Shown here one piece after another: positions 1 to 58,676 of a stretch of DNA of 58,676 bases; position 1 is the stretch's first letter, and each line of letters starts with the position of its first letter. The position numbers were made by a program, and so were the translations under genes. The stretch covers positions 1-58,676 of IMG/VR virus record IMGVR_UViG_3300050343_000144, one strand, 5' to 3'. Origin of the DNA: a virus. The notes under the pieces were generated by a model. It ran no database searches. It saw nothing but the letters and a program-made list of their open reading frames with translations, and was not told the DNA's origin.

Positions 1-2
1 CC

Positions 3-3000
3 AAAGCTATTCAAAAAGGACTTAAAAAAGCTGGTTTAAAAACCACTGTTCCAGGTGGTATAGGTATGGGTTCTGTTTCATATATGTCTACTGTTGCTGG
101 AGAAGTTAATGATATTAAGAGTCAACTTATGGAGGCTGGTGTTCCTGAAGAAGAGGCTATGTCTAGAGCTATAATGTATGGTAATGGTAGAGCTAGCTTA
201 GATGGAATATTTTCAGGACTAGCAGGTGGAAACACAAAACTACTTGAAGCTACAAAGAGCTTTCCAAAAATACTAAAAGACTTAGCTTTAAAACCTAAAA
301 CAGTTGTTAGCAGTAAAGTGTTTCAGGATAAGGTAAAAGACTTAGTTAAAGAAAACGGTAAAGAACTTTTTATAGAAGAGTTACCAGTGCTTTTTACAGG
401 TAATATCCTAAATGGATTAGCTAATGATTCTGTAGGTAAACAAATTTTAAATGAATCTACATCAAACAGAGATATTGTTGAGACAGCTATACTAACTGTT
501 CTTGCTACAACTGGTGTAGGATCTAAAAGACTTTTATCTAATAATAAAAGAAAGGACTTAATAAGAGCTGCATCATTAAGTAGTAATATAGAAAAAGATA
601 TTGCGAACTTGGTTAACTCTGGTCAAATGTCTGTAGCTGATGCCAAGTCAGTTTACCAGGAAATATACAGTATGCAAACTGCTTTAAACCAAACACAAGG
701 TTCGGTTGTTATGAGTGGTAATCAAGAAGAAGCTGCTGCTCTTTTAAATCAAAGAAGAAAGTTGATGGATCAGCGAAGCAATTTAGAAGGTCCATTAAAA
801 GAAGATATAGATAAAAAGATTGAAGATGTTGACAAGCAAATAGAGATTTTAAAAGCAGAAGATACTGCTCAAGCTATAGAAGCTTCTGGAGGAGAAACAA
901 CTACAGATGTTAATGTAACTAAAGATGATGCTTTGGCTTCTTTGAAAGCTGAGAATGAGGTAAGGTTAAAAGCAAACCTACCTGCTATTATAGAGTCTGA
1001 AGAGAACATTTTAAAAGAACAAAATAAACTAATAAAAGAAAAACAAGATGCCATTCAAGAGTCAAAAACAGAGGAGCAAGTGCTATCAGATGATGGCGGA
1101 AGCAAAGAAACAGGGGAAACCGATAAAGTGGAACTGCAAGGAGTGGGAAAAGGAGACGCACGTCAAACTACCGTCACTGATGAGAAAACGCTAACTCCAG
1201 AGCAACAAGTAAAATCTGATGAGTTAAATAAAAAAAGAGACGAAAAGATAGATCAAGAGTCTCGTAGGTTTGTAGTTCCTGGAACAAAGATTCAGGTACA
1301 AATGAACGCAGATGGTACTGCTAATCCAGTGGCAGTAAAAGAAAATACAGATAAGCCAGTGAATAGATCTAGTCAGGCTAAGGCTAACAAAATGATATTA
1401 GAAAATGTTATTGATGTTAATGCTGGAGATAAATTAGATTTAGAAGGTGATACCAGCTTAACTGAAGAGCAATATTCTGAAGCTGTTGCCGACAGATCTA
1501 ACAATATAAAAGAGGTTGCTGAAACACTTGATGCTGAAAGAAAAAAGAGAAAGTCTAAAACAAAAGAAGAGAAGGAAAGATTAGTAGACCCTTTAGACAT
1601 AAAAGGAAAGATAGGGAAAATTACTGAAGCAGACTATGCTAAGTATGGTGACAGAAATAACATTACTTCAGCAATGAAAAGGTTCTGGTTTAAAAACAAA
1701 AATAAATTTGGGCAAAACCCAGTATCTGATTTAGATACAAGAGTTCAAGGGCTGGATGGGTATACTACTGAAAACGAAAGTCAATATATACAGGATGTTA
1801 TAGATTTTATAACTGCTAACCCTACTGGTAAATTAGATATTGAAACGGGTACTTCTCAGGTTGAAAAAGATTTGGAGGCTAAGTTTGAACAGTTAACAGG
1901 TTTAAAACCAACACCAACAAACATTAAAACTGTAAATAACATTGACCCTAACAGAGAGCCTATTAGTGAGACTCAAAAGAAAAGTAAAGATGTATTACAG
2001 AAAGAGGCTTCTGAACCTGGTGTATTTGGAAAGAAGAAAGGTCCTTCGCCAGATAAAATATTAGGTAAAAAGAAAACCTCTTCAGATAAAACAAAACAAG
2101 AGGGCGAGAATGTAAACAGAAAAAAGTTCTGGAAGAACTGGAATAAAGCGTACAGGGAGTCTAAAAAAGATCAGACCACTAGAAGAAAACAACTTTCAGA
2201 TGCTATCCAGGATTTATTAGAATCAAAAATTATATCAACAAAAAAAGCAAAGTCTTTAATTAAAAAGATTTCTGGTGTAAATCTTAATAATCCAAGATTA
2301 GTAAATCAAGTACTTGAGTATGTAACTAAAGTAAACATAGATGCTGTTAATGCTGAGAAGTTTGATAATGCTAAGAACTTAAATAAAAAAATAAAAAGAC
2401 TTTTAAAAAGTGATACGTTAGATGCTGAGGTTTCTATAGCTGCAAAGCAATTTAATAAGATTGATCCTAACTTAGTTGAGGATTTAGACTTGTATTTAGA
2501 AAATGCACAGAAAGTTATTAATGGTTTGACTAAAACAAAAACTGATAAAGAAGGTAATTTAATTTTTGCTGGAACTATAGATATAAAAGCATTAGACAAT
2601 TATACATCTAAGGTATTAAAGAATGAGGTTGATCTTATAAGAAAGGCAGAAGCACAGGCGTTTAGTGACTTAACAGGACTTGACTCTAGTGAGTTTACTA
2701 TTGATGAGATGAGATCTATTTTAGAAGAATCAGACTCAGAGAAATTAACCGAAGCTAATGAACAAATGGCTAATGACAAAGACGCTGTTATAACTAAAGG
2801 TGTTAAAAGAGCATTTGAAGCATATAAGGGAGCTATTAATGATATAATAAAAAATAGAATTGATCCTATTAGCGGTGAGCCTTTAGTTATAAGTAAGGCT
2901 GATCAGAAAGTTATAAAAGACTTTATGGAAGTTGATATTGACTTGATGACTACCGCTAAAGAAAAGCTAGAAGCTTTAGATGCTATGGTTAATTTTATTG

Positions 3001-5240
3001 TAAACCAAGGTACTGGTGGTGTAGTAGCTACAACTAAACGTAATGAAGGAATGAAGAACGTTATTGAGGCTAATAAAAAGTTAAAGCCAGCTAGGAAATT
3101 AAAGCTTTTTGGTTCTACAAAAGTTGCTGATTTTTGGTATAAAAAACTAGGCGCAACCCCTAGAATAATTGAAAATTTATTTAAAGGAACATCTACAGCT
3201 AGAGTTTTCAATAAGTTATCTGGTTTTGATGGATTTAGAAACGGAGTAGCAAAAGCTGAAAAACTATCTAACGATATTGCAGAGGCTTATGTAGATAAGT
3301 TTATAAAACCAACAAGTAGAAAGAATGCAATAAAAGGCACTACAAAAACACAACCCAACGGAACAGATTTCAATACAGCAGCTAATGATACTGAAAGAGG
3401 TATGTTTGCTTTTATGAGAAGAACTGTAGACGGAACTAAAGAGGAGCAGAAAAATGAATTTAAAAGACGTAAAGATTTAATTGAAGAAACTATTACAACT
3501 TTAAATGATTCAGGAGAAACAAAAAAATCTCAACTTATTAAAGAGTCTTTTGATAAAATACTTTCAGGGTCTAATAGTATACAAGACATTGAAGATAAAG
3601 TTGATCCTATAAATAAAGAGGCTGTTGAATGGATGACTGCTGAGTGGTCAAAAGTTAGACCTGAATTAGAAAATGTATCGTTAAACGTATATAACAAAGT
3701 TTTAGGTAAAGACATAAACTATACTCCAGACTCATTTAGTTCATTGAAGGACCAAGTAAGTAGTGTTGATCAAGAGATTGGTAGCCCTCAATTCCAAGGT
3801 ACATCTCAGAAAATTTACGATAAAGAATCAGGTGTTTTAATGGATATTGTCAGACCTAAAAAATTGCCAGCAGGAAGGGTTATAAATCTTGGTTTTGATT
3901 CTTCAAATATAAGTAACTTAAAAGATGCTTTAACTGATCTTGAAACAGCAGAAAGTATACAAATAATGAAAGGCTTTTTAGGTACTTCAAAAAATATGAA
4001 TCCTGCTTTTAAAACTTTAATTCCTGATGTTGATAATAGGAATCTTATTTTCAGTAAGTTTCAGAATTATGTAAATTCTAAAAGAGGAGCAAGCCAAAAA
4101 ATTGAAGATAAAGAGACTGTAAAGTTGCTTAATCAGATAGCTGGAATTGGTGTTTCTAGAGTTTTAGGTGGACCAACACAGTTTTTAAAGCAGTTAACTC
4201 CATTAGTAAACACAGCTACAAATTTAATGTTTGATCTTGGATCTGTAGGTAAAGGTATTTCTTTAATAACAAGTAACCCTGATGCTAGAATTTGGTTAAG
4301 TAAATCAGGTTATGAAATTGCTAATCGTGGGTTGCAGTCAATAACCAACTTAGAAGGAACTAACACAAGACTAGATAAAGCTGCTGAAGGAGGAAGAGAG
4401 AAACTTGGAAGAGCAATAATAGAAGCTAATAAATTTTATCTAGAAAAGTTTTTAGTTAATCCAGATAGGTTTGCGGCTCAAGCTTCCTGGATAGCATACT
4501 ATATGAATGACTTAAAAAAACAAGGTATAGATCCTTCTAATATAGATTGGTCGAATCATAAGGTAAATAAACAAGCTGGTGCTTTTGCAGAGCAACAAGT
4601 TGGAAGACAACAAAATGTTTCTGACACAGACTTGCAGGGTGATTTATTTAACAGTAAAAACGCTACATCACAGGTTGCTCGTAAAATATTTTTTCCATTC
4701 GCCAATTTTTTATTAAATCAAAAGACAAGAATGTATACTGATTTCAATATAGCACTTAGTAAAACAGCTACAAAAGATGATAAAAGAAATGCGTATCGTT
4801 CTTTGGCTGGTCTTGGAGTAGAGACGGCTATGTTTAATTTACTTGGATTAGCTGTTACTCAAGGATTAGCTGCTATATCTCAAGGATTAACTGGAGATGA
4901 TGATGAAGAAGATAAAAGAAAATCTTTTGAAAACAGAGTTAAAGGTAGAGCTGGTAACGTAGTTAAAGATATTTTATCACCTATACCCCCATTAGATGAC
5001 TTAACTTTAATGATGGTTAATAAGGTTATAAAAACTGCAAGTGACGGAGATGATCCTTTTCAATTTTTTGCAAAAGATAAAAAAACATTTATAGAGCAGG
5101 CAGGTGTTTTAGGTATACCATTTGGAACTGCTGGTGAGTTATTTGAGATGATAGGTATGGGATCTACTGGAACTTACACGGATAATTATGGTAAAGAAAG
5201 AGAAATTAGATCCATCATTAAAAGGGGCAATGACTCTTAA
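3..5240 (+). CDS. Large virion / DNA-ejection protein (5' end outside window)
   Basis: The frame is open to the left edge, so the true start lies outside the window; an internal ATG is at 66. At least 1745 residues are visible. The first two thirds are lysine- and glutamate-rich, with long predicted helices and low-complexity stretches. The last 350 residues are more ordered: an FFPFANFLLNQKTRMYTDF motif, then a hydrophobic alanine/glycine segment followed by a GDDDEED acidic patch. Giant helical proteins at the end of the structural block are usually internal virion (T7 gp16-like) or polyvalent ejection proteins, and this position, next to the gp14-like gene at the other edge, fits. No lytic transglycosylase or protease motif is visible in this part. 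Function is inferred from size, composition and order only. Confidence 0.6.
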   Translation, partial: KAIQKGLKKAGLKTTVPGGIGMGSVSYMSTVAGEVNDIKSQLMEAGVPEEEAMSRAIMYGNGRASLDGIFSGLAGGNTKLLEATKSFPKILKDLALKPKTVVSSKVFQDKVKDLVKENGKELFIEELPVLFTGNILNGLANDSVGKQILNESTSNRDIVETAILTVLATTGVGSKRLLSNNKRKDLIRAASLSSNIEKDIANLVNSGQMSVADAKSVYQEIYSMQTALNQTQGSVVMSGNQEEAAALLNQRRKLMDQRSNLEGPLKEDIDKKIEDVDKQIEILKAEDTAQAIEASGGETTTDVNVTKDDALASLKAENEVRLKANLPAIIESEENILKEQNKLIKEKQDAIQESKTEEQVLSDDGGSKETGETDKVELQGVGKGDARQTTVTDEKTLTPEQQVKSDELNKKRDEKIDQESRRFVVPGTKIQVQMNADGTANPVAVKENTDKPVNRSSQAKANKMILENVIDVNAGDKLDLEGDTSLTEEQYSEAVADRSNNIKEVAETLDAERKKRKSKTKEEKERLVDPLDIKGKIGKITEADYAKYGDRNNITSAMKRFWFKNKNKFGQNPVSDLDTRVQGLDGYTTENESQYIQDVIDFITANPTGKLDIETGTSQVEKDLEAKFEQLTGLKPTPTNIKTVNNIDPNREPISETQKKSKDVLQKEASEPGVFGKKKGPSPDKILGKKKTSSDKTKQEGENVNRKKFWKNWNKAYRESKKDQTTRRKQLSDAIQDLLESKIISTKKAKSLIKKISGVNLNNPRLVNQVLEYVTKVNIDAVNAEKFDNAKNLNKKIKRLLKSDTLDAEVSIAAKQFNKIDPNLVEDLDLYLENAQKVINGLTKTKTDKEGNLIFAGTIDIKALDNYTSKVLKNEVDLIRKAEAQAFSDLTGLDSSEFTIDEMRSILEESDSEKLTEANEQMANDKDAVITKGVKRAFEAYKGAINDIIKNRIDPISGEPLVISKADQKVIKDFMEVDIDLMTTAKEKLEALDAMVNFIVNQGTGGVVATTKRNEGMKNVIEANKKLKPARKLKLFGSTKVADFWYKKLGATPRIIENLFKGTSTARVFNKLSGFDGFRNGVAKAEKLSNDIAEAYVDKFIKPTSRKNAIKGTTKTQPNGTDFNTAANDTERGMFAFMRRTVDGTKEEQKNEFKRRKDLIEETITTLNDSGETKKSQLIKESFDKILSGSNSIQDIEDKVDPINKEAVEWMTAEWSKVRPELENVSLNVYNKVLGKDINYTPDSFSSLKDQVSSVDQEIGSPQFQGTSQKIYDKESGVLMDIVRPKKLPAGRVINLGFDSSNISNLKDALTDLETAESIQIMKGFLGTSKNMNPAFKTLIPDVDNRNLIFSKFQNYVNSKRGASQKIEDKETVKLLNQIAGIGVSRVLGGPTQFLKQLTPLVNTATNLMFDLGSVGKGISLITSNPDARIWLSKSGYEIANRGLQSITNLEGTNTRLDKAAEGGREKLGRAIIEANKFYLEKFLVNPDRFAAQASWIAYYMNDLKKQGIDPSNIDWSNHKVNKQAGAFAEQQVGRQQNVSDTDLQGDLFNSKNATSQVARKIFFPFANFLLNQKTRMYTDFNIALSKTATKDDKRNAYRSLAGLGVETAMFNLLGLAVTQGLAAISQGLTGDDDEEDKRKSFENRVKGRAGNVVKDILSPIPPLDDLTLMMVNKVIKTASDGDDPFQFFAKDKKTFIEQAGVLGIPFGTAGELFEMIGMGSTGTYTDNYGKEREIRSIIKRGNDS

Positions 5241-5466
5241 TGGTTTAGCCTATCTTCTATATAGTCTCGGTATTCTTCCTTCTGAAGCAGGTTCTATTAT
5301 TAAGTATAATGTAAAGTCCTATAAGAAAAGTGGAAAGAAAAGTAAAGGCGGTTCAGGAATTCCTATAAAAAGAAAAACAAAGCCGAAAAAGAAAACTAAA
5401 AAGAGAAGATCTAGTGGTGGACCATTGTTAGGTGGTAAAAAGAAATCAGGAGGGGGTTTATTTTGA
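5230..5466 (+). CDS. Small lysine-rich basic protein
   Basis: A 78-residue protein with a short hydrophobic N-terminal part (MTLNGLAYLLYSLGILPSEA) and a very basic, glycine-rich C-terminal half (runs of KKSGKK, KPKKKTKKRR). I chose the ATG at 5230: it overlaps the stop of the large virion gene by 11 bases and has AAAAGG just before it. A longer frame from 5188 would overlap by 53 bases with no ribosome site. The basic tail suggests nucleic-acid contact in the virion, but no family is recognised. It ends convergently with the HNH gene, overlapping by 9 bases, and closes the late rightward block. Confidence 0.55.
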   Translation: MTLNGLAYLLYSLGILPSEAGSIIKYNVKSYKKSGKKSKGGSGIPIKRKTKPKKKTKKRRSSGGPLLGGKKKSGGGLF

Positions 5467-5841
5467 TGAATGAATCTCAGCGTGACACCTGGAACAAACA
5501 ACAATACATTTTTCTATTTCTTTCTTAATGGTTTCAAGTCCTTTTCCTTGAGCAATACCATTGCTGACTGAAAAACTTTTATCATTATTTTTATGATGAA
5601 ATTCCAATGCTCTGCTACGAAAACTTTTGTTTGTTTTTTTTGAATACCCACAAACACTACAAGCGAGTTTCTCTTTATATTCCCTCAACCATATTCTTTT
5701 GTTACGCCTTCTTTGTTTTTTAACAACAAGAATGCATTTTTTGCATTCGGTTCTAAAATACTTGCCGTCCTTGTTAAATTCTGTTAATGGTTTGGAAACT
5801 TTACATTGTTTACACACTCTAACTGATTCATTAGAACTCAT
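5458..5841 (-). CDS. HNH endonuclease with zinc-finger N-terminus
   Basis: 127 residues. An N-terminal CxxC pair (C10, C13) with C33 and C36 looks like a zinc ribbon. A second pair, C61/C64, together with C116/C119 should hold the structural zinc of the HNH fold. The catalytic part is the FHHKNND motif (H82, H83, N85, N86) and the C-terminal CSRCHAEIH (H120, H124). HNH enzymes of this type nick or cut double-stranded DNA and in phages are often free-standing homing endonucleases. It is the last gene of the leftward block and meets the late block tail to tail. The zinc and HNH residues are seen directly; a homing role is inference. Confidence 0.8.
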   Translation of the reverse strand: MSSNESVRVCKQCKVSKPLTEFNKDGKYFRTECKKCILVVKKQRRRNKRIWLREYKEKLACSVCGYSKKTNKSFRSRALEFHHKNNDKSFSVSNGIAQGKGLETIKKEIEKCIVVCSRCHAEIHSSK

Positions 5842-6019
5842 CTTCAGTTAGTTTTTGAGTATCCTTCAGTACGGATATAAGCTCTTTTATGTTTGAGTTT
5901 AATGATTCATTATCCTCATCCATAAGAGATTCGTAAATTTGGTCAGTTAATTCATTAATATTTGACATTAACATATTAATGTAATTTATTGCATTCTGAC
6001 TGTTTTTATTTAGTGGCAT
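5831..6019 (-). CDS. Small hypothetical protein, helical
   Basis: 62 residues, acidic and asparagine-rich, predicted almost wholly helical, with no cysteine or membrane segment. It overlaps the HNH start by 11 bases, so the two are probably translated together. No family recognised. Confidence 0.5.
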   Translation of the reverse strand: MPLNKNSQNAINYINMLMSNINELTDQIYESLMDEDNESLNSNIKELISVLKDTQKLTEDEF

Positions 6020-6078
6020 TTTTTACAGGTTCTCTCAATCTACAAAAAATTTTAATTTTCTAAATAAAAAGTTATTAA

Positions 6079-6309
6079 CTAGTCGAGGGCTGTAATTAAG
6101 CTTTTTCCTATTTTTTTATCAATTTTAGTAATAGCTCTGTAAATTATTTTAGACTTTCTTTTAGTTTCTTCAACCTCTTTTTTAGTTGAGTCTTTACCTA
6201 GATTTGTATACATATAACAATCTATCCTGAATAGTTCATCTATTTTTTTATCGTCAGACCAAGAACTAAACTCAATAATTTTTTCTAAATCTTTAAATGT
6301 ATATTCCAT
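6079..6309 (-). CDS. Hypothetical protein
   Basis: 76 residues, charged (many K, E, D), mostly helical by composition. Its start overlaps the end of the DnaA-IV-like gene by 17 bases, so it belongs to the leftward replication operon. No motif recognised. Confidence 0.5.
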   Translation of the reverse strand: MEYTFKDLEKIIEFSSWSDDKKIDELFRIDCYMYTNLGKDSTKKEVEETKRKSKIIYRAITKIDKKIGKSLITALD

Positions 6310-6739
6310 TTTTCTCTTTTTTTAATGTTAATAACTCTTTTTCTAATCTTTCTATTTTTTCTAATAACAATTGTTTTTCTGTCTTTAAATTTAAAACCCT
6401 GTCACTCACACGATTAAACAAACTTGCTATGTCTGGATCTGATTTAATTAAAAAATCAACATCTCTTAGGCTATGTAATATTGTTGCGTGGTTTCTATTT
6501 CCACATAGCTTACCTATTTTATCTAAACTTAAATAGTGATAGTTTCGTAGTATGTGATAAAATATTCTTCTAGCATCAACATAGCTTCGTTTTCTACTAT
6601 TTTTCAAAATATTATCTATTCCGCTTTCGTCCTGGATAATTTTTTTAATAGTATCAATAGTGGTTTTAACTTCTTTTTTAGGTTCAGGGACAACATAATA
6701 TCCAAGAACAAAGTTATAGTTTATTTCAGTATATTTCAT
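6293..6739 (-). CDS. DnaA domain IV-like DNA-binding protein
   Basis: 148 residues. Residues about 52-106 look like the C-terminal DNA-binding domain of the initiator DnaA: a helical DARRIFYHILRNYHYLSL segment followed by the signature-like GNRNHATILHSLRDV (residues 80-94), matching the family pattern G-x-R-[DN]-H-[SAT]-T-[VI]-x-H. The AAA+ ATPase part of DnaA is absent. Residues 112-142 form a leucine/lysine/glutamate coiled coil that may dimerise it. Such phage proteins may bind DnaA-box-like sites at the phage origin or act as regulators. It overlaps the VRR-NUC gene by 4 bases (ATGA). Domain call good; role inferred. Confidence 0.75.
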   Translation of the reverse strand: MKYTEINYNFVLGYYVVPEPKKEVKTTIDTIKKIIQDESGIDNILKNSRKRSYVDARRIFYHILRNYHYLSLDKIGKLCGNRNHATILHSLRDVDFLIKSDPDIASLFNRVSDRVLNLKTEKQLLLEKIERLEKELLTLKKEKNGIYI

Positions 6740-6975
6740 CCTTTATATATTTCGGTTATTACACCGTGCTTTTCTAATTCTTTTAATCTATATTTTTGTA
6801 TTACAGAAAGAACTCCATTAGGTTTTTTAATTTCAGAAAACAAAACCTTGCAGTTAGGTGGTATAGCTACAAGATCAGGTATACCATTTTTATTTGTTTT
6901 TATAAGCTTGATAACGTAATATCCCTCAGCCTCTAACTGCTTGATTCTTTTTGCTTGTATTTGTTGTTCTGTCAT
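6736..6975 (-). CDS. VRR-NUC domain nuclease
   Basis: 79 residues, the usual length of a single-domain VRR-NUC protein. The PD-(D/E)xK core is visible as GIPD (D34), SEIK (E48, K50) and a conserved Q60 in the following helix with RLKELEKHG. These virus-type replication-repair nucleases resolve branched DNA and are usually encoded near a helicase, as here (SF2 helicase about 100 bases upstream). Start and stop overlap neighbours: TAATG with the small membrane protein, ATGA with the DnaA-IV-like gene. Confidence 0.85.
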   Translation of the reverse strand: MTEQQIQAKRIKQLEAEGYYVIKLIKTNKNGIPDLVAIPPNCKVLFSEIKKPNGVLSVIQKYRLKELEKHGVITEIYKG

Positions 6976-7070
6976 TACTCCCAGTCTTCAGGAAATATTA
7001 TTTTAGCTATTGCTTTTCCTACTACCATTACTGCCCAGGCTACTATTAGCCAACCAATTGCGTTTATCAT
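6975..7070 (-). CDS. 31-residue single-pass membrane peptide
   Basis: A small frame of 31 residues: MINAIGWLIVAWAVMVVGK, then a short polar end. One hydrophobic stretch (residues about 4-17) could span a membrane. Its TAA overlaps the ATG of the VRR-NUC gene (TAATG), and it starts just after the helicase stop region, so it fills the operon gap exactly. That fit is the main support. Function unknown. Confidence 0.5.
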   Translation of the reverse strand: MINAIGWLIVAWAVMVVGKAIAKIIFPEDWE

Positions 7071-7075
7071 TGTAT

Positions 7076-8311
7076 TTAATTTAAAGTTAATAAATCTCTT
7101 TTAAAATGTTTTAAAGTGTAATCCTTTTTTTTGCTTACTGCTTTATAAATATCTGGTTCGATTCCTCCTTTTGTAAAAACCCAAACAACTTTATTTTCTA
7201 ATCTATTTTTAGTTGTCATCCTGTCTCTTGATTGCCAATAGCTTGTAGCACTAAAATCTATATTGTAGTATAATAGTATATCAGCTTTTTTTAAACTTAT
7301 TCCCTCTCTACCAGAAACAATTTGTAATGCTATAGATTTATCTGTACTATCAAATGTTTCAAGATCAGTACATATATTGTCACCATACACTTTTTTTATA
7401 GCATTAAGTTCTTCTTTGAACTTATAAAATATTCCTATTTTTTGAGTACAAAAATTATCATAGATAAACTGAGCCTTAAATGTATCTAACACCATAGACT
7501 TACCGCTTTCAAACTTAACAGTTCCACTATACATTTGATGTAGTTTTTGCATTAGCTTTACCCCAGTGTCAGCAAGTATAACATCTTCCTTGCCTTCAAT
7601 AACTAAATCTTTTTTTAGTTTACTGCAAAGATTCATAATCATATCAGGTGCATCAACATAAATTATATCTTCATTTATTTTTGATTTGAATCCTGCTTCT
7701 CTTTGCGTATATGATATAGTAAACGGCTTCATTTTATCAAGAATTTCTTGTTTACCTAAAGAGTAATCATTTACCATAAAAGATCCTATTCGCTTCTGCT
7801 TAACTAAAACATAGTCTTTAGAAAACTTATAGAAATTAGAATACTTTCTGAACGGATTGTTTTTTAATCCATATACCTGGTGGTACATTTGACTAAATGA
7901 TTCTGGAGTAGGAGTTCCAGATAAAAATATTACATAAGGATTGTTATTTATTATTAACTGCTTAACTTGTTTTGCTCTTTTACTTGGTTTTGGAAATGCA
8001 CCCATACTGTGTGACTCGTCACAAACTATAGCGTCCCAACCACGTTCATCGATCTTATGTAGTGATTCATAGTTTATTACAAGCAGTTCATAGGTTGGTT
8101 TTAACATTTTAAAATCCTCGTAAATACTGCCTATTGCTTTTTTCTTAGTAATAAATAATACTTTGTTTATGTTTTTTATCTTGTCCAGGACACCTAGTGA
8201 TGTAAGTGTTTTACCTGTTCTAACCTCCATAGATAAGTATATAAATTTTCTTATATCTATTATCTCTAAAGCCTTGTCAATAATTCGTTTCTGGTATTCT
8301 CTAAATTCCAT
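7076..8311 (-). CDS. Superfamily 2 DNA helicase (SNF2/DEAD-like)
   Basis: 411 residues with the SF2 motifs in order: motif Q-like FREYQ near residue 3; Walker A MEVRTGKT (28-35); motif Ia region with the KVLFITKK strand; motif II DESH (98-101); motif III SGTPTP (131-136); motif V-like GREGISL and motif VI-like QSRDRMTTKNR near the C-terminus. The short two-lobe form is typical of phage helicases. It probably unwinds or remodels DNA during replication or recombination, with the VRR-NUC protein downstream and the nuclease-like protein upstream (11-base overlap) as likely partners. Confidence 0.88.
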   Translation of the reverse strand: MEFREYQKRIIDKALEIIDIRKFIYLSMEVRTGKTLTSLGVLDKIKNINKVLFITKKKAIGSIYEDFKMLKPTYELLVINYESLHKIDERGWDAIVCDESHSMGAFPKPSKRAKQVKQLIINNNPYVIFLSGTPTPESFSQMYHQVYGLKNNPFRKYSNFYKFSKDYVLVKQKRIGSFMVNDYSLGKQEILDKMKPFTISYTQREAGFKSKINEDIIYVDAPDMIMNLCSKLKKDLVIEGKEDVILADTGVKLMQKLHQMYSGTVKFESGKSMVLDTFKAQFIYDNFCTQKIGIFYKFKEELNAIKKVYGDNICTDLETFDSTDKSIALQIVSGREGISLKKADILLYYNIDFSATSYWQSRDRMTTKNRLENKVVWVFTKGGIEPDIYKAVSKKKDYTLKHFKRDLLTLN

Positions 8312-8735
8312 AGTTTAAAATTTTTACTGATGCCCATTGTTTTGGCAGTAAATAAACCTCCTTATTTATTTTTGGAGACTCAGCAAAATAAGTTGTTGGG
8401 GGACAGTTCATATCTTCTGTAGTCAATACATTCATATCTATATCGTTTAACCAGAAAATATAAATTCCTGTTGGATCTTGAACCAAATAAAACTTATGCT
8501 CGTATTTTGGAAACGATGTTTCCATAAGCCATTGATATTTTTTTTTCTCCAACATCATATCTTCGTAATGCGTTGTTCTGAATTTCATTTCCATAATACA
8601 ACCATTACCTTTCCTGGTGTAACCTATAGCATCATAGTGTTCGTAGTCCATACCTGCGTGAGATAAATTCCAATCATAGATTTCGTTGAGAAAATTTATA
8701 ACGGCTATTTCTTTTTTATGAATCTTGTCAATCAT
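8301..8735 (-). CDS. Possible PD-(D/E)xK nuclease-like protein
   Basis: 144 residues. An EHYDAIGY...CIMEMKFR arrangement (D35, E49, K51) has the spacing of a PD-(D/E)xK active site, with an early helix that could supply the first acidic residue. The C-terminal half, rich in Y, F and W, is unassigned. It overlaps the SF2 helicase start by 11 bases, and helicase-nuclease pairs are common. The fold call rests on this single motif and is tentative. Confidence 0.55.
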   Translation of the reverse strand: MIDKIHKKEIAVINFLNEIYDWNLSHAGMDYEHYDAIGYTRKGNGCIMEMKFRTTHYEDMMLEKKKYQWLMETSFPKYEHKFYLVQDPTGIYIFWLNDIDMNVLTTEDMNCPPTTYFAESPKINKEVYLLPKQWASVKILNYGI

Positions 8736-8994
8736 CTAAATTGTTTTTTATTTTTAATAATACAGCACACCTTTCGTACTCTTCTGTTTCTTCAAAATAT
8801 GCTATCAAAATATCTATAGATGATTTTTTAACTTTCGAACTTATGTCGTGAATAAAAAATTCTACATCTGTAATTACTATGTCTTCAATCTTAATGTCAT
8901 TTACAATAACATCGTATGAATTCAACATAGCCCAGTGTAATTCTTCATCATCATATTCATCAAAAACACCCTCAAAAGGGTCATATTTATCCAT
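8728..8994 (-). CDS. Acidic hypothetical protein
   Basis: 88 residues, strongly acidic (DEYDDEE near the N-terminus). It overlaps the neighbouring genes by 8 bases on each side. No family recognised. Confidence 0.5.
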   Translation of the reverse strand: MDKYDPFEGVFDEYDDEELHWAMLNSYDVIVNDIKIEDIVITDVEFFIHDISSKVKKSSIDILIAYFEETEEYERCAVLLKIKNNLDD

Positions 8995-9247
8995 AGGTTT
9001 CTCGGAGGTATTTGTAAACTTCAGGCAATTTGTCCATTGCTTTTTTCTGAGTTTTATATTCTATTTTTCCTAAATGTTCTTTACTGTATAATGTAATACT
9101 TTTTTTAGCATCATAAAATTTATCTTTACCATTTGTAGATATACCTCCTTTTCTAATTGCTATTTTAAAGTACATTGTATTTATTGGCTTTACATAAACT
9201 TGCCAATCGTTATCAATACACCATTTAAAATCAGAAATCCAACTCAT
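8987..9247 (-). CDS. Hypothetical protein
   Basis: 86 residues, lysine- and aromatic-rich, with a predicted strand-rich first half. Its start overlaps the primase-helicase stop by 17 bases, so it is part of the same operon. No family recognised. Confidence 0.5.
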   Translation of the reverse strand: MSWISDFKWCIDNDWQVYVKPINTMYFKIAIRKGGISTNGKDKFYDAKKSITLYSKEHLGKIEYKTQKKAMDKLPEVYKYLRETYG

Positions 9248-11657
9248 CTTTAGGTTTTACTTTTTTGTTTTTATCCGTGTATATTATCATCCACTTACCA
9301 TTCATATCTCTGTCTTCCATTGGCTCTAGTCCTGTTGTAAAAATAGCAAAAGCTTTTAACCATTTATAAAAGGCAGTCCTGGATATTGTCATCTTTGCTT
9401 TTGGTGCATAATCAGGATTGTCTTGAATGAATTCTAAATATAGTTCATTTTTATAAATTTTTTGATCAAATTTTAAGGAATCGTGTTTAGCAATCCCATC
9501 AATCAAACCACACCATTCTATAAACTCGTGACAAGTTTCAGCTGATAGCTTTCTAATAGATAAGTTTTTGAACTTAGATTTTAATAGTCCGTTTTTAAGA
9601 TAGAACATTAAATTTTCTACCATATAATTATCAAATATACACCATTCTTCTTGAGACCATTCAGAGAATAAAAGTTTACCAAACTCTACCAATGGTGTAA
9701 AGTCTTTTGTATAGAATTGTTTAAACTCTAACTCCCATTTTCTTCTCTCAAATGAATTACCCTTACCTTTAATTGCGTAGTTAGTTGTGATTGCAACCTT
9801 TGGAGATTTATTAAATGGTATCTTGATTGCATCTTTATTTTTCTTTTCCAATGTTAGTCCTTCCGTGACAACACTAAATAGTCTTTCAAAATCAAAATGT
9901 TTTTTTACATCATCAAAACATAGTACTTGTGTATCAGCAGATACTAATTGATATGCAAATGATTTTTCAAAATTAAAAGCTTTACCATCTATTACAACTA
10001 ATTTTTTCATTTGGTTGATGGCATTCATAAACAAACCTTTACCTGTCCCTCCTTCAGGATTCTCAGATATAACCTCATCATTTAAAATTACAGCAGGACA
10101 GTATGAAAAATTCTTGTATGCGTGTAACAAGTAACCTATGGTACTTTCCATAGACCTTATAGTTAATTTGTCGCCTCCTGCAATATTACTTATGAATGTT
10201 TTGTAGTCGCATTCATACGTTTCACAAAGATCAAAGTCTCTATCTATTACCTGGTCTTTCCAAACATAACCACCTAAATCTAAATAATCAATAGCAGTCT
10301 TGCTATCCTTTTGAACTTTTACTGCACAGTTTCTGTAATATAAGTAAGCAGTATTTTTATCATCTTCTATAAAATAAACATCTACTGTTCCTAGTAAAGA
10401 CAAAAACTCTTCTCTAAAAAACCTTGTTTTGTCTGCAAAGTAATTGTAAACAGACATATCATCTAATACCTCTAAGTATCCCAAAACAAAATCTTTTATT
10501 TCCTCTTCATTTGTATGATCAATTAAGTTGTTAGTTACTCTTACAAATATAAAGTTCTTGCTACCCTCTGGAGCATACTTATAAAAACCATTGTCCTCCA
10601 GGAATTGTCTAAAAAGATAGTGTATAATATTTATTACACCTTTCTCATTCTTATTCCAAAATCTTTTATCGCTTTCATCTTCCTCGATTGTGTGAATCAC
10701 AGAGTCAATAACCGCATCTTCAATATTTGATTCAGATAACTGAAGACGGATTTCTTTTTTTGATACTCCACGCTTGAGTTTCATTCTTACTTGGTTTACC
10801 TTATCCTCATCTTCATAGTATTTAGATCCAAAGTTTTGCGTATGTAAGTATGCAGAGTTTATTGTAGTCTTAATTTCAGAGGCTGAGAAGTCACTTGACT
10901 CAAAAGATGACATAATGTATTCAGCTAAAGATTTATTGACTCCATAGTCGTTAAAAGCAGCCGCAAGTACATAAACGTTATTGTTTCTTTCGCCACTTTT
11001 TAATCCATACTTTTTATTCCACCACTTCATAAGTATGTCTACAATTTTATTTTCGTCTGTAACTGGTATTGTAGGTCTTGCAGTATACTTGTCTACGGGT
11101 TTATATTCTTGCTCCTCTATTTTTTTCCAAGTCTGTGAGTTTGTATTTAAGTGAAGCAGAGGGTCATAGGATTCATAACATACCCTTGATATATTCTTTG
11201 ATGTTTTATCAAAGTAATCTGATTTGAAATATTTTTCAAGTGATAAAAAAAATAGTTTATGATTGTCAGGCTCTTTCGGTATTTTAACCAATGCTTTCAA
11301 ACCATTACCACTAGGAGATACAAAAACAGAATAGACATATCTATCTTTAGATAGTCTTTCCTTTTCAGAAATCATATCTTTCTTTGTGTTATAGCCATCA
11401 AAGTCTAGGCATATAAAACCACTATGCTCAAGTATTGAATCATCTGCTCTCTTTTTAAATGTTCCTGAAAAACAAATTGCAGGTAAATTTTTTTTAAGTT
11501 CTTGCCGTACTTTTTTATCCTTTTCTTTTCTTATTTGCTTTATAAGTTCTTTTGACTTACCATCTTTAATTCTATCTAAAATAGAATCTAAGTCTCTATA
11601 AAAAGGAGTTGAGGTGTCCTTTATATTTCGAAATATTGTTATTTTACTTTCTTCCAT
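9231..11657 (-). CDS. Primase-helicase (BT4734/VirE-N primase-like + SF3/D5 helicase)
   Basis: 808 residues, the central replication enzyme. Residues about 58-130 match the BT4734-like/VirE N-terminal family: SGTFKKR, then CLDFDG (D85, D87) and VSPSGNGLKALV (113-124). The DxD and SGNG motifs suggest a primase-polymerase-like active site. Residues about 205-265 look like a primase C-terminal helical domain. The helicase follows: Walker A EGGTGKG near 535-541, Walker B VLCFDD near 575-580, and a motif C KVAITTN followed by GNSFERRKWELEF, as in SF3/D5-type helicases. A C-terminal winged-helix part (about 690-800) is likely. It should prime and unwind at the fork. The BT4734-type N-terminus is typical of Bacteroidota elements. 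It has its own upstream gap after the SSB terminator, so it may be separately transcribed. Confidence 0.85.
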   Translation of the reverse strand: MEESKITIFRNIKDTSTPFYRDLDSILDRIKDGKSKELIKQIRKEKDKKVRQELKKNLPAICFSGTFKKRADDSILEHSGFICLDFDGYNTKKDMISEKERLSKDRYVYSVFVSPSGNGLKALVKIPKEPDNHKLFFLSLEKYFKSDYFDKTSKNISRVCYESYDPLLHLNTNSQTWKKIEEQEYKPVDKYTARPTIPVTDENKIVDILMKWWNKKYGLKSGERNNNVYVLAAAFNDYGVNKSLAEYIMSSFESSDFSASEIKTTINSAYLHTQNFGSKYYEDEDKVNQVRMKLKRGVSKKEIRLQLSESNIEDAVIDSVIHTIEEDESDKRFWNKNEKGVINIIHYLFRQFLEDNGFYKYAPEGSKNFIFVRVTNNLIDHTNEEEIKDFVLGYLEVLDDMSVYNYFADKTRFFREEFLSLLGTVDVYFIEDDKNTAYLYYRNCAVKVQKDSKTAIDYLDLGGYVWKDQVIDRDFDLCETYECDYKTFISNIAGGDKLTIRSMESTIGYLLHAYKNFSYCPAVILNDEVISENPEGGTGKGLFMNAINQMKKLVVIDGKAFNFEKSFAYQLVSADTQVLCFDDVKKHFDFERLFSVVTEGLTLEKKNKDAIKIPFNKSPKVAITTNYAIKGKGNSFERRKWELEFKQFYTKDFTPLVEFGKLLFSEWSQEEWCIFDNYMVENLMFYLKNGLLKSKFKNLSIRKLSAETCHEFIEWCGLIDGIAKHDSLKFDQKIYKNELYLEFIQDNPDYAPKAKMTISRTAFYKWLKAFAIFTTGLEPMEDRDMNGKWMIIYTDKNKKVKPKDELDF

Positions 11658-11720
11658 TATGTTGATTTTGTGATTCTATATATATATATATAGTTTTCTT
11701 AATAGTATTTTTTTATTTGC

Positions 11721-11751
11721 CACATCTAAGGGAAAAAATTAACATTTCCAA
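11721..11751 (-). promoter_or_regulatory. Candidate leftward promoter for the primase-helicase operon
   Basis: On the minus strand a TTG (11751-11749) is followed after 20 bases by TAGATGTG (11728-11721), one mismatch from the Bacteroidota -7 consensus TAnnTTTG. It lies between the SSB terminator and the primase start, where a promoter is needed. The leader also has an alternating TA run (about 11679-11692). Weak match. Confidence 0.3.
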
Positions 11752-11762
11752 CATAGATAAGA

Positions 11763-11789
11763 CAAAAGAAAAGGGGAGTTGCCTCCCCT
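11763..11789 (-). terminator. Rho-independent terminator after ssb
   Basis: Read leftward: a 7-bp stem (AGGGGAG / CTCCCCT, 11789-11783 and 11778-11772) with a 4-base loop, followed by a T-rich tract TTTTCTTTTG. It lies about 20 bases past the SSB stop and separates the recombination genes from the primase operon. Confidence 0.7.
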
Positions 11790-11810
11790 ATGCTTAGTAA
11801 CAAACCCTTA

Positions 11811-12074
11811 TTAAAAAGGTAAGTCAGCAGTTTTTTCTTCTTCCTTTGCAGGTTGATCCTCTTGTTTCTTAGGTACGAACGTATCTAATTCAACATAAGG
11901 CTTTCCAGACTTTGCCGTAAGTACATTTAAATTTACCCAACCATTTTTATGATTAGCTTTTAGAAATGTAATAGCTTCTTCAACTTTTACGCTGATGTTA
12001 CCAATTACGAACTCTGGTGCGTTCTCTCTTCTTTTGAAAAGAAATCCGTCTGCAAAAATTTTGTCTTGTGACAT
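11811..12074 (-). CDS. ssb: Single-stranded DNA-binding protein, short form
   Basis: 87 residues, shorter than bacterial SSB (about 150-180). The N-terminal 65 residues are strand-rich and could form a minimal OB-fold. The tail is lysine/glutamate-rich and ends in the acidic-hydrophobic tip ADLPF, which resembles the DDDIPF tip through which SSBs recruit partners. It sits beside the exonuclease and annealing protein, as expected for a recombination module. The tip and position carry the call; the OB-fold itself is inferred. Confidence 0.65.
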   Translation of the reverse strand: MSQDKIFADGFLFKRRENAPEFVIGNISVKVEEAITFLKANHKNGWVNLNVLTAKSGKPYVELDTFVPKKQEDQPAKEEEKTADLPF

Positions 12075-12129
12075 AATATAAAGTATTAATTTTGAGTGCT
12101 TAGTAGGAGAAGCACATCTGACTCCTTTT

Positions 12130-12867
12130 TTATAAATCTTGTATTGTTATGTGTTGAGATATTTCCATCTCTGCATTGTCTGTAAAGAAATTATTATAAA
12201 CTTCAATTGCCTTTTGCACCTTTGCTCTACCTCCAATTAAAAAATCTTCAGTTGGTGTGAAAATACCTAGACGACCAGAAACCTTGCAAACTACATAAAA
12301 TATTACAGGTTTACCGAATATTTGCTGATAAATATATGCTTGACTGTCGTAATTATAATCACGAGAACTCCACTTAAATTTATCTATGTTTGAGGTGGTC
12401 TTGATGTCAATAAGTATCTCTGGAGTTATAATATCTGCCTTCCCTTTCCATTTTAAACCAAATAACTCTGTAATTCCTGGTACTTCATATTTATTTAATG
12501 GATTAAATATATCAGAATGAAACCTAAAGTTTGACCTCACTTTATTTATTAAAAAATCTAAATGATCTTGCTCTTTTTTCAGTAGTAAAATCTTACCCTC
12601 TTCAGCTGATGCCTCCTTGTATGCTTTTGTAGATCTTGTTGAAGAGTCTATAATATTAAACATACCTACTTTCTCAGGCTCTAATATTGAAACGTGAAAA
12701 TATCTTCCTGCAACCATTGGCACAGTTTCTTCCTTTCCTTGACCATACTTGTGTGGCTCTTTCAATAAAGTCCATATATCAGAGTTTGACATATATTGTT
12801 TACCAAACTTTCCATAGTATTCCTTATCGTCCTGGAGTTTTTCTAGTATCTCCTCTTTAGTTAGCAT
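12130..12867 (-). CDS. RecE-like PD-(D/E)xK exonuclease
   Basis: 245 residues. Motifs of the exonuclease VIII/Cas4-like PDDEXK family are visible: GRYFH (54-58), KGKAD (D145), ILIDIKTT (D154, K156, with D in place of the more common E) and SQAYIYQQIF (Q176-Y178). The N-terminal SNSDIWTLLKEPHKY segment is also usual in this family. It should resect double-stranded ends, feeding single strands to the annealing protein encoded directly upstream (11-base overlap). Together they form a Red-like recombination pair. Confidence 0.85.
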   Translation of the reverse strand: MLTKEEILEKLQDDKEYYGKFGKQYMSNSDIWTLLKEPHKYGQGKEETVPMVAGRYFHVSILEPEKVGMFNIIDSSTRSTKAYKEASAEEGKILLLKKEQDHLDFLINKVRSNFRFHSDIFNPLNKYEVPGITELFGLKWKGKADIITPEILIDIKTTSNIDKFKWSSRDYNYDSQAYIYQQIFGKPVIFYVVCKVSGRLGIFTPTEDFLIGGRAKVQKAIEVYNNFFTDNAEMEISQHITIQDL

Positions 12868-13450
12868 AGTAAGAGTTTAATTCTTTTTTATTAGATGCAG
12901 GAATTGTAAATCTATCTTCAAGATTTTTTATTAATTGTGCAAACGGAACTGACTTGTTGTTCTTTATATATGAAACACAGTCTGCCCAATTTTTATGAGT
13001 CTTCTTTAAAGATGGCTTTACACTTTTCTTTACAGGTGGTTTATCTTCAGAAACATCAACCAAATCTTCTCCTGCCCATAAAGATAATCCTAATCCGTGC
13101 ATTCCAATAGCTTTTACCATTGATCTCTGAATAGCTTTATTAACATCAAAAGATGTAACGTTTTCTACCTTTATAGATCTGTTCTGATGATTCATAATTG
13201 GTAGGTAATCAATATGTTCTACCCCTCCAACAGTTACACCAACTTTTACATAAGCAGTATTTCCATCTGTAAAATAGTTTAAACCCGTGTGGTCTGATTC
13301 ATATACCTTTCTATTTGCATCTGGGTACTTGTCCTTTATAATTGCCCAAGCATATGCCCAAGACAAATAATCGAATCTTCCCTTTTTTTCAATTTTATCC
13401 TTAACATTAATAGATGCTAATGCTTTGAATGTAGTCGTAGTTTTTGTCAT
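12857..13450 (-). CDS. Single-strand annealing protein (Sak/DUF1071-like)
   Basis: 197 residues. The N-terminal DYLSWAYAWAIIKDKYPDA, central VKVGVTVGG and the INKAIQRSMVKAIGMHGLGLSLWAGEDL-type region (seen around residues 102-131) are hallmarks of DUF1071/Sak-type, Rad52-like phage annealing proteins. The C-terminal 60 residues are basic and variable. It should coat and anneal single strands made by the downstream exonuclease. The first residues are threonine-rich; the ATG at 13450 overlaps the upstream gene end by 4 bases. Confidence 0.85.
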   Translation of the reverse strand: MTKTTTTFKALASINVKDKIEKKGRFDYLSWAYAWAIIKDKYPDANRKVYESDHTGLNYFTDGNTAYVKVGVTVGGVEHIDYLPIMNHQNRSIKVENVTSFDVNKAIQRSMVKAIGMHGLGLSLWAGEDLVDVSEDKPPVKKSVKPSLKKTHKNWADCVSYIKNNKSVPFAQLIKNLEDRFTIPASNKKELNSYYAN

Positions 13451-13851
13451 AATTTCTCTTTTTTAATAATTTGTGTGTATTTTTTTATAATGTTATCTCT
13501 CTTTTGCTTGAGGTAATCGTAATGCTTTTTATTATTTCTTTGATTTACCTCGTTCTGTATTTTTTGTGTGATGGCATCAATCTGTTCTTTATAAGTCCTT
13601 TTTAATATATGATAAACACCATTTCTAAATCCTCGATTTATAAAATAGATGTAGTCATCGTAACTAATCTCTTTATAATCTAGTCCTGCTTTTTTTGTAT
13701 TGTATATTTTTATTCCTTTAGACGAGTTAACGATCTTTATACCTTTAAATAGTATTGCATCGTTATTTTTAGTTGTTAGTTTAATGGTCTTAGAGTCTGA
13801 ATTAGCCTCGTCCCACACCTCATACAAACTATCTAATGGACTTAACAACAT
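13447..13851 (-). CDS. Hypothetical protein
   Basis: 134 residues if started at the ATG at 13851, which overlaps the upstream gene by 10 bases and is preceded by AAAAGGCAGAGG. An earlier in-frame ATG at 13872 would add 7 residues. The N-terminal half is strand-rich; the C-terminal half is a lysine-rich helix or coiled coil. No family recognised. It is co-transcribed with the recombination genes. Confidence 0.5.
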   Translation of the reverse strand: MLLSPLDSLYEVWDEANSDSKTIKLTTKNNDAILFKGIKIVNSSKGIKIYNTKKAGLDYKEISYDDYIYFINRGFRNGVYHILKRTYKEQIDAITQKIQNEVNQRNNKKHYDYLKQKRDNIIKKYTQIIKKEKL

Positions 13852-14156
13852 TCCTCTGCCTTTTCTAAACATTCAGAAACAAAAGCCTGGAAATCTTTAT
13901 CTTTACTAGATAAAATATCTTCTTGAACTCTATTAATTCCATTTCTTACAGTTTCATAAGTAGTACTATACCCCTTGTTATCCATAAGAGAAATGATTTG
14001 ATTAATTGTCATTGGTCTCTGGTAACATAAGTTGTAAAGAATCTGTCTTGCCTTTGCCAACTCTCTCTTCCTTGATGGAGAAAATAATTCCTCTTCAGTT
14101 AAGTCTAATCCATCACAGATAAGTTTGACATACATATTAAATATTCCTTTCTTCAT
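13842..14156 (-). CDS. Second DnaA domain IV-like HTH protein
   Basis: 104 residues. A helix RKRELAKARQILYNLCYQR is followed by a helix-turn-helix region with STTYETVRNGINRV, which resembles the layout of DnaA domain IV (basic first helix, then a recognition helix with a T-[TV]-x-x motif), although the G-x-R-D-H core is replaced by GYSTTYE. It would be the second such protein in the window and has no ATPase part. A plain HTH regulator is the alternative. It may help define the origin or regulate early genes. Confidence 0.5.
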   Translation of the reverse strand: MKKGIFNMYVKLICDGLDLTEEELFSPSRKRELAKARQILYNLCYQRPMTINQIISLMDNKGYSTTYETVRNGINRVQEDILSSKDKDFQAFVSECLEKAEECC

Positions 14157-14307
14157 TGTTTTTTTCTGGTTTTAATTCATAATTATACTGCTGACCTAAC
14201 ATTGTAAAATATTCTTTCCATAAGAACTCTGTTGGTACTTTTGTTAAAGGCTTAGAGTCTTGCTCTACCTCTCTAGTTTCGATAAATTTTTCGCTTGATT
14301 TTCCCAT
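14137..14307 (-). CDS. 56-residue hypothetical protein
   Basis: A small charged protein (MGKSSEKFIETREVEQDSK at the N-terminus, with a KEYFTMLGQQYNYEL segment). It overlaps the next gene by 20 bases and fills an otherwise empty gap. A near-consensus -7 box, TACTTTTA, lies about 15 bases upstream. No family recognised. Confidence 0.45.
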   Translation of the reverse strand: MGKSSEKFIETREVEQDSKPLTKVPTEFLWKEYFTMLGQQYNYELKPEKNNEERNI

Positions 14308-14340
14308 TTGATTTTAATTAATTTGTGTTTGTAAAAGTAA

Positions 14341-14487
14341 TTAATTTAAAGTTAATATACAAGTAATTACTATTATAATTATCATTACAATAGATATAAA
14401 CATAACCTTATATGACTCTTCCATCTTCTTAGGACTTCGTCCTTGATTACTTCTGTATTGTCTAATTTTCTTCTTTATTTTTTTCAT
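14341..14487 (-). CDS. 48-residue single-pass membrane protein
   Basis: A very basic N-terminus (MKKIKKKIRQYRSNQGRSPK) is followed by one clear membrane span (VMFISIVMIIIIVITCILTL). By the positive-inside rule the N-terminus faces the cytoplasm. It is in the leftward early operon. Function unknown. The stretch 14488-14583 upstream of it holds no ATG-started frame, only a short open frame without a start. Confidence 0.5.
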   Translation of the reverse strand: MKKIKKKIRQYRSNQGRSPKKMEESYKVMFISIVMIIIIVITCILTLN

Positions 14488-14583
14488 TTTTCAATTGATC
14501 TAATTTTTGTTGTAACTTTCTTATTAATTTAAAGTCTGGTTTTAATTTTAATTTTTCAAATAAAATTTGTTTTATTATTTTTT

Positions 14584-14955
14584 TCATTCTACTAAGCTTA
14601 TTATTACGTTAGTCCATTTTCCACCCTTTTTAGATTTGTTTACTAAAAAGTCTATTCTACTGATCCACCTCTTATTCATTCGATCTTCTATTGTCCAGAT
14701 TCCATTCATTTCTTCTGCGTTTTCTACAAGAATCTTTTCGCCCATCTTAAAACCTAATTGCTCTAAGTCCCTACTTACTGCCACCCACCTATGCTCTTGT
14801 GGGTTGTCTTCGTTTATCTTCTTACCACTTGCAGTAGTTAAATAATCTGCATTGCATTGTTCTGGAGTTGCGTGGTATATTGTAGCCGTTACCAAAAAAC
14901 CTTGTTCTTCGAAGTCGTATAAAAAAAGTGCCATAATTAATAGTATTGTTTTCAT
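14584..14955 (-). CDS. Secreted RlpA-like double-psi beta-barrel protein
   Basis: 123 residues. The N-terminus (MKTILLIMALFLY) looks like a short signal or anchor. The rest fits an RlpA/3D-type barrel: YHATPEQCNADYLTTASG, then VAVSRDL, a GFKMGEKILVE strand, and GIWTIEDRMNKRW with D91 in the usual catalytic-acid place of such folds. RlpA-like enzymes cleave or bind peptidoglycan glycan strands. Its place among early genes, far from the lysis genes, suggests a role in wall modification rather than lysis, but that is inference. It overlaps its upstream gene by 4 bases. Confidence 0.65.
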   Translation of the reverse strand: MKTILLIMALFLYDFEEQGFLVTATIYHATPEQCNADYLTTASGKKINEDNPQEHRWVAVSRDLEQLGFKMGEKILVENAEEMNGIWTIEDRMNKRWISRIDFLVNKSKKGGKWTNVIISLVE

Positions 14956-15317
14956 ATTTCTGCCGTAAAATAAAGTTCAGACTCATCTGGGTTATTATCA
15001 AAATAATCTTTCATTTGCTTACCCATTCTATGATCAGCATATTCAGATATATCTTGATTACTTACTCCAAATTTTTTCATCTTTTCGTCATTCCAGAGCC
15101 AATCATCTTTAAACATTTTGTTAACTCTATCTACTGCCCCCGTTTCTTCAATTTCTTTTAACTCTTCTACTATTGCCTTGTAGCTATCTTCTTTATAAAC
15201 TACATAATCAATGTATCCAGACTCTTGCTCTATTGCACCAAATCTTTCTCCTGCATCACTGCTTTGTACTGCGAACATAAATTTACCATCTATGTCTCCG
15301 TTGTAATATCTACCCAT
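14952..15317 (-). CDS. Conserved hypothetical protein (MGRYYxGDIxGKF type)
   Basis: 121 residues, acidic. The N-terminal MGRYYNGDIDGKFMFAVQSS is a start I associate with hypothetical proteins of phages and mobile elements, though I cannot name a family number. The rest is helical, with DYFDNNPDESELYF near the end. Possibly cytoplasmic. No catalytic motif visible. Confidence 0.55.
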   Translation of the reverse strand: MGRYYNGDIDGKFMFAVQSSDAGERFGAIEQESGYIDYVVYKEDSYKAIVEELKEIEETGAVDRVNKMFKDDWLWNDEKMKKFGVSNQDISEYADHRMGKQMKDYFDNNPDESELYFTAEI

Positions 15318-15322
15318 AATTT

Positions 15323-15598
15323 CTATTTATTTATTTTTGTTAATTTATTATCTTCTCCGTGAAAATTTATTGCAGACCATATTTGCTCCATAGTTGCTTC
15401 GTTTGTCAAAGCCATTTCCAAGACTTCTTGTGCCTCTTCCTCTGTGCATTTAAAATCTCTAAAAACATCTTCTATACTCCATAGGTTATCAACGAAATAC
15501 CCGTTGTTTTTAAGTGTTTTTTTCGCCTCTTCTATTTTTCGCCAAGTATCAAATACTTCGTTTTCAATAGCATTGTGTTTAATTTCTGCTTTCGCCAT
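15323..15598 (-). CDS. Hypothetical protein
   Basis: 91 residues, acidic and helical; contains CTEEEAQEVLEMALTNEATM. It is 5 bases upstream of the previous gene in the operon. No family recognised. Confidence 0.5.
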   Translation of the reverse strand: MAKAEIKHNAIENEVFDTWRKIEEAKKTLKNNGYFVDNLWSIEDVFRDFKCTEEEAQEVLEMALTNEATMEQIWSAINFHGEDNKLTKINK

Positions 15599-15618
15599 AG
15601 TTTTAATTTATTGATTAG

Positions 15619-15702
15619 CAACTAGAAAAAGAATCGAACCTTTTTTACTCGTCAGTAAGTTTCGCCTCCGTACTTAAACGTGTGGCTTATCCAAACCTAG
15701 TT
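15619..15702 (-). tRNA. tRNA-like element, possibly degenerate tRNA-Leu(UAA)
   Basis: Read leftward, 84 bases. The acceptor strands AACTAGG / TCTAGTT pair over 7 bp (one G-T). A T arm AAAGG-TTCGATT-CTTTT has the canonical TTCRA loop. A long variable arm TTACT-GACG-AGTAA is perfect, which is typical of class II tRNAs (Leu, Ser, Tyr). The discriminator would be G. The D arm is stunted (TGG-ATAAG-CCA, no GG in the loop) and no normal 5-bp anticodon stem with a 7-base loop forms; a TTTAAGT segment could be a UAA (Leu) loop. No 3' CCA is encoded. It is either a decayed tRNA or one damaged by a sequencing indel. Confidence 0.45.
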
Positions 15703-15707
15703 GTTGT

Positions 15708-15935
15708 TTAATTATTTTTATTTTCTTGTGCATATTCCCAAACCTGCGTATGTATGGCATCATCTACCCAATCCCAATAAAAATCTGTTATGTCCATTCC
15801 ATTTAAACTTACCTCCAGAATTTCCATATCGTTTTCTGGAGGGTTGTTATAATCTCCATCGTCCCAATAATACTCGTAGTATATTTCTAATTCGTAATTA
15901 TCATCAGTAACTACATAAGTTCCTTTTACTTTCAT
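15708..15935 (-). CDS. Acidic hypothetical protein
   Basis: 75 residues, very acidic and aromatic (YYEYYWDDGDYNNPPEND), a composition common in phage early proteins that mimic DNA or bind host enzymes. Overlaps the upstream gene by 4 bases. No family recognised. Confidence 0.5.
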   Translation of the reverse strand: MKVKGTYVVTDDNYELEIYYEYYWDDGDYNNPPENDMEILEVSLNGMDITDFYWDWVDDAIHTQVWEYAQENKNN

Positions 15936-16225
15936 AAGTGTCCACCTATTTTTAATTCATCACATTCATATCTCCATTCTGTTTCTGACTCAGGCTCATT
16001 CATTCCTTTATAGTCATCTAATCCATTACCATAAACAAACTCAGATTCATTTAGCTTGTTTTCAATATCATCAATCCAATCTTCCTCTTTGTAAATTATA
16101 AATTCATCTATACTTGTATATTTTCCGTTGTCTAATCTATAATGATCAAATTCATCTTCATCAATCTCAATTTCTATCTCAGCAAATTTATGATAGACTT
16201 GTCTTTGTTGTATTTTTACTTTCAT
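15932..16225 (-). CDS. Acidic hypothetical protein
   Basis: 97 residues, about a third D/E, strand-rich at the N-terminus (MKVKIQQRQVYHKFAEIEIE). Similar in style to the neighbouring acidic protein and coupled to it by a 4-base overlap. No family recognised. Confidence 0.5.
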   Translation of the reverse strand: MKVKIQQRQVYHKFAEIEIEIDEDEFDHYRLDNGKYTSIDEFIIYKEEDWIDDIENKLNESEFVYGNGLDDYKGMNEPESETEWRYECDELKIGGHL

Positions 16226-16228
16226 AGC

Positions 16229-16462
16229 CTATCGTATTGTAAATTTAATTTGTCCATCTCGTATGTCGCCATAAACCGACTCTTCTGTTTTCATCTCTAC
16301 CCTTTCTATCAATTCCCAATGAGAAAAACCTTGATTTCTTGGTATTGGATAATAAAACCTTTCTATACCAATTTCTGCTTTTTGTTTTGCTATCTCGATT
16401 ATAGTCCAAACGTGCGTTTTAAAATTAATTGTTTGTTGGTTTTTGTTTATTGAAATTTTCAT
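16229..16462 (-). CDS. Hypothetical protein
   Basis: 77 residues with a mixed alpha/beta pattern (MKISINKNQQTINF at the start, YGDIRDGQIKFTIR at the end). Spaced 3 bases from its neighbours. No family recognised. Confidence 0.45.
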   Translation of the reverse strand: MKISINKNQQTINFKTHVWTIIEIAKQKAEIGIERFYYPIPRNQGFSHWELIERVEMKTEESVYGDIRDGQIKFTIR

Positions 16463-16464
16463 AT

Positions 16465-16617
16465 TTATTGAATTAAAATATTATTTTGGTTTTCTATTGT
16501 TCCGTGTTCTGCCTCTGTTACCCATTTCCTGGCAACCTCTATACTTGGTGTATATCGTTGTTCGTTTGGCATTTCGCCCCCATAGTAAAGGCATACTTTA
16601 AAAATTTGTGGTTTCAT
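16465..16617 (-). CDS. 50-residue hypothetical protein
   Basis: A small frame, MKPQIFKVCLYYGGEMPNEQ at the start, that fits exactly between two operon genes (2 bases from one neighbour, 2 from the other). The EVARKWVTEAEHGTI segment is helical and looks like a genuine protein. No family recognised. Confidence 0.45.
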   Translation of the reverse strand: MKPQIFKVCLYYGGEMPNEQRYTPSIEVARKWVTEAEHGTIENQNNILIQ

Positions 16618-16619
16618 AG

Positions 16620-17015
16620 CTATTTATTTATATGTATTAAAAAATCAAAAATTGATACCTCTTCCATAGATTCTCCAAAGTTATATTCCTTGATAAATTC
16701 AACTACTGCATCGTATGTATGGTCAATTTTTTTGTCAAATGATATGTCAGCAATATTGTTAACTATCTCTTTTTGATTATCGGTAATTTTTGTGCCATAT
16801 TGCAATATATCTACATCGTATCTTTCATCGCTCTCAATCTTCTCAACTACTGGCATAAGCCAATCCCAGGAACAATGGTATTTTAAATCATTTTCAAGGT
16901 ATCCATCTGCTGATGAGATATAAGGATTTTTGTTTTTTCTAACATCATCAATAGTGATGACATTTACTCCCATAAATTCTGCTATTATTTTATTATTTTT
17001 CATCTTGTATAACAA
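16620..17015 (-). CDS. Hypothetical protein
   Basis: 131 residues, acidic; contains GYLENDLKYHCSWDWLMPVVEKIE, which has the look of a compact globular protein. It overlaps the upstream gene by 16 bases. No family recognised. Confidence 0.5.
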   Translation of the reverse strand: MLYKMKNNKIIAEFMGVNVITIDDVRKNKNPYISSADGYLENDLKYHCSWDWLMPVVEKIESDERYDVDILQYGTKITDNQKEIVNNIADISFDKKIDHTYDAVVEFIKEYNFGESMEEVSIFDFLIHINK

Positions 17016-17194
17016 TTACTTAGTTTATATAGTTTTTTAAATTTCATTTCTTCTGATGAACTTGGATTTGGTGTATCTGCATCGGGTCTTATAATTAGAT
17101 TGTTACTTGTGATACTTCTTGACACCTCGTATGTTCTATCATCTTTAGTGACAATTAATAATGTGCCTCCCATTTCTTTTGTAAAATATGCCAT
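17000..17194 (-). CDS. Hypothetical protein
   Basis: 64 residues, strand-rich N-terminal half (GGTLLIVTKDDRTYEVSRSI). Overlaps the downstream gene by 16 bases. No family recognised. Confidence 0.45.
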   Translation of the reverse strand: MAYFTKEMGGTLLIVTKDDRTYEVSRSITSNNLIIRPDADTPNPSSSEEMKFKKLYKLSNCYTR

Positions 17195-17196
17195 AT

Positions 17197-17355
17197 CTAT
17201 TTTATTAAATTTTGAATTATTGATATATCTATTGTTCCGTATTGCTTGTGTACTTTGTTCAAATGTTTTCTTGCTCTGTTAAAATCCTGGTCATTCTGTG
17301 GATTCTTGTAAGTGTAAATCATTCGCCTTAAAAATGTAATTTCGTTTACTCCCAT
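17197..17355 (-). CDS. 52-residue hypothetical protein
   Basis: A basic small protein starting MGVNEITFLRRMIYTYKNPQ. It lies 2 bases before the next operon gene, and its position and spacing match the other genes of the block. No family recognised. Confidence 0.45.
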   Translation of the reverse strand: MGVNEITFLRRMIYTYKNPQNDQDFNRARKHLNKVHKQYGTIDISIIQNLIK

Positions 17356-17410
17356 AGTATTTAAATTTTATGCAATATAATTATTATTTAATTAATATGC
17401 AAGTTATTTT

Positions 17411-17686
17411 CTAGTTGTTTTCTATTTCTTCGTATTGATCAATCAAATTTTCCATCTCCTCTTCTGTCATATGATCATATGGTTTTGTGTGTGGGTTGTG
17501 TGGAGCAATATAAGTTGCACCACCATTTCCATCGTTCCAAATCTCAACATTTTCTTTGTTGGTTTTACATTGGTATCCCGTGCCTCTTCGTGTTTCGTAG
17601 TATCTTACTGAGATAACTTTTAATTTTAAAAGATCATCTTGCGAGTTGTTCCAATTGTGGTATTCTTTGCCGTGTGTCGTCCTCAT
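17411..17686 (-). CDS. Hypothetical protein
   Basis: 91 residues. The first half has a strand pattern with YETRRGTGYQCKTNKENVEI; the last 20 residues are acidic. No family recognised. Confidence 0.5.
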   Translation of the reverse strand: MRTTHGKEYHNWNNSQDDLLKLKVISVRYYETRRGTGYQCKTNKENVEIWNDGNGGATYIAPHNPHTKPYDHMTEEEMENLIDQYEEIENN

Positions 17687-17697
17687 AATTTTATAGT

Positions 17698-17922
17698 TTA
17701 ATAAATTCCAAAATTTGCGTTTGATGTGTCAACATATCCCGTTGCCATTCCTATTATAAAAAATAGAATCCCCGTAACTGCCATTAAAAATAATCCCGTT
17801 GTCAATATTCTTAAAAATAATGTCAATATTTTTTCAATTACTACAATTAACTTTTTCGCCTCTTGCTCTCTTGTCGTGATCTTTACTTCTATTTCCTGGT
17901 AAATGCTTTTTATTTGCTCCAT
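17698..17922 (-). CDS. Membrane protein with one or two spans
   Basis: 74 residues. An N-terminal amphipathic helix (residues 1-30) is followed by a hydrophobic stretch LFLRILTTGLFLMAVTGILF and FIIGMATGYV, enough for one long or two short membrane spans. Early phage membrane proteins can alter the host envelope or exclude other phages; nothing here decides that. Confidence 0.5.
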   Translation of the reverse strand: MEQIKSIYQEIEVKITTREQEAKKLIVVIEKILTLFLRILTTGLFLMAVTGILFFIIGMATGYVDTSNANFGIY

Positions 17923-17924
17923 AG

Positions 17925-18158
17925 TTATATAATTTTATAAAATTGATTTAATCCTTTATTCGTGTGAATGCCTAACGCTCTGTTTAATTCCTGGGTTTGC
18001 TTTGTGCTGATGTGTGAAGCACTAACATAAAAAGTTGCAAACGGATCAAATGTTAACCCTTGTCGCCTTAAATACGTTACCCTTTCGCCTATTATTTCTT
18101 TTAGTGCTGATCTCATTGCTTTATTATAACCCGTTTTATTGTGTTTTGAATATCCCAT
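17925..18158 (-). CDS. Basic hypothetical protein
   Basis: 77 residues, basic, helical (NKAMRSALKEIIGERVTYLR). Two bases from the membrane protein gene. No family recognised. Confidence 0.45.
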   Translation of the reverse strand: MGYSKHNKTGYNKAMRSALKEIIGERVTYLRRQGLTFDPFATFYVSASHISTKQTQELNRALGIHTNKGLNQFYKII

Positions 18159-18160
18159 TT

Positions 18161-18283
18161 TTATAAATTGAATTTGATTATTAGTTTTTTAAATATTGAA
18201 AGTTTTTTGTATTGTTTAGCCGTGTAAACATTTACCCTTCCTTTTCTGATGTGGGTATAAATACCCGTTTTTAGCTTTGTCAT
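18161..18283 (-). CDS. 40-residue basic peptide
   Basis: A very basic peptide (MTKLKTGIYTHIRKGRVNVY, then lysine/isoleucine-rich). It ends 2 bases before the next gene, in the pattern of the operon. No family recognised. Confidence 0.4.
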   Translation of the reverse strand: MTKLKTGIYTHIRKGRVNVYTAKQYKKLSIFKKLIIKFNL

Positions 18284-18290
18284 AATTTTA

Positions 18291-18464
18291 TTAATTTGTG
18301 TATTTGTTTTCTTGACAATATCCAATTTCCTGGACTTCGTCGTTTGTATTTAATTCATAGATCAAATATTTATGCAGTTTTGTAAGTCTTGGTTTTTTAC
18401 AAGCTTTGTAAAATATTTTTCTTGTAGCGTCTTTGTATTCGATATAAAATATATATTGTTTCAT
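18291..18464 (-). CDS. 57-residue hypothetical protein
   Basis: I chose the ATG at 18464 (MKQYIFYIEYKDATRKIFYK) because it starts just after the stop of the upstream gene; an earlier in-frame ATG at 18494 would overlap that gene by 25 bases. Strand-rich, basic. No family recognised. Confidence 0.45.
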   Translation of the reverse strand: MKQYIFYIEYKDATRKIFYKACKKPRLTKLHKYLIYELNTNDEVQEIGYCQENKYTN

Positions 18465-18469
18465 TTTTT

Positions 18470-19057
18470 TTATTTTGTTCTTATTGATGTCCATACGATC
18501 GCCTGGAATTCAAATCCCGTGATCCCTAATTTTTCGGCTTTTGCTAGTGTTAATTTTTTTATCTGTTTATATGCTACGCGACCGATTGAAGCATTATCTA
18601 TTTTAATAATTTTATCAAAACAAGCGCGTAAATGCCAAATATCTACAGTTAAAGCCGTAGGATCTAAAAAAGCTATGTTTCTAACAAAATTGAATGTTTT
18701 GAGGCTTTTATCTGTAATTTTTACTTTGTCGTCTAAGATCGCAAAGGCTTTAAATTTATTAGTATGAAAGGTGCAAACCTTTATATCTTCGGGAGTTTTT
18801 CCCTCTGTCCAGGCTTTGCAAACTTTGATCGTGTCGGCAATATTTTGTTTCCATTTGTTGCGAGGACTCAAAGCGCTCAAAACTGAAGCGACTTTGTAAG
18901 GGTCAATTTTATACTCTGTTGCAATGTTTAAAACAATTTTATTGGCTTCTTGATACCATTTTAAGCCGTCTTTTACTTGGTCGTCTGTTGCAATATTAAA
19001 AAACTTGTCTAGGTTTTTAGATATTTTATTTAACTTGTATTTGCTTAGTTCTTTCAT
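18470..19057 (-). CDS. Conserved phage protein, possibly HhH-like fold
   Basis: 195 residues, helical. Motifs VASVLSALSPRNKWKQN, VCTFHTNKFKAFAIL, LTVDIWHLRACF and GFEFQAIVWTSIR recur in a family of phage and plasmid proteins of unknown function that I recognise by pattern but cannot name with certainty. The VDxWxxR segment and all-helical make-up recall helix-hairpin-helix DNA glycosylases, which would mean DNA-base recognition, but no lysine/aspartate catalytic pair can be assigned. Confidence 0.55.
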   Translation of the reverse strand: MKELSKYKLNKISKNLDKFFNIATDDQVKDGLKWYQEANKIVLNIATEYKIDPYKVASVLSALSPRNKWKQNIADTIKVCKAWTEGKTPEDIKVCTFHTNKFKAFAILDDKVKITDKSLKTFNFVRNIAFLDPTALTVDIWHLRACFDKIIKIDNASIGRVAYKQIKKLTLAKAEKLGITGFEFQAIVWTSIRTK

Positions 19058-19064
19058 AATTTTA

Positions 19065-19367
19065 CTATCTATCTGTTAACATTGTTTCAATTAAATTTTT
19101 TGCGATCTCTATGCGTTCCGACTTATTCAAAATGTATTTTGTCGGCTTGTATTTGTATAAATACCTGCAAACGTCTAAATTATCCGTACTTTTAAAATAT
19201 TGTCTAATTCGCTCCTGGAGTCCGTTTATAGCTTTGTCAAGATCAAAATTTGATCTATCTATTTTTTTATAAATGGTTTTTTTATACGGATTATAAAAAT
19301 TGTGATAAAAAGCGCTTTCATTTTCCAGGGTCAAAATACAATCGTTTATTTTTATTTGATCTTTCAT
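19065..19367 (-). CDS. Hypothetical protein
   Basis: 100 residues, basic and helical, tyrosine-rich in the middle (YNPYKKTIYKKIDRSNFDL). Second gene of the leftward block. No family recognised. Confidence 0.5.
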   Translation of the reverse strand: MKDQIKINDCILTLENESAFYHNFYNPYKKTIYKKIDRSNFDLDKAINGLQERIRQYFKSTDNLDVCRYLYKYKPTKYILNKSERIEIAKNLIETMLTDR

Positions 19368-19369
19368 AA

Positions 19370-19612
19370 TTATTTTTTATTTACTGATTTTATAAATTGT
19401 TTTGCTTTTTTTATTGTAGTGAAAGAAGTTCCACCTAAATAAGTTTTAAATTCATCTTCTTTGCTATAAAAATAACTTGACGGACATTTAAAATATTTAT
19501 ATTCTATTTCGTGGTTTCCGTGTTCACTATAAATTATTTTCGCTTCGTGTACTTTTATACCCGTGAAATTTGGTAGGTATTTTTTTTGTTGATCCAGGTT
19601 TAAAAAATTCAT
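19370..19612 (-). CDS. Hypothetical protein, first gene of leftward block
   Basis: 80 residues, basic, aromatic (KYFKCPSSYFYSKEDEFKTY). It starts about 37 bases after the perfect -7 box at 19656-19649, so it should be among the first phage proteins made. No family recognised. Confidence 0.5.
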   Translation of the reverse strand: MNFLNLDQQKKYLPNFTGIKVHEAKIIYSEHGNHEIEYKYFKCPSSYFYSKEDEFKTYLGGTSFTTIKKAKQFIKSVNKK

Positions 19613-19648
19613 AATAATAATTTAAAATTTTGTGTCTCATTGACATTG

Positions 19649-19656
19649 CAAATATA
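19649..19656 (-). promoter_or_regulatory. Leftward early promoter (-7 box TATATTTG)
   Basis: The minus strand reads TATATTTG, a perfect match to the Bacteroidota -7 consensus TAnnTTTG, 37 bases before the first leftward gene. No clear -33 TTTG is seen at the usual distance. Probably the main early promoter. Confidence 0.55.
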
Positions 19657-19667
19657 AAGTAAAATAA

Positions 19668-19720
19668 AAGTATTAACCTAATTATTTTACAAGTATTTTA
19701 AAAGTATTTTATAAGTTGTT
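19668..19720. repeat. 11-bp-phased AAGTATTTTA iterons
   Basis: AAGTATTTTA occurs exactly at 19691-19700 and 19702-19711, 11 bases apart, with a partial copy at 19668 (AAGTATTAA) and a weaker one at 19713 (AAGTTGTTA). Same-face spacing over one helical turn suggests protein binding, as a replication iteron or an operator just upstream of the early promoter. Confidence 0.45.
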
Positions 19721-19950
19721 AGTATTCAGCAAGTTACAAAGCAAATTTTTTTGTTTGTAGTGATGGCACACGGGCAAAATAAACGTTTTCTTTTGTTTGT
19801 TAGCTGGTTAGCTCCAGCCGTTTAAATAGTATTTATTAAAATGCTTTTTGTTTTGGGGAATGGTTAACCCTTTTCTTTTGTGTCCGTGACAAAATAAAAA
19901 AGGGGAAAGAATAAAGAACAAAGAAACAAGAACAACGGGAAACGGTGCGA

Positions 19951-20005
19951 GGTGGTCGGGTGGTGTGGTGGTGTTGTCGGGTGGTGTGGTGGTGGTGGTG
20001 GTGTC
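19951..20005 (+). repeat. G-rich direct repeat, potential G-quadruplex
   Basis: GTCGGGTGGTGTGGTGGTG is repeated exactly at 19955-19973 and 19976-19994, followed by further GGT units. Many GG/GGG runs with 1-3 base loops could form two-layer quadruplexes on the plus strand. The stretch stands out sharply from the AT-rich genome. Confidence 0.6.
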
Positions 20006-20171
20006 CTATGGAAAAGCTAAAAAAATCTGAGGCAAATTTTTAAAATGTGGAGGGGGGGTTGTTTTTAAAAGTCGTTTTCTTTTTGGCGTCGTGTTGCGTA
20101 TATCATATATTACCCAACGCCTCTAAGCGTCTAATATTTTTTTATTATCTTTACACTATAAACATTATATT

Positions 20172-20399
20172 ATGAAAATCAAAGGAGCAAATAAAATACC
20201 GAGCAGACCTGTAATGGCTGAATATATTTCAAATCGAAATAGACACGAGTTGTCTGGAGATTTTAATTATTATGAAACAGGGATCAGTAAAATGGTTTCT
20301 TTAAAAAATGCTAAATACAGAGCAAATAAAATTGGAATGATGGCAGATGGAATTGAATTAGCAGAACAAAAAAAGAATTTTTTTAACAGTTACAAATAA
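20172..20399 (+). CDS. Hypothetical protein, first gene of rightward block
   Basis: 75 residues, basic, starting MKIKGANKIPSRPVMAEYIS. A near-consensus -7 box (TATCTTTA) lies about 18 bases upstream and a strong terminator follows, so it is a single-gene transcript beside the origin region. This placement suggests an early regulatory role. No family recognised. Confidence 0.5.
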   Translation: MKIKGANKIPSRPVMAEYISNRNRHELSGDFNYYETGISKMVSLKNAKYRANKIGMMADGIELAEQKKNFFNSYK

Positions 20400-20424
20400 C
20401 TTTCTTCCCATAGTTAATTTGTGT

Positions 20425-20462
20425 AAAAGGGGTTGGATTAAAAGTCTAGCCTCTTTTTTTTT
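20425..20462 (+). terminator. Rho-independent terminator
   Basis: A 10-bp stem with three G-T pairs (AGGGGTTGGA / TCTAGCCTCT, 20428-20437 and 20445-20454), a 7-base loop and a run of nine Ts. It ends the single-gene unit at 20172-20399 ahead of groEL. Confidence 0.8.
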
Positions 20463-20477
20463 GTAAGATTGGTTGAT

Positions 20478-20537
20478 TTATGTTGATTATCAACATAACT
20501 ATGTTAACGATATGTTGTCTAAAGTTCTGATTATCAG
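20478..20537. promoter_or_regulatory. Paired palindromes with TGATTATCA core upstream of groEL
   Basis: TTATGTTGAT-T-ATCAACATAA (20478-20498) is a perfect 10-bp inverted repeat. CTGAT-T-ATCAG (20527-20537) is a second palindrome with the same TGATTATCA core. The centres are 44 bp apart, about four helical turns. This looks like a two-site operator for a dimeric regulator acting on the groEL-groES unit. The 72-residue hydrophobic frame over this region (20473-20691) is doubtful. The rest of 20463-20719 is AT-rich promoter sequence. Confidence 0.5.
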
Positions 20538-20682
20538 TCTTATGTCGATTATGTTAATTTTTTCTCTTCTTTTTCACGGAAAGAAAAATATAAATAAGTA
20601 TTTACTCTATATATATATAGGGAAACTTAAAACCAACATTTTTAAAATTAGCTCAACTTACTTTATTCTAATTTATTTTTTA

Positions 20683-20690
20683 TACTTTTG
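20683..20690 (+). promoter_or_regulatory. groEL promoter (-7 box TACTTTTG)
   Basis: A perfect TAnnTTTG box ends 29 bases before the groEL ATG. No clear -33 TTTG. Confidence 0.55.
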
Positions 20691-20719
20691 ACATATAATT
20701 TAATTAAATCTAATACATT

Positions 20720-22303
20720 ATGAGTTACAGTCCAAAGGATCTTGTATTTGACCAGGAGGGTCGAGACAAATTAAAGAAAGGAATTAATGCGATTACTAAT
20801 GCTGTTAAAAGCACACTAGGTCCATTAGGTAAAACTGTTTTAATTGAGTCTCCAGAACACACCCACGGTATAACCGTTACTAAAGACGGAGTGACTGTAG
20901 CTAAATCTATCTTCTTAGAGGATGCTGTAGAAAACTTAGCTGTAAAGATGATGAAAGAAGCAGCTGACCGAACTGCTAGTTCTGCTGGTGATGGAACAAC
21001 AACTGCAATTGTACTTACTGAGGCAATTATTCGTAACGGAATGAATGCAATAGAGAAAGGCGAAAACATAAATACTACAGAACTTATACGAGACATAAAC
21101 GAAACGGTTAAGGGTATTGTAAAAAACTTAAACAAAGTTTCTAAAAAGGTAAGTTCAAAAACACTTCGTGATGTTGCTACTGTATCTGCGAATAATTCAG
21201 CTGAACTAGGTCGATTAATATCAGATGCTTACAAAGAGCTTGGTAAAGATGGTGTACTGACAGTAGAAAATTCTCAGACTGAAGAAACTTACTATGAAAT
21301 TACTAAGGGTATAAAAATAGAAAGAGGTTATACAACACAGCTTTTTGCTAATAATGAAAGAAACGATGAGTGTGTTTTAGATAATGTTCATATTCTAGTT
21401 ACTGACACAGAGATTCAGAGCTTGATGGAGATTGAGAATATACTTAGACCGATTATTAAAGAAAAGAAAAAACTTTTGATTATAGGAAACTGTACTCAAA
21501 ACGTAGTTAATACATTAGGCGCAAACAAAATTCAGAATAATTTAGCGGTATGTAATATTATACCACCATCGTTTGGATATAAGACCAATGAGTTATTAGC
21601 TGATATTTCGTTATCGATAGGCGCAAAGTATTTTAGTGAGTCTCAAGGAGATGACTTGAGTTTACTTACAATGGATAGCTTAGGGTTTGCTGAGAAAATT
21701 ATTGTTGGGAAGGAAGGTACTGTTATCGTTACATCTAACGAAAAGCAAAATGAAGAGATAGGCGAAAGAATCAACCAACTGAAAGATCAGCACAAGAAGA
21801 CTTCTTTAAACAAGTATGAGAAAGATTTTATATTAGAACGTATAGCGAACTTGACTGGATCTGTTGGCGTTATTTATGTAGGAGCGAACTCAGACATTGA
21901 GCAAAAAGAAAAATTTGACCGCATCGATGATGCGGTGTGTGCTGTTCGTTCAGCGTTAGAAGAAGGAATATTGCCAGGCGGAGGATTAGCTTTACTAAGA
22001 GAGGCTGAGAATTTAGGCGATGGAATTTCAAATGATATATTATATAATTCTTTAACTGCTCCACTTGAGCAGATACTAACTAACGCAGGTGATGATGTTA
22101 AAAAGGTACGTGACTCAATATGTTCTTGTGCGTCAGCTCCAGTAAATTATGGTTATAATGTAAAGACCAAAGAGTATGGTGATATGTTTAAGATGGGGAT
22201 TATTGATCCAGCTAAAGTAACAAAGAACGCACTTATAAATGCAGCAAGTGTTGCAACAACTATACTTAGTACAAACGCAATAGTAACAATGAAACGAGCA
22301 TAA
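20720..22303 (+). CDS. groEL: Phage chaperonin GroEL (Hsp60)
   Basis: 527 residues, close to the bacterial length (about 545). Equatorial ATPase motifs are present: TLGPLGKTV near 32, DGVTVAK (56-62), GDGTTTA (90-96, with D91 in the place of the E. coli hydrolysis-supporting D87), the IDDAVCAVRSALEEG region with D404 in the place of D398, and LPGGGLALL. The C-terminus ends NAIVTMKRA and lacks the GGM-repeat tail. The apical domain (about 190-375) is the most divergent part, so substrate choice may differ from the host. It forms a double ring that folds proteins inside the cavity capped by GroES. groES follows with a TAATG overlap. Many large phage structural proteins are the likely clients. 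Confidence 0.97.
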   Translation: MSYSPKDLVFDQEGRDKLKKGINAITNAVKSTLGPLGKTVLIESPEHTHGITVTKDGVTVAKSIFLEDAVENLAVKMMKEAADRTASSAGDGTTTAIVLTEAIIRNGMNAIEKGENINTTELIRDINETVKGIVKNLNKVSKKVSSKTLRDVATVSANNSAELGRLISDAYKELGKDGVLTVENSQTEETYYEITKGIKIERGYTTQLFANNERNDECVLDNVHILVTDTEIQSLMEIENILRPIIKEKKKLLIIGNCTQNVVNTLGANKIQNNLAVCNIIPPSFGYKTNELLADISLSIGAKYFSESQGDDLSLLTMDSLGFAEKIIVGKEGTVIVTSNEKQNEEIGERINQLKDQHKKTSLNKYEKDFILERIANLTGSVGVIYVGANSDIEQKEKFDRIDDAVCAVRSALEEGILPGGGLALLREAENLGDGISNDILYNSLTAPLEQILTNAGDDVKKVRDSICSCASAPVNYGYNVKTKEYGDMFKMGIIDPAKVTKNALINAASVATTILSTNAIVTMKRA

Positions 22304-22560
22304 TGAAAGCAATAGGGAAAACCATAGTAATTGAAACCATAAAAGAAAAAGAAACTACTGAGTCAGGAATACTACTTACCTCATCAGACAGCAATCAGTT
22401 TAGATATAAAAAAGGAAAGGTAATTCTTCCAGGACACGAATGCTCTGTTATAAATAAAGGTGATATTATTTTTTATGACAAAGCCGCTGGACATACTATG
22501 ATGTTAAACGAAAACATATATACTATTATTCAGGAGCGTGACGTTGTTGTTGTCGAATAA
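22303..22560 (+). CDS. groES: Phage co-chaperonin GroES
   Basis: 85 residues (bacterial GroES about 95). The mobile loop that contacts GroEL is TTESGILLTSSDS (about 18-30), with the hydrophobic ILL tripeptide in the right place. The barrel follows with GKVILPG, NKGDIIFYDKAAGHTMMLNE and a C-terminal YTIIQERDVVVV strand. The ATG overlaps the groEL stop (TAATG), so the pair is translationally coupled. It runs convergently into the following minus-strand gene, overlapping by 35 bases. Confidence 0.93.
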   Translation: MKAIGKTIVIETIKEKETTESGILLTSSDSNQFRYKKGKVILPGHECSVINKGDIIFYDKAAGHTMMLNENIYTIIQERDVVVVE

Positions 22561-23008
22561 CATTATTCATTTCCTTAATAATTTTTCTATATACCTTGTT
22601 ACTGTATTTGGTGTTGTTTTTAAATATTGGGTTTCTATATGGGCTTTCTGATATAGTCTCTTTCATATTTAATTTTTTGTATATAGAAGATACCACACGC
22701 TTACCTTTGAATCCCAACTCATAAAGTTTAGATTCGTTTCCAACTCTTTCACGCCAGATAATTATCCATTTGTCTTTAAGTAGTTTTTGAAATCTCATTT
22801 TGTCCCAGGACATAATTTCATTGAACTCTTCAAATTGTTTTCTGGTAAACAATCCTTCGCTATATAAAAACAACATCATTTCTATATCAGCTGTTTTTAA
22901 ATTATAATAAGCTCTAGCCCAATGCTTTACAACTTTCCAATATTTAAGATAATCATTAGAAGGCTCTTTACGATCATAATTAGCTCGTAGTTTTTTACTA
23001 AAATTCAT
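22526..23008 (-). CDS. Possible winged-helix transcriptional regulator
   Basis: 160 residues from the ATG at 23008; an earlier ATG at 23044 would start upstream of the likely promoter. The only leftward gene in the late block. Residues about 30-100 have a MarR-like pattern: a helix (ADIEMMLFLYSEGLFTR), a second (KQFEEFNEIMSWDKMRFQKLLKD), then a wing strand WIIIWRERVG. The tail is basic. It is divergent from the small-protein genes, with a palindromic promoter between them, which suggests it regulates that promoter and itself. The wHTH call is by pattern only. Confidence 0.5.
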   Translation of the reverse strand: MNFSKKLRANYDRKEPSNDYLKYWKVVKHWARAYYNLKTADIEMMLFLYSEGLFTRKQFEEFNEIMSWDKMRFQKLLKDKWIIIWRERVGNESKLYELGFKGKRVVSSIYKKLNMKETISESPYRNPIFKNNTKYSNKVYRKIIKEMNNVIRQQQRHAPE

Positions 23009-23023
23009 TATATTTAATTTAAT

Positions 23024-23039
23024 TATATTTGTAAATATA
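23024..23039. promoter_or_regulatory. Palindromic divergent promoter / operator
   Basis: TATATTT-GT-AAATATA: the plus strand holds a perfect -7 box TATATTTG (23024-23031) 22 bases before the gene at 23054, and the minus strand holds a near-perfect TATATTTA (23039-23032) ahead of the regulator at 23008. The 7-bp inverted repeat could let one protein control both directions. Confidence 0.5.
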
Positions 23040-23053
23040 AACAAAAACGAATT

Positions 23054-23212
23054 ATGGCAGGAAGAACTAAGAAGAAAGGTAACAAGATTTGTTCAGCTGG
23101 GATAGCCTGGGCAAAACGAACTTTTGACACATATCCTTCAGCATATGCGAATATGGCTGCAAGTAAATATTGTAAAGATCCTAACTACGCTAAAGGTTCT
23201 AAAAAGAAATAA
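23054..23212 (+). CDS. 52-residue basic conserved protein
   Basis: MAGRTKKKGNKICSAGIAWA, then a SAYANMAASKYCKDPNY motif and a KGSKKK tail. Two cysteines and high lysine content. Small proteins of this SKYCKDP style are recurrent in marine phages next to structural genes. Possibly packaged with DNA; no tested function known to me. Confidence 0.65.
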   Translation: MAGRTKKKGNKICSAGIAWAKRTFDTYPSAYANMAASKYCKDPNYAKGSKKK

Positions 23213-23263
23213 ACTATACATAAGGATCATAATAAGATAAGATAATTAAAAAAACTATACAGA

Positions 23264-23515
23264 TTGGGTGAATTAAAAAAATGGCGTGATCAAAAGTGGG
23301 TTCGTATAGGAACTGATGGCTCTATTAAAGGAGCTTGTGGAACTAGCAAGAATAAAAAAAATCCAGACAGATGTTTGCCGTTAGCCAAAGCTAAATCAAT
23401 GTCAAAAGCTCAAAGAGCTAAAACTGCTCGCAAGAAAAAAGCGGCAGGAAGAAAAGGAAAGACAGTAGTTTCAAATACTAAAGCAGGAAAAGTAACTAAA
23501 AAATATACAAAATGA
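23264..23515 (+). CDS. DUF5872-like small basic protein
   Basis: 83 residues. ELKKWRDQKWVRIGTDG is followed by a GACGTSK...PDRCLPLAKAKSMSK segment, which matches the DUF5872 pattern seen in marine phages, then a very basic tail. The only start is TTG at 23264; the text reads ATTGGGTGAATTA, so an ATG with an inserted T is equally likely. The stop overlaps the next ATG (ATGA). Confidence 0.7.
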   Translation: MGELKKWRDQKWVRIGTDGSIKGACGTSKNKKNPDRCLPLAKAKSMSKAQRAKTARKKKAAGRKGKTVVSNTKAGKVTKKYTK

Positions 23516-23640
23516 AAAACAAATTAAAACCTTATTTTACGGCAGCAATAAAAAGTGGAGTAAAGCCTGAAAGAAATGGATTACCTTCAGAAAAACAAAT
23601 AAAAAAAAGTGTTTACGCTAGTTGCGGTAAAGGTAAATAA
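23512..23640 (+). CDS. 42-residue basic protein
   Basis: MKNKLKPYFTAAIKSGVKPE at the start, YASCGKGK at the end. Coupled to the upstream gene by the ATGA overlap and 2 bases from the next gene, so part of a tight four-gene basic-protein cassette. No family recognised. Confidence 0.5.
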   Translation: MKNKLKPYFTAAIKSGVKPERNGLPSEKQIKKSVYASCGKGK

Positions 23641-23642
23641 TA

Positions 23643-23897
23643 ATGGCAAAACCAAGAAAAGGAAAGGCTAAAGTTAAAATAACTTCAACTGGTAAAAAAG
23701 TTAGTTATGGTCAAGCTGGTAGAGCAAAAGGTGGCGGACCAAGAGTAAAGCCAGGGACATCTAAAGGCGATAGTTATTGTGCTAGAAGCTTAGGTATTAA
23801 AAGAAGACTGTCTAAGAAAAAACAAAGAGATCCTAATACTCCAAATAATTTATCTAGAAAAAGATGGAAATGCTCAGGTGCAAAGTCCCGAAAATAA
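23643..23897 (+). CDS. Small basic conserved protein
   Basis: 84 residues, about 30% K/R. YGQAGRAKGGGPRVKPGT and GDSYCARSLGIKRRLSK, followed by NNLSRKRWKCSG, form a conserved phage pattern with two cysteines. The charge suggests DNA or RNA contact, perhaps inside the capsid. Last gene of the basic cassette. Confidence 0.6.
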   Translation: MAKPRKGKAKVKITSTGKKVSYGQAGRAKGGGPRVKPGTSKGDSYCARSLGIKRRLSKKKQRDPNTPNNLSRKRWKCSGAKSRK

Positions 23898-23913
23898 GTA
23901 TTTAAATTATCAC

Positions 23914-23921
23914 TATATTTG
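23914..23921 (+). promoter_or_regulatory. Promoter -7 box TATATTTG
   Basis: Perfect TAnnTTTG, 21 bases before the ATG at 23943, in a short gap after the basic cassette. Confidence 0.5.
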
Positions 23922-23942
23922 TAGAAATAATAAATTAAGGTT

Positions 23943-24083
23943 ATGGGTAAATTATTTGTAAAGATTGGATTATGGATGCAAGAAGTTTGGTGTAAATTTC
24001 AATGCAAATGGAATTGGATTGTTTCAAAGCTTATGTTTTCTGTTTCTTCTTGTCCAAACAAATTATGTACTTGTAAAAAATAA
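23943..24083 (+). CDS. 46-residue Cys/Trp-rich protein
   Basis: MGKLFVKIGLWMQEVWCKFQ, then CKWNW, and a CPNKLCTCKK end. Five cysteines (17, 21, 37, 42, 44) with C-x-x-x-C and C-x-C spacing suggest a metal site; the N-terminal half is amphipathic and could lie on a membrane. No family recognised. Confidence 0.5.
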   Translation: MGKLFVKIGLWMQEVWCKFQCKWNWIVSKLMFSVSSCPNKLCTCKK

Positions 24084-24089
24084 AATTCA

Positions 24090-24248
24090 ATGAAACAAAA
24101 ATCAATAGGATTAGGAGACGATTTAGAAAAGGTATTTAAAAAAACAGGAATAAAAGCTGTTGTTGAGAAAGTTACTAAAGGGGGATGCGGATGTAAAGAA
24201 AGAAAGGATAGCCTTAATAGAATGTTTCCTTATAAAAATAGTAAATAA
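24090..24248 (+). CDS. 52-residue GGCGCK protein
   Basis: LGDDLEKVFKKTGIKAVVEK, then GGCGCKERKDSLNRMFPYKN. The C-x-C-K-x-R-x-x-x-L-N pattern recurs in small phage proteins located before tail or lysis genes. It may bind metal. Function unknown. Confidence 0.55.
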   Translation: MKQKSIGLGDDLEKVFKKTGIKAVVEKVTKGGCGCKERKDSLNRMFPYKNSK

Positions 24249-24257
24249 AATATAGAT

Positions 24258-24569
24258 ATGTCATATTCAAAAATAAATGTAAATACATTAAATGGAGTGC
24301 AGGTCACAAATAGTGATACTGTTGAAATTCCAAATACTTCTAATGAAGGGTTTTTAATTTACGTTGGAAGCACAGTTCCAATTCTTCAAGATATAACTTC
24401 TGGAGCAGGAACACCAGATCCTAGATACGTAAACATAAGAGTACTAACTATAAATAATCAAGACATTACTTTTAACAACTTTAAAGTAGGCGAATACTTA
24501 CCTGTTCAGTGCAAAAAGGTTTTTGCAACAGGAACGACTACAGGTGTTGATTGTATAGCAATGTCGTAA
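24258..24569 (+). CDS. Probable small virion protein
   Basis: 103 residues, strand-rich, no charge clusters, rich in T, N, V and G, like head-decoration or tail-assembly proteins. It contains NTLNGVQVTNSDTVEIPNTS at the start and two cysteines. No family recognised; structural role inferred from composition and place. Confidence 0.5.
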   Translation: MSYSKINVNTLNGVQVTNSDTVEIPNTSNEGFLIYVGSTVPILQDITSGAGTPDPRYVNIRVLTINNQDITFNNFKVGEYLPVQCKKVFATGTTTGVDCIAMS

Positions 24570-24573
24570 TAAT

Positions 24574-24645
24574 ATGAACTACACTCAATCAAATTCTTGG
24601 AACTCTGAATTGTTTTTTGTGTATAATATAACCAAAAAAAAATGA
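24574..24645 (+). CDS. Possible 23-residue leader peptide
   Basis: MNYTQSNSWNSELFFVYNIT plus KKK, ending in an overlap with the holin-like gene start (AATGATG). It may be a coupling peptide or chance; the overlap is the only support. Confidence 0.25.
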   Translation: MNYTQSNSWNSELFFVYNITKKK

Positions 24646-24797
24646 TGCAAGATTACAAAATATTAATGATTAACGCTGGTAGTTTCGGAATTTCAATGAC
24701 AAATATAGATGTGACCCTCAAAATATTTCTTCTTTTGGTTACTATAGGATATACAGTACAAAAGTGGTATTTACTAAACAAGAATAAAAATAAATAA
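24642..24797 (+). CDS. Small holin-like membrane protein
   Basis: 51 residues with a single clear membrane span (LKIFLLLVTIGYTVQKWYLL, about 26-45) and a basic C-terminus NKNKNK, the layout of a class III-type or pinholin-like protein. It lies just upstream of the amidase, with a terminator between them, which supports a lysis role. Two in-frame ATGs (24642, 24645) begin it. Confidence 0.55.
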   Translation: MMQDYKILMINAGSFGISMTNIDVTLKIFLLLVTIGYTVQKWYLLNKNKNK

Positions 24798-24821
24798 TAT
24801 TAACTCAAAATATAAAAAAAT

Positions 24822-24852
24822 AGAGGCGCATATATATTGCGTCTTTTTTTTT
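24822..24852 (+). terminator. Rho-independent terminator
   Basis: A 9-bp stem AGAGGCGCA / TGCGTCTTT (24822-24830, 24838-24846; two G-T pairs), 7-base loop, then a run of nine Ts. It separates the small-protein unit from the amidase. Confidence 0.8.
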
Positions 24853-24877
24853 CATATTATTTAAATAATATATTATT

Positions 24878-25291
24878 ATGAGAGAGATTAAAGAAATAAT
24901 TATACATTGTTCCGCTACTCCATTAGGAAAAGATTTTAGTGCAGAGGTTATAAGAGACTGGCACGTAAAGGGAAATGGATGGGATGATATAGGTTATCAC
25001 TTTATTGTAAGACTAGATGGAACAATAGAGTACGGAAGAATGGTTGATAAGCAAGGAGCGCATTGCAAAGGTCATAATAAATATTCTGTAGGAATTTGTT
25101 ATATTGGTGGTATGGATAGAGAGATGAAAGAATGGATTGATACTAGAACGGATCAGCAAAAAATTTCACTGTTGTTATTAATAAAAACATTAAAGAAAAC
25201 TAATCCTAATATTAAGGTTTTTGGTCATCAAGATTTTTCAAGTAAGCAGTGTCCAAGCTTTGATGCAAAAACAGAATACGAGAATATATGA
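24878..25291 (+). CDS. Endolysin: N-acetylmuramoyl-L-alanine amidase
   Basis: 137 residues, an Amidase_2 (T7 lysozyme-like) enzyme. Zinc ligands: H10 (IIIHCSAT), H117 (GHQDF) and C125 (KQCPSFD), with Y40 in the usual catalytic position (IGYHFIV) and K124 near the end. RDWH at 26-29 is also typical. It cuts the amide bond between muramic acid and the stem peptide at the end of infection. No signal peptide, so it needs a holin; the 3TM holin gene overlaps its stop by 4 bases. Confidence 0.93.
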   Translation: MREIKEIIIHCSATPLGKDFSAEVIRDWHVKGNGWDDIGYHFIVRLDGTIEYGRMVDKQGAHCKGHNKYSVGICYIGGMDREMKEWIDTRTDQQKISLLLLIKTLKKTNPNIKVFGHQDFSSKQCPSFDAKTEYENI

Positions 25292-25683
25292 AAAAAGTAA
25301 TAGAGTGGTTCGGAGGCGGACTAGTAAAAGATTTGTTAGGCGGCTTAGATAAGTTGTTTACATCAAAAGAAGAAAAAATTAAAGCAGAAAATGTTATAAA
25401 ACAAATTCTAATTGAAAAGCAATTAGAACTTCAGAAAATGCAAACAGAAATTATTGTAACTGAAGCAAAAGGCAACTGGTTACAAAGAAGCTGGCGACCG
25501 ATACTAATGTTGGCGTTTGGTTTTATAGTAATTTACGTAAAATTTATTGCACCTTTATTTAATTTAACAACACCAGAATTAGAAAATGAATTTTGGAATT
25601 TATTGCAGTTAGGTATTGGTGGTTATGTTATTGGTCGTAGTGCAGAGAAAATATCAAAAAATGTCACATTTAACAAAAAGTAA
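25288..25683 (+). CDS. Holin (3TM, GTA-holin-like)
   Basis: 131 residues. An N-terminal amphipathic helix and lysine/glutamate coil (residues 1-60) lead to EAKGNWLQRSWRPILMLAFG, a signature of the GTA_holin_3TM family, then two or three hydrophobic segments (about 73-92 and 103-120, ending GGYVIGRSAEK). It should form the membrane lesion that releases the amidase. Directly coupled to it (ATGA overlap). Confidence 0.82.
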   Translation: MKKVIEWFGGGLVKDLLGGLDKLFTSKEEKIKAENVIKQILIEKQLELQKMQTEIIVTEAKGNWLQRSWRPILMLAFGFIVIYVKFIAPLFNLTTPELENEFWNLLQLGIGGYVIGRSAEKISKNVTFNKK

Positions 25684-25701
25684 CGCTAGATTTTTTTTTA
25701 T

Positions 25702-25709
25702 TAACTTTG
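25702..25709 (+). promoter_or_regulatory. Promoter -7 box TAACTTTG
   Basis: Perfect TAnnTTTG, 21 bases before the ATG at 25731, in the only gap between the lysis genes and the tail-fibre locus. Likely promoter of the fibre operon. Confidence 0.5.
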
Positions 25710-25730
25710 TAATATATAAAAAAATAGATA

Positions 25731-26435
25731 ATGGCTAGAATAAAAACTTATTCGAACGACCTTACGGTCGTTGCAAAAGATAAGTGGATCGGATCAGATT
25801 CTCAAGCAAGGTGGGCTACAAAAAACTTTACAGCTCAATCTGTTGCTGACTTTATAAATGAAAGAGGAAATGATCTTCAGTCATTAAGGTTTAGGTATAA
25901 AAATACTCCGCCTAGAAGCCCAGGGACAATTTCTTTTGATCCTCACAAAGCTAATAATGTTCCGTTTTCTAGTATTGATTCTTGGATTTTAAGTAACTCA
26001 CAATTAAAGTCTCCAGAAGATATTTCTACTTTTTATTCTGCACCATTAGTAGGTTCTGATGTTTTAGTAACTCAATGTGATGATGTAGCTCAATGGGCAA
26101 TATTTGAATGGGAATCTGTAACAGCAGTTCCTAACGAAAAAACATTTTCAAACATAGATTTATTTTACAAGGTAGGTAACGGAGGCTTAATTAATGATGA
26201 AGATTATTTCATATCTTTGCTTAGTTACGCAGGGACAGGTGATTTACACTTTACTTATGTACAAGGAGTTCCTTCTACAAGCTGGAATATACAGCATAAT
26301 TTAGGAAAGTTTCCTTCTATAACAGTAATTGATAGTGCAGGGACAGTTGTAACTGGGCAATATACATATAACGACATAAACAATGTGACATTAACATTTT
26401 CAGCGCCGTTTGCTGGAACAGCATATTTAAATTAA
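25731..26435 (+). CDS. Tail fibre / baseplate-associated protein
   Basis: 234 residues. The first 30 residues resemble a virion-attachment stub (MARIKTYSNDLTVVAKDKWI). The C-terminal 65 residues (WNIQHNLGKFPSITVIDSAG, then YNDINNVTLTFSAPFAGTAYLN-type end) are a small beta domain often found at the tips of phage tail fibres. Opens the 13-kb fibre locus. Structural role well supported by the terminal domain. Confidence 0.65.
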   Translation: MARIKTYSNDLTVVAKDKWIGSDSQARWATKNFTAQSVADFINERGNDLQSLRFRYKNTPPRSPGTISFDPHKANNVPFSSIDSWILSNSQLKSPEDISTFYSAPLVGSDVLVTQCDDVAQWAIFEWESVTAVPNEKTFSNIDLFYKVGNGGLINDEDYFISLLSYAGTGDLHFTYVQGVPSTSWNIQHNLGKFPSITVIDSAGTVVTGQYTYNDINNVTLTFSAPFAGTAYLN

Positions 26436-26441
26436 AAAACT

Positions 26442-28058
26442 ATGGCAATACAATATTTAAACACAGTTGATCTTAATCAGAATCAATTAAACCAGGCGGT
26501 TATACAAAATGTAGCCACTGATCCTGCAACAGGTGTAGTTGGTCAAATTATATTCAACACATCTGCTGATACATTAAAGCAGTATGTTGCTGATACTCAA
26601 AACCCACCAGTGCCAGCTTCTCCAACACCAGGTTGGATTGAGGTAGGTGCTACAAGTGCGGTTGAGTCTATTGATACTACAAACGGTACATTTATAAATC
26701 TTACGCCAACAGCAAGAACAACAGGTAATGTTGTTATAACTGCTGACTTGTCTGCTACAGGAACTGCAAGCAATACAACTTTTTTAAGAGGTGATAATTC
26801 TTGGGCTGTAGTTGATAATTACGTAAGCTGGACATTAGATGGTGATTCTGGAACTCCTGAATCAGTAAGTTCTGGAGAAACTGTAGATATTGCAGGAGGA
26901 TTAAAAATAACTACTGATATAGCTGCTAATAGAACTTTAAATATAGTTCACGACTTACAAACTCAAACAGATACAACATCAACAGGTTCTCCTTCTTATG
27001 GAGGAACTTTCACAACAGTTGATTCTGTTACAAGAGATACAACAGGTCACGTTACAGGAATAAATGTAAAAACAATTACATTACCTTCAACGGATGATAC
27101 AACATATGATTTAACATCTAAAGCGAACGCGTCAAGCGGTGCTGATATTGATTTAACAGATAACGATGGAAATGTAGATACCGTTACACTTATCGGTACA
27201 GCTGGTGAAATTGTAGTTGAACAATCAGCAACAGCAGGAACAATAGCTATAAGTCAGCCTTCTGATGTTACAATTGGAAATGACTTACAAGTAGATAACG
27301 ATGCAACTGTAGACGGTAGTTTAACTGTTGTAGGTACAGGTGATTTTACAGGGGAGGTAACAGTTCCAACTGCAACAGCAGGAACAAGCGCACCTAACTT
27401 AGCTCAAGTAGAATTACTTGTCCAAGGAGTTGGTGTATTTCAAGGAGGTTATAACGCCACTACTGATCCAGGAGTTCCAGTTATAAGTGGAGCTTCAAAC
27501 ATAGCTTTAGATCAAGGTGATTACTATGTAGTTACACACGATGGTGATATAACATTTAGCGACACTACAGTTTCTGTAGAGGTTGGTGATTTTATATTTG
27601 CTGCCGCAGCGATTACCGCAGCATCAGATCCAGCATCGACAGAATATACTTTTGTTATAGCAGATGCAAACGTAGCAGGAGCAGGAGCAACAGATGGAGC
27701 TACTGAAAAAGGTGTAGCAGGTTTTGATTCAGCAAGCTTTACAGTATCTTCAACAGGTTGGGTACAATTAAAGCCTCAATCAAATCCTTACGGAGCTAAA
27801 CAAGATTTAAATAATACATCTCCTTGTTCAAGAGCAGAGTCTGGTGGACTAACAACATTTACAATTGATTTAACAGACGCAAGTCTTTTTGGAACAAGTG
27901 CATTAGCCGCAAACGTAAAAGCTGAAATAACTCAAATAGCCGCACCTTATGAAACAGTGTATGCTGATGTAGCAAGAAGTGGATCAGGAACAATATCTTT
28001 TGCTTTCACAGGAAGTGTAGCAAGCGATGTTTACGCTGCTCTACTTGTATATGTATAA
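26442..28058 (+). CDS. Tail fibre protein
   Basis: 538 residues, low in charge and rich in T, S, A, G, V. The N-terminus (MAIQYLNTVDLNQNQLNQAV, then NTSADTLKQYV) is a fibre-attachment domain. The middle has short beta repeats (DDTTYDLTSKANASSGADID). The C-terminal 200 residues look like a globular tip. It starts 6 bases after the previous gene. No enzymatic motif. Confidence 0.7.
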   Translation: MAIQYLNTVDLNQNQLNQAVIQNVATDPATGVVGQIIFNTSADTLKQYVADTQNPPVPASPTPGWIEVGATSAVESIDTTNGTFINLTPTARTTGNVVITADLSATGTASNTTFLRGDNSWAVVDNYVSWTLDGDSGTPESVSSGETVDIAGGLKITTDIAANRTLNIVHDLQTQTDTTSTGSPSYGGTFTTVDSVTRDTTGHVTGINVKTITLPSTDDTTYDLTSKANASSGADIDLTDNDGNVDTVTLIGTAGEIVVEQSATAGTIAISQPSDVTIGNDLQVDNDATVDGSLTVVGTGDFTGEVTVPTATAGTSAPNLAQVELLVQGVGVFQGGYNATTDPGVPVISGASNIALDQGDYYVVTHDGDITFSDTTVSVEVGDFIFAAAAITAASDPASTEYTFVIADANVAGAGATDGATEKGVAGFDSASFTVSSTGWVQLKPQSNPYGAKQDLNNTSPCSRAESGGLTTFTIDLTDASLFGTSALAANVKAEITQIAAPYETVYADVARSGSGTISFAFTGSVASDVYAALLVYV

Positions 28059-28080
28059 ACCAATTAATCCAATATAATAA

Positions 28081-31051
28081 ATGGCATTAAGATTTCTTAA
28101 TAGCGGGTATTTCGCAGGCAAGGTAGGTATTGGAGTAGAAGTGCCCGTTAGAAATAGCTGGAGTCGCGAGTGCTACTGACACTGGTATCACCATTAAGAA
28201 TGGTAGTGCAACTCGTCTTAGATTATTTCACAATGATAATGCAGGTGCAAGTTATTTAACTACATACCGCGGGGTTCAAGCGGCTCAACGCCTAATTATT
28301 GAATCTGGTAATGATCTTTACTTTTCAGGAGGAGGAGGGTCAGCGAATATGGTAATTAAGACCTCAGGCAACGTAGGTATTGGAACGACTACTCCAAATG
28401 CAAAACTTGATATTCAAGGAACGCAAGGGCAATTATTTTCTGTAACTGATGACTTGTCTGGAGAAATATTTGCTGTATCTGACATTTCAGGAGTACCTAT
28501 TATGACCGTTAACTCAAGCGGTGTATCTTACTTTGATGGTAACGTCGGGATCGGAAAGACTAACCCTCAGACACATCTACATATTGCAAACAGCGGGAGT
28601 TCGGCTCAATTATCTTTAGAAAGAACAGACACTTCTGATACCCTTAAATTAGTCATTGGAAGTAGTTATGGATATTTGCAAAATACGACTGGTCCATTAA
28701 GCTTAGGAACTACAGGCGGTAATCAGCAATTATATATCAAAACGAACGGCAACGTAGGGATTGATAATACTAATCCACCTCAAAAACTTACTGTAAATGG
28801 CGCGGCTTTTATAACTAATGCTTTAACATCACCAGGCTCACCAGGAAGTTACACTTATAACGGTACTGCTATTGATTATTCTAACAATAACTCGAGGTTT
28901 TGGTCTTGGGGAACTTCTACAAATCGAGGGACTTTTAAATTTATTCAATTAAGAAATAACGGTCAATTTCAAAAAACGGCTTTGATTATAGACGATGACG
29001 GCAACGTCGGAATCGGGACTACTAGTCCACCTGTTAAATTTGTTGTAAATAATGGAGTTGCAAGAACAAGTACCGCTAAAACATATTCAACATTTGTTCA
29101 CACTAATGACACTGATGATTTTAGAGTTGGATTAGCTACAGCTATAAAAGGGGGAGCAGCGTCTGCTGACAGATATATATCTATTGAAGGTGCTTCTTAC
29201 CAAGTATCTACTGATACTTTTACTAATGAAGATATAGATTTAGTTTTAAATCCAGCAGCTGGTAACGTAGGTATCGGTACGACTCTTCCTGGATTCAAAT
29301 TGGATGTTCACGGTGATAGCACCTCTGGTGTAATGTCTGTAAAAAATGCTGCCAACGCAAGAGACACGTTTAGATCTGAAAACGCAGCTGGTACAAGAAC
29401 ATTTAATATTGGAAATGACGCAAATGGACACGCTAATGTTTTAATAAGAAATTCATCAGGAATAACTACTTCTTATTTATCAGGTAGTGGGGATTCATAC
29501 TTAAACGGAGGCAACGTAGGTATAGGAACTACTTCACCTGATTTTAAATTAGACGTAGACGGAACATTTGGTGTTTCTGATTTACCCTTTAATACAGACT
29601 CAGTTTCTGTATTAGTAGCTGATGAAATAACAGGAACAGAACAAGTTGTTAATGGTAGCTTTACTACAGATACTGATTGGAACAAAAACTCTAACTGGAC
29701 TATAAGTGGAGGCACTGCGAACGCAGATGGAACAAGTAGTAGTGATATGAATCAATCCACTAACTTGCCTGCTGCTGGTGAAGTATTTAGAGTTTCATTT
29801 GAAATAACTGCAAGAACACAAGGTCAAGTAAGAATAGAATATGGCGATGCTGCTACAGACTTTTTGTCAGCTTTAGGTAAATATGAATATATACTTACAG
29901 CTACATCTACTGATAGAGTTAGAATACAATGTAACGGTAGTTTTATAGGGTCAGTAGATAATCTTTCTATAAAACAAATAACCTCTGCAAGTAATCAAAT
30001 ACAAAAAAGAGAATTAGGTACTGGTGCATTTGGACCAACACCTGTTGGGGCTTATTTACCATTAACAGCTGGGTCAGGTTCTCCTTTGACAGGTACTTTA
30101 TACGGAACATCTACAAATTACAGTGGTAGTGGAGATTACGCTGGTAGTATGACTTTAGGTACAGGAGCATCAACTCAAGAAGCTCACTTGCAAATCGGGC
30201 AAGGTAGAACAGACAGCGGTTACTCATACATTGATTTAATAGGAGATGCAACATATACAGATTACGGACTTAGAATAATTAGAAATAACGGTGGTCCTAA
30301 CACTACTTCTGCTATTACCCATAGAGGTACAGGTAATTTCTCAATCGGCGCCACTGATTCTGCTTCAATATTATTAAGAACTAATAACGTAACTGCTTTA
30401 ACTTTAAGCAACACTCAAAATGCTATTTTTGAAGGTTACGTAGGTATTGGAGTTACTGATCCTGGAGCTAATTTAGAAATACGAGGAACTGTAAATCAAG
30501 ATGACTGTAAAATATACCTAAAAGAAAATGGCACTTACGGTGCTTATTTTAAATATAACGGATCTGGAAACAGAGGTTGGATTGGAGGTATAACTAGTAC
30601 TACAACTGAAAATGCTGTTATGTCTTGGAGTAGAGATGGTACTAATTTAAAATTAATAACCTCAGGAAGTACTGCTGTTACAGTAGACTCTAATAGGGAT
30701 GTAACTTTTGCAGAAGATATAATTATTAAAGATGTTTTACTATCTAACCAAGTAAATACAGATGTAGATACAGGAGCCGAAGTAGTCGCTCAAGTAGCAC
30801 ACGCTACGTACACAGCAGCTTTCTTTGACTTTGTAATTAAGAAAGGTACAAATGTAAGGTCAGGTACAGTATATGCCTGTCACAATGGAGATACAACTCC
30901 TTTAGTAGAGTTTACAGAAACATCGACACAAGACTTAGGTGATACATCAGACGTGGTTTTAAGCGTGGATATATCAGGAACACAAATGAGATTATTAGCA
31001 ACAGTTACTTCAGATGACTGGAGTGTTAAATCATTAATAAGAGCAATATAA
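28081..31051 (+). CDS. NVGIGT-repeat tail fibre (one frameshift)
   Basis: About 990 residues once a one-base error near 28140-28165 is corrected; the open frame downstream starts at 28349 and the N-terminal piece from the ATG at 28081 (MALRFLNSGYFAGKVGIG). The protein is built of repeated units, each ending GNVGIGTT-P-x-x-K-L-x-V, typical of trimeric beta-solenoid/stalk fibres. An insert of about 100 residues near 29640-29990 resembles a carbohydrate-binding jelly roll (NGSFTTDTDWNKNSNWTISG, then IRIEYGD-like strands). The last 90 residues form a separate globular end. Likely a receptor-binding fibre. Confidence 0.75.
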
Positions 31052-31052
31052 T

Positions 31053-31736
31053 ATGGGATTTTATAGAGGACCAAATATAGTAACAGACGGATTAGTATTC
31101 GCAATTGATGCAGGTAGTGAGAGAAGTTACCCAGGTAGTGGCACAACAGGTACTGATTTAATAAGTTCTGAATCTATAACATTAAATAATGGTGTTGGGT
31201 TTAGCACAGATAAAGGAGGTACTTGGACTTTTGATGGATCAGATGATTACATACAAACAAGCTTTGGGCAGAATATAGTGTCTACAGGTTTTTCTGTAAA
31301 TTTTTGGTTTAATGTTACAGGTACTGCTACTTGCTTTTTTATGCAATTGTATGTCAATAATGATGCAGATACTGTTTTTAGAATAGAAAGAAATAGCGCA
31401 GGTAGTAACTCAATAGAGTTTGGGCATTCACCATCTGGAACAGGAGTAACCGATGAATTAGTAAGTACTAATTTTCCAAATGACGAATGGCAATCTTGTA
31501 CAATAGCTTACAATGGTTCAACTAAATATATCTACAGAAACGGAGCATTAGACACGTCTGTTAGTTCCTCTACTATACAATGGTATACAGGAGCAATATT
31601 AAGAATAGCTGCTCGCCAGAACGGTACGCTATTGCCTATAAACGGTAAAATGCCGTCAGTAAAAGTTTATAATAAAGCTTTATCAGCGGCGGAAATACTA
31701 CAAAATTATAACGCACAAAAATCAAGATTCTTATGA
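31053..31736 (+). CDS. LamG-domain (lectin-like) tail protein 1
   Basis: 227 residues. The N-terminal GPNIVTDGLVFAIDAGSERS and SYPGSGTT motif, the WTFDGSDDYIQT strand and the KVYNKALSAAEILQNYNAQK end are the standard pattern of phage Laminin_G_3 (concanavalin-like) lectin domains. It should bind cell-surface sugars. First of three paralogues in a row. Confidence 0.8.
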   Translation: MGFYRGPNIVTDGLVFAIDAGSERSYPGSGTTGTDLISSESITLNNGVGFSTDKGGTWTFDGSDDYIQTSFGQNIVSTGFSVNFWFNVTGTATCFFMQLYVNNDADTVFRIERNSAGSNSIEFGHSPSGTGVTDELVSTNFPNDEWQSCTIAYNGSTKYIYRNGALDTSVSSSTIQWYTGAILRIAARQNGTLLPINGKMPSVKVYNKALSAAEILQNYNAQKSRFL

Positions 31737-31975
31737 TAACATACATTACAATAAACACAGACGAACTATCTTTAGTTGATTTCAACGAAGTTATGGAAAC
31801 ATCAGAAGATACAGTTAGACTATCAGTTGATGGTTTAGAAACAGTATTAAAATGGGAGGGTGATGAACCTGCATTTGTATCAACACTAAGTTCATACGAA
31901 GGACCTTACACTCACGAAGAAATTTTAGTAATAATGGCTACTCCAGAATGGACTGACCCAAATCCACCAGAATAA
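31733..31975 (+). CDS. Small acidic tail-locus protein
   Basis: 80 residues, acidic, strand-rich (MITYITINTDELSLVDFNEV). Overlaps the first LamG gene by 4 bases and sits 1 base before the second, so it is inserted in the lectin cluster. Possibly an assembly factor or chaperone for the lectin tips; no family recognised. Confidence 0.5.
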   Translation: MITYITINTDELSLVDFNEVMETSEDTVRLSVDGLETVLKWEGDEPAFVSTLSSYEGPYTHEEILVIMATPEWTDPNPPE

Positions 31976-31976
31976 T

Positions 31977-32649
31977 ATGGGAGCATACGGAGGACCAGAT
32001 ATACCGACAAATGGATTAGTTTTAGCATTAGATGCTACTTCAGAAAGATCATACCCTGGAAGTGGCACAACTTGGTATGACTTAAGTGGTAAAGGAAATA
32101 ATGCTACATTGAATAATGGAACATCTTGGAATTCATCAGGGTATATGTCAACAGATGGTATTGATGATTATATTTCAATTCCAAATGATTCTTCACTACA
32201 AGTAACCACAGGCTTTACTCAAGTGATTTGGGTTAAGCTTAATAATATAACAGCTAGTGGTTATGCACAATTATTTGGTAAACCAGGTTATACAAAATAT
32301 GGTATGATTGTAGAATGGTATGGTGGAAATCCAATATTATTTGACTTTGCTAATTCATCAGGTAGAAATACCGCAACAATAATGGCTGGTTCTGGATCTT
32401 GGATAATGGTTGCTCAATCTTACAATGCAGCTGGGGGTTCTAACAATAGAATATGCAATATAAGAGGTGGAGTTACAAATACAGCTGTACAAACAAAAAC
32501 AGGAAATGTACTTACAGATTCAAGTGATATGGCTATAGGAGGACCTCGTTCAGAAGCAGATTTTGGTTTAGCTTTATTATACAATAGAGGTCTTACTCAA
32601 GCGGAGTTAGATCAAATATATAACGCACAAAAAAAACAGATTTTTATAA
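31977..32649 (+). CDS. LamG-domain tail protein 2 (stop masked by one extra A)
   Basis: About 223 residues with the LamG signature (GPDIPTNGLVLALDATSERS, STDGIDDYISIP, NRGLTQAELDQIYNAQK). As given, the frame runs on into the next LamG gene to make a 447-residue double protein. But the run of eight As at 32629-32636 is one too long. With seven As the frame reads NAQKNRFL-stop, the same C-terminus as its paralogues (KSRFL-stop), and the TAA overlaps an ATG (TAATG) for the next gene. I therefore call two genes. Confidence 0.75.
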
Positions 32650-33320
32650 TGTATACAGGACCTCACATAGTAACAGACGGATTAGTGTTTGCAGTTGATG
32701 CGGGCAGCGAAAGAAGTTATGCTGGAACAGGTACAACTTGGAAAGACTTAAGTGCAACTGGTATTAACGGCACTTTGACTAATGGACCTACTTTTAATTC
32801 ATCAAATGGAGGAAGTTTTTTATTTGATAACACAGATGATTATGTTAGCTTAGGAGCAAGCAGCGAATTGTCTATTACAAACCAAATATCTGTATTTTCT
32901 TGGGTAAAAGTAAATACGTTTTCCGCTTGGGATGGTGTTTTTGGCGCATATGATGGAGGGAATTTTATTCATTTTCAATTATCTTACGGTAGGTTAAGTG
33001 TTTATGTCTATGGACCAAATGCTGGGTATGGATCGTTAGATTCTGGATATGATCAGCTAACAGCGGGAGAATGGTCTAATATCGGTTTTACTTTCGGGAG
33101 TCAGACATTAACAGTATATTTAAATGGTGTTGCGATGCCTACAACCGTGACGGGATCAAGTGCAGACATCAATGGAACATCTGAAATGTCTATAGGAAGG
33201 GTTTATAGTGGGTCTCGATATTTTGGAGGTAATTTAGCTAATACTATGGTTTATAACAAAGCTCTTTCTCAGGCAGAAGTAACGCAAAACTATAACGCAG
33301 AAAAATCAAGATTCTTATAA
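32649..33320 (+). CDS. LamG-domain tail protein 3
   Basis: 223 residues from the ATG at 32649 (MYTGPHIVTDGLVFAVDAGS). Same layout as the paralogue at 31053, with strong nucleotide similarity over the N-terminal 80 bases, so a recent duplication. The LFDNTDDYVSLG, VYNKALSQAEVTQNYNAEK and KSRFL-stop ends match. Without the indel correction it would be the second half of a fused protein. Confidence 0.75.
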   Translation: MYTGPHIVTDGLVFAVDAGSERSYAGTGTTWKDLSATGINGTLTNGPTFNSSNGGSFLFDNTDDYVSLGASSELSITNQISVFSWVKVNTFSAWDGVFGAYDGGNFIHFQLSYGRLSVYVYGPNAGYGSLDSGYDQLTAGEWSNIGFTFGSQTLTVYLNGVAMPTTVTGSSADINGTSEMSIGRVYSGSRYFGGNLANTMVYNKALSQAEVTQNYNAEKSRFL

Positions 33321-33355
33321 CTAAAAAATAACCTGGAAAATGAAGGGTAAAAAAT

Positions 33356-36300
33356 ATGGCAAACGAATTTAAAATAAGGAAAGGACTAATTGTAGAAGGC
33401 GCTTCAGGTGGTACTGTAGTAGACGTTCAAGGATCACAAGGTCAACTTTTCTCAGTAACAGACGATCTAAGCGGATCTATATTCGCAGTATCAGATATAT
33501 CAGGTGTACCAATACTTGATATCAACTCAAGTGGAATATCTTACTTTGATGGGAGTGTAGGAATAGGTATAGATAACCCTAATAGTAAACTACACGTTTT
33601 AGATGGAGTAGCTGGTACTTATACTCCCGATAGTGAATCAGATACTTTAGTTATTGAATCAGATACACCAGGAGGTATATCATTAATAGGAACAGGTGCA
33701 GGGTCAAATTCTAAGCAATCTATAGTTTTTGGAACAACAAGTGACGTAACCAGTGCGAGGATTATTTACAATAGTAATGACAGTGTTCTTAGCATAGGTA
33801 CTACAACAGCTAGCAATTATTTAAAACTTCTATCTGGAAACGGCGTAACTGCTTTAACTTTAGACGCGTCTCAAAATGCTATTTTTACAGGCGACGTTGG
33901 TATCGGGATTACAAACCCATATTCTGTTTTAGATGTCAATTCAGCCATATCCAGCTCTTCGGTAGATGTAATTACGTTGACTCAAGCTACTAATGGTAAT
34001 GATAAACCAGCGGCTTCGTTTGGTCTGTCTATTCAAAACGGTGGAGAAACAACAAATGCAGCCGATCTCTGGTTTACAACTGCAACTGGTGGTTCTTTAA
34101 CTGAAAAAATGCGTATTAGTTCTGCTGGAGCTATTAAATTCAACGCTTACGGCGCAGGTACTTTAGTGTCAGATGCTTCAGGTAATATTACAGTTTCAAG
34201 TGGCGGTGGTGCTGGAGGTCCTTATTTACCGCTTGCTGGTGGTACAATGACTGGTAATGTAATTTTTCCAGGAGAAGAAGCTAATAGTTTTAAAATAGCT
34301 TTTACTGGAGCATCTGCAAGTTCAGGTATATCTACAGTAGATCAAAGTGGAGCAGGTTTATATATAGGAGCAAACTCAAGAGTAAATAATTCTGGTAATG
34401 TTGTTTATCACGATTCTGCATTACCAAGTAGTGGTATATATTTTGACGGATGGAATGGTGATGATATGGAGTTTTATACAGGATCTTCTGGTAACCCTAC
34501 CAAAAGGTTAACTATTGAAGCAGGAGGTAATGCTATTTTCACAGGTAACGTTGGAATTAACGTAACAAATCCTGGAGTAAAACTTCAATTAGTATCTGCA
34601 GATGAACAGTTAACTAATTTTTCAAGTTCAGTAGCAGATCAACTTGCATATTCTCAAATAAACGCAAGCACAAGTACTTCTGGTACAATTACAGGAGCAG
34701 CTGCTTTAGAATTAGTAGGTAAAGCTAATGCGTCAGGACACGGAAGACACGCTTGGATTGGAGCAGAGGGAACATCTAACACAACACTTTTAACTAAATT
34801 AAAGTTTAAAGTAAGAGGGCAAACAGCAAGTGGCTATGATTGGGCAGGCGCAGCCGAAGCACCTACTATTATGACTTTAGAAGGTGACGGTAACGTAGGG
34901 ATTGGGACGACTGACCCACCTCAAAAACTTAGCCTTTTTGCAGGAACAAACGAAAGCGTTTATGATGTTCTTGGAGTTTATAATTCCGTAACAGGAACTA
35001 CAGCTATGAATAAGGGGGCGGCTATAAGAATAGGTAAAGATATAGACGGTAATTATTCTACAAAAATAGCTACAATATATGAAGGAAACAATCCAAGCTT
35101 TTTACAACCCGCATTAGCATTTTATACAATGCATAACACCTATCTAAAAGATAGTGAAACCGAGAAAATGCGTATATCTTCAAACGGTAACGTCGGTATA
35201 GGATTTACCGCTCCAGGCTCTACTCCTTTATCAACTATGAAATTATCTGTTGATGGTAATGTTTATTTTTCAGGAGATTTAGGTATAGGGACTACTAGTC
35301 CTGGCGCACCTTTAAGTGTAGTTGGAAGCTATTCATCAAGTGATGAAATTATAGAAATAGGAGGTGGAACTGGGGCTAATACAGATTTTAAATTGAAAAT
35401 AGGAGCAGTTGACCAAGATTATATTTGGTTTCAATCTGTAAAACCTGGAGACAATTATTATGATTTAGTTTTTAATCCATCAGGCGGAAACGTAGGTATA
35501 GGTTATGCAACACCCAACTATAGTCTAGAAATAGAAAGCAACAATTCTGCTGGTAGAGCTAGGGTGTATGCCGATGGAAATGGTGCTGTGTTTTCTGCAA
35601 ATGGAGATGTTCAGTTTTTTACTAATAATGCTGCGTATGCTACAAGCTTTTATTCCGCTAACAAAGGTAGTGTAAATATGCGTATTCTGGATAATGGTAA
35701 CGTAGGTATAGGGACTACTAGTCCTGGTGCTAAGTTAGAAGTTCATAAAGACACCCCTTATGGTGCATATGGTCCAACACCAGCTCAATTAAACTTAAGA
35801 AATACAAGCACTGAAGGAACAGCTGGTTTTATACAGTTAAGTGCTTATTACGGTAATGGTGGAGCAAGTGACTATTACCAAGTAGGAGGTATGGGTGGAG
35901 GTAAAGAAACCGCAGCTGGTAGTGGGTGGGGTGGCTACTTATCGTTCTGGACAACTTCAGATGGTACGGCGGGAGCTGCCTCTGGTATGTTTGAACATAT
36001 GAGAATTACAGCAGACGGTAACGTCGGGATCGGTACAACAACACCTAACGCTAAACTTGACGTACAAGGAACACAAGGTCAGTTATTCTCAGTTACAGAT
36101 GATTTATCTGGTGATATATTCTCAGTTGCTGATATATCTGGTGTACCTATAATGAACGTCAACTCTGATGGAACATCTTACTTTGATGGAAACGTCGGGA
36201 TCGGGACGGATAGTCCTGATTCTAAGCTAGATGTAAAAGGACCATCAGCAACACCTGCTGACGGAAACCAAACACTTTCAATTACAAATTCAACAGGAGG

Positions 36301-37501
36301 AACGCAGTTGAATTTAGGTACTGCTGAAAATTCTTATGGATGGATAGAAGCAAGAGAAGGAAGTACTCTTAGAAATTTATTAATCAATCCTAATGGCGGC
36401 AACGTCGGGATCGGGGTAACTAATCCTGTAGCAGCATTAAACATAGGAAACAATGGAAATATAAGGATAGACGGTAATACTAGCGGTGGTGGAATATATG
36501 CCTCTAGCAATGGAAGTAATAATACTTTTTCTCTTACAAGACAAGATGGAGTAAATGTTGGAGATTTATCAATATCGGGTTATTCTGGAGTTGGTATTAC
36601 TGGCGGAAGAACTAGTTCTCCCGCAACTTCTGGATATTCTTTTTATGTTAAAAGCGACGGCAACGTCGGGATTGGAACGGCTAGTCCTGATTATAAGCTT
36701 GAAGTAAATGGTACGTTAGGAGTAAATAGAACTGATGGTATTATTTTTGCAGGTAGTGCAGGATCAGGTTATGGGAACAAAATAACTGCAGATGCAAGTA
36801 ACGACCTTATTTTTAGCACGTCTCTACCGAGCGCTCCATATACTGTTTCCCAAAGAATGCGTATTGCAAATAATGGGGACATAGGGATTGGAGGAAATGC
36901 TCCTTCATATTTATTAGATGTTAGAGACGGAACTGCGAGTGGTGCAATTGCAAGATTTTCTTCTATTAACGCTCACGTTATAATTGAATCAAGTACAGCA
37001 GGACCTGCTGTTTTACATTTTAAACCAAATGCAACAGGTAATAAATCTGGTCAATTTAAAGTAACAGCTGGAAATGGCTATAATTTTAGATGGAGTAATG
37101 ATGCTGCTGGTACATCAGAGGTTACTTATATGACACTTGATACAAGTACTACAGGTGGGGGAGACTTAACAGTGAAAGGAGATGTAATAGCATATGGTTC
37201 ACCATCTGATGTTAGATTAAAAGAAAATATTAAACCTATTAAATCAGCTTTAGATAAAGTAAGAAAAACTACAAGGCGTAACATTTGATTGGAAAAAATC
37301 TGATAGTATATTAGATATAAAAGAAGATGTAGGTTTTATAGCTCAAGATGTACAAAAAGTCATGCCAGAGCTTGTAAGAGAAAACAAAGACGGTATGCTT
37401 TCAATGAGACATCAAGGTATAGCACCAATATTGCTTGAGGCAATAAAAGAATTAAAAGCTGAAATAGAGGAATTAAAAATAAATGTAATTGTAATAAGTA
37501 A
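33356..37501 (+). CDS. Tail fibre with C-terminal S74 chaperone domain (two compensating frameshifts)
   Basis: About 1381 residues. The N-terminus (MANEFKIRKGLIVEGASGGT) is the fibre-attachment domain; more than ten NVGIGT-type stalk repeats follow. The end is an intramolecular chaperone of the peptidase S74 type: PSDVRLKENI (near 37202-37231), then LQGVTFDWKKSD, DVGFIAQDVQKVMPE and a helical ELKAEIEELK tail. The family cuts itself off before this S-D after trimer folding. An extra A near 37265-37270 breaks the frame as given (false stop at 37288), and a missing A near 37478 restores a KNKCNCNK-stop end whose TAA overlaps the next ATG. The largest fibre, probably receptor-binding. Confidence 0.85.
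33428..33568 (+). repeat. 47-residue fibre module shared by two genes (3 copies)
   Basis: The QGxQGQLFSVTDDLSG...SDISGVPI...YFDG-x-VGIG module occurs here, at 28415-28555 and at 36065-36205. All are 141 bases long and in frame, with close protein sequence. They can serve as recombination sites for fibre exchange. Confidence 0.8.
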
Positions 37502-37965
37502 TGGCAGTACCAACTTCAGGAGCATTATCGATGGAGTCTATAGCGCAAGAAGCGTTATATGGCACTTGGGGTTCAGGAACTATAACTGGACCAATATCTA
37601 TGTATGATATGATAAATGGTGGAAACTCTCACGGTTCTGGTAATTCATACCCTACAGTAAACGATGACTGTACACCTAATCCAGTTGATAGATCTTATTA
37701 CCAAATTACTCTAACAGAAGCTACTTATCCTTCTACCCCAAATGTTACTGTTTACACAACAAGAAACCCTATTACAGGTTTAACAACAAATGATGTTTTA
37801 TATGATTATGTAAATGGATCATATACAGCCTGGACAGGTGCTTCACAAACTAATGATTATTGGATATGGAGTCAAGGAACGTTCTTTAATAATTGTACAG
37901 ACTGTCCAATTATTACAGTTAATTCATCTGGGGTAATAACTTCTACTGGTTGTTCTTGTCCTTAA
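37501..37965 (+). CDS. Cys-rich tail-associated protein
   Basis: 154 residues. MAVPTSGALSMESIAQEALY, GTWGSGTITGPISMYDM at the N-terminus is a motif I associate with flavophage tail proteins. The rest is beta-rich with cysteines near the C-terminus (NNCTDCPIITVNSSGVI then TGCSCP), likely a small domain that decorates the tail. Start confirmed by the TAATG overlap with the fibre gene. Confidence 0.6.
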   Translation: MAVPTSGALSMESIAQEALYGTWGSGTITGPISMYDMINGGNSHGSGNSYPTVNDDCTPNPVDRSYYQITLTEATYPSTPNVTVYTTRNPITGLTTNDVLYDYVNGSYTAWTGASQTNDYWIWSQGTFFNNCTDCPIITVNSSGVITSTGCSCP

Positions 37966-37975
37966 AATTTAAATT

Positions 37976-38287
37976 ATGCCTATAGCTTATCCATATAGAT
38001 TTTCAGATTGGTACGGTTACGATAAAGACTGTGCAACATTAACATCATTTAGTTCTGGTTCAGGACAAACCGACGTAAAGTTTATATGTACGCAAATTGT
38101 GAATACAACTAAGTATCACGATGGTTCAGGTACAAGCCCTCAAGTAAATGATAATGTTTATGACAATGCTGCAGGAACAACAGCAACTTTCAATGGATAC
38201 TATACGGTTGGAAGCGGTAGCAATATATTTTCTTATTATAGAGTAGTAAGCGGTGTTTGTACATCTGTTGGATTGTGCGCTCCATAA
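37976..38287 (+). CDS. Small Cys-containing tail protein
   Basis: 103 residues, beta-rich, with MPIAYPYRFSDWYGYDKDC at the start and a YYRVVSGVCTSVGLCAP end that repeats the Cys-containing end of its neighbour. Likely a tail-decorating partner. Confidence 0.5.
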   Translation: MPIAYPYRFSDWYGYDKDCATLTSFSSGSGQTDVKFICTQIVNTTKYHDGSGTSPQVNDNVYDNAAGTTATFNGYYTVGSGSNIFSYYRVVSGVCTSVGLCAP

Positions 38288-38304
38288 TATATAATTAAAA
38301 TTTG

Positions 38305-38312
38305 TATATTTG
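38305..38312 (+). promoter_or_regulatory. Promoter -7 box TATATTTG
   Basis: Perfect TAnnTTTG, 29 bases before the ATG at 38342, in the gap after the fibre locus. Confidence 0.5.
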
Positions 38313-38341
38313 TACAAGTGAATTAATTTAAAAAAAAATCA

Positions 38342-38788
38342 ATGGCAATTATTTACAAGTGGGACATCCCAGCAATGAATGCTCACATTCAATCAGAAGG
38401 ACAAGACAACGTAATATACACAGTACACTATAGGTATACTGGCTCTGAAGAGTCTGGAGGTAAAACTTACTCATCAACTAATATTGGAACTCAAAGTTAC
38501 ACGTATGTAGCAGGTGAGCCTTTTACTCCTTATGAGGATACTGAGGCTTTTGAGAACGTAGTTATTGGATGGTTAGAGGGGTCTTTAGATGTTCCTTCAA
38601 TGCAAGCAAATATAGCTGCAAGCATAGAGTCTCAAATTACACCAGTAAACGAAGACTTGTATTTTACCTGGATGAATCCACAACCACCTACTCCACCTCC
38701 TACTCCAGAACCACCTGTTGAAGAAACTCCAGTAGTACAGCCTTCAGATCCTGAGCAAGAAGAAGAAGAAGTTGTTGACGATGAATAA
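38342..38788 (+). CDS. Conserved phage protein with Pro-rich acidic tail
   Basis: 148 residues. The N-terminal 105 residues form a compact domain (MAIIYKWDIPAMNAHIQSEG, VIYTVHYRYTGSEE) of a type that recurs in marine phages, often with a variable tail. The last 45 residues are P/E/V-rich (PTPPPTPEPPVEETP, ending EEEEVVDDE) and probably disordered. Role unknown; virion or tail-assembly protein by place. Confidence 0.6.
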   Translation: MAIIYKWDIPAMNAHIQSEGQDNVIYTVHYRYTGSEESGGKTYSSTNIGTQSYTYVAGEPFTPYEDTEAFENVVIGWLEGSLDVPSMQANIAASIESQITPVNEDLYFTWMNPQPPTPPPTPEPPVEETPVVQPSDPEQEEEEVVDDE

Positions 38789-38799
38789 ATAATATTTAT

Positions 38800-38807
38800 T
38801 ATATTTG
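38800..38807 (+). promoter_or_regulatory. Promoter -7 box TATATTTG
   Basis: Perfect TAnnTTTG, 29 bases before the ATG at 38837, in a gap with an imperfect AT palindrome (ATAAATAATATTTAT) just before it. Confidence 0.5.
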
Positions 38808-38836
38808 TATATAAATTTAATCTAAAATAATCTAAA

Positions 38837-39094
38837 ATGTCAAAAAATTTAACACCAGAGGAGTTACAGAATTTACAAGCTCTTAATCAAGAATTTACTC
38901 AAGTAAAATTAAAATTAGCTGATTCAGTTTATCAACAAGTTTTATATACTAAAGACTTAGATACAATAAGAGAAAAGTTTTCGTCTGTTGAAAAAGAGTT
39001 GTCAGACAAGTATGGAGCTAATTCTGTTATTGATTTAGCAACTGGAGAAGTAAAAGAAAATCAACCAGCTGAAACAGCAGAGGTTGTAGAATAA
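38837..39094 (+). CDS. Small coiled-coil protein
   Basis: 85 residues, helical with heptad-like leucines (LTPEELQNLQALNQEFTQVK) and an acidic tail (EVKENQPAETAEVVE). A small assembly chaperone or scaffold is possible. No family recognised. Confidence 0.5.
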   Translation: MSKNLTPEELQNLQALNQEFTQVKLKLADSVYQQVLYTKDLDTIREKFSSVEKELSDKYGANSVIDLATGEVKENQPAETAEVVE

Positions 39095-39105
39095 AAACAA
39101 TATTT

Positions 39106-39618
39106 ATGGCAAGAATTAGCAACACATCATCATATCCAATAATAACACCAGACGGTGCTGACTATTTTATATTGACTGATGCTGAAAATGACAATGCAAC
39201 AAAAAACTGTTCTATAAGTAACTTACAATCTTACTTAGGAGTAGATACAGTAAAAGTTAGTGTTGCAATTTCACCAGCTAACTTGCAAGTTTTATCAACT
39301 CCATATACAATTATAGCCTCACCTGGTGAAGGATATACATATGACATTACAAATGTTTCTGTATTTATGGATTTTAACACTACTGTTTTTGATTTTTCTT
39401 CGGATGCTAGTTTAAAAATAGGATCTTATGTTGCTGGTACAATACCACAATCGATATTAAATTCAACATCAGATGTAGTGTATAAAATACAACCTGTTAG
39501 TGGTATATTAGCTGCTGACACACCTATAACTTTATCAGGTGGAAATGCTACAACTGGAGATGGTACTCTTTACATAAATATTACATACAGAAAGCTAAAA
39601 TTAGATTCTACATTTTAA
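39106..39618 (+). CDS. Beta-rich probable virion protein
   Basis: 170 residues. MARISNTSSYPIITPDGADY is a start seen in tail-fibre-adaptor proteins; the rest is beta-rich (ANLQVLSTPYTIIASPGEGY, GDGTLYINITYRKLKL end). Low charge fits a structural protein. No family recognised. Confidence 0.55.
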   Translation: MARISNTSSYPIITPDGADYFILTDAENDNATKNCSISNLQSYLGVDTVKVSVAISPANLQVLSTPYTIIASPGEGYTYDITNVSVFMDFNTTVFDFSSDASLKIGSYVAGTIPQSILNSTSDVVYKIQPVSGILAADTPITLSGGNATTGDGTLYINITYRKLKLDSTF

Positions 39619-39622
39619 TTAA

Positions 39623-39847
39623 ATGGACATTAGAAAGATTTCAATAGGAGCAGACTATAAGTCTGGAGCTATGCATTACATAGTAGGGCAGGATGTTCTT
39701 GGAGGATCTTATATTATTCATTTAATACAGCACGACTCAGGCGCAAGTTCATATAAGATTTGGATAGAAAAAAATAAAGAAATTGTTATATGGAAAGAGT
39801 TTAAAACTACCTTACCTATTTCTATCGAATATAATATAAACTTTTAA
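39623..39847 (+). CDS. Hypothetical protein
   Basis: 74 residues, mostly beta (AMHYIVGQDVLGGSYIIHLI). Its TAA overlaps the next ATG (TAATG). No family recognised. Confidence 0.5.
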   Translation: MDIRKISIGADYKSGAMHYIVGQDVLGGSYIIHLIQHDSGASSYKIWIEKNKEIVIWKEFKTTLPISIEYNINF

Positions 39848-40409
39848 TGCAATCTCCATTTTCATTTATTGTACGTCCTGTAAACGGCACTAGGTATGAT
39901 AATGTAAAAAAATAGGAGACTTAGATTTTTTAATTAGCGTATCAAAAGAAGATCATAAAACGGCTAATAGGTATGCGCAAGTGGTGTCAACTCCAATAAA
40001 TTATTCAGGAGATGTCAATATAGGTGACATACTTTTAGTACATCATAATGTTTTTAAATATTACAATGACATGTACGGGCGTGAGAAAAGTGGTAAAAGC
40101 TTTTTTAAAGACGATTTATTCTTTATTGACTTTGATCAATTTTTTTTGTATTATAATAAAGAGGAGTGGAAAAGCCATTCTAAGTATTGTTTTATAAAAC
40201 CTATTCCGCCAAAAAAATCTTTTTTAGGAAAGACCGGAAAAGAAGAACCTCTTATGGGTGTTGTTAAATATAACAATCAAGAGTTAAAAAACTTAGGTGT
40301 AAAGGTAGGAGACGAAGTGTCTTTTACTCCTGAGTCTGAGTATGAGTTTTATGTAGAAGATGAAAAGCTATATAGAATGTTTACAGATAACATAACTATG
40401 ATTATGTAA
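39847..40409 (+). CDS. Possible tandem GroES-like (Cpn10-fold) protein (one frameshift)
   Basis: About 187 residues after restoring one A in the seven-A run at 39906-39912 (as given, the frame stops at 39915 and the rest opens at 39981). Two halves each look like a GroES barrel: FIVRPV (7-12), then GDILLVHHNVF (60-70) in the first; CFIKPI (115-120), a MGVVKYN strand, GVKVGDEVSF (151-160) and SEYEFYVEDEKLYRM followed by DNITMI in the second. The GD-x-h-x-h and final E-x-x-x-x-M-x-x-x-D-I positions match Cpn10. No mobile loop like that of GroES is obvious. It sits just upstream of terminase. Fold inferred from pattern only. Confidence 0.5.
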
Positions 40410-40685
40410 ATGGATATTAAAGATATTAAAGAACAAATAATAAAAGCTGGAGAAAAAGCTGTTATACAATTAATAAAGGTAGCTAAAGAAGATATTATTA
40501 AATACGATAAGGATGATGAGTTAGCTGCTGACAGATTAAAAAATGCTGCTGCTACAAAAAAGCTTGCTATCTTTGACGCTTTTGAAATCCTTAAAAGAAT
40601 AGAAGACGAAAAGCAATTATTAGAGGGTGGTGATATAAAGAAAAATAATACCCCTAAAGGATTTGCAGAATCAAGATCTAAATAA
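40410..40685 (+). CDS. Small helical protein before terminase (candidate small terminase)
   Basis: 91 residues, helical and charged (EQIIKAGEKAVIQLIKVAKE, AADRLKNAAATKKLAIFDAF). No HTH is clear, but the place directly before the large terminase, with a 23-base overlap, suits a DNA-recognition small subunit. It may instead be an assembly chaperone. Confidence 0.45.
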   Translation: MDIKDIKEQIIKAGEKAVIQLIKVAKEDIIKYDKDDELAADRLKNAAATKKLAIFDAFEILKRIEDEKQLLEGGDIKKNNTPKGFAESRSK

Positions 40686-42903
40686 CTTATACACTACACT
40701 AACTAGAGTAGTTCCAAAAAATGTTTTATCTACAAAGAATAAAGCAAGAACTTGGACTTATGGTTATAACGAAAAATATAATTTTGTTGTTATATCTAAG
40801 TCAGGTCAAATAGGTGATGTCATAGAAATAAATGGCCTACATATTGCATTACCAAAAGCTCCTACAAAAGTTTATTCAAGATCCAAAAAAAAAGATGATC
40901 AGTATTGGGAGGCGCATGAAATAAGTAAAGAATTAAAAAGAATACAGTCAATATTTCAATGGCATGAAGCTCCGATACAATTCAAGAAAAATGGGTGGAT
41001 TATATTGAACAAGAGTTTGATAGGAGAGAAGAAGGTTTTTGGTTTATGAATAATGGTGTTCCTACTTATATTACAGGAACACATTATATGTATTTACAAT
41101 GGACAAAGATTGACGTTGGTCATCCAGACTTTAGAGAAGCAAATAGTTTTTTATATATTCTGGGAAGCATGTAAAGCAGATAAAAGAAGTTTTGGTATGT
41201 GTTATTTAAAAATAAGACGTTCTGGGATTTTCATTTATGAGCTCGTGTGAAGGTGTTAACACAGCGACAATAACTAAAGATTCTAGAATAGGTATACTAT
41301 CTAAAACTGGTGCTGATGCAAAAAAATGTTTACAGATAAAGATAGTTCCTATATCTAACAACTATCCTTTCTTTTTTAAACCTATACAAGATGGTATGGA
41401 TAAGCCTAAAACAGAATTAGCTTATCGTGTTCCAGCTTCTAAGATTACTAAAAAGAATATGTATAAGTAAGTGAAGAGGAGCTTGAAGGATTAGACACAA
41501 CTATTGACTGGAAAAATACATCTGACAACAGTTATGATGGTGAGAAGTTACAGTTATTGTTACACGATGAAAGTGGTAAATGGGAAAGGCCAGAGAATAT
41601 ATTAAACAACTGGCGTGTAACTAAAACATGTTTAAGATTAGGTAGTAAAGTTATAGGTAAATGTATGATGGGATCTACATCAAATGCGTTAGATAAAGGT
41701 GGTAGAAATTTTAAAGATTTATTTGAGATCATCTGATTGCAGAAACAGAAACTCTAACGGACAAACAAAAAGCGGTTTATATAATCTTTTATTCCTATGG
41801 AGTGGAATATGGAAGGTTTTATTGACATGTATGGTATGCCTGTGTTTAAGAATCCAGACAAACCTATTAAAGGAATAGACAAAGAAATATTACTCAAGGG
41901 GCTGTAGATTACTGGAAAACGAGGTTGAATCATTAACTTCAGATCCTGACGCTTTAAATGAATTTTATAGACAGTTTCCTAGAACAGAGTCACATGCGTT
42001 TAGAGATGAAAGCAAACAATCATTATTTAATTTAACAAAAATATACCAGCAAATAGATTATAATGATTCTTAAATATGGGACACTTTAACTCAAGGTCTT
42101 TTTCCATTGGAAAATGGTATAAAAGATTCTAAGGTAATCTGGAGCCCAAATAAAAGAGGTAGATTTTTTGTAACTTACATCCCTAAAGCTTCTCTTCAAA
42201 ACAATGTGATTAAGAAGGGTGGAAAGATGTATCCAGGCAATGAACATATTGGATCGTTTGGTTGTGACTCTTATGATATTTCAGGAGTTGTAGTAGGTAA
42301 AGGTTCTAACGGAGCTTTACATGGGCAGACAAAATTTAATATGGATGATGCTCCTAGTAATGAATTCTTTTTAGAATATATTGCTAGACCTCAAACTGCT
42401 GAGATATTTTTTGAAGAAGTTTTAATGGCGTGTATATTTTATGGCATGCCAATATTATGTGAAAATAATAAACCTCGTTTATTGTATCATTTTAAAAATA
42501 GAGGATACCGAGGCTTTTGTTTAAACAGACCTGATAAAACTTATAATAAGTTATCTAAGACTGAAAGAGAGTTAGGGGGTATTCCAAACTCATCTGAAGA
42601 TGTTAAGCAATCTCACGCTCAGCTATTGAGTCGTATATTGAAAAATATGTAGGATTAGATTTTGAAGGAGATTATAGAGAAAAAGACGATATAGGTAGTA
42701 TGTATTTTCAAAGAACACTAGAAGATTGGGCTAAATTTGATATAACAAACAGAACAAAGTTTGATGCTGCGATTAGTTCTGGTTTAGCAATTATGGCAAA
42801 TCAAAAACACTTGTATACACCCGTTCAAAAACAATCAAAAATAAGCATTAACTTTGCAAGATATAATAACAAGAACTCAGTAAGTCAATTACTTAATAAA
42901 TGA
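40663..42903 (+). CDS. terL: Terminase large subunit (many frameshifts)
   Basis: About 746 residues when about a dozen one-base indels are corrected. Fragments run collinearly: 40663-41049, 41053-41250, 41237-41470, 41520-41740, 42107-42652, 42700-42903. Motifs recovered across the breaks: a RRSGFSFMSS Walker A-like loop, LLLHDESGKW (Walker B with catalytic DE), CMMGSTSN (coupling motif) and a C-terminal part (YFQRTLEDWAKFDITNRTKF, ARYNNKNS) that would hold the RNase-H-like nuclease. It packages DNA into proheads. The start is TTG at 40663 as given; a masked ATG is possible. Confidence 0.8.
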
Positions 42904-45327
42904 AAGAAGTAACAATAGATATACAGGCTGCTGCATTTCCAGATCAATTTGTTTCTGACGCTACAAAAGACACTGTAGAGTTTGGATTACAAATAGGTCA
43001 AGCAATACAATACGAATGGTTTAGAAGAGACAGCGGCTCATGTAGATTTTATAATCAATGGGTGAGTTTATGCGACTAAGTTTGTATGCTAGAGGAGAGC
43101 AATCCGTAGCAAAATACAAAAATGAATTAGCAATAGATGGCGATTTAAGTTATCTTAAATTTAGATTGGACACCCGTACCTATAATTCCAAAGTTTGTCG
43201 ACATCGTAGTAAACGGAATGTCAGACAGACTTTTTAAAGTTAAAGCCTACGCTGAGGATGCGTTGTCTGCTGAGAAAAGAAATGAGTTTCAAGAAATGAT
43301 TGAAGGTGAGGTATTAGCAAAACCATTATTTCAACAAATAGATAAAGATTTTGGATGTTAATGTTTTTCAAACAAATGAAGACGAGCTTACCGGAAAGTG
43401 ATGAAGAAATGGAGCTGTTTATGCAATATGAAATATAAACCAGCTATTGAAATAGCTCAAGAAGAAGCTATTGATACTTTATGTCTGAAAATCATTATAA
43501 TGATATTAGAAGTAGAGTTGATTATGATTTAACAACTATAGGTATAGGTATAACTAAACATGAATTTTTACCTGGTCTGGCGTAAAACTAGATTATGTAG
43601 ATCCAGCTAATGTTGTTTATAGCTATACTGAAGATCCTTATTTTAAAGATTGCTTTTATTGGGGAGAAATAAAAACAGTTCCAATGACGGAGCTAATTAA
43701 GAAAATAGATCCAGATTTAACAAATGAAGATTTAAAAATTGCTAAGTACAGTCAGTCATGGTATAATTATTTTAATACTGCTCAGTTTTACGAAAACAGT
43801 ATGTTCATACAGAGACACTGCTACAGTTATTGTATTTTAATTATAAAACAACACATTCGTTTGTGTACAAAAGAAAAAAATAGCAGACGGATCATACAAA
43901 CAGTTGAAAAAGACGATCAGTTTAATCCTCCTCAAGAAATGATGGAAGAAGGAAAGTTTGAAAAGGTAACTAAAAGAATTGACGTATGGTATGATGGTGT
44001 TATGGTTATGGGAACTAATATTATGCTGCAATGGAAACTATGGCAGAAAACATGGTAAGACCAAATCCTCTAGTCAAGTATGCTATGCCAAATTATGTAG
44101 CTTGCAGCACCTAGAATGTATAAAGGTTCTTTAGAATCTTTAGTAAGAAGAATGATTCCTTTTGCTGATTTAATTCAAATGACACATTTAAAATTACAAC
44201 AAGTGGTTTCAAGAGTTGTGCCTGATGGTGTTTTTATTGATGCAGATGGTTTAAATGAAGTTGATTTAGGAACAGGAAACGCATATAATCCAGAAGATGC
44301 ATTGCGCTTGTATTTCCAAACAGGTAGTGTTGTTGGTAGAAGTTATACTCAAGATGGAGAGTTTAATAATGCTAGAGTTCCAATTCACTCAATTAACATC
44401 TAATAGTGGTGCAAGTAAAATGCAAATGCTTATTGCTAATTATAATCATTATTTAGATATGATTAGAGCTGTAACTGGACTAAACGAAGCAAGAGATGGC
44501 TCAACGCCAGATCCTAATTCTTTAGTAGGTGTACAAAAATTAGCAGCATTAAATTCTAATACAGCTACAAGACATATATTCAAGGCAGTTTATATATAAC
44601 TCAGAACAATTAGCTGAGTGTTTATCAATAAGAACAGCTGACATATTAGAGTATGCTGATTTTAAAGATGAGTTTGCTATGCAAATTGGTAAATATAATT
44701 TAAAAATATTAGAAGAAATAAAAAATTTATATTTGTATGACTTTGGTATATTTATAGAAATGGCTCCTGATGAAGAGCAAAAAGCAATGCTTGAGCAAAA
44801 TATTCAAATGGCATTGTCACAAAAAGATATAAATTTAGAAGATGCTATTGATATTAGAGAGATTAGTAACTTAAAATGGCTAATCAACTTCTTAAATTAA
44901 AACGTAAGAAAAAACAAGAAGCAGAGCAGCAAAGCAAAAGCAGCGGCAGCTCAACATGCAGGCTCAAATGCAAATGCAACAGCTCAGCAAAGCAGTCTCA
45001 AGCAGCTGAAATGCAAAAACTACAAGCAGAAACACAAGCTAAAATTCAATTCAAGTACAGAAAATTAAAGGTGAGGCTTCTATTAAAATCAGAGTTAATG
45101 AAATTAGAGTTTGATCTTCAAATGAAACTTAAAGGAGTTGATGGTAGAAGCAATGTCTAAAAAGAGAAGATCAGAGAAAACTGCAAAAGGCAGAAAGAAT
45201 AAGTCAAGCAAATACTGAACAATCAAAATTAATACAACAACGTAAAAATAATTTAGCTCCAGTTAATTTCGAATCTAAGGAAGATAGCTTAGATGGTTTT
45301 GATTTAGCGGAGTTTGAACCAAGGTGA
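42900..45327 (+). CDS. Portal protein (many frameshifts)
   Basis: About 809 residues. Starts at the ATG overlapping the terminase stop (AATGA). Pieces can be joined in order: QIGQAIQYEWFRRDSGSCRF, then VPIIPKFVDIVVNGMSDRLF, NHYNDIRSRVDYDLTTIGIG, VVYSYTEDPYFKDCFYWGEI, SRVVPDGVFIDADGLNEVDL, LVGVQKLAALNSNTATRHI, and a glutamine/lysine-rich coiled-coil tail. The VDYxxTTxGIG...DPxxVxYSYTEDPYxKDCxYWGE pattern is typical of podoviral-type portal proteins in flavophages. It forms the dodecameric DNA gate at one capsid vertex. Confidence 0.8.
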
Positions 45328-45334
45328 TAATATT

Positions 45335-45466
45335 ATGCAAAAATTAAGTGGTCCTCAATTAAATCAAGCTCGTGATGATTTTAATACTAGGGTCGAAAAG
45401 AAAAGTATTTTAGGTAAAAGTAAAAAAATTATATGGACATATAAACGTAGATATGGTAACATATAA
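45335..45466 (+). CDS. 43-residue basic protein
   Basis: MQKLSGPQLNQARDDFNTRV, then a lysine/arginine-rich end (KKSILGKSKKIIWTYKRRYG). Begins 7 bases after the portal stop. Not broken by indels. No family recognised; may be a small portal-associated protein. Confidence 0.45.
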   Translation: MQKLSGPQLNQARDDFNTRVEKKSILGKSKKIIWTYKRRYGNI

Positions 45467-45518
45467 TTCCTAAAATAATATATTTAAATAAATGTTAACT
45501 TTACAAAAATAAAATCAA

Positions 45519-46652
45519 ATGGAATTCAAACAAGTAAAAGAGGTTTCTCCAATAGAAGAGAAATCAACACAAGAAGTTGAACAGAATCTTTTAGATAAGC
45601 ACGAAGAAAGTTTAAAAGTATCTGATGTCAATCAAAATGTTTCAGAAACAAGTGACACTGTAGAAGAAACAATAGTAGAAGAAACTAAAGTAGATCAAGA
45701 TGTTACTGATTTACCAGAAATAAAAGATGAGGATGTACTTTCTTATATTAAAGAAAGATATAATAAAGATATTTCTTCAGTAGATGAATTGTTTTCTGAA
45801 CAAGAAAAAAACAATCCATTGCCTGATGAGGTTTCTAAGTATTTAGACTTTAAAAAAGAAACAGGTAGAGGGTTTGAAGATTTTATCAAAGCTAATAAAA
45901 ACTATGATAATTTAGAAGATGACCAGATACTAAAAGAGTATTATTCTTTAACTGAATCAGATTTAGATTCTGAAGATATTGAATATCTTATGGAAGATAA
46001 GTTTGGATATGATGAAGAGGTGGATGATGATAGAGATATAAAGAAAAAAAATATATCTAAAAAAAGAGAACTTGCAATAGCTAAGAAATATTTAAGTAAG
46101 CTATCGGAAACATATAAAACTCCTCTTGAGTCAAGTGGGGGTTCGTATTCGGAAGAACAACTTAAAGAAATCAATGCTTACAAGGAATATGTTCAAAAGG
46201 CTCAAACTGAAGTAGAGTCCAACAAAAGAAAGTCTGAGTACTTTCAGAAAAAAACAGATGAGGTTTTTAACTCCGAGTTCAAAGGTTTTGAGTTCAAGGT
46301 TGGAGATAAAAATGTAATTTATTCGTCTGGTGATGCAAATGAGATTAAATCAAAACAAGTCAATGTACAGAGTTTTATAAATCAGTACATAGGCGAAGAT
46401 GGTTTAGTTAATGATGCACAAGGTTGGCACAAAGCATTAAACGCAGCAATGAACCCAGATAAACTAGCTCAGTATTTTTATGAGCAAGGAAAGGCAGACG
46501 CCATAGGAGATGTTTCGAAGAAAAGTAAAAACATTAATATGAGTTTGAGGCAAACACCTCAATCGTCTCCACAGAAAGGGTTTCAAGCAAGAGCGGTTAG
46601 TACAGATTCAGGAAGAGGTTTGCGAATAAGGAGTAAAAACAAAAATAATTAA
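45519..46652 (+). CDS. Scaffolding / capsid assembly protein
   Basis: 377 residues, very acidic in the first 170 (EETIVEETKVDQDVTDLPEI), helical, with a basic glutamine-rich end (RQTPQSSPQKGF, RIRSKNKNN). Position between portal and major capsid, charge pattern and lack of beta structure fit a scaffold whose basic C-terminus contacts the capsid shell. A weak -7 box (TAACTTTA, 45496-45503) lies 15 bases upstream. Confidence 0.75.
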   Translation: MEFKQVKEVSPIEEKSTQEVEQNLLDKHEESLKVSDVNQNVSETSDTVEETIVEETKVDQDVTDLPEIKDEDVLSYIKERYNKDISSVDELFSEQEKNNPLPDEVSKYLDFKKETGRGFEDFIKANKNYDNLEDDQILKEYYSLTESDLDSEDIEYLMEDKFGYDEEVDDDRDIKKKNISKKRELAIAKKYLSKLSETYKTPLESSGGSYSEEQLKEINAYKEYVQKAQTEVESNKRKSEYFQKKTDEVFNSEFKGFEFKVGDKNVIYSSGDANEIKSKQVNVQSFINQYIGEDGLVNDAQGWHKALNAAMNPDKLAQYFYEQGKADAIGDVSKKSKNINMSLRQTPQSSPQKGFQARAVSTDSGRGLRIRSKNKNN

Positions 46653-46670
46653 CAATTAAAAAATTTTAAA

Positions 46671-48111
46671 ATGGCAGGACAAATTGCAGCAAATCCTACT
46701 TTCGCACTACAGCCTAGTGCAGAACAAGTAGTATTACAAACAAACTATATCACTAATTTTGATTTCTTAAATCAATATTTACCAGATACTTACGAAAAAG
46801 AATTTGAAAGATATGGAAACAGAACAGTAGCATCATTCTTAAGAATGGTAGGTGCTGAAATGCCTTCTAACTCAGACCTTATCAAATGGGCAGAGCAAGG
46901 AAGATTACACACTAAATATGTAGACGTAACTTCAGCAGCAGCTGCGGGATCGGACACAGCAGTATTAACTGTTGGTGACGTATTAGTTCCAGGAAGCGGA
47001 TCAATCGCTTTAAGAGTAGGTCAAACAATTATGATCTCTGATAACACAGCAGCTTCAGTTTTAACTAACAAAGCCTTAATTACTGCGGTAGATATGGCTA
47101 ACGCTCAAATCACTGTAGCTTATTATGAAGCAGCTGGTCAAGCAGTAGCAGCAGATGTTGTTACTTCTTTATTTGTATATGGTTCTGAGTTCCAAAAAGG
47201 AACAAGCGGAATGCAAGGTCAATTAGAAGCTGATGATGATATTTACAGCAATTCACCAATTATTATCAAAGACAAATATTCTGTTTCTGGTTCTGATATG
47301 GCTCAAATTGGATGGATTGAGGTAACAGGTGAAGACGGAGTAAGCGGATACTTATGGTATTTAAAGTCTGAGCACGACACAAGATTAAGATTCGAAGACT
47401 ATTTAGAAACAGCAATGGTAGAAGCAGTTCCAGCTGACGCAGGATCTGGTGCTGGAGACTTTCTTACAAGGTGTAGCTGCAGGAGCATGGTAGCAAACCT
47501 TAAAGGTTCTGAAGGTGTATTCTATGTAGTAGGAAACAGAGGAAATGTTTGGGGTCAGGTGGAAACCCAAAACACTAGCTCAGTTTGATTCTATTATCCA
47601 AAGACTAGATAAGCAAGGTTCTATTGAAGAAAATGTAATTTTCGTAAACAGAGAGTTTGGATTTGATATTGACGATATGTTAGCTTCTCAAAACTCTTAT
47701 GGAGCGGGTGGTACATCTTATGGTCTTATTTGACAATGACAAAGACATGGCTTTAAACTTGGATTTACAGGATTCCGTAGAGGTTATGACTTCTACAAGT
47801 CTGACTGGAAATACTTAAACGATCCTACAATGAGAGGTGGACGTTGTTGGTGGAGCAATCAATGGTCTATTAGTACCAGCTGGTTCAACTACTGTATACG
47901 ATCAAATCTTAGGTAAAGAATGCTAAGAGACCTTTCTTACACGTTAGATATAGAGCTTCAGAAACTGAAGACAGACGTTATAAAACTTGGATTACTGGTT
48001 CAGCTGGTGGAGCAAGAACTTCTGACTTAGATGCAATGGAAGTAAACTTCTTATCTGAAAGAGCTGTATGTACTTTAGGTGCAAACAACTTCTTCTTATT
48101 CAAAGCAATAA
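46671..48111 (+). CDS. Major capsid protein (several frameshifts)
   Basis: About 480 residues. The intact N-terminal 270 residues begin MAGQIAANPTFALQPSAEQV and have an N-arm, a long helix (TVASFLRMVGAEMP) and an inserted beta domain (about 90-160). An extra T near 47461-47464 and a missing A near 47487 shift the frame, and further indels follow; the rest rejoins as NPKTLAQFDSIIQRLDKQGS, FVNREFGFDIDDMLASQNSY, GFTGFRRGYDFYKSDWKYLN, RYRASETEDRRYKTWITGSA and a RAVCTLGANNFFLFK-Q-stop end near 48111. Fits an HK97-type shell protein of podoviral kind. Confidence 0.8.
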
Positions 48112-48130
48112 GAATAACAATTTGTAATTT

Positions 48131-48157
48131 TTACCCTCGTTATAAAGACGGGGGTAA
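48131..48157 (+). terminator. Hairpin after capsid gene
   Basis: A 10-bp stem TTACCCTCGT / ACGGGGGTAA (one G-T) with a 7-base loop; the following sequence is only moderately T-rich (TTATTTG). Probably attenuates transcription after the capsid gene or stabilises its mRNA. Confidence 0.5.
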
Positions 48158-48202
48158 TTATTTGAAGCTCAAGTATCTGCTAAAGGATTAAGCTTAGAGC
48201 TT

Positions 48203-48556
48203 ATGGAAACCATTGGTAGGGTTGTGATTGGATTAAATGTGGACAAGCTTAGTTCGGCAGAATTAAAAAGAGATATAAGGTTATTTGCAAAAAGATACCC
48301 TCAAGATTTTTTAGAATCTCTTAATGATCCTTTATTGATTTTACAAAATAAATGTTCTCAATTTTTGTCTAACAATTTAATTATAATGAAAAATGAAAAA
48401 GATGTTTATTATAATTTAAAACAAAACAAGAAAAAACTACTAACTGTTCCTTATGGAGAAGATCCTTTATTTATATTGGCATCGTTCTTTCAAAGTGATG
48501 AAGGGCAGGCAGTATTCACTTTATTAAGTAATAGATTAAAAAAACTAGACGAATAA
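48203..48556 (+). CDS. Hypothetical protein after capsid
   Basis: 117 residues from the ATG at 48203; the frame is open another 15 codons upstream, and an earlier start may be masked by an indel in this error-rich stretch. Helical, basic (SSAELKRDIRLFAKRYPQDF). A small head-completion or connector protein is possible. A strong terminator follows. Confidence 0.5.
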   Translation: METIGRVVIGLNVDKLSSAELKRDIRLFAKRYPQDFLESLNDPLLILQNKCSQFLSNNLIIMKNEKDVYYNLKQNKKKLLTVPYGEDPLFILASFFQSDEGQAVFTLLSNRLKKLDE

Positions 48557-48594
48557 GTATTGCATAATAATGCAATTAATTGTTTAAATGTTAT

Positions 48595-48629
48595 AGAGGT
48601 TTCACTAAAATGAAGCCTCTTTTTTTTTT
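48595..48629 (+). terminator. Rho-independent terminator
   Basis: A 10-bp stem AGAGGTTTCA / TGAAGCCTCT (one G-T) at 48595-48604 and 48611-48620, 6-base loop, then ten Ts. A second hairpin, ATTGCAT / ATGCAAT, is at 48559-48576. Ends the head-gene transcript. Confidence 0.9.
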
Positions 48630-48631
48630 CG

Positions 48632-48639
48632 TATCTTTG
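48632..48639 (+). promoter_or_regulatory. Promoter -7 box TATCTTTG
   Basis: Perfect TAnnTTTG right after the terminator, 18 bases before the ATG at 48658. Starts the tail-tube transcript. Confidence 0.55.
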
Positions 48640-48657
48640 TTTAAATAACAATTTGAA

Positions 48658-49632
48658 ATGATTAACACAGTAAGAGCAACAGTATTGTCGATTGCGAATA
48701 AAAACAATTACGGATATATAACTCCTAGTGATTTTAATTTATATGCAAAGCAAGCTCAATTAGATATTTTTGAAGACTATTTTTATCAATATAATAGTTG
48801 GATTATAAAGCAAAACGCCAGAGTTTCTGGTAGTGAATATGCAGATATACTAAAAGGATTAGTAGAGGTTATTGATAGTTTTTCTGAGACAAGAGGGTTG
48901 ATTAATAATGGTATAAACTTATATAATCTTCCTGAAAACTATTACTTAATAAATAAAATAAACCATTATCCTAACGTTATATTTTCATCTACTAGCACAG
49001 CAGCTGGACTAAATACGCTTACTGATGCTAATGCAACGTTTATAACAACAGGAACTGTTGTTCCTGGACAATTTATATCAAACACTTCAGCAAATAGTAT
49101 ATACGCTGGATTTGGTGCATATGTAGTTAGTGTGGATTCAGAGACTCAATTAACATTATCTGGTAATCCATTTGGTACTGCAAGTACAATAGGTAATTCA
49201 TATACGATTGTGACAACAGCAGGCATAAGAGAAATAGAAAGAGTTTCTCAAAATAAAATATTTTATTTAAACTCTTCTAGTTTAACATCGCCAAGCGTTT
49301 CATATCCTGCTTATGTTTTAGGAGGTGGTACTAGTACGGCTATTGGGAATACTATAACTGTATATCCTGAAAGTATAACTGGAGCTGGTAAAGTTTTATC
49401 ACAATATATAAGATACCCGTTAGATCCTAACTGGACATATAGTACACTAACAGGTGGAGAGCCTGTTTTTGATGAAGGTGCGGCAGATTATCAAGACTTT
49501 GAACTTCCTGATTCTGATGAACCTAATTTAGTAAATAAGATATTGCAATATGCAGGTGTATCAATAAGAGAAAATGATATAGCTACTTTTGGAAATATTC
49601 AAGAACAAGAAGATAATCAACAACAATCATAA
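48658..49632 (+). CDS. Probable head-tail adaptor / virion protein
   Basis: 324 residues. The N-terminal 80 residues are helical (SIANKNNYGYITPSDFNLYA, AQLDIFEDYFYQYNSW) like adaptor proteins; a beta-rich insert (about 105-185) and a long strand-rich part follow, ending in helical NLVNKILQYAGVSIREND. It is three bases ahead of a second protein with a similar N-terminal helical part. Position after the capsid suits a podoviral adaptor (gp11-like). No named family. Confidence 0.6.
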   Translation: MINTVRATVLSIANKNNYGYITPSDFNLYAKQAQLDIFEDYFYQYNSWIIKQNARVSGSEYADILKGLVEVIDSFSETRGLINNGINLYNLPENYYLINKINHYPNVIFSSTSTAAGLNTLTDANATFITTGTVVPGQFISNTSANSIYAGFGAYVVSVDSETQLTLSGNPFGTASTIGNSYTIVTTAGIREIERVSQNKIFYLNSSSLTSPSVSYPAYVLGGGTSTAIGNTITVYPESITGAGKVLSQYIRYPLDPNWTYSTLTGGEPVFDEGAADYQDFELPDSDEPNLVNKILQYAGVSIRENDIATFGNIQEQEDNQQQS

Positions 49633-49635
49633 GAA

Positions 49636-50559
49636 ATGGCATATATAACAGACTATCAATATTATGAAAACGGAGGAGTTAATCCTACGAATTCAAACTG
49701 GGGGTCATACCAATTTGTATCATTAGACGATATAGTAAATAATTTTATGCTAATGTATGTTGGTAATGACAAGCTAATAAACAATGTAGAAAAATATAAT
49801 ATTTTATTTCACGCAAAGCGAGGTATTCAAGAATTGAATTACGATGCTATGAAAGAAATAAAAGTTTTAGAACTAAGTGTTTGTGATCAATTAAGATATG
49901 TACTTCCACCTGATTATGTAAATTGGGTTAGGGTATCAATATATCAAAATGGTGTTCTTATGCCATTAACAGAAAATATTCAAACTAACTGGAGTAATGC
50001 TTACTTGCAGGCAAATGACTGTAAGATATTGTTTGATGAATATGGAAATATATTAAAACCAGAAAACTCTACTATAGATATGGACAGAATATCTGGTGGA
50101 AAGAAAAGTCTTTACTTAAATGCTAACAGCAGTCAAGATGGCAATATGGGTTACAATATAGATGGGTCTTGGTATTTTGATTATAGCGTTGGTCAACGTT
50201 ATGGTCTTAACACAGAGACAGCTAACTCAAACCCTACATTTAAAATTAACAAGGCTTCAGGTGTTATAAACTTTAGTTCTGGAGCAGCAGATAAGCTAGT
50301 TATTTTAGAATATGTTTCAGATGGTATGGAGAATGGAGTAGATTCTGAAATAAATTTAAACAAACTATTTGAAGATTTTATTTACGCATACATAAAATAT
50401 GCTATATTAACGAGCAAATACGGGGTGCAAGAGTATATTATAAATAGAGCTAAGAAAGAAAAGTCAGCTTTATTAAGAAATGCAAAAATACGATTAAGTA
50501 ACATACATCCAGGAAGATTGTTAATGAATCTAAGAGGTCAAGATAAATGGTTGAAATAA
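49636..50559 (+). CDS. Probable tail-tube/adaptor (gp11-like) protein
   Basis: 307 residues. The first 90 residues are helical (VSLDDIVNNFMLMYVGNDKL, YNILFHAKRGIQELNYDAMK), then a beta-rich middle and a C-terminal helical bundle (EDFIYAYIKYAILTSKYGVQ). This pattern fits the adaptor ring (T7 gp11-like) between portal and nozzle. One base separates it from the large nozzle-like gene. Confidence 0.6.
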   Translation: MAYITDYQYYENGGVNPTNSNWGSYQFVSLDDIVNNFMLMYVGNDKLINNVEKYNILFHAKRGIQELNYDAMKEIKVLELSVCDQLRYVLPPDYVNWVRVSIYQNGVLMPLTENIQTNWSNAYLQANDCKILFDEYGNILKPENSTIDMDRISGGKKSLYLNANSSQDGNMGYNIDGSWYFDYSVGQRYGLNTETANSNPTFKINKASGVINFSSGAADKLVILEYVSDGMENGVDSEINLNKLFEDFIYAYIKYAILTSKYGVQEYIINRAKKEKSALLRNAKIRLSNIHPGRLLMNLRGQDKWLK

Positions 50560-50560
50560 T

Positions 50561-53500
50561 ATGCCACAGTTTACAAGAAATTTTATAAAAGGGAGAATGA
50601 ATAAAAGCGTTGATGAACGATTAGTTCCTCAAGGTGAATATATTGATGCTCAAAATTGTAGACTTGGTTCTACAGAAAACACAGAAATAGGCGCTGTAGA
50701 AAACTCTTTAGGAAATACTAGGTTGACGACTTTAACTTATGAAGGTCAGGCGCTAAGTAATGAAGCAAAGTGTATAGGCGCTTATGAAGATGGAGGTAAT
50801 GAAACTATGTATTGGTTTGTAAATGATCCAGCTAATACAAATTCTAGTACTGGAGTTGTAGATATGATTGTTTCTTACGACACAAAAAATGATTCTCTTT
50901 TTTATCACGTAATATCTACTAGTGTTTTAAATTTTAATGACAAAAAATTAATAACAGGAGTTAATCTTATAGATGGTTTATTGTTTTTTACAGACAATTT
51001 AAATCCTCCTAGAAAAATAAATGTTAGCAGAACATATCAATATCCTATAAGTGACGTTGATCAAATTACAGAACAAGATATAGGAGTTATTGTTGCGCCT
51101 CCATTATTTGCGCCTACATTAACACCAACTCAACAAGGTGGTGGAGAAAATTATATGAAAGAAATTATGATTTCTTTTGCATACCGATACCAATATGAAG
51201 ATAATGAGTATTCGGCTATGTCTCCATTTTCACCTATATCATTTTCACCTGGTCCTTTTCAATTAAATTATTCTACCTATGACAATATAGGTATGGAAAA
51301 TGTATATAATAGTGTTATTGTTAAATTTAATACAGGAACTAAAAATGTTAAAGGAATAGATTTATTATTTAAATCAACAAACTTTACAACAGTAAATGTA
51401 ATAGAAAGATTTAATAAGCTTGATCAAGGATGGTTAGATAATGTAGAACAAACTTTTCAATTTACAAATCAAAAAATATATACAGTACTTCCTGAAGCTC
51501 AAATGATTAGATTGTTTGATAATGTTCCAAGAATAGCTCAAGCACAAACATTAATGGGTAACAGGCTGATGTATGGAAACTATGTTGATGGATATGATAT
51601 AACTAATTCTGATGGTCAAGATGTTTACTTAGATTATGAATTAGATTTAATTACGGAAAACTTATCATCTGATCAAACATCATCAGTAAATAGTGACTTC
51701 AACTATTCTATAAATGGTTCAGTAAATATTATAAATGGTACTGCTAGTTATGATATATCTGGATATGATTTAAAAGCAGGCGCTCAAATAGGTATTGACT
51801 TTAATTTAGGTCATTCACAATTTTCAGGCGCATCAGAATATGTTGATGGAACAGAGCCTTTGAATGAGTTTGAGAACACATTTTTATACAACTTACAAGA
51901 AGACTTTGCAAATGCACACGACCTAGTAACTTCACCAGGTTTTGTTGCTGCAATATCTGAATTTGTAGCACCCTCAGACTCAACTTGTTTTCCTCCATTT
52001 TGTACAACAGGATGTGCAAGTGGAACATCTATTACAGATTTAATTAACTGTTCGGTAGTGCCAAAAACAAGCTGGTATAAAGTAGGTTTTGGTTTATCGG
52101 GAACAAACCAAGGTATGTCAATAGGTTCTACACCAGGCAGCAACACATTCTCTTTAACAGCTCAAGCTATTAAATATGAAAAATATGATGTAAGTGTATC
52201 TCCTGCTGTTCCTTTAGGAATATTTGCATATGAATATTTTACTGTTCTTCAATCAGAATTTTTATATAGTTTAAGTTCATCTAAAAGTAGCTTACATAGT
52301 GACAGGGATTATGAGGTAGGTATTGTATACGAGGATGATTATGGAAGAGCAAGTACAGCTTTAGTCGATACAAATAATACAATATATGTTCCTTGCGATA
52401 ATTCTATTACAAAAAATACAATAAAAGTTACTTTAAATAGTTACCCTCCTTATTGGGCTACTAAATACAAGTTTGTTTTAAAACCATCTAAGGATGAATA
52501 CAGAACAGTGTACTCAAACATATTTTTTCAGGAAGAAGAAACGGGGAATGTATGGTTTAAATTAGAGGGTGATAATAAAACTAAAGTAGTTTTAAATGAA
52601 AACTTAAAAGTTAAGTCTGATACTAATGGACCTGTTTTAAGGTGTGTTAGTACAAAAGTTCTTGACTATGGTAGTCAAGTAGAAAATTGGTTGTGTGATA
52701 GAAATAGTGATGGTACTTTAGTTGATGACACTTGTGGTCAGCCAACAGGAGTCTATATGCAACTTAGACCAAGTAATTTTTCTGCTGCTTCACCAGAAAA
52801 TGCTTTTATAAACTATGGAGAAAAAGGATGTAAAGGTTCTTATTGTGCTGTTAGATATGATGTTTCTATTCCTAATCCAGACACAACAGGACCTACAGAT
52901 GAATTTATTCCATACACTATACCAGCGGGTAGTATTGTTCAAATAAAATTAAGAGAGCAAAGATATAAAAGAGGTAGCAAGTGTGGTAGCAGACAGTACT
53001 TATATGATAAAACCTTTACAGCTAGTCAAGACTATGATAGTATGTATGCTTTTGTTGAAGGAGATAATATTGACTTAACAAATGGTCAATCAGCTGGATC
53101 TGATAGTACTATAAATAATATAAACCAACCTAGTACTTTATACCCTTACTTTACTTCTTTAGCAGGTGGCGGTCAGTCTTATTACTCTTTTCAGACAGAC
53201 GCTTCTAATGGTAAAATGTATTTAGTTGGACAGAACGGAACACCTCAATGTAATCCACCTGATAAAAGAAATTCTTATGGAAACATAGAGATTGTAGTTC
53301 AAAGAGCAACTACTCTTATGGTTTTTGAGACTGAAGCAAAAGATGCGAATACAGAGCTTTATTATGAAAACGAACAAGTATTTAATATATCTGGAGGGTA
53401 TCATCAATCAGGAACTAATGACACTGATCAAGATCAAACAGTAAGCTTGCCTGCTGTAGTAAATTTAACTTTTAGCAATTGCTTTACTTTTGGGAATGGA

Positions 53501-55384
53501 GTAGAATCAAATAGGGTTTTAGATGCACTAGCAACTCCTAGTTTTACTATTGGAGAAAAAGTTACTTCAGTATCTGAAGAACAGTACAAAGAAACTTTAC
53601 GTTTTAGTGATATAACATATAGTGGAAACTATAACAAAGAGTCTAATATAAATAAGCTTAATGAATTTAATTTAGGGTTATCTAATTTTAAAACATTAGA
53701 AAGTTCTTATGGTCCTATTAGAAAATTACATTCAAGACAAACTGATATACTTACTTTACAGGAAGATAAAATATCTTACGTACTTGTAGGAAAAAATTTA
53801 CTTTCTGATGCTGCTGCTGGAGGAGCTATAACATCTGTTCCAGAGGTTTTAGGAACTCAGTTAGCTAGAATAGAAGAGTATGGTATAAGTAATAATCCTG
53901 AGAGTTTTACATCTTATGGTTATGACGTGTATTTTACAGATGCAAAAAGAAGCTCTGTAATAAACATTAGGGGTGGTGTAGGCGCAAAGTCAGATAAGCT
54001 TCAGGTAATATCTTCTTTAGGTATGCGTAGCTGGTTTAGAGATTTGTTTACAGAAAACTTTAATACACAAAAGCTAGGTGGTTATGACCCTTATATGAAT
54101 GAGTTTGTTTTAACAAATAACAATGAGCCTGTTCCTGTACCTCCTGTAGATAGAGATTGTGGATACGAACTTAGACAGAACAATTCAAGTGAGGCTGTGT
54201 CTTTTAATTTAGATTGTACTTCAACAATAGGTGATATTGCTTGTGTTTATAATTTTGATTCTGGAAGCGCAACACTTCTTGTAAATTATAATGGTGTTAG
54301 TGTTGTTAATCAAACAATTAGCGGTTCTGGAACTGTAACCTGGAATAAAGGTCAGTCTTTTCCAACTACTGCACAAGTTACTGTAACACCAACAGCAGCA
54401 ACTTATTCTTTACAAATAGGTTGTCCTCAAACAGAAAATTTAACAGTAAAAAGAATAGTAATAAATTCTTCAGGAGACGCTACTTTAACTTCAAGTGTAA
54501 GATATAAGTGGTCTGATGGAACTACAATAAGCCCTTATCAAAGTGACAATGTTATTTTAGAAGAGGATGGTGTTTCTTTGTTTGAGTCTCAAACTGGTCC
54601 TTCTTCATTTGGTACAATACCACCTGATGGAGCAACAGTTACTATGCAAAACAGACAGTTAAGCGGAGATACATTTCCGTTTGACCCATTGTCTGATAAG
54701 TTAAAGTATTTAGTTTCAAACACAAACTATGACGAGGCTGATGTAAATACATTAATACCTTTATTAAATACTGCAACACCAATTACCAATGTGGGTAGTA
54801 ATACTTATCAATCAAGCTTTACATATACTAACGCATCTAATGATGATTATTTATATTTGGTTTGGGATTATAGAGTAGCTACGCCAATTGAACTTTGTTA
54901 CAACGCTACAAGTTCTGAAGGGTCTTGTTGTGATTGTGGTACAGACGCTCCAGTTTGTCCAGATAGAACTTTAGTGTTTCAGGTATGTAATAGTAATTCA
55001 GCTAAAGACGATAACTTTGATGTTTACTTGAATAATAATTACATAGGGGCGTTAGACTTAAATGCTAACTCTCAAGTTGGTTCTGTATTTATTGCGACTA
55101 CAAATACTTCTGCAACAATTACAAGTTCAGATTTTGTATGTCCTTTAAACAATATGGTAACATACAGATTTGATCCTAACTTTGTAGTAGGTGGAGCAAA
55201 TACTTTAGAGCTTAGAAATACTCAAAACAATAACAATGGTAACTATGGTTCTATTGGTATGAGAAATTACCTTACAACGGGTAATAATTTATCTAGTCCT
55301 TGCGTAGTAACTGATTTAGTTTATTCAGGAGGTTCAGGTCAAAGTTTTACATTTAATTTTAGTTATGACGAATGTTGTCCATAA
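50561..55384 (+). CDS. Large tail protein (gp12/nozzle-like)
   Basis: 1607 residues. The first 110 (TRNFIKGRMNKSVDERLVPQ, GEYIDAQNCRLGSTENT, ENSLGNTRL, YWFVND) follow the standard pattern of podoviral tail-tube B/nozzle proteins. Later repeats of beta strands continue to about 1150; a segment near 1160-1220 (VYFTDAKRSSVINIRGGVG, MRSWFRDLF) also belongs to this family. The last 400 residues are immunoglobulin-like beta domains rich in cysteine (SSEGSCCDCGTDAPVCPDRT, ending NFSYDECCP), perhaps disulfide- or metal-stabilised. The frame is intact over 4.8 kb, unlike its neighbours. Confidence 0.75.
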   Translation: MPQFTRNFIKGRMNKSVDERLVPQGEYIDAQNCRLGSTENTEIGAVENSLGNTRLTTLTYEGQALSNEAKCIGAYEDGGNETMYWFVNDPANTNSSTGVVDMIVSYDTKNDSLFYHVISTSVLNFNDKKLITGVNLIDGLLFFTDNLNPPRKINVSRTYQYPISDVDQITEQDIGVIVAPPLFAPTLTPTQQGGGENYMKEIMISFAYRYQYEDNEYSAMSPFSPISFSPGPFQLNYSTYDNIGMENVYNSVIVKFNTGTKNVKGIDLLFKSTNFTTVNVIERFNKLDQGWLDNVEQTFQFTNQKIYTVLPEAQMIRLFDNVPRIAQAQTLMGNRLMYGNYVDGYDITNSDGQDVYLDYELDLITENLSSDQTSSVNSDFNYSINGSVNIINGTASYDISGYDLKAGAQIGIDFNLGHSQFSGASEYVDGTEPLNEFENTFLYNLQEDFANAHDLVTSPGFVAAISEFVAPSDSTCFPPFCTTGCASGTSITDLINCSVVPKTSWYKVGFGLSGTNQGMSIGSTPGSNTFSLTAQAIKYEKYDVSVSPAVPLGIFAYEYFTVLQSEFLYSLSSSKSSLHSDRDYEVGIVYEDDYGRASTALVDTNNTIYVPCDNSITKNTIKVTLNSYPPYWATKYKFVLKPSKDEYRTVYSNIFFQEEETGNVWFKLEGDNKTKVVLNENLKVKSDTNGPVLRCVSTKVLDYGSQVENWLCDRNSDGTLVDDTCGQPTGVYMQLRPSNFSAASPENAFINYGEKGCKGSYCAVRYDVSIPNPDTTGPTDEFIPYTIPAGSIVQIKLREQRYKRGSKCGSRQYLYDKTFTASQDYDSMYAFVEGDNIDLTNGQSAGSDSTINNINQPSTLYPYFTSLAGGGQSYYSFQTDASNGKMYLVGQNGTPQCNPPDKRNSYGNIEIVVQRATTLMVFETEAKDANTELYYENEQVFNISGGYHQSGTNDTDQDQTVSLPAVVNLTFSNCFTFGNGVESNRVLDALATPSFTIGEKVTSVSEEQYKETLRFSDITYSGNYNKESNINKLNEFNLGLSNFKTLESSYGPIRKLHSRQTDILTLQEDKISYVLVGKNLLSDAAAGGAITSVPEVLGTQLARIEEYGISNNPESFTSYGYDVYFTDAKRSSVINIRGGVGAKSDKLQVISSLGMRSWFRDLFTENFNTQKLGGYDPYMNEFVLTNNNEPVPVPPVDRDCGYELRQNNSSEAVSFNLDCTSTIGDIACVYNFDSGSATLLVNYNGVSVVNQTISGSGTVTWNKGQSFPTTAQVTVTPTAATYSLQIGCPQTENLTVKRIVINSSGDATLTSSVRYKWSDGTTISPYQSDNVILEEDGVSLFESQTGPSSFGTIPPDGATVTMQNRQLSGDTFPFDPLSDKLKYLVSNTNYDEADVNTLIPLLNTATPITNVGSNTYQSSFTYTNASNDDYLYLVWDYRVATPIELCYNATSSEGSCCDCGTDAPVCPDRTLVFQVCNSNSAKDDNFDVYLNNNYIGALDLNANSQVGSVFIATTNTSATITSSDFVCPLNNMVTYRFDPNFVVGGANTLELRNTQNNNNGNYGSIGMRNYLTTGNNLSSPCVVTDLVYSGGSGQSFTFNFSYDECCP

Positions 55385-55396
55385 ATAATAAATAAT

Positions 55397-56322
55397 ATGA
55401 GTTTAGTAAATAAATATATTGATTCTGTAAGTTTTCTAACTGCAACTGCGGTTTATGATGACGTGAACTTAACAGTAAAATCTGCTGATGGTTATTATCA
55501 ATCTGGTGGTCAATACAGACAACAGGTTTCTGGAGCTTTATTAAGTTCTAGTGTATGTTCTGATTGTTTTACTTTTGATTCTTTAGATTATGCAGCTAGT
55601 AGTTCTAGTGACTTATGCTGTTTAACACAAACACCATCGCAATATTATTATCCTACTGGATCTACTTTCGCAAATACTACAAATATTTATACGGATGTAA
55701 ACTTAACAAACGTTGCTCCAGATGGATTTTATAGTGAGCCAGGTGGTAGTCAATTTAGACAAATTAGTAGTAGTGTTCTTGGTTCTTTACAGACTTGTGC
55801 TACGTGCTATACATCTAGAACATTGGCTTTTAGTTCTGTTTCCGCAGTAGATGTATGTTGTAATTTACCATCAAGTAGTACGTACTACGTTGATTATGGT
55901 ACTACCTTACTTAACTACTAGTAGTGTATATTCAGACACTTCAGGAACAATTGCAGCTGATGGATTTTATAAAGAAACATCTGGTAATACATACAGAGAA
56001 ATGTCATCTAGTGTTTTAGCAGCTCAAAATCCTTGCTCACCTTGTGGTGGAACTAACTCTTGGAAAGCTCAAGATTGTAACAGTGGTTCTGTATACTATT
56101 ATTTAGATCAACAAGATGGTTATTTAAACAACAACTTAATTGTTTTGCAATATGGATATAGTGTTGGAGATGTTGTTTGGGTAAGACAATCTCCATCAGG
56201 AGCTGTTGCTTGTGCTACAATAATAAGCATATCTTCAACTCCTCCAAACTCTAAAATAGACGAGGGAGGTAATAGTGGAAACGGACCTTATAGTAACTTG
56301 TAGTTCTTGTTCAATACCTTAA
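55397..56322 (+). CDS. Cys-rich tail protein with three 79-residue repeats (frameshifted)
   Basis: About 309 residues. Three units of the form Y-x-D-x-x-x-x-x-x-x-DG-[FY]-Y-x-x-x-G-x-x-[FY]-R-x-x-S...L...C-x-x-C start near 55439, 55676 and 55914. The spacing is 237 and then 238 bases: the extra base is an inserted A near 55913 (false stop at 55921). Another indel near 56284-56290 hides the true end, IVTCSSCSIP-stop. The CxxC pairs after each repeat may bind zinc or form disulfides. Likely a tail tip or decorating protein matching the Cys-rich end of the 1607-residue protein. Confidence 0.6.
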
Positions 56323-56331
56323 AATAAAAAT

Positions 56332-57084
56332 ATGCCAAACTATACACTAACACACAGTCAAGACGTACAAGGATGGGCGTCATTCTATAGCTATTACCCT
56401 GATTTTATTATGGGTATGAATCAATACCTTTACACATTTAAAGGCGGTGATATGTATAGACATAACACAAACCCTACTAGAAATAACTACTACGGTGTTC
56501 AATATGATTCATCTATAACAAGTGTATTTAATGAGCAACCAATTCAAACAAAAGTTTTTAAAACCATAGAACTTAGAATCTGACTCTAGCTGGGATGCTA
56601 CATTTCAAACTGATTTACAAGCAAGGTAGTATAGCAAGTGGTTATTTTTCTTTAAAGGAAGGTTCTTATTTTAGTTTTATAAGATATAATCAAAATCAAG
56701 AAAACTTAAACCTTAGATCAACTCAAGGTGTTGGGTACTTGTGCAAATGTAACTGGTAGTGTTGCTGCCCCTCCCTTAGCTATTGAATTTAATTTCTCTG
56801 TTGACTCCATACTTAATATAGGCGCAACAGCTTATAAAATTGATTCTGGAGCTTTAGTTGAGTTAGGTCCTGTAACATCAATATCGGAAGACAGAAGGGT
56901 TGTTACGGTATTAAATCCTGTGAATAACGCATCTGCTGGAGACAACATTGTTTATCTTAAAGACCCAGTAGCAGAGTCTTTTGGTATGTTGGGGTATTAT
57001 TTAGAATTTACTTTAACAAACTCTGACACTACTGCAACAGAATTATTTTCTGTCAATAGTCAGGTCTTCAAAAGTTATCCATAG
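56332..57084 (+). CDS. Virion structural protein (frameshifted)
   Basis: About 250 residues after removing three extra bases (near 56572, 56622 and 56732). Collinear pieces: MPNYTLTHSQDVQGWASFYS, YLYTFKGGDMYRHNTNPTRN, QGSIASGYFSLKEGSYFSFI, then the intact end EFNFSVDSILNIGATAYKID and ELFSVNSQVFKSYP. The SQDVQGWxSFYSYxPD start followed by YTFKGGDxYxHN is a pattern I associate with tail/baseplate proteins of flavophages. Function inferred. Confidence 0.65.
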
Positions 57085-57090
57085 ATTTTG

Positions 57091-57098
57091 TATCTTTG
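57091..57098 (+). promoter_or_regulatory. Promoter-like -7 box TATCTTTG
   Basis: Perfect TAnnTTTG only 5 bases before the ATG at 57104; if used, the message would be leaderless or nearly so. May be chance. Confidence 0.3.
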
Positions 57099-57103
57099 CT
57101 CAA

Positions 57104-57516
57104 ATGGGATTTACAATAAAAAAATTAAGCTCAACTGATTACGATAGAAATTTTAGTAAATTGGTGGGCAGATTGGAGATGGGATGCTCCACCTAAAGAT
57201 TTTTTACCAGAAAATGGAATGGGTGGGTATATGGTTTATGATGGAGAAATTCCTGTTTGCGCAGGTTTTGTTTATGTTACCAACTCCAAGGTAGGATGGT
57301 GTGACTGGATTATCTCTAACTTTAACTATAAGGATAAGGTTAAAAGAAAAGAAGGTCTTAAAAAGCTTATAAGCTCTTTAACAGATGGTGTTAAAGAAAA
57401 GTAAATGTAAATATGCTTACGCATTAATTAAGTCGGACAGTCTTATAAAAGTATATAAAGAAGAAGGTTACTTGGAGGCTGGTCAATATAACAAAGAAAT
57501 GATTAAAATATTATAA
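57104..57516 (+). CDS. GNAT-like acetyltransferase (frameshifted)
   Basis: About 137 residues once indels near 57147 and 57396 are corrected; an intact piece is open at 57219-57404. MGFTIKKLSSTDYD, VNWWADWRWDAPPKDFLPEN, VYDGEIPVCAGFVYVTNSKV and CKYAYALIKSDSLIKVYKEE-GY are the usual GNAT pattern (acetyl-CoA-binding strand-helix, Y-x-x-x-G[YF] near the end). GNATs of this small kind occur among phage structural genes; the substrate is unknown. Confidence 0.6.
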
Positions 57517-57517
57517 T

Positions 57518-58354
57518 ATGGCAGCAGTAACATCAGCGGTTTTATCGGTAGGGTCAATGGCTTACAAAGGTTTTTCGGCTATTGACGCTGCAAAGAGCCA
57601 GAGTAGAGAAGCAGGTAGACTGGAGGAGGAAGCTCTGGAACTAGAAAGACAAGCTCTTGCAGATTTAGAACAAAACAGATTAGAGGCTGTTCAAGTACCT
57701 ATGCAAATATTTGACACCGCTAACGAATTACAAACGCTAGATGGATCTACAATATTAGAAGCAGCCGCTGAAGGAGATCAAAGAGGGGTAGCTGCTACAG
57801 CAGGTAAAATAAAAGCTACACAAGACTCAGCGAGAACAGAGGCGAGAGACACTATGGCTAAAATCCAAATGGATTTAGATTTACAAACCGCTAAAGAAGG
57901 TAACAGAAAAGGCGAATTAGTCTCTGGAATGAAAGACACAAGAGCTATAGAGAAATCACTTGAGGCAGATGCAATGGAAGCAAATGCAAATGCTCTATCA
58001 GTATCAGGAACACAAGATTTAGTTGGTGCAGGTGTACAAGCTTTTAGTGCTTTAACTCCTGTTTTTAAATCAAAAAAAGGAGACGCTACTAAGCAGCTTA
58101 CGAAAGACGATGCTAAAGATAAAACAATAATTGAAGATGGTCAGCTTAGATCCCAAGACAATGAAACAGATCCAAAAACTGGGTTTGGAAAATTTTTGAG
58201 TTCTTTAGGAGGTGTAGGTAAAAATATAGTAGGTGCCGTATCTAATTTCACTGGTATTGGAGATGGTAAAGATTTTAATGAATCTCAATTAGCTGAATTG
58301 TCTAAAAGTCTAGGTATACCGCTAGAAGAACTTATTGCTAAACTAAAAAAATAA
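57518..58354 (+). CDS. Internal virion protein (gp14-like)
   Basis: 278 residues. A small N-terminal hydrophobic/glycine part (VLSVGSMAYKGFSAIDA) leads to a long coiled coil (residues 25-155; EEALELERQALADLEQNRLE) and a lysine-rich, glycine-ended tail. This layout is like the gp14 core proteins of T7-type phages, which form the first part of the ejection channel. Followed after one base by another gene, as in gp14-gp15 order. Confidence 0.65.
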   Translation: MAAVTSAVLSVGSMAYKGFSAIDAAKSQSREAGRLEEEALELERQALADLEQNRLEAVQVPMQIFDTANELQTLDGSTILEAAAEGDQRGVAATAGKIKATQDSARTEARDTMAKIQMDLDLQTAKEGNRKGELVSGMKDTRAIEKSLEADAMEANANALSVSGTQDLVGAGVQAFSALTPVFKSKKGDATKQLTKDDAKDKTIIEDGQLRSQDNETDPKTGFGKFLSSLGGVGKNIVGAVSNFTGIGDGKDFNESQLAELSKSLGIPLEELIAKLKK

Positions 58355-58355
58355 T

Positions 58356-58676
58356 ATGGCGGATAGATTAGATATTGCAAAATTAAAACTAGAGAAAGGT
58401 TTATTAAGCGATAAAGGAGTACCGAGTCAAGATTTAGCTACAGGTCTTCAAGGACTTTTTAGTGGTATTGATGCTGACGTACAAGCTAAAAGAGAAACTC
58501 GTCAAAAGTTTAAAGAAGAAAGCGCTTCAGATATAAGAGACCTCAGATCTTTAAGAGCAGAGGCAGAAGCAGCTGGAGCTACAAAAGATAAAAGTTCTTC
58601 AGGACAAGATATTAAGTTAGGTGATATACCAACTAGTACTACAATAGCTAACTGGACTCTTAGTCAATTAGATGGA
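58356..58676 (+). CDS. Internal virion protein, 3' end outside window
   Basis: 107 residues visible, open to the right edge. Helical and charged (MADRLDIAKLKLEKGLLSDK, QAKRETRQKFKEESASDIRD). By order it would be the second internal/ejection protein (gp15-like) or the N-terminus of the giant protein entering at the left edge. Not joined directly to that frame: a direct join puts the left-edge gene two bases out of register. Confidence 0.6.
   Translation, partial: MADRLDIAKLKLEKGLLSDKGVPSQDLATGLQGLFSGIDADVQAKRETRQKFKEESASDIRDLRSLRAEAEAAGATKDKSSSGQDIKLGDIPTSTTIANWTLSQLDG

Follow-up and report, generated by a model that had tools for sequence, protein, structure and literature searches.

The window analysed here, a stretch of 58,676 nucleotides of viral DNA, encodes a 187-residue protein that very probably consists of two Cpn10-type barrels in one chain, as judged from structure models and profile comparisons. 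As proposed in the initial annotation, the gene lies near the terminase gene of a phage that also carries groEL and groES. The tandem gene is a core gene of a very common marine phage lineage, in which it is located beside the terminase gene and is usually accompanied by the phage's own groEL and groES genes. The Cellulophaga phages phi38:1 and phi19:3, the Flavobacterium phage elemoF and the Maribacter phage Panino are small cultured systems in which this co-chaperonin could be studied. Domain architecture, synteny and co-occurrence were established by computation. The gene already has a name on record, while its tandem architecture in phages appears to be unreported in the open-access literature searched.

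In the window, the frame starting with the ATG at position 39847 extends over 22 codons before a stop, and the rest of the gene (39981-40409) is open in another frame. A base-by-base comparison with close viral contigs revealed that 13 of the 15 close relatives carry an extra A in the A run near the beginning of the gene (Table 1). The same 15 relatives support 54 indel positions across 39.9-45.2 kb of the window. Since these indels are so dense, the frameshift in the tandem gene is a sequence error and not a sign of decay. A real pseudogene was also ruled out by the intact gene of the relatives, as the full-length ORF is present in about 145 related loci. The terminase gene is shattered in the window because the indel-dense stretch includes it. 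That the gene codes for a 187-residue protein once the missing A is restored had been suggested before, and the related locus L008 (444-1004) indeed contains an intact gene for exactly this protein. The motifs that had drawn attention to it are likewise present, GDILLVHHNVF in the first half and GVKVGDEVSF together with YEFYVEDEKLYRM...NITMI in the second half. The density of single-base indels between 39.9 and 45.2 kb, which breaks the frames of the terminase and of downstream genes, resembles that of an unpolished long-read stretch.

Table 1. Features of the tandem co-chaperonin locus and of the presumed partner genes in the window
Feature	Position	Strand	Basis or remark
Putative tandem Cpn10 (Cpn20-like) co-chaperonin gene	39847..40409	+	187 aa if read across one missing base
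A run with one base missing (frameshift artefact)	39906..39912	+	extra base in 13/15 close relatives
Predicted N-terminal barrel, divergent Cpn10, residues 1-106	39847..40163	+	AF2, Foldseek, hhalign; without Pfam match
N-half loop at the GroES mobile-loop position, residues 12-41	39880..39968	+	model confidence, column conservation, alignment
C-terminal barrel, Cpn10, residues 107-187	40164..40406	+	Pfam, hhalign, hmmsearch of PDB
C-half mobile-loop position, residues 120-136	40203..40253	+	between model strands 114-119 and 137-142
Conserved 91-aa ORF between tandem gene and terminase	40410..40685	+	directly downstream in 152/162 loci
Large terminase gene, several broken frames, end approximate	40663..42903	+	phrog_6681 terminase large subunit, E 1.1e-7
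Phage GroEL, 527 aa, presumed partner	20720..22303	+	Pfam PF00118, E 5.1e-52
Phage single-domain GroES, 85 aa, possible ring partner	22303..22560	+	Pfam PF00166, E 4.4e-11

Structure prediction of the corrected protein bore out the GroES-type fold that had been suspected for both halves. When the AF2 model of the whole protein (pLDDT 84.5, pTM 0.75) was compared with the PDB by Foldseek, the best matches were 7ekq_R and 7ekq_Q (E 4.6e-5, TM 0.54), of which chain R is the Cpn20 co-chaperonin subunit in the Chlamydomonas ClpP complex. The matches at ranks 3-33 were all GroES, Cpn10 or gp31, with single GroES chains scoring about 0.32. With a chain of 187 residues, a match to a single barrel could not reach a TM-score of 0.54. 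The model of the N half alone (pLDDT 87.3) also led to GroES: among 350,542 PDB chains, the first three ranks were all occupied by GroES (best probability 0.91, E 0.15), and the top 20 consisted of GroES or of dehydrogenases and reductases with a GroES fold, the E-values being weak (0.15 upward). The tandem model also resembles a predicted viral protein of 304 aa in BFVD (A0A516L046; TM 0.73, 20% identity), possibly a longer fusion of co-chaperonins.

By profile, the C half clearly belongs to Cpn10/GroES. It matched a Cpn10 profile built from 47 sequences with an hhalign E-value of 1.5e-10. The window protein itself reaches E 0.0038 and 17.7 bits with Pfam PF00166, which is under the curated cut-off of 21.1 bits. 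The E-values improve to as much as 1.6e-7 in relatives and to 9.6e-12 for the C half of a divergent member of the family (L360), and the tandem proteins of phi19:3, phi18:3, phi13:2, phi38:1 and Calle_2 score above the cut-off. A search of the PDB sequences with hmmsearch was not significant with the window clade alone (E 0.85); with divergent relatives included, it retrieved GroES (1.2e-4) and the Cpn20 subunit (0.0082), in both cases through the C half only.

The Cpn10 resemblance noticed earlier in the first half was recovered by profile-profile comparison and not by Pfam, which gave no Cpn10 match for the N halves of the window clade, phi38:1, elemoF, Panino, phi19:3 and six further phi19:3-type members. 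In hhalign comparisons with the Cpn10 profile, the N half scored 24.6, the maximum among 150 column-permuted controls being 17.1, and the alignment is in register over strand 1, the mobile loop, strand 2 and the GD turn. An earlier, thin Cpn10 profile had given only an E-value of 0.02 for the N half. The score of a pooled set of N halves was also above all 150 controls, that of the phi19:3 clade alone was not clearly above them (8/150), and adding this clade to the profile did not improve the N-half score, although single sequences of the clade show the motif plainly. The N halves of the window clade and of the phi19:3 clade are homologous (hhalign E 4e-22). An internal repeat is hardly visible, as hhalign matched only 14 columns between the N and C halves of the window clade. 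A chance resemblance of motifs was ruled out by the column-permuted controls and the structure match. AlphaFold, Foldseek, the profile-profile comparison and the mobile-loop motif of the sister clade agree that the N half is, by prediction, a very divergent Cpn10 barrel. This half is the more conserved one, with a mean column identity of 75% vs 66% in the C half, and residues 60-87 reach 87%. They form the near-invariant stretch GD-x-LLVHHNVFKxYNDMxGRxKSGKSFF, which beyond the GD strand has no counterpart in GroES. Because the conservation of the N half includes this non-GroES segment, we propose a specific extra contact, and residues 60-87 may represent the binding or contact site.

It had been stated that the double barrel has no clear mobile loop. 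This statement has to be revised, because each half possesses a loop at the GroES position, and the motif is canonical in the phi19:3 clade. In the N half of the window protein, this loop has the lowest model confidence, with means of 68 for residues 21-30 and 60 for residues 31-40. A GroES mobile loop of the KTESGLEL type is found in the N halves of 18 of 30 members of the phi19:3 clade (at most 3 in residue shuffles), and it nearly always starts at residue 20, like KSAGGIVL of E. coli GroES. Residues L26 and F28 of the window protein align with L-x-L of KTESGLEL. The C halves of the phi19:3 clade carry loops of the SGLIIT/GSIFIP type in 17 of 30 members (shuffles at most 4), with which residues 120-136 of the window protein align. 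In the window clade, the position of the loop is kept, while its motif has diverged; polar residues are invariant at many of its sites, which is not usual for mobile loops. Thus, both halves contain a candidate GroEL-binding mobile loop, with canonical hydrophobic residues in the phi19:3 clade.

The terminase gene is found downstream of the tandem gene in 160 of 162 loci, and a small ORF, located at 39623-39847 in the window, flanks the tandem gene on the other side in 156 of them. To avoid circularity, loci were also fetched by terminase alone, using three divergent terminases, and were counted if 1.4 kb or more of upstream sequence was available. In 103/103 of these loci, the tandem gene was present upstream of the terminase (8 phi38:1-type, 63 window-type and 32 phi19:3-type). 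A position directly before the terminase, as originally described, applies to phi38:1, elemoF and Panino, in which the tandem gene abuts or overlaps the terminase gene, and not to the window's own clade, in which the 91-aa ORF intervenes. This ORF could be a candidate for the small terminase. Further upstream, a gene for a large tail protein (33356-37288) ends in the apparent start of an endosialidase-type chaperone domain (SPSDVRLKENIKPI; window 37250-37610). The domain seems to be continued in another frame at 37362, and this is probably another frameshift.

Searching with the tandem protein identified at least 597 confirmed viral contigs. The cultured members infect Cellulophaga, Flavobacterium and Maribacter, and the hosts of the known members are thus Bacteroidota. 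Both chaperonin genes that had been recognised in the window were confirmed by Pfam (E 5e-52 for GroEL and 4e-11 for GroES). The expected co-occurrence with a phage groEL is usual, as it applies to 20 of 23 records; groEL was missing from phi19:3 and from two contigs, which are 44.7 and 54.4 kb long. It is also absent from phi18:3 and phi13:2, so that three complete circular Baltivirus records, including that of phi19:3, contain the tandem gene without groEL. These phages show that the link between the tandem protein and a phage GroEL is not a strict one. Thus, the idea of a dedicated cap for the phage GroEL agrees with the usual co-occurrence and is weakened by these three genomes. A single-domain GroES is encoded in all records with a complete groEL and also in the three complete Baltivirus records without groEL, and is the most constant companion of the tandem protein.

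The initial annotation was not aware of any earlier description of such a phage protein beside a terminase. This does not hold for the gene as such, which is annotated at this position in phi13:2, phi18:3, phi19:3, phi38:1, elemoF, Panino and Calle_2, with the labels 'co-chaperonin GroES' or 'chaperonin cpn10'. In RefSeq, phi38:1 gp089 and elemoF gp30 are named co-chaperonin GroES, and the record notes of phi19:3 gp101, phi18:3 gp096 and phi13:2 gp096 cite Pfam PF00166. The window protein itself belongs to PHROG 13932 'co-chaperonin GroES' (phrog_13932, E 8.4e-20, residues 5-183). Homology over the full length and the same gene position identify this as the same family, whose annotation names one Cpn10 only. 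Chaperonin cpn10 has been listed as a core protein of the Pervagoviridae (PMC8776804), GroEL has been reported in phi38:1-like environmental genomes (PMC5332604), and GroEL and GroES have been reported in Panino (PMC11590407). When the full text of the open-access literature was searched for GroES/Cpn10 in tandem or double form, all papers retrieved dealt with plastids, the apicoplast or chaperonins in general. Within this literature and the sequence records consulted, the double nature of the phage protein appears to be unreported, although it may have been mentioned elsewhere. According to one study, tandem co-chaperonins occur only in plant and algal chloroplasts and the apicoplast (PMC3542282).

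The plastid proteins are the closest known counterparts in architecture. Like the phage protein as predicted, Cpn20/Cpn21 of chloroplasts and the apicoplast consists of two Cpn10 barrels arranged head to tail in about 190 aa. Cpn20 is the closest solved fold over the whole length, and in plants and algae it coexists with a single-domain Cpn10, as the phage tandem protein does with GroES. The two differ in that their identity is about 15%, that the N half of the phage protein is far more divergent, and that the latter is phage-borne, encoded beside a terminase and known from sequence and prediction. As no dependable tree can be built at 15% identity, we assume by default that the two fusions arose independently. 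Cpn20 and Cpn10 chains of Chlamydomonas and Arabidopsis form seven-domain lids, and homo-oligomers of Cpn20-type proteins can act on GroEL as well (PMC5780408, PMC3542282, PMC4242682). T4 gp31, which folds the capsid protein gp23 on host GroEL (PMC6318259), is likewise phage-encoded, has a GroES fold and shares the likely link to virion proteins. However, gp31 has a single domain, forms heptamers and uses host GroEL, whereas the phages described here combine a two-domain protein with a separate GroES and usually their own GroEL. With respect to GroES/Cpn10 (PF00166), profile matches place the C half in the family, and the N half shares the predicted fold and the loop position; the window protein differs from this family in being a tandem, in scoring below the Pfam cut-off and in its extra conserved N-half segment.

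We regard it as probable that the protein is a Cpn20-like tandem lid, which closes a GroEL-type chaperonin for folding phage proteins, most plausibly those of the virion. With regard to chaperonin binding, client identity, ring composition and timing, we infer by analogy. The two head-to-tail GroES-type beta-barrels would act as a lid on the phage GroEL where it is encoded and otherwise on host GroEL, and closure would be achieved through the mobile loops of the tandem protein. The clients would most plausibly be virion proteins, which would be made late, together with terminase, portal and capsid. Because a single-domain GroES is encoded in every complete genome checked, the simplest match to the seven-fold GroEL would be a mixed ring in which three tandem chains are joined by one single GroES (3 x 2 + 1 = 7 barrels). 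Several features count against the lid reading: the N half has no Pfam match, weak Foldseek E-values and, in the phi19:3 clade, a profile score not clearly above the controls; it is more conserved than the C half and contains the segment foreign to GroES; and the loops of the window clade deviate from the canonical motif. More tentatively, GroEL, GroES and the tandem GroES might constitute a three-part phage machine with a mixed 3 + 1 lid, which would be an independent counterpart of the chloroplast Cpn10/Cpn20 system, and the divergent N barrel might render the lid asymmetric and tuned to a virion protein. In the cultured phages, one could ask what the asymmetry of a lid is for, how a lid with an even number of barrels fits a chaperonin of seven-fold symmetry, and which of the virion proteins depends on it.

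An even-numbered lid is the subject of an alternative that we consider somewhat doubtful. The tandem protein might form a homo-oligomeric lid of its own from three or four chains (six or eight barrels), independent of the single GroES and serving different clients. AtCpn20 and PfCpn20 behave as tetramers and work with GroEL alone, and concatamers with six and eight domains are functional (PMC5780408, PMC3542282). Independence would also agree with the distance between the genes, as groES adjoins groEL and the tandem gene adjoins the terminase, far apart in the genomes. However, the single GroES is always retained, even in the Baltivirus genomes without groEL, and joint action of both proteins explains this more easily. 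The unbroken synteny with the terminase, the abutting or overlapping genes in phi38:1, elemoF and Panino and the strong non-GroES conservation in the N half could also be reconciled with a GroES-derived assembly or packaging factor, the barrels of which would act in the assembly of capsid, portal or terminase and no longer serve a chaperonin. We rate such a structural role as unlikely, because the Cpn10 character of the C half is well preserved and the phi19:3 clade has retained mobile-loop motifs in both halves, for which there would be no use if no chaperonin were involved. To a lesser degree, it also counts that the phi38:1 tandem gene is not labelled as a structural protein, unlike its downstream neighbours.

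Two further readings concern the partner of the lid. The three complete Baltivirus genomes, which encode the tandem protein and GroES without groEL, would be compatible with a decoy or modulator that captures or blocks the host chaperonin instead of aiding folding, since host GroEL would be the target there. This is improbable, because most relatives encode their own groEL and a gene located among those for morphogenesis would come late for a factor that takes over the host. Even less credit can be given to the idea that the protein closes a different ring, for instance host ClpP, as Cpn11/20/23 do on the ClpP core of Chlamydomonas. It is true that the best whole-length fold match is a Cpn20 chain in the ClpP complex 7ekq (PMC8889267), but this match reflects the tandem co-chaperonins of the complex and not a shared partner, and the co-occurrence with phage groEL points to a chaperonin.

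The searches also yielded observations beyond the phage lineage. In many Bacteroidota genomes (loci L223-L232), the normal GroES is accompanied by another GroES-like protein, which is atypical in having about 120-140 aa and a long insert ahead of the GD strand. Moreover, stretches of the same phage type were found inside MAGs labelled Aenigmatarchaeota and Aliivibrio (L186, CP070801.1 863633-884193; L183, L187 and L189). The Aenigmatarchaeota MAG with the phage stretch is a single 1.05-Mb chromosome, and such MAGs are probably chimeric or mis-binned.
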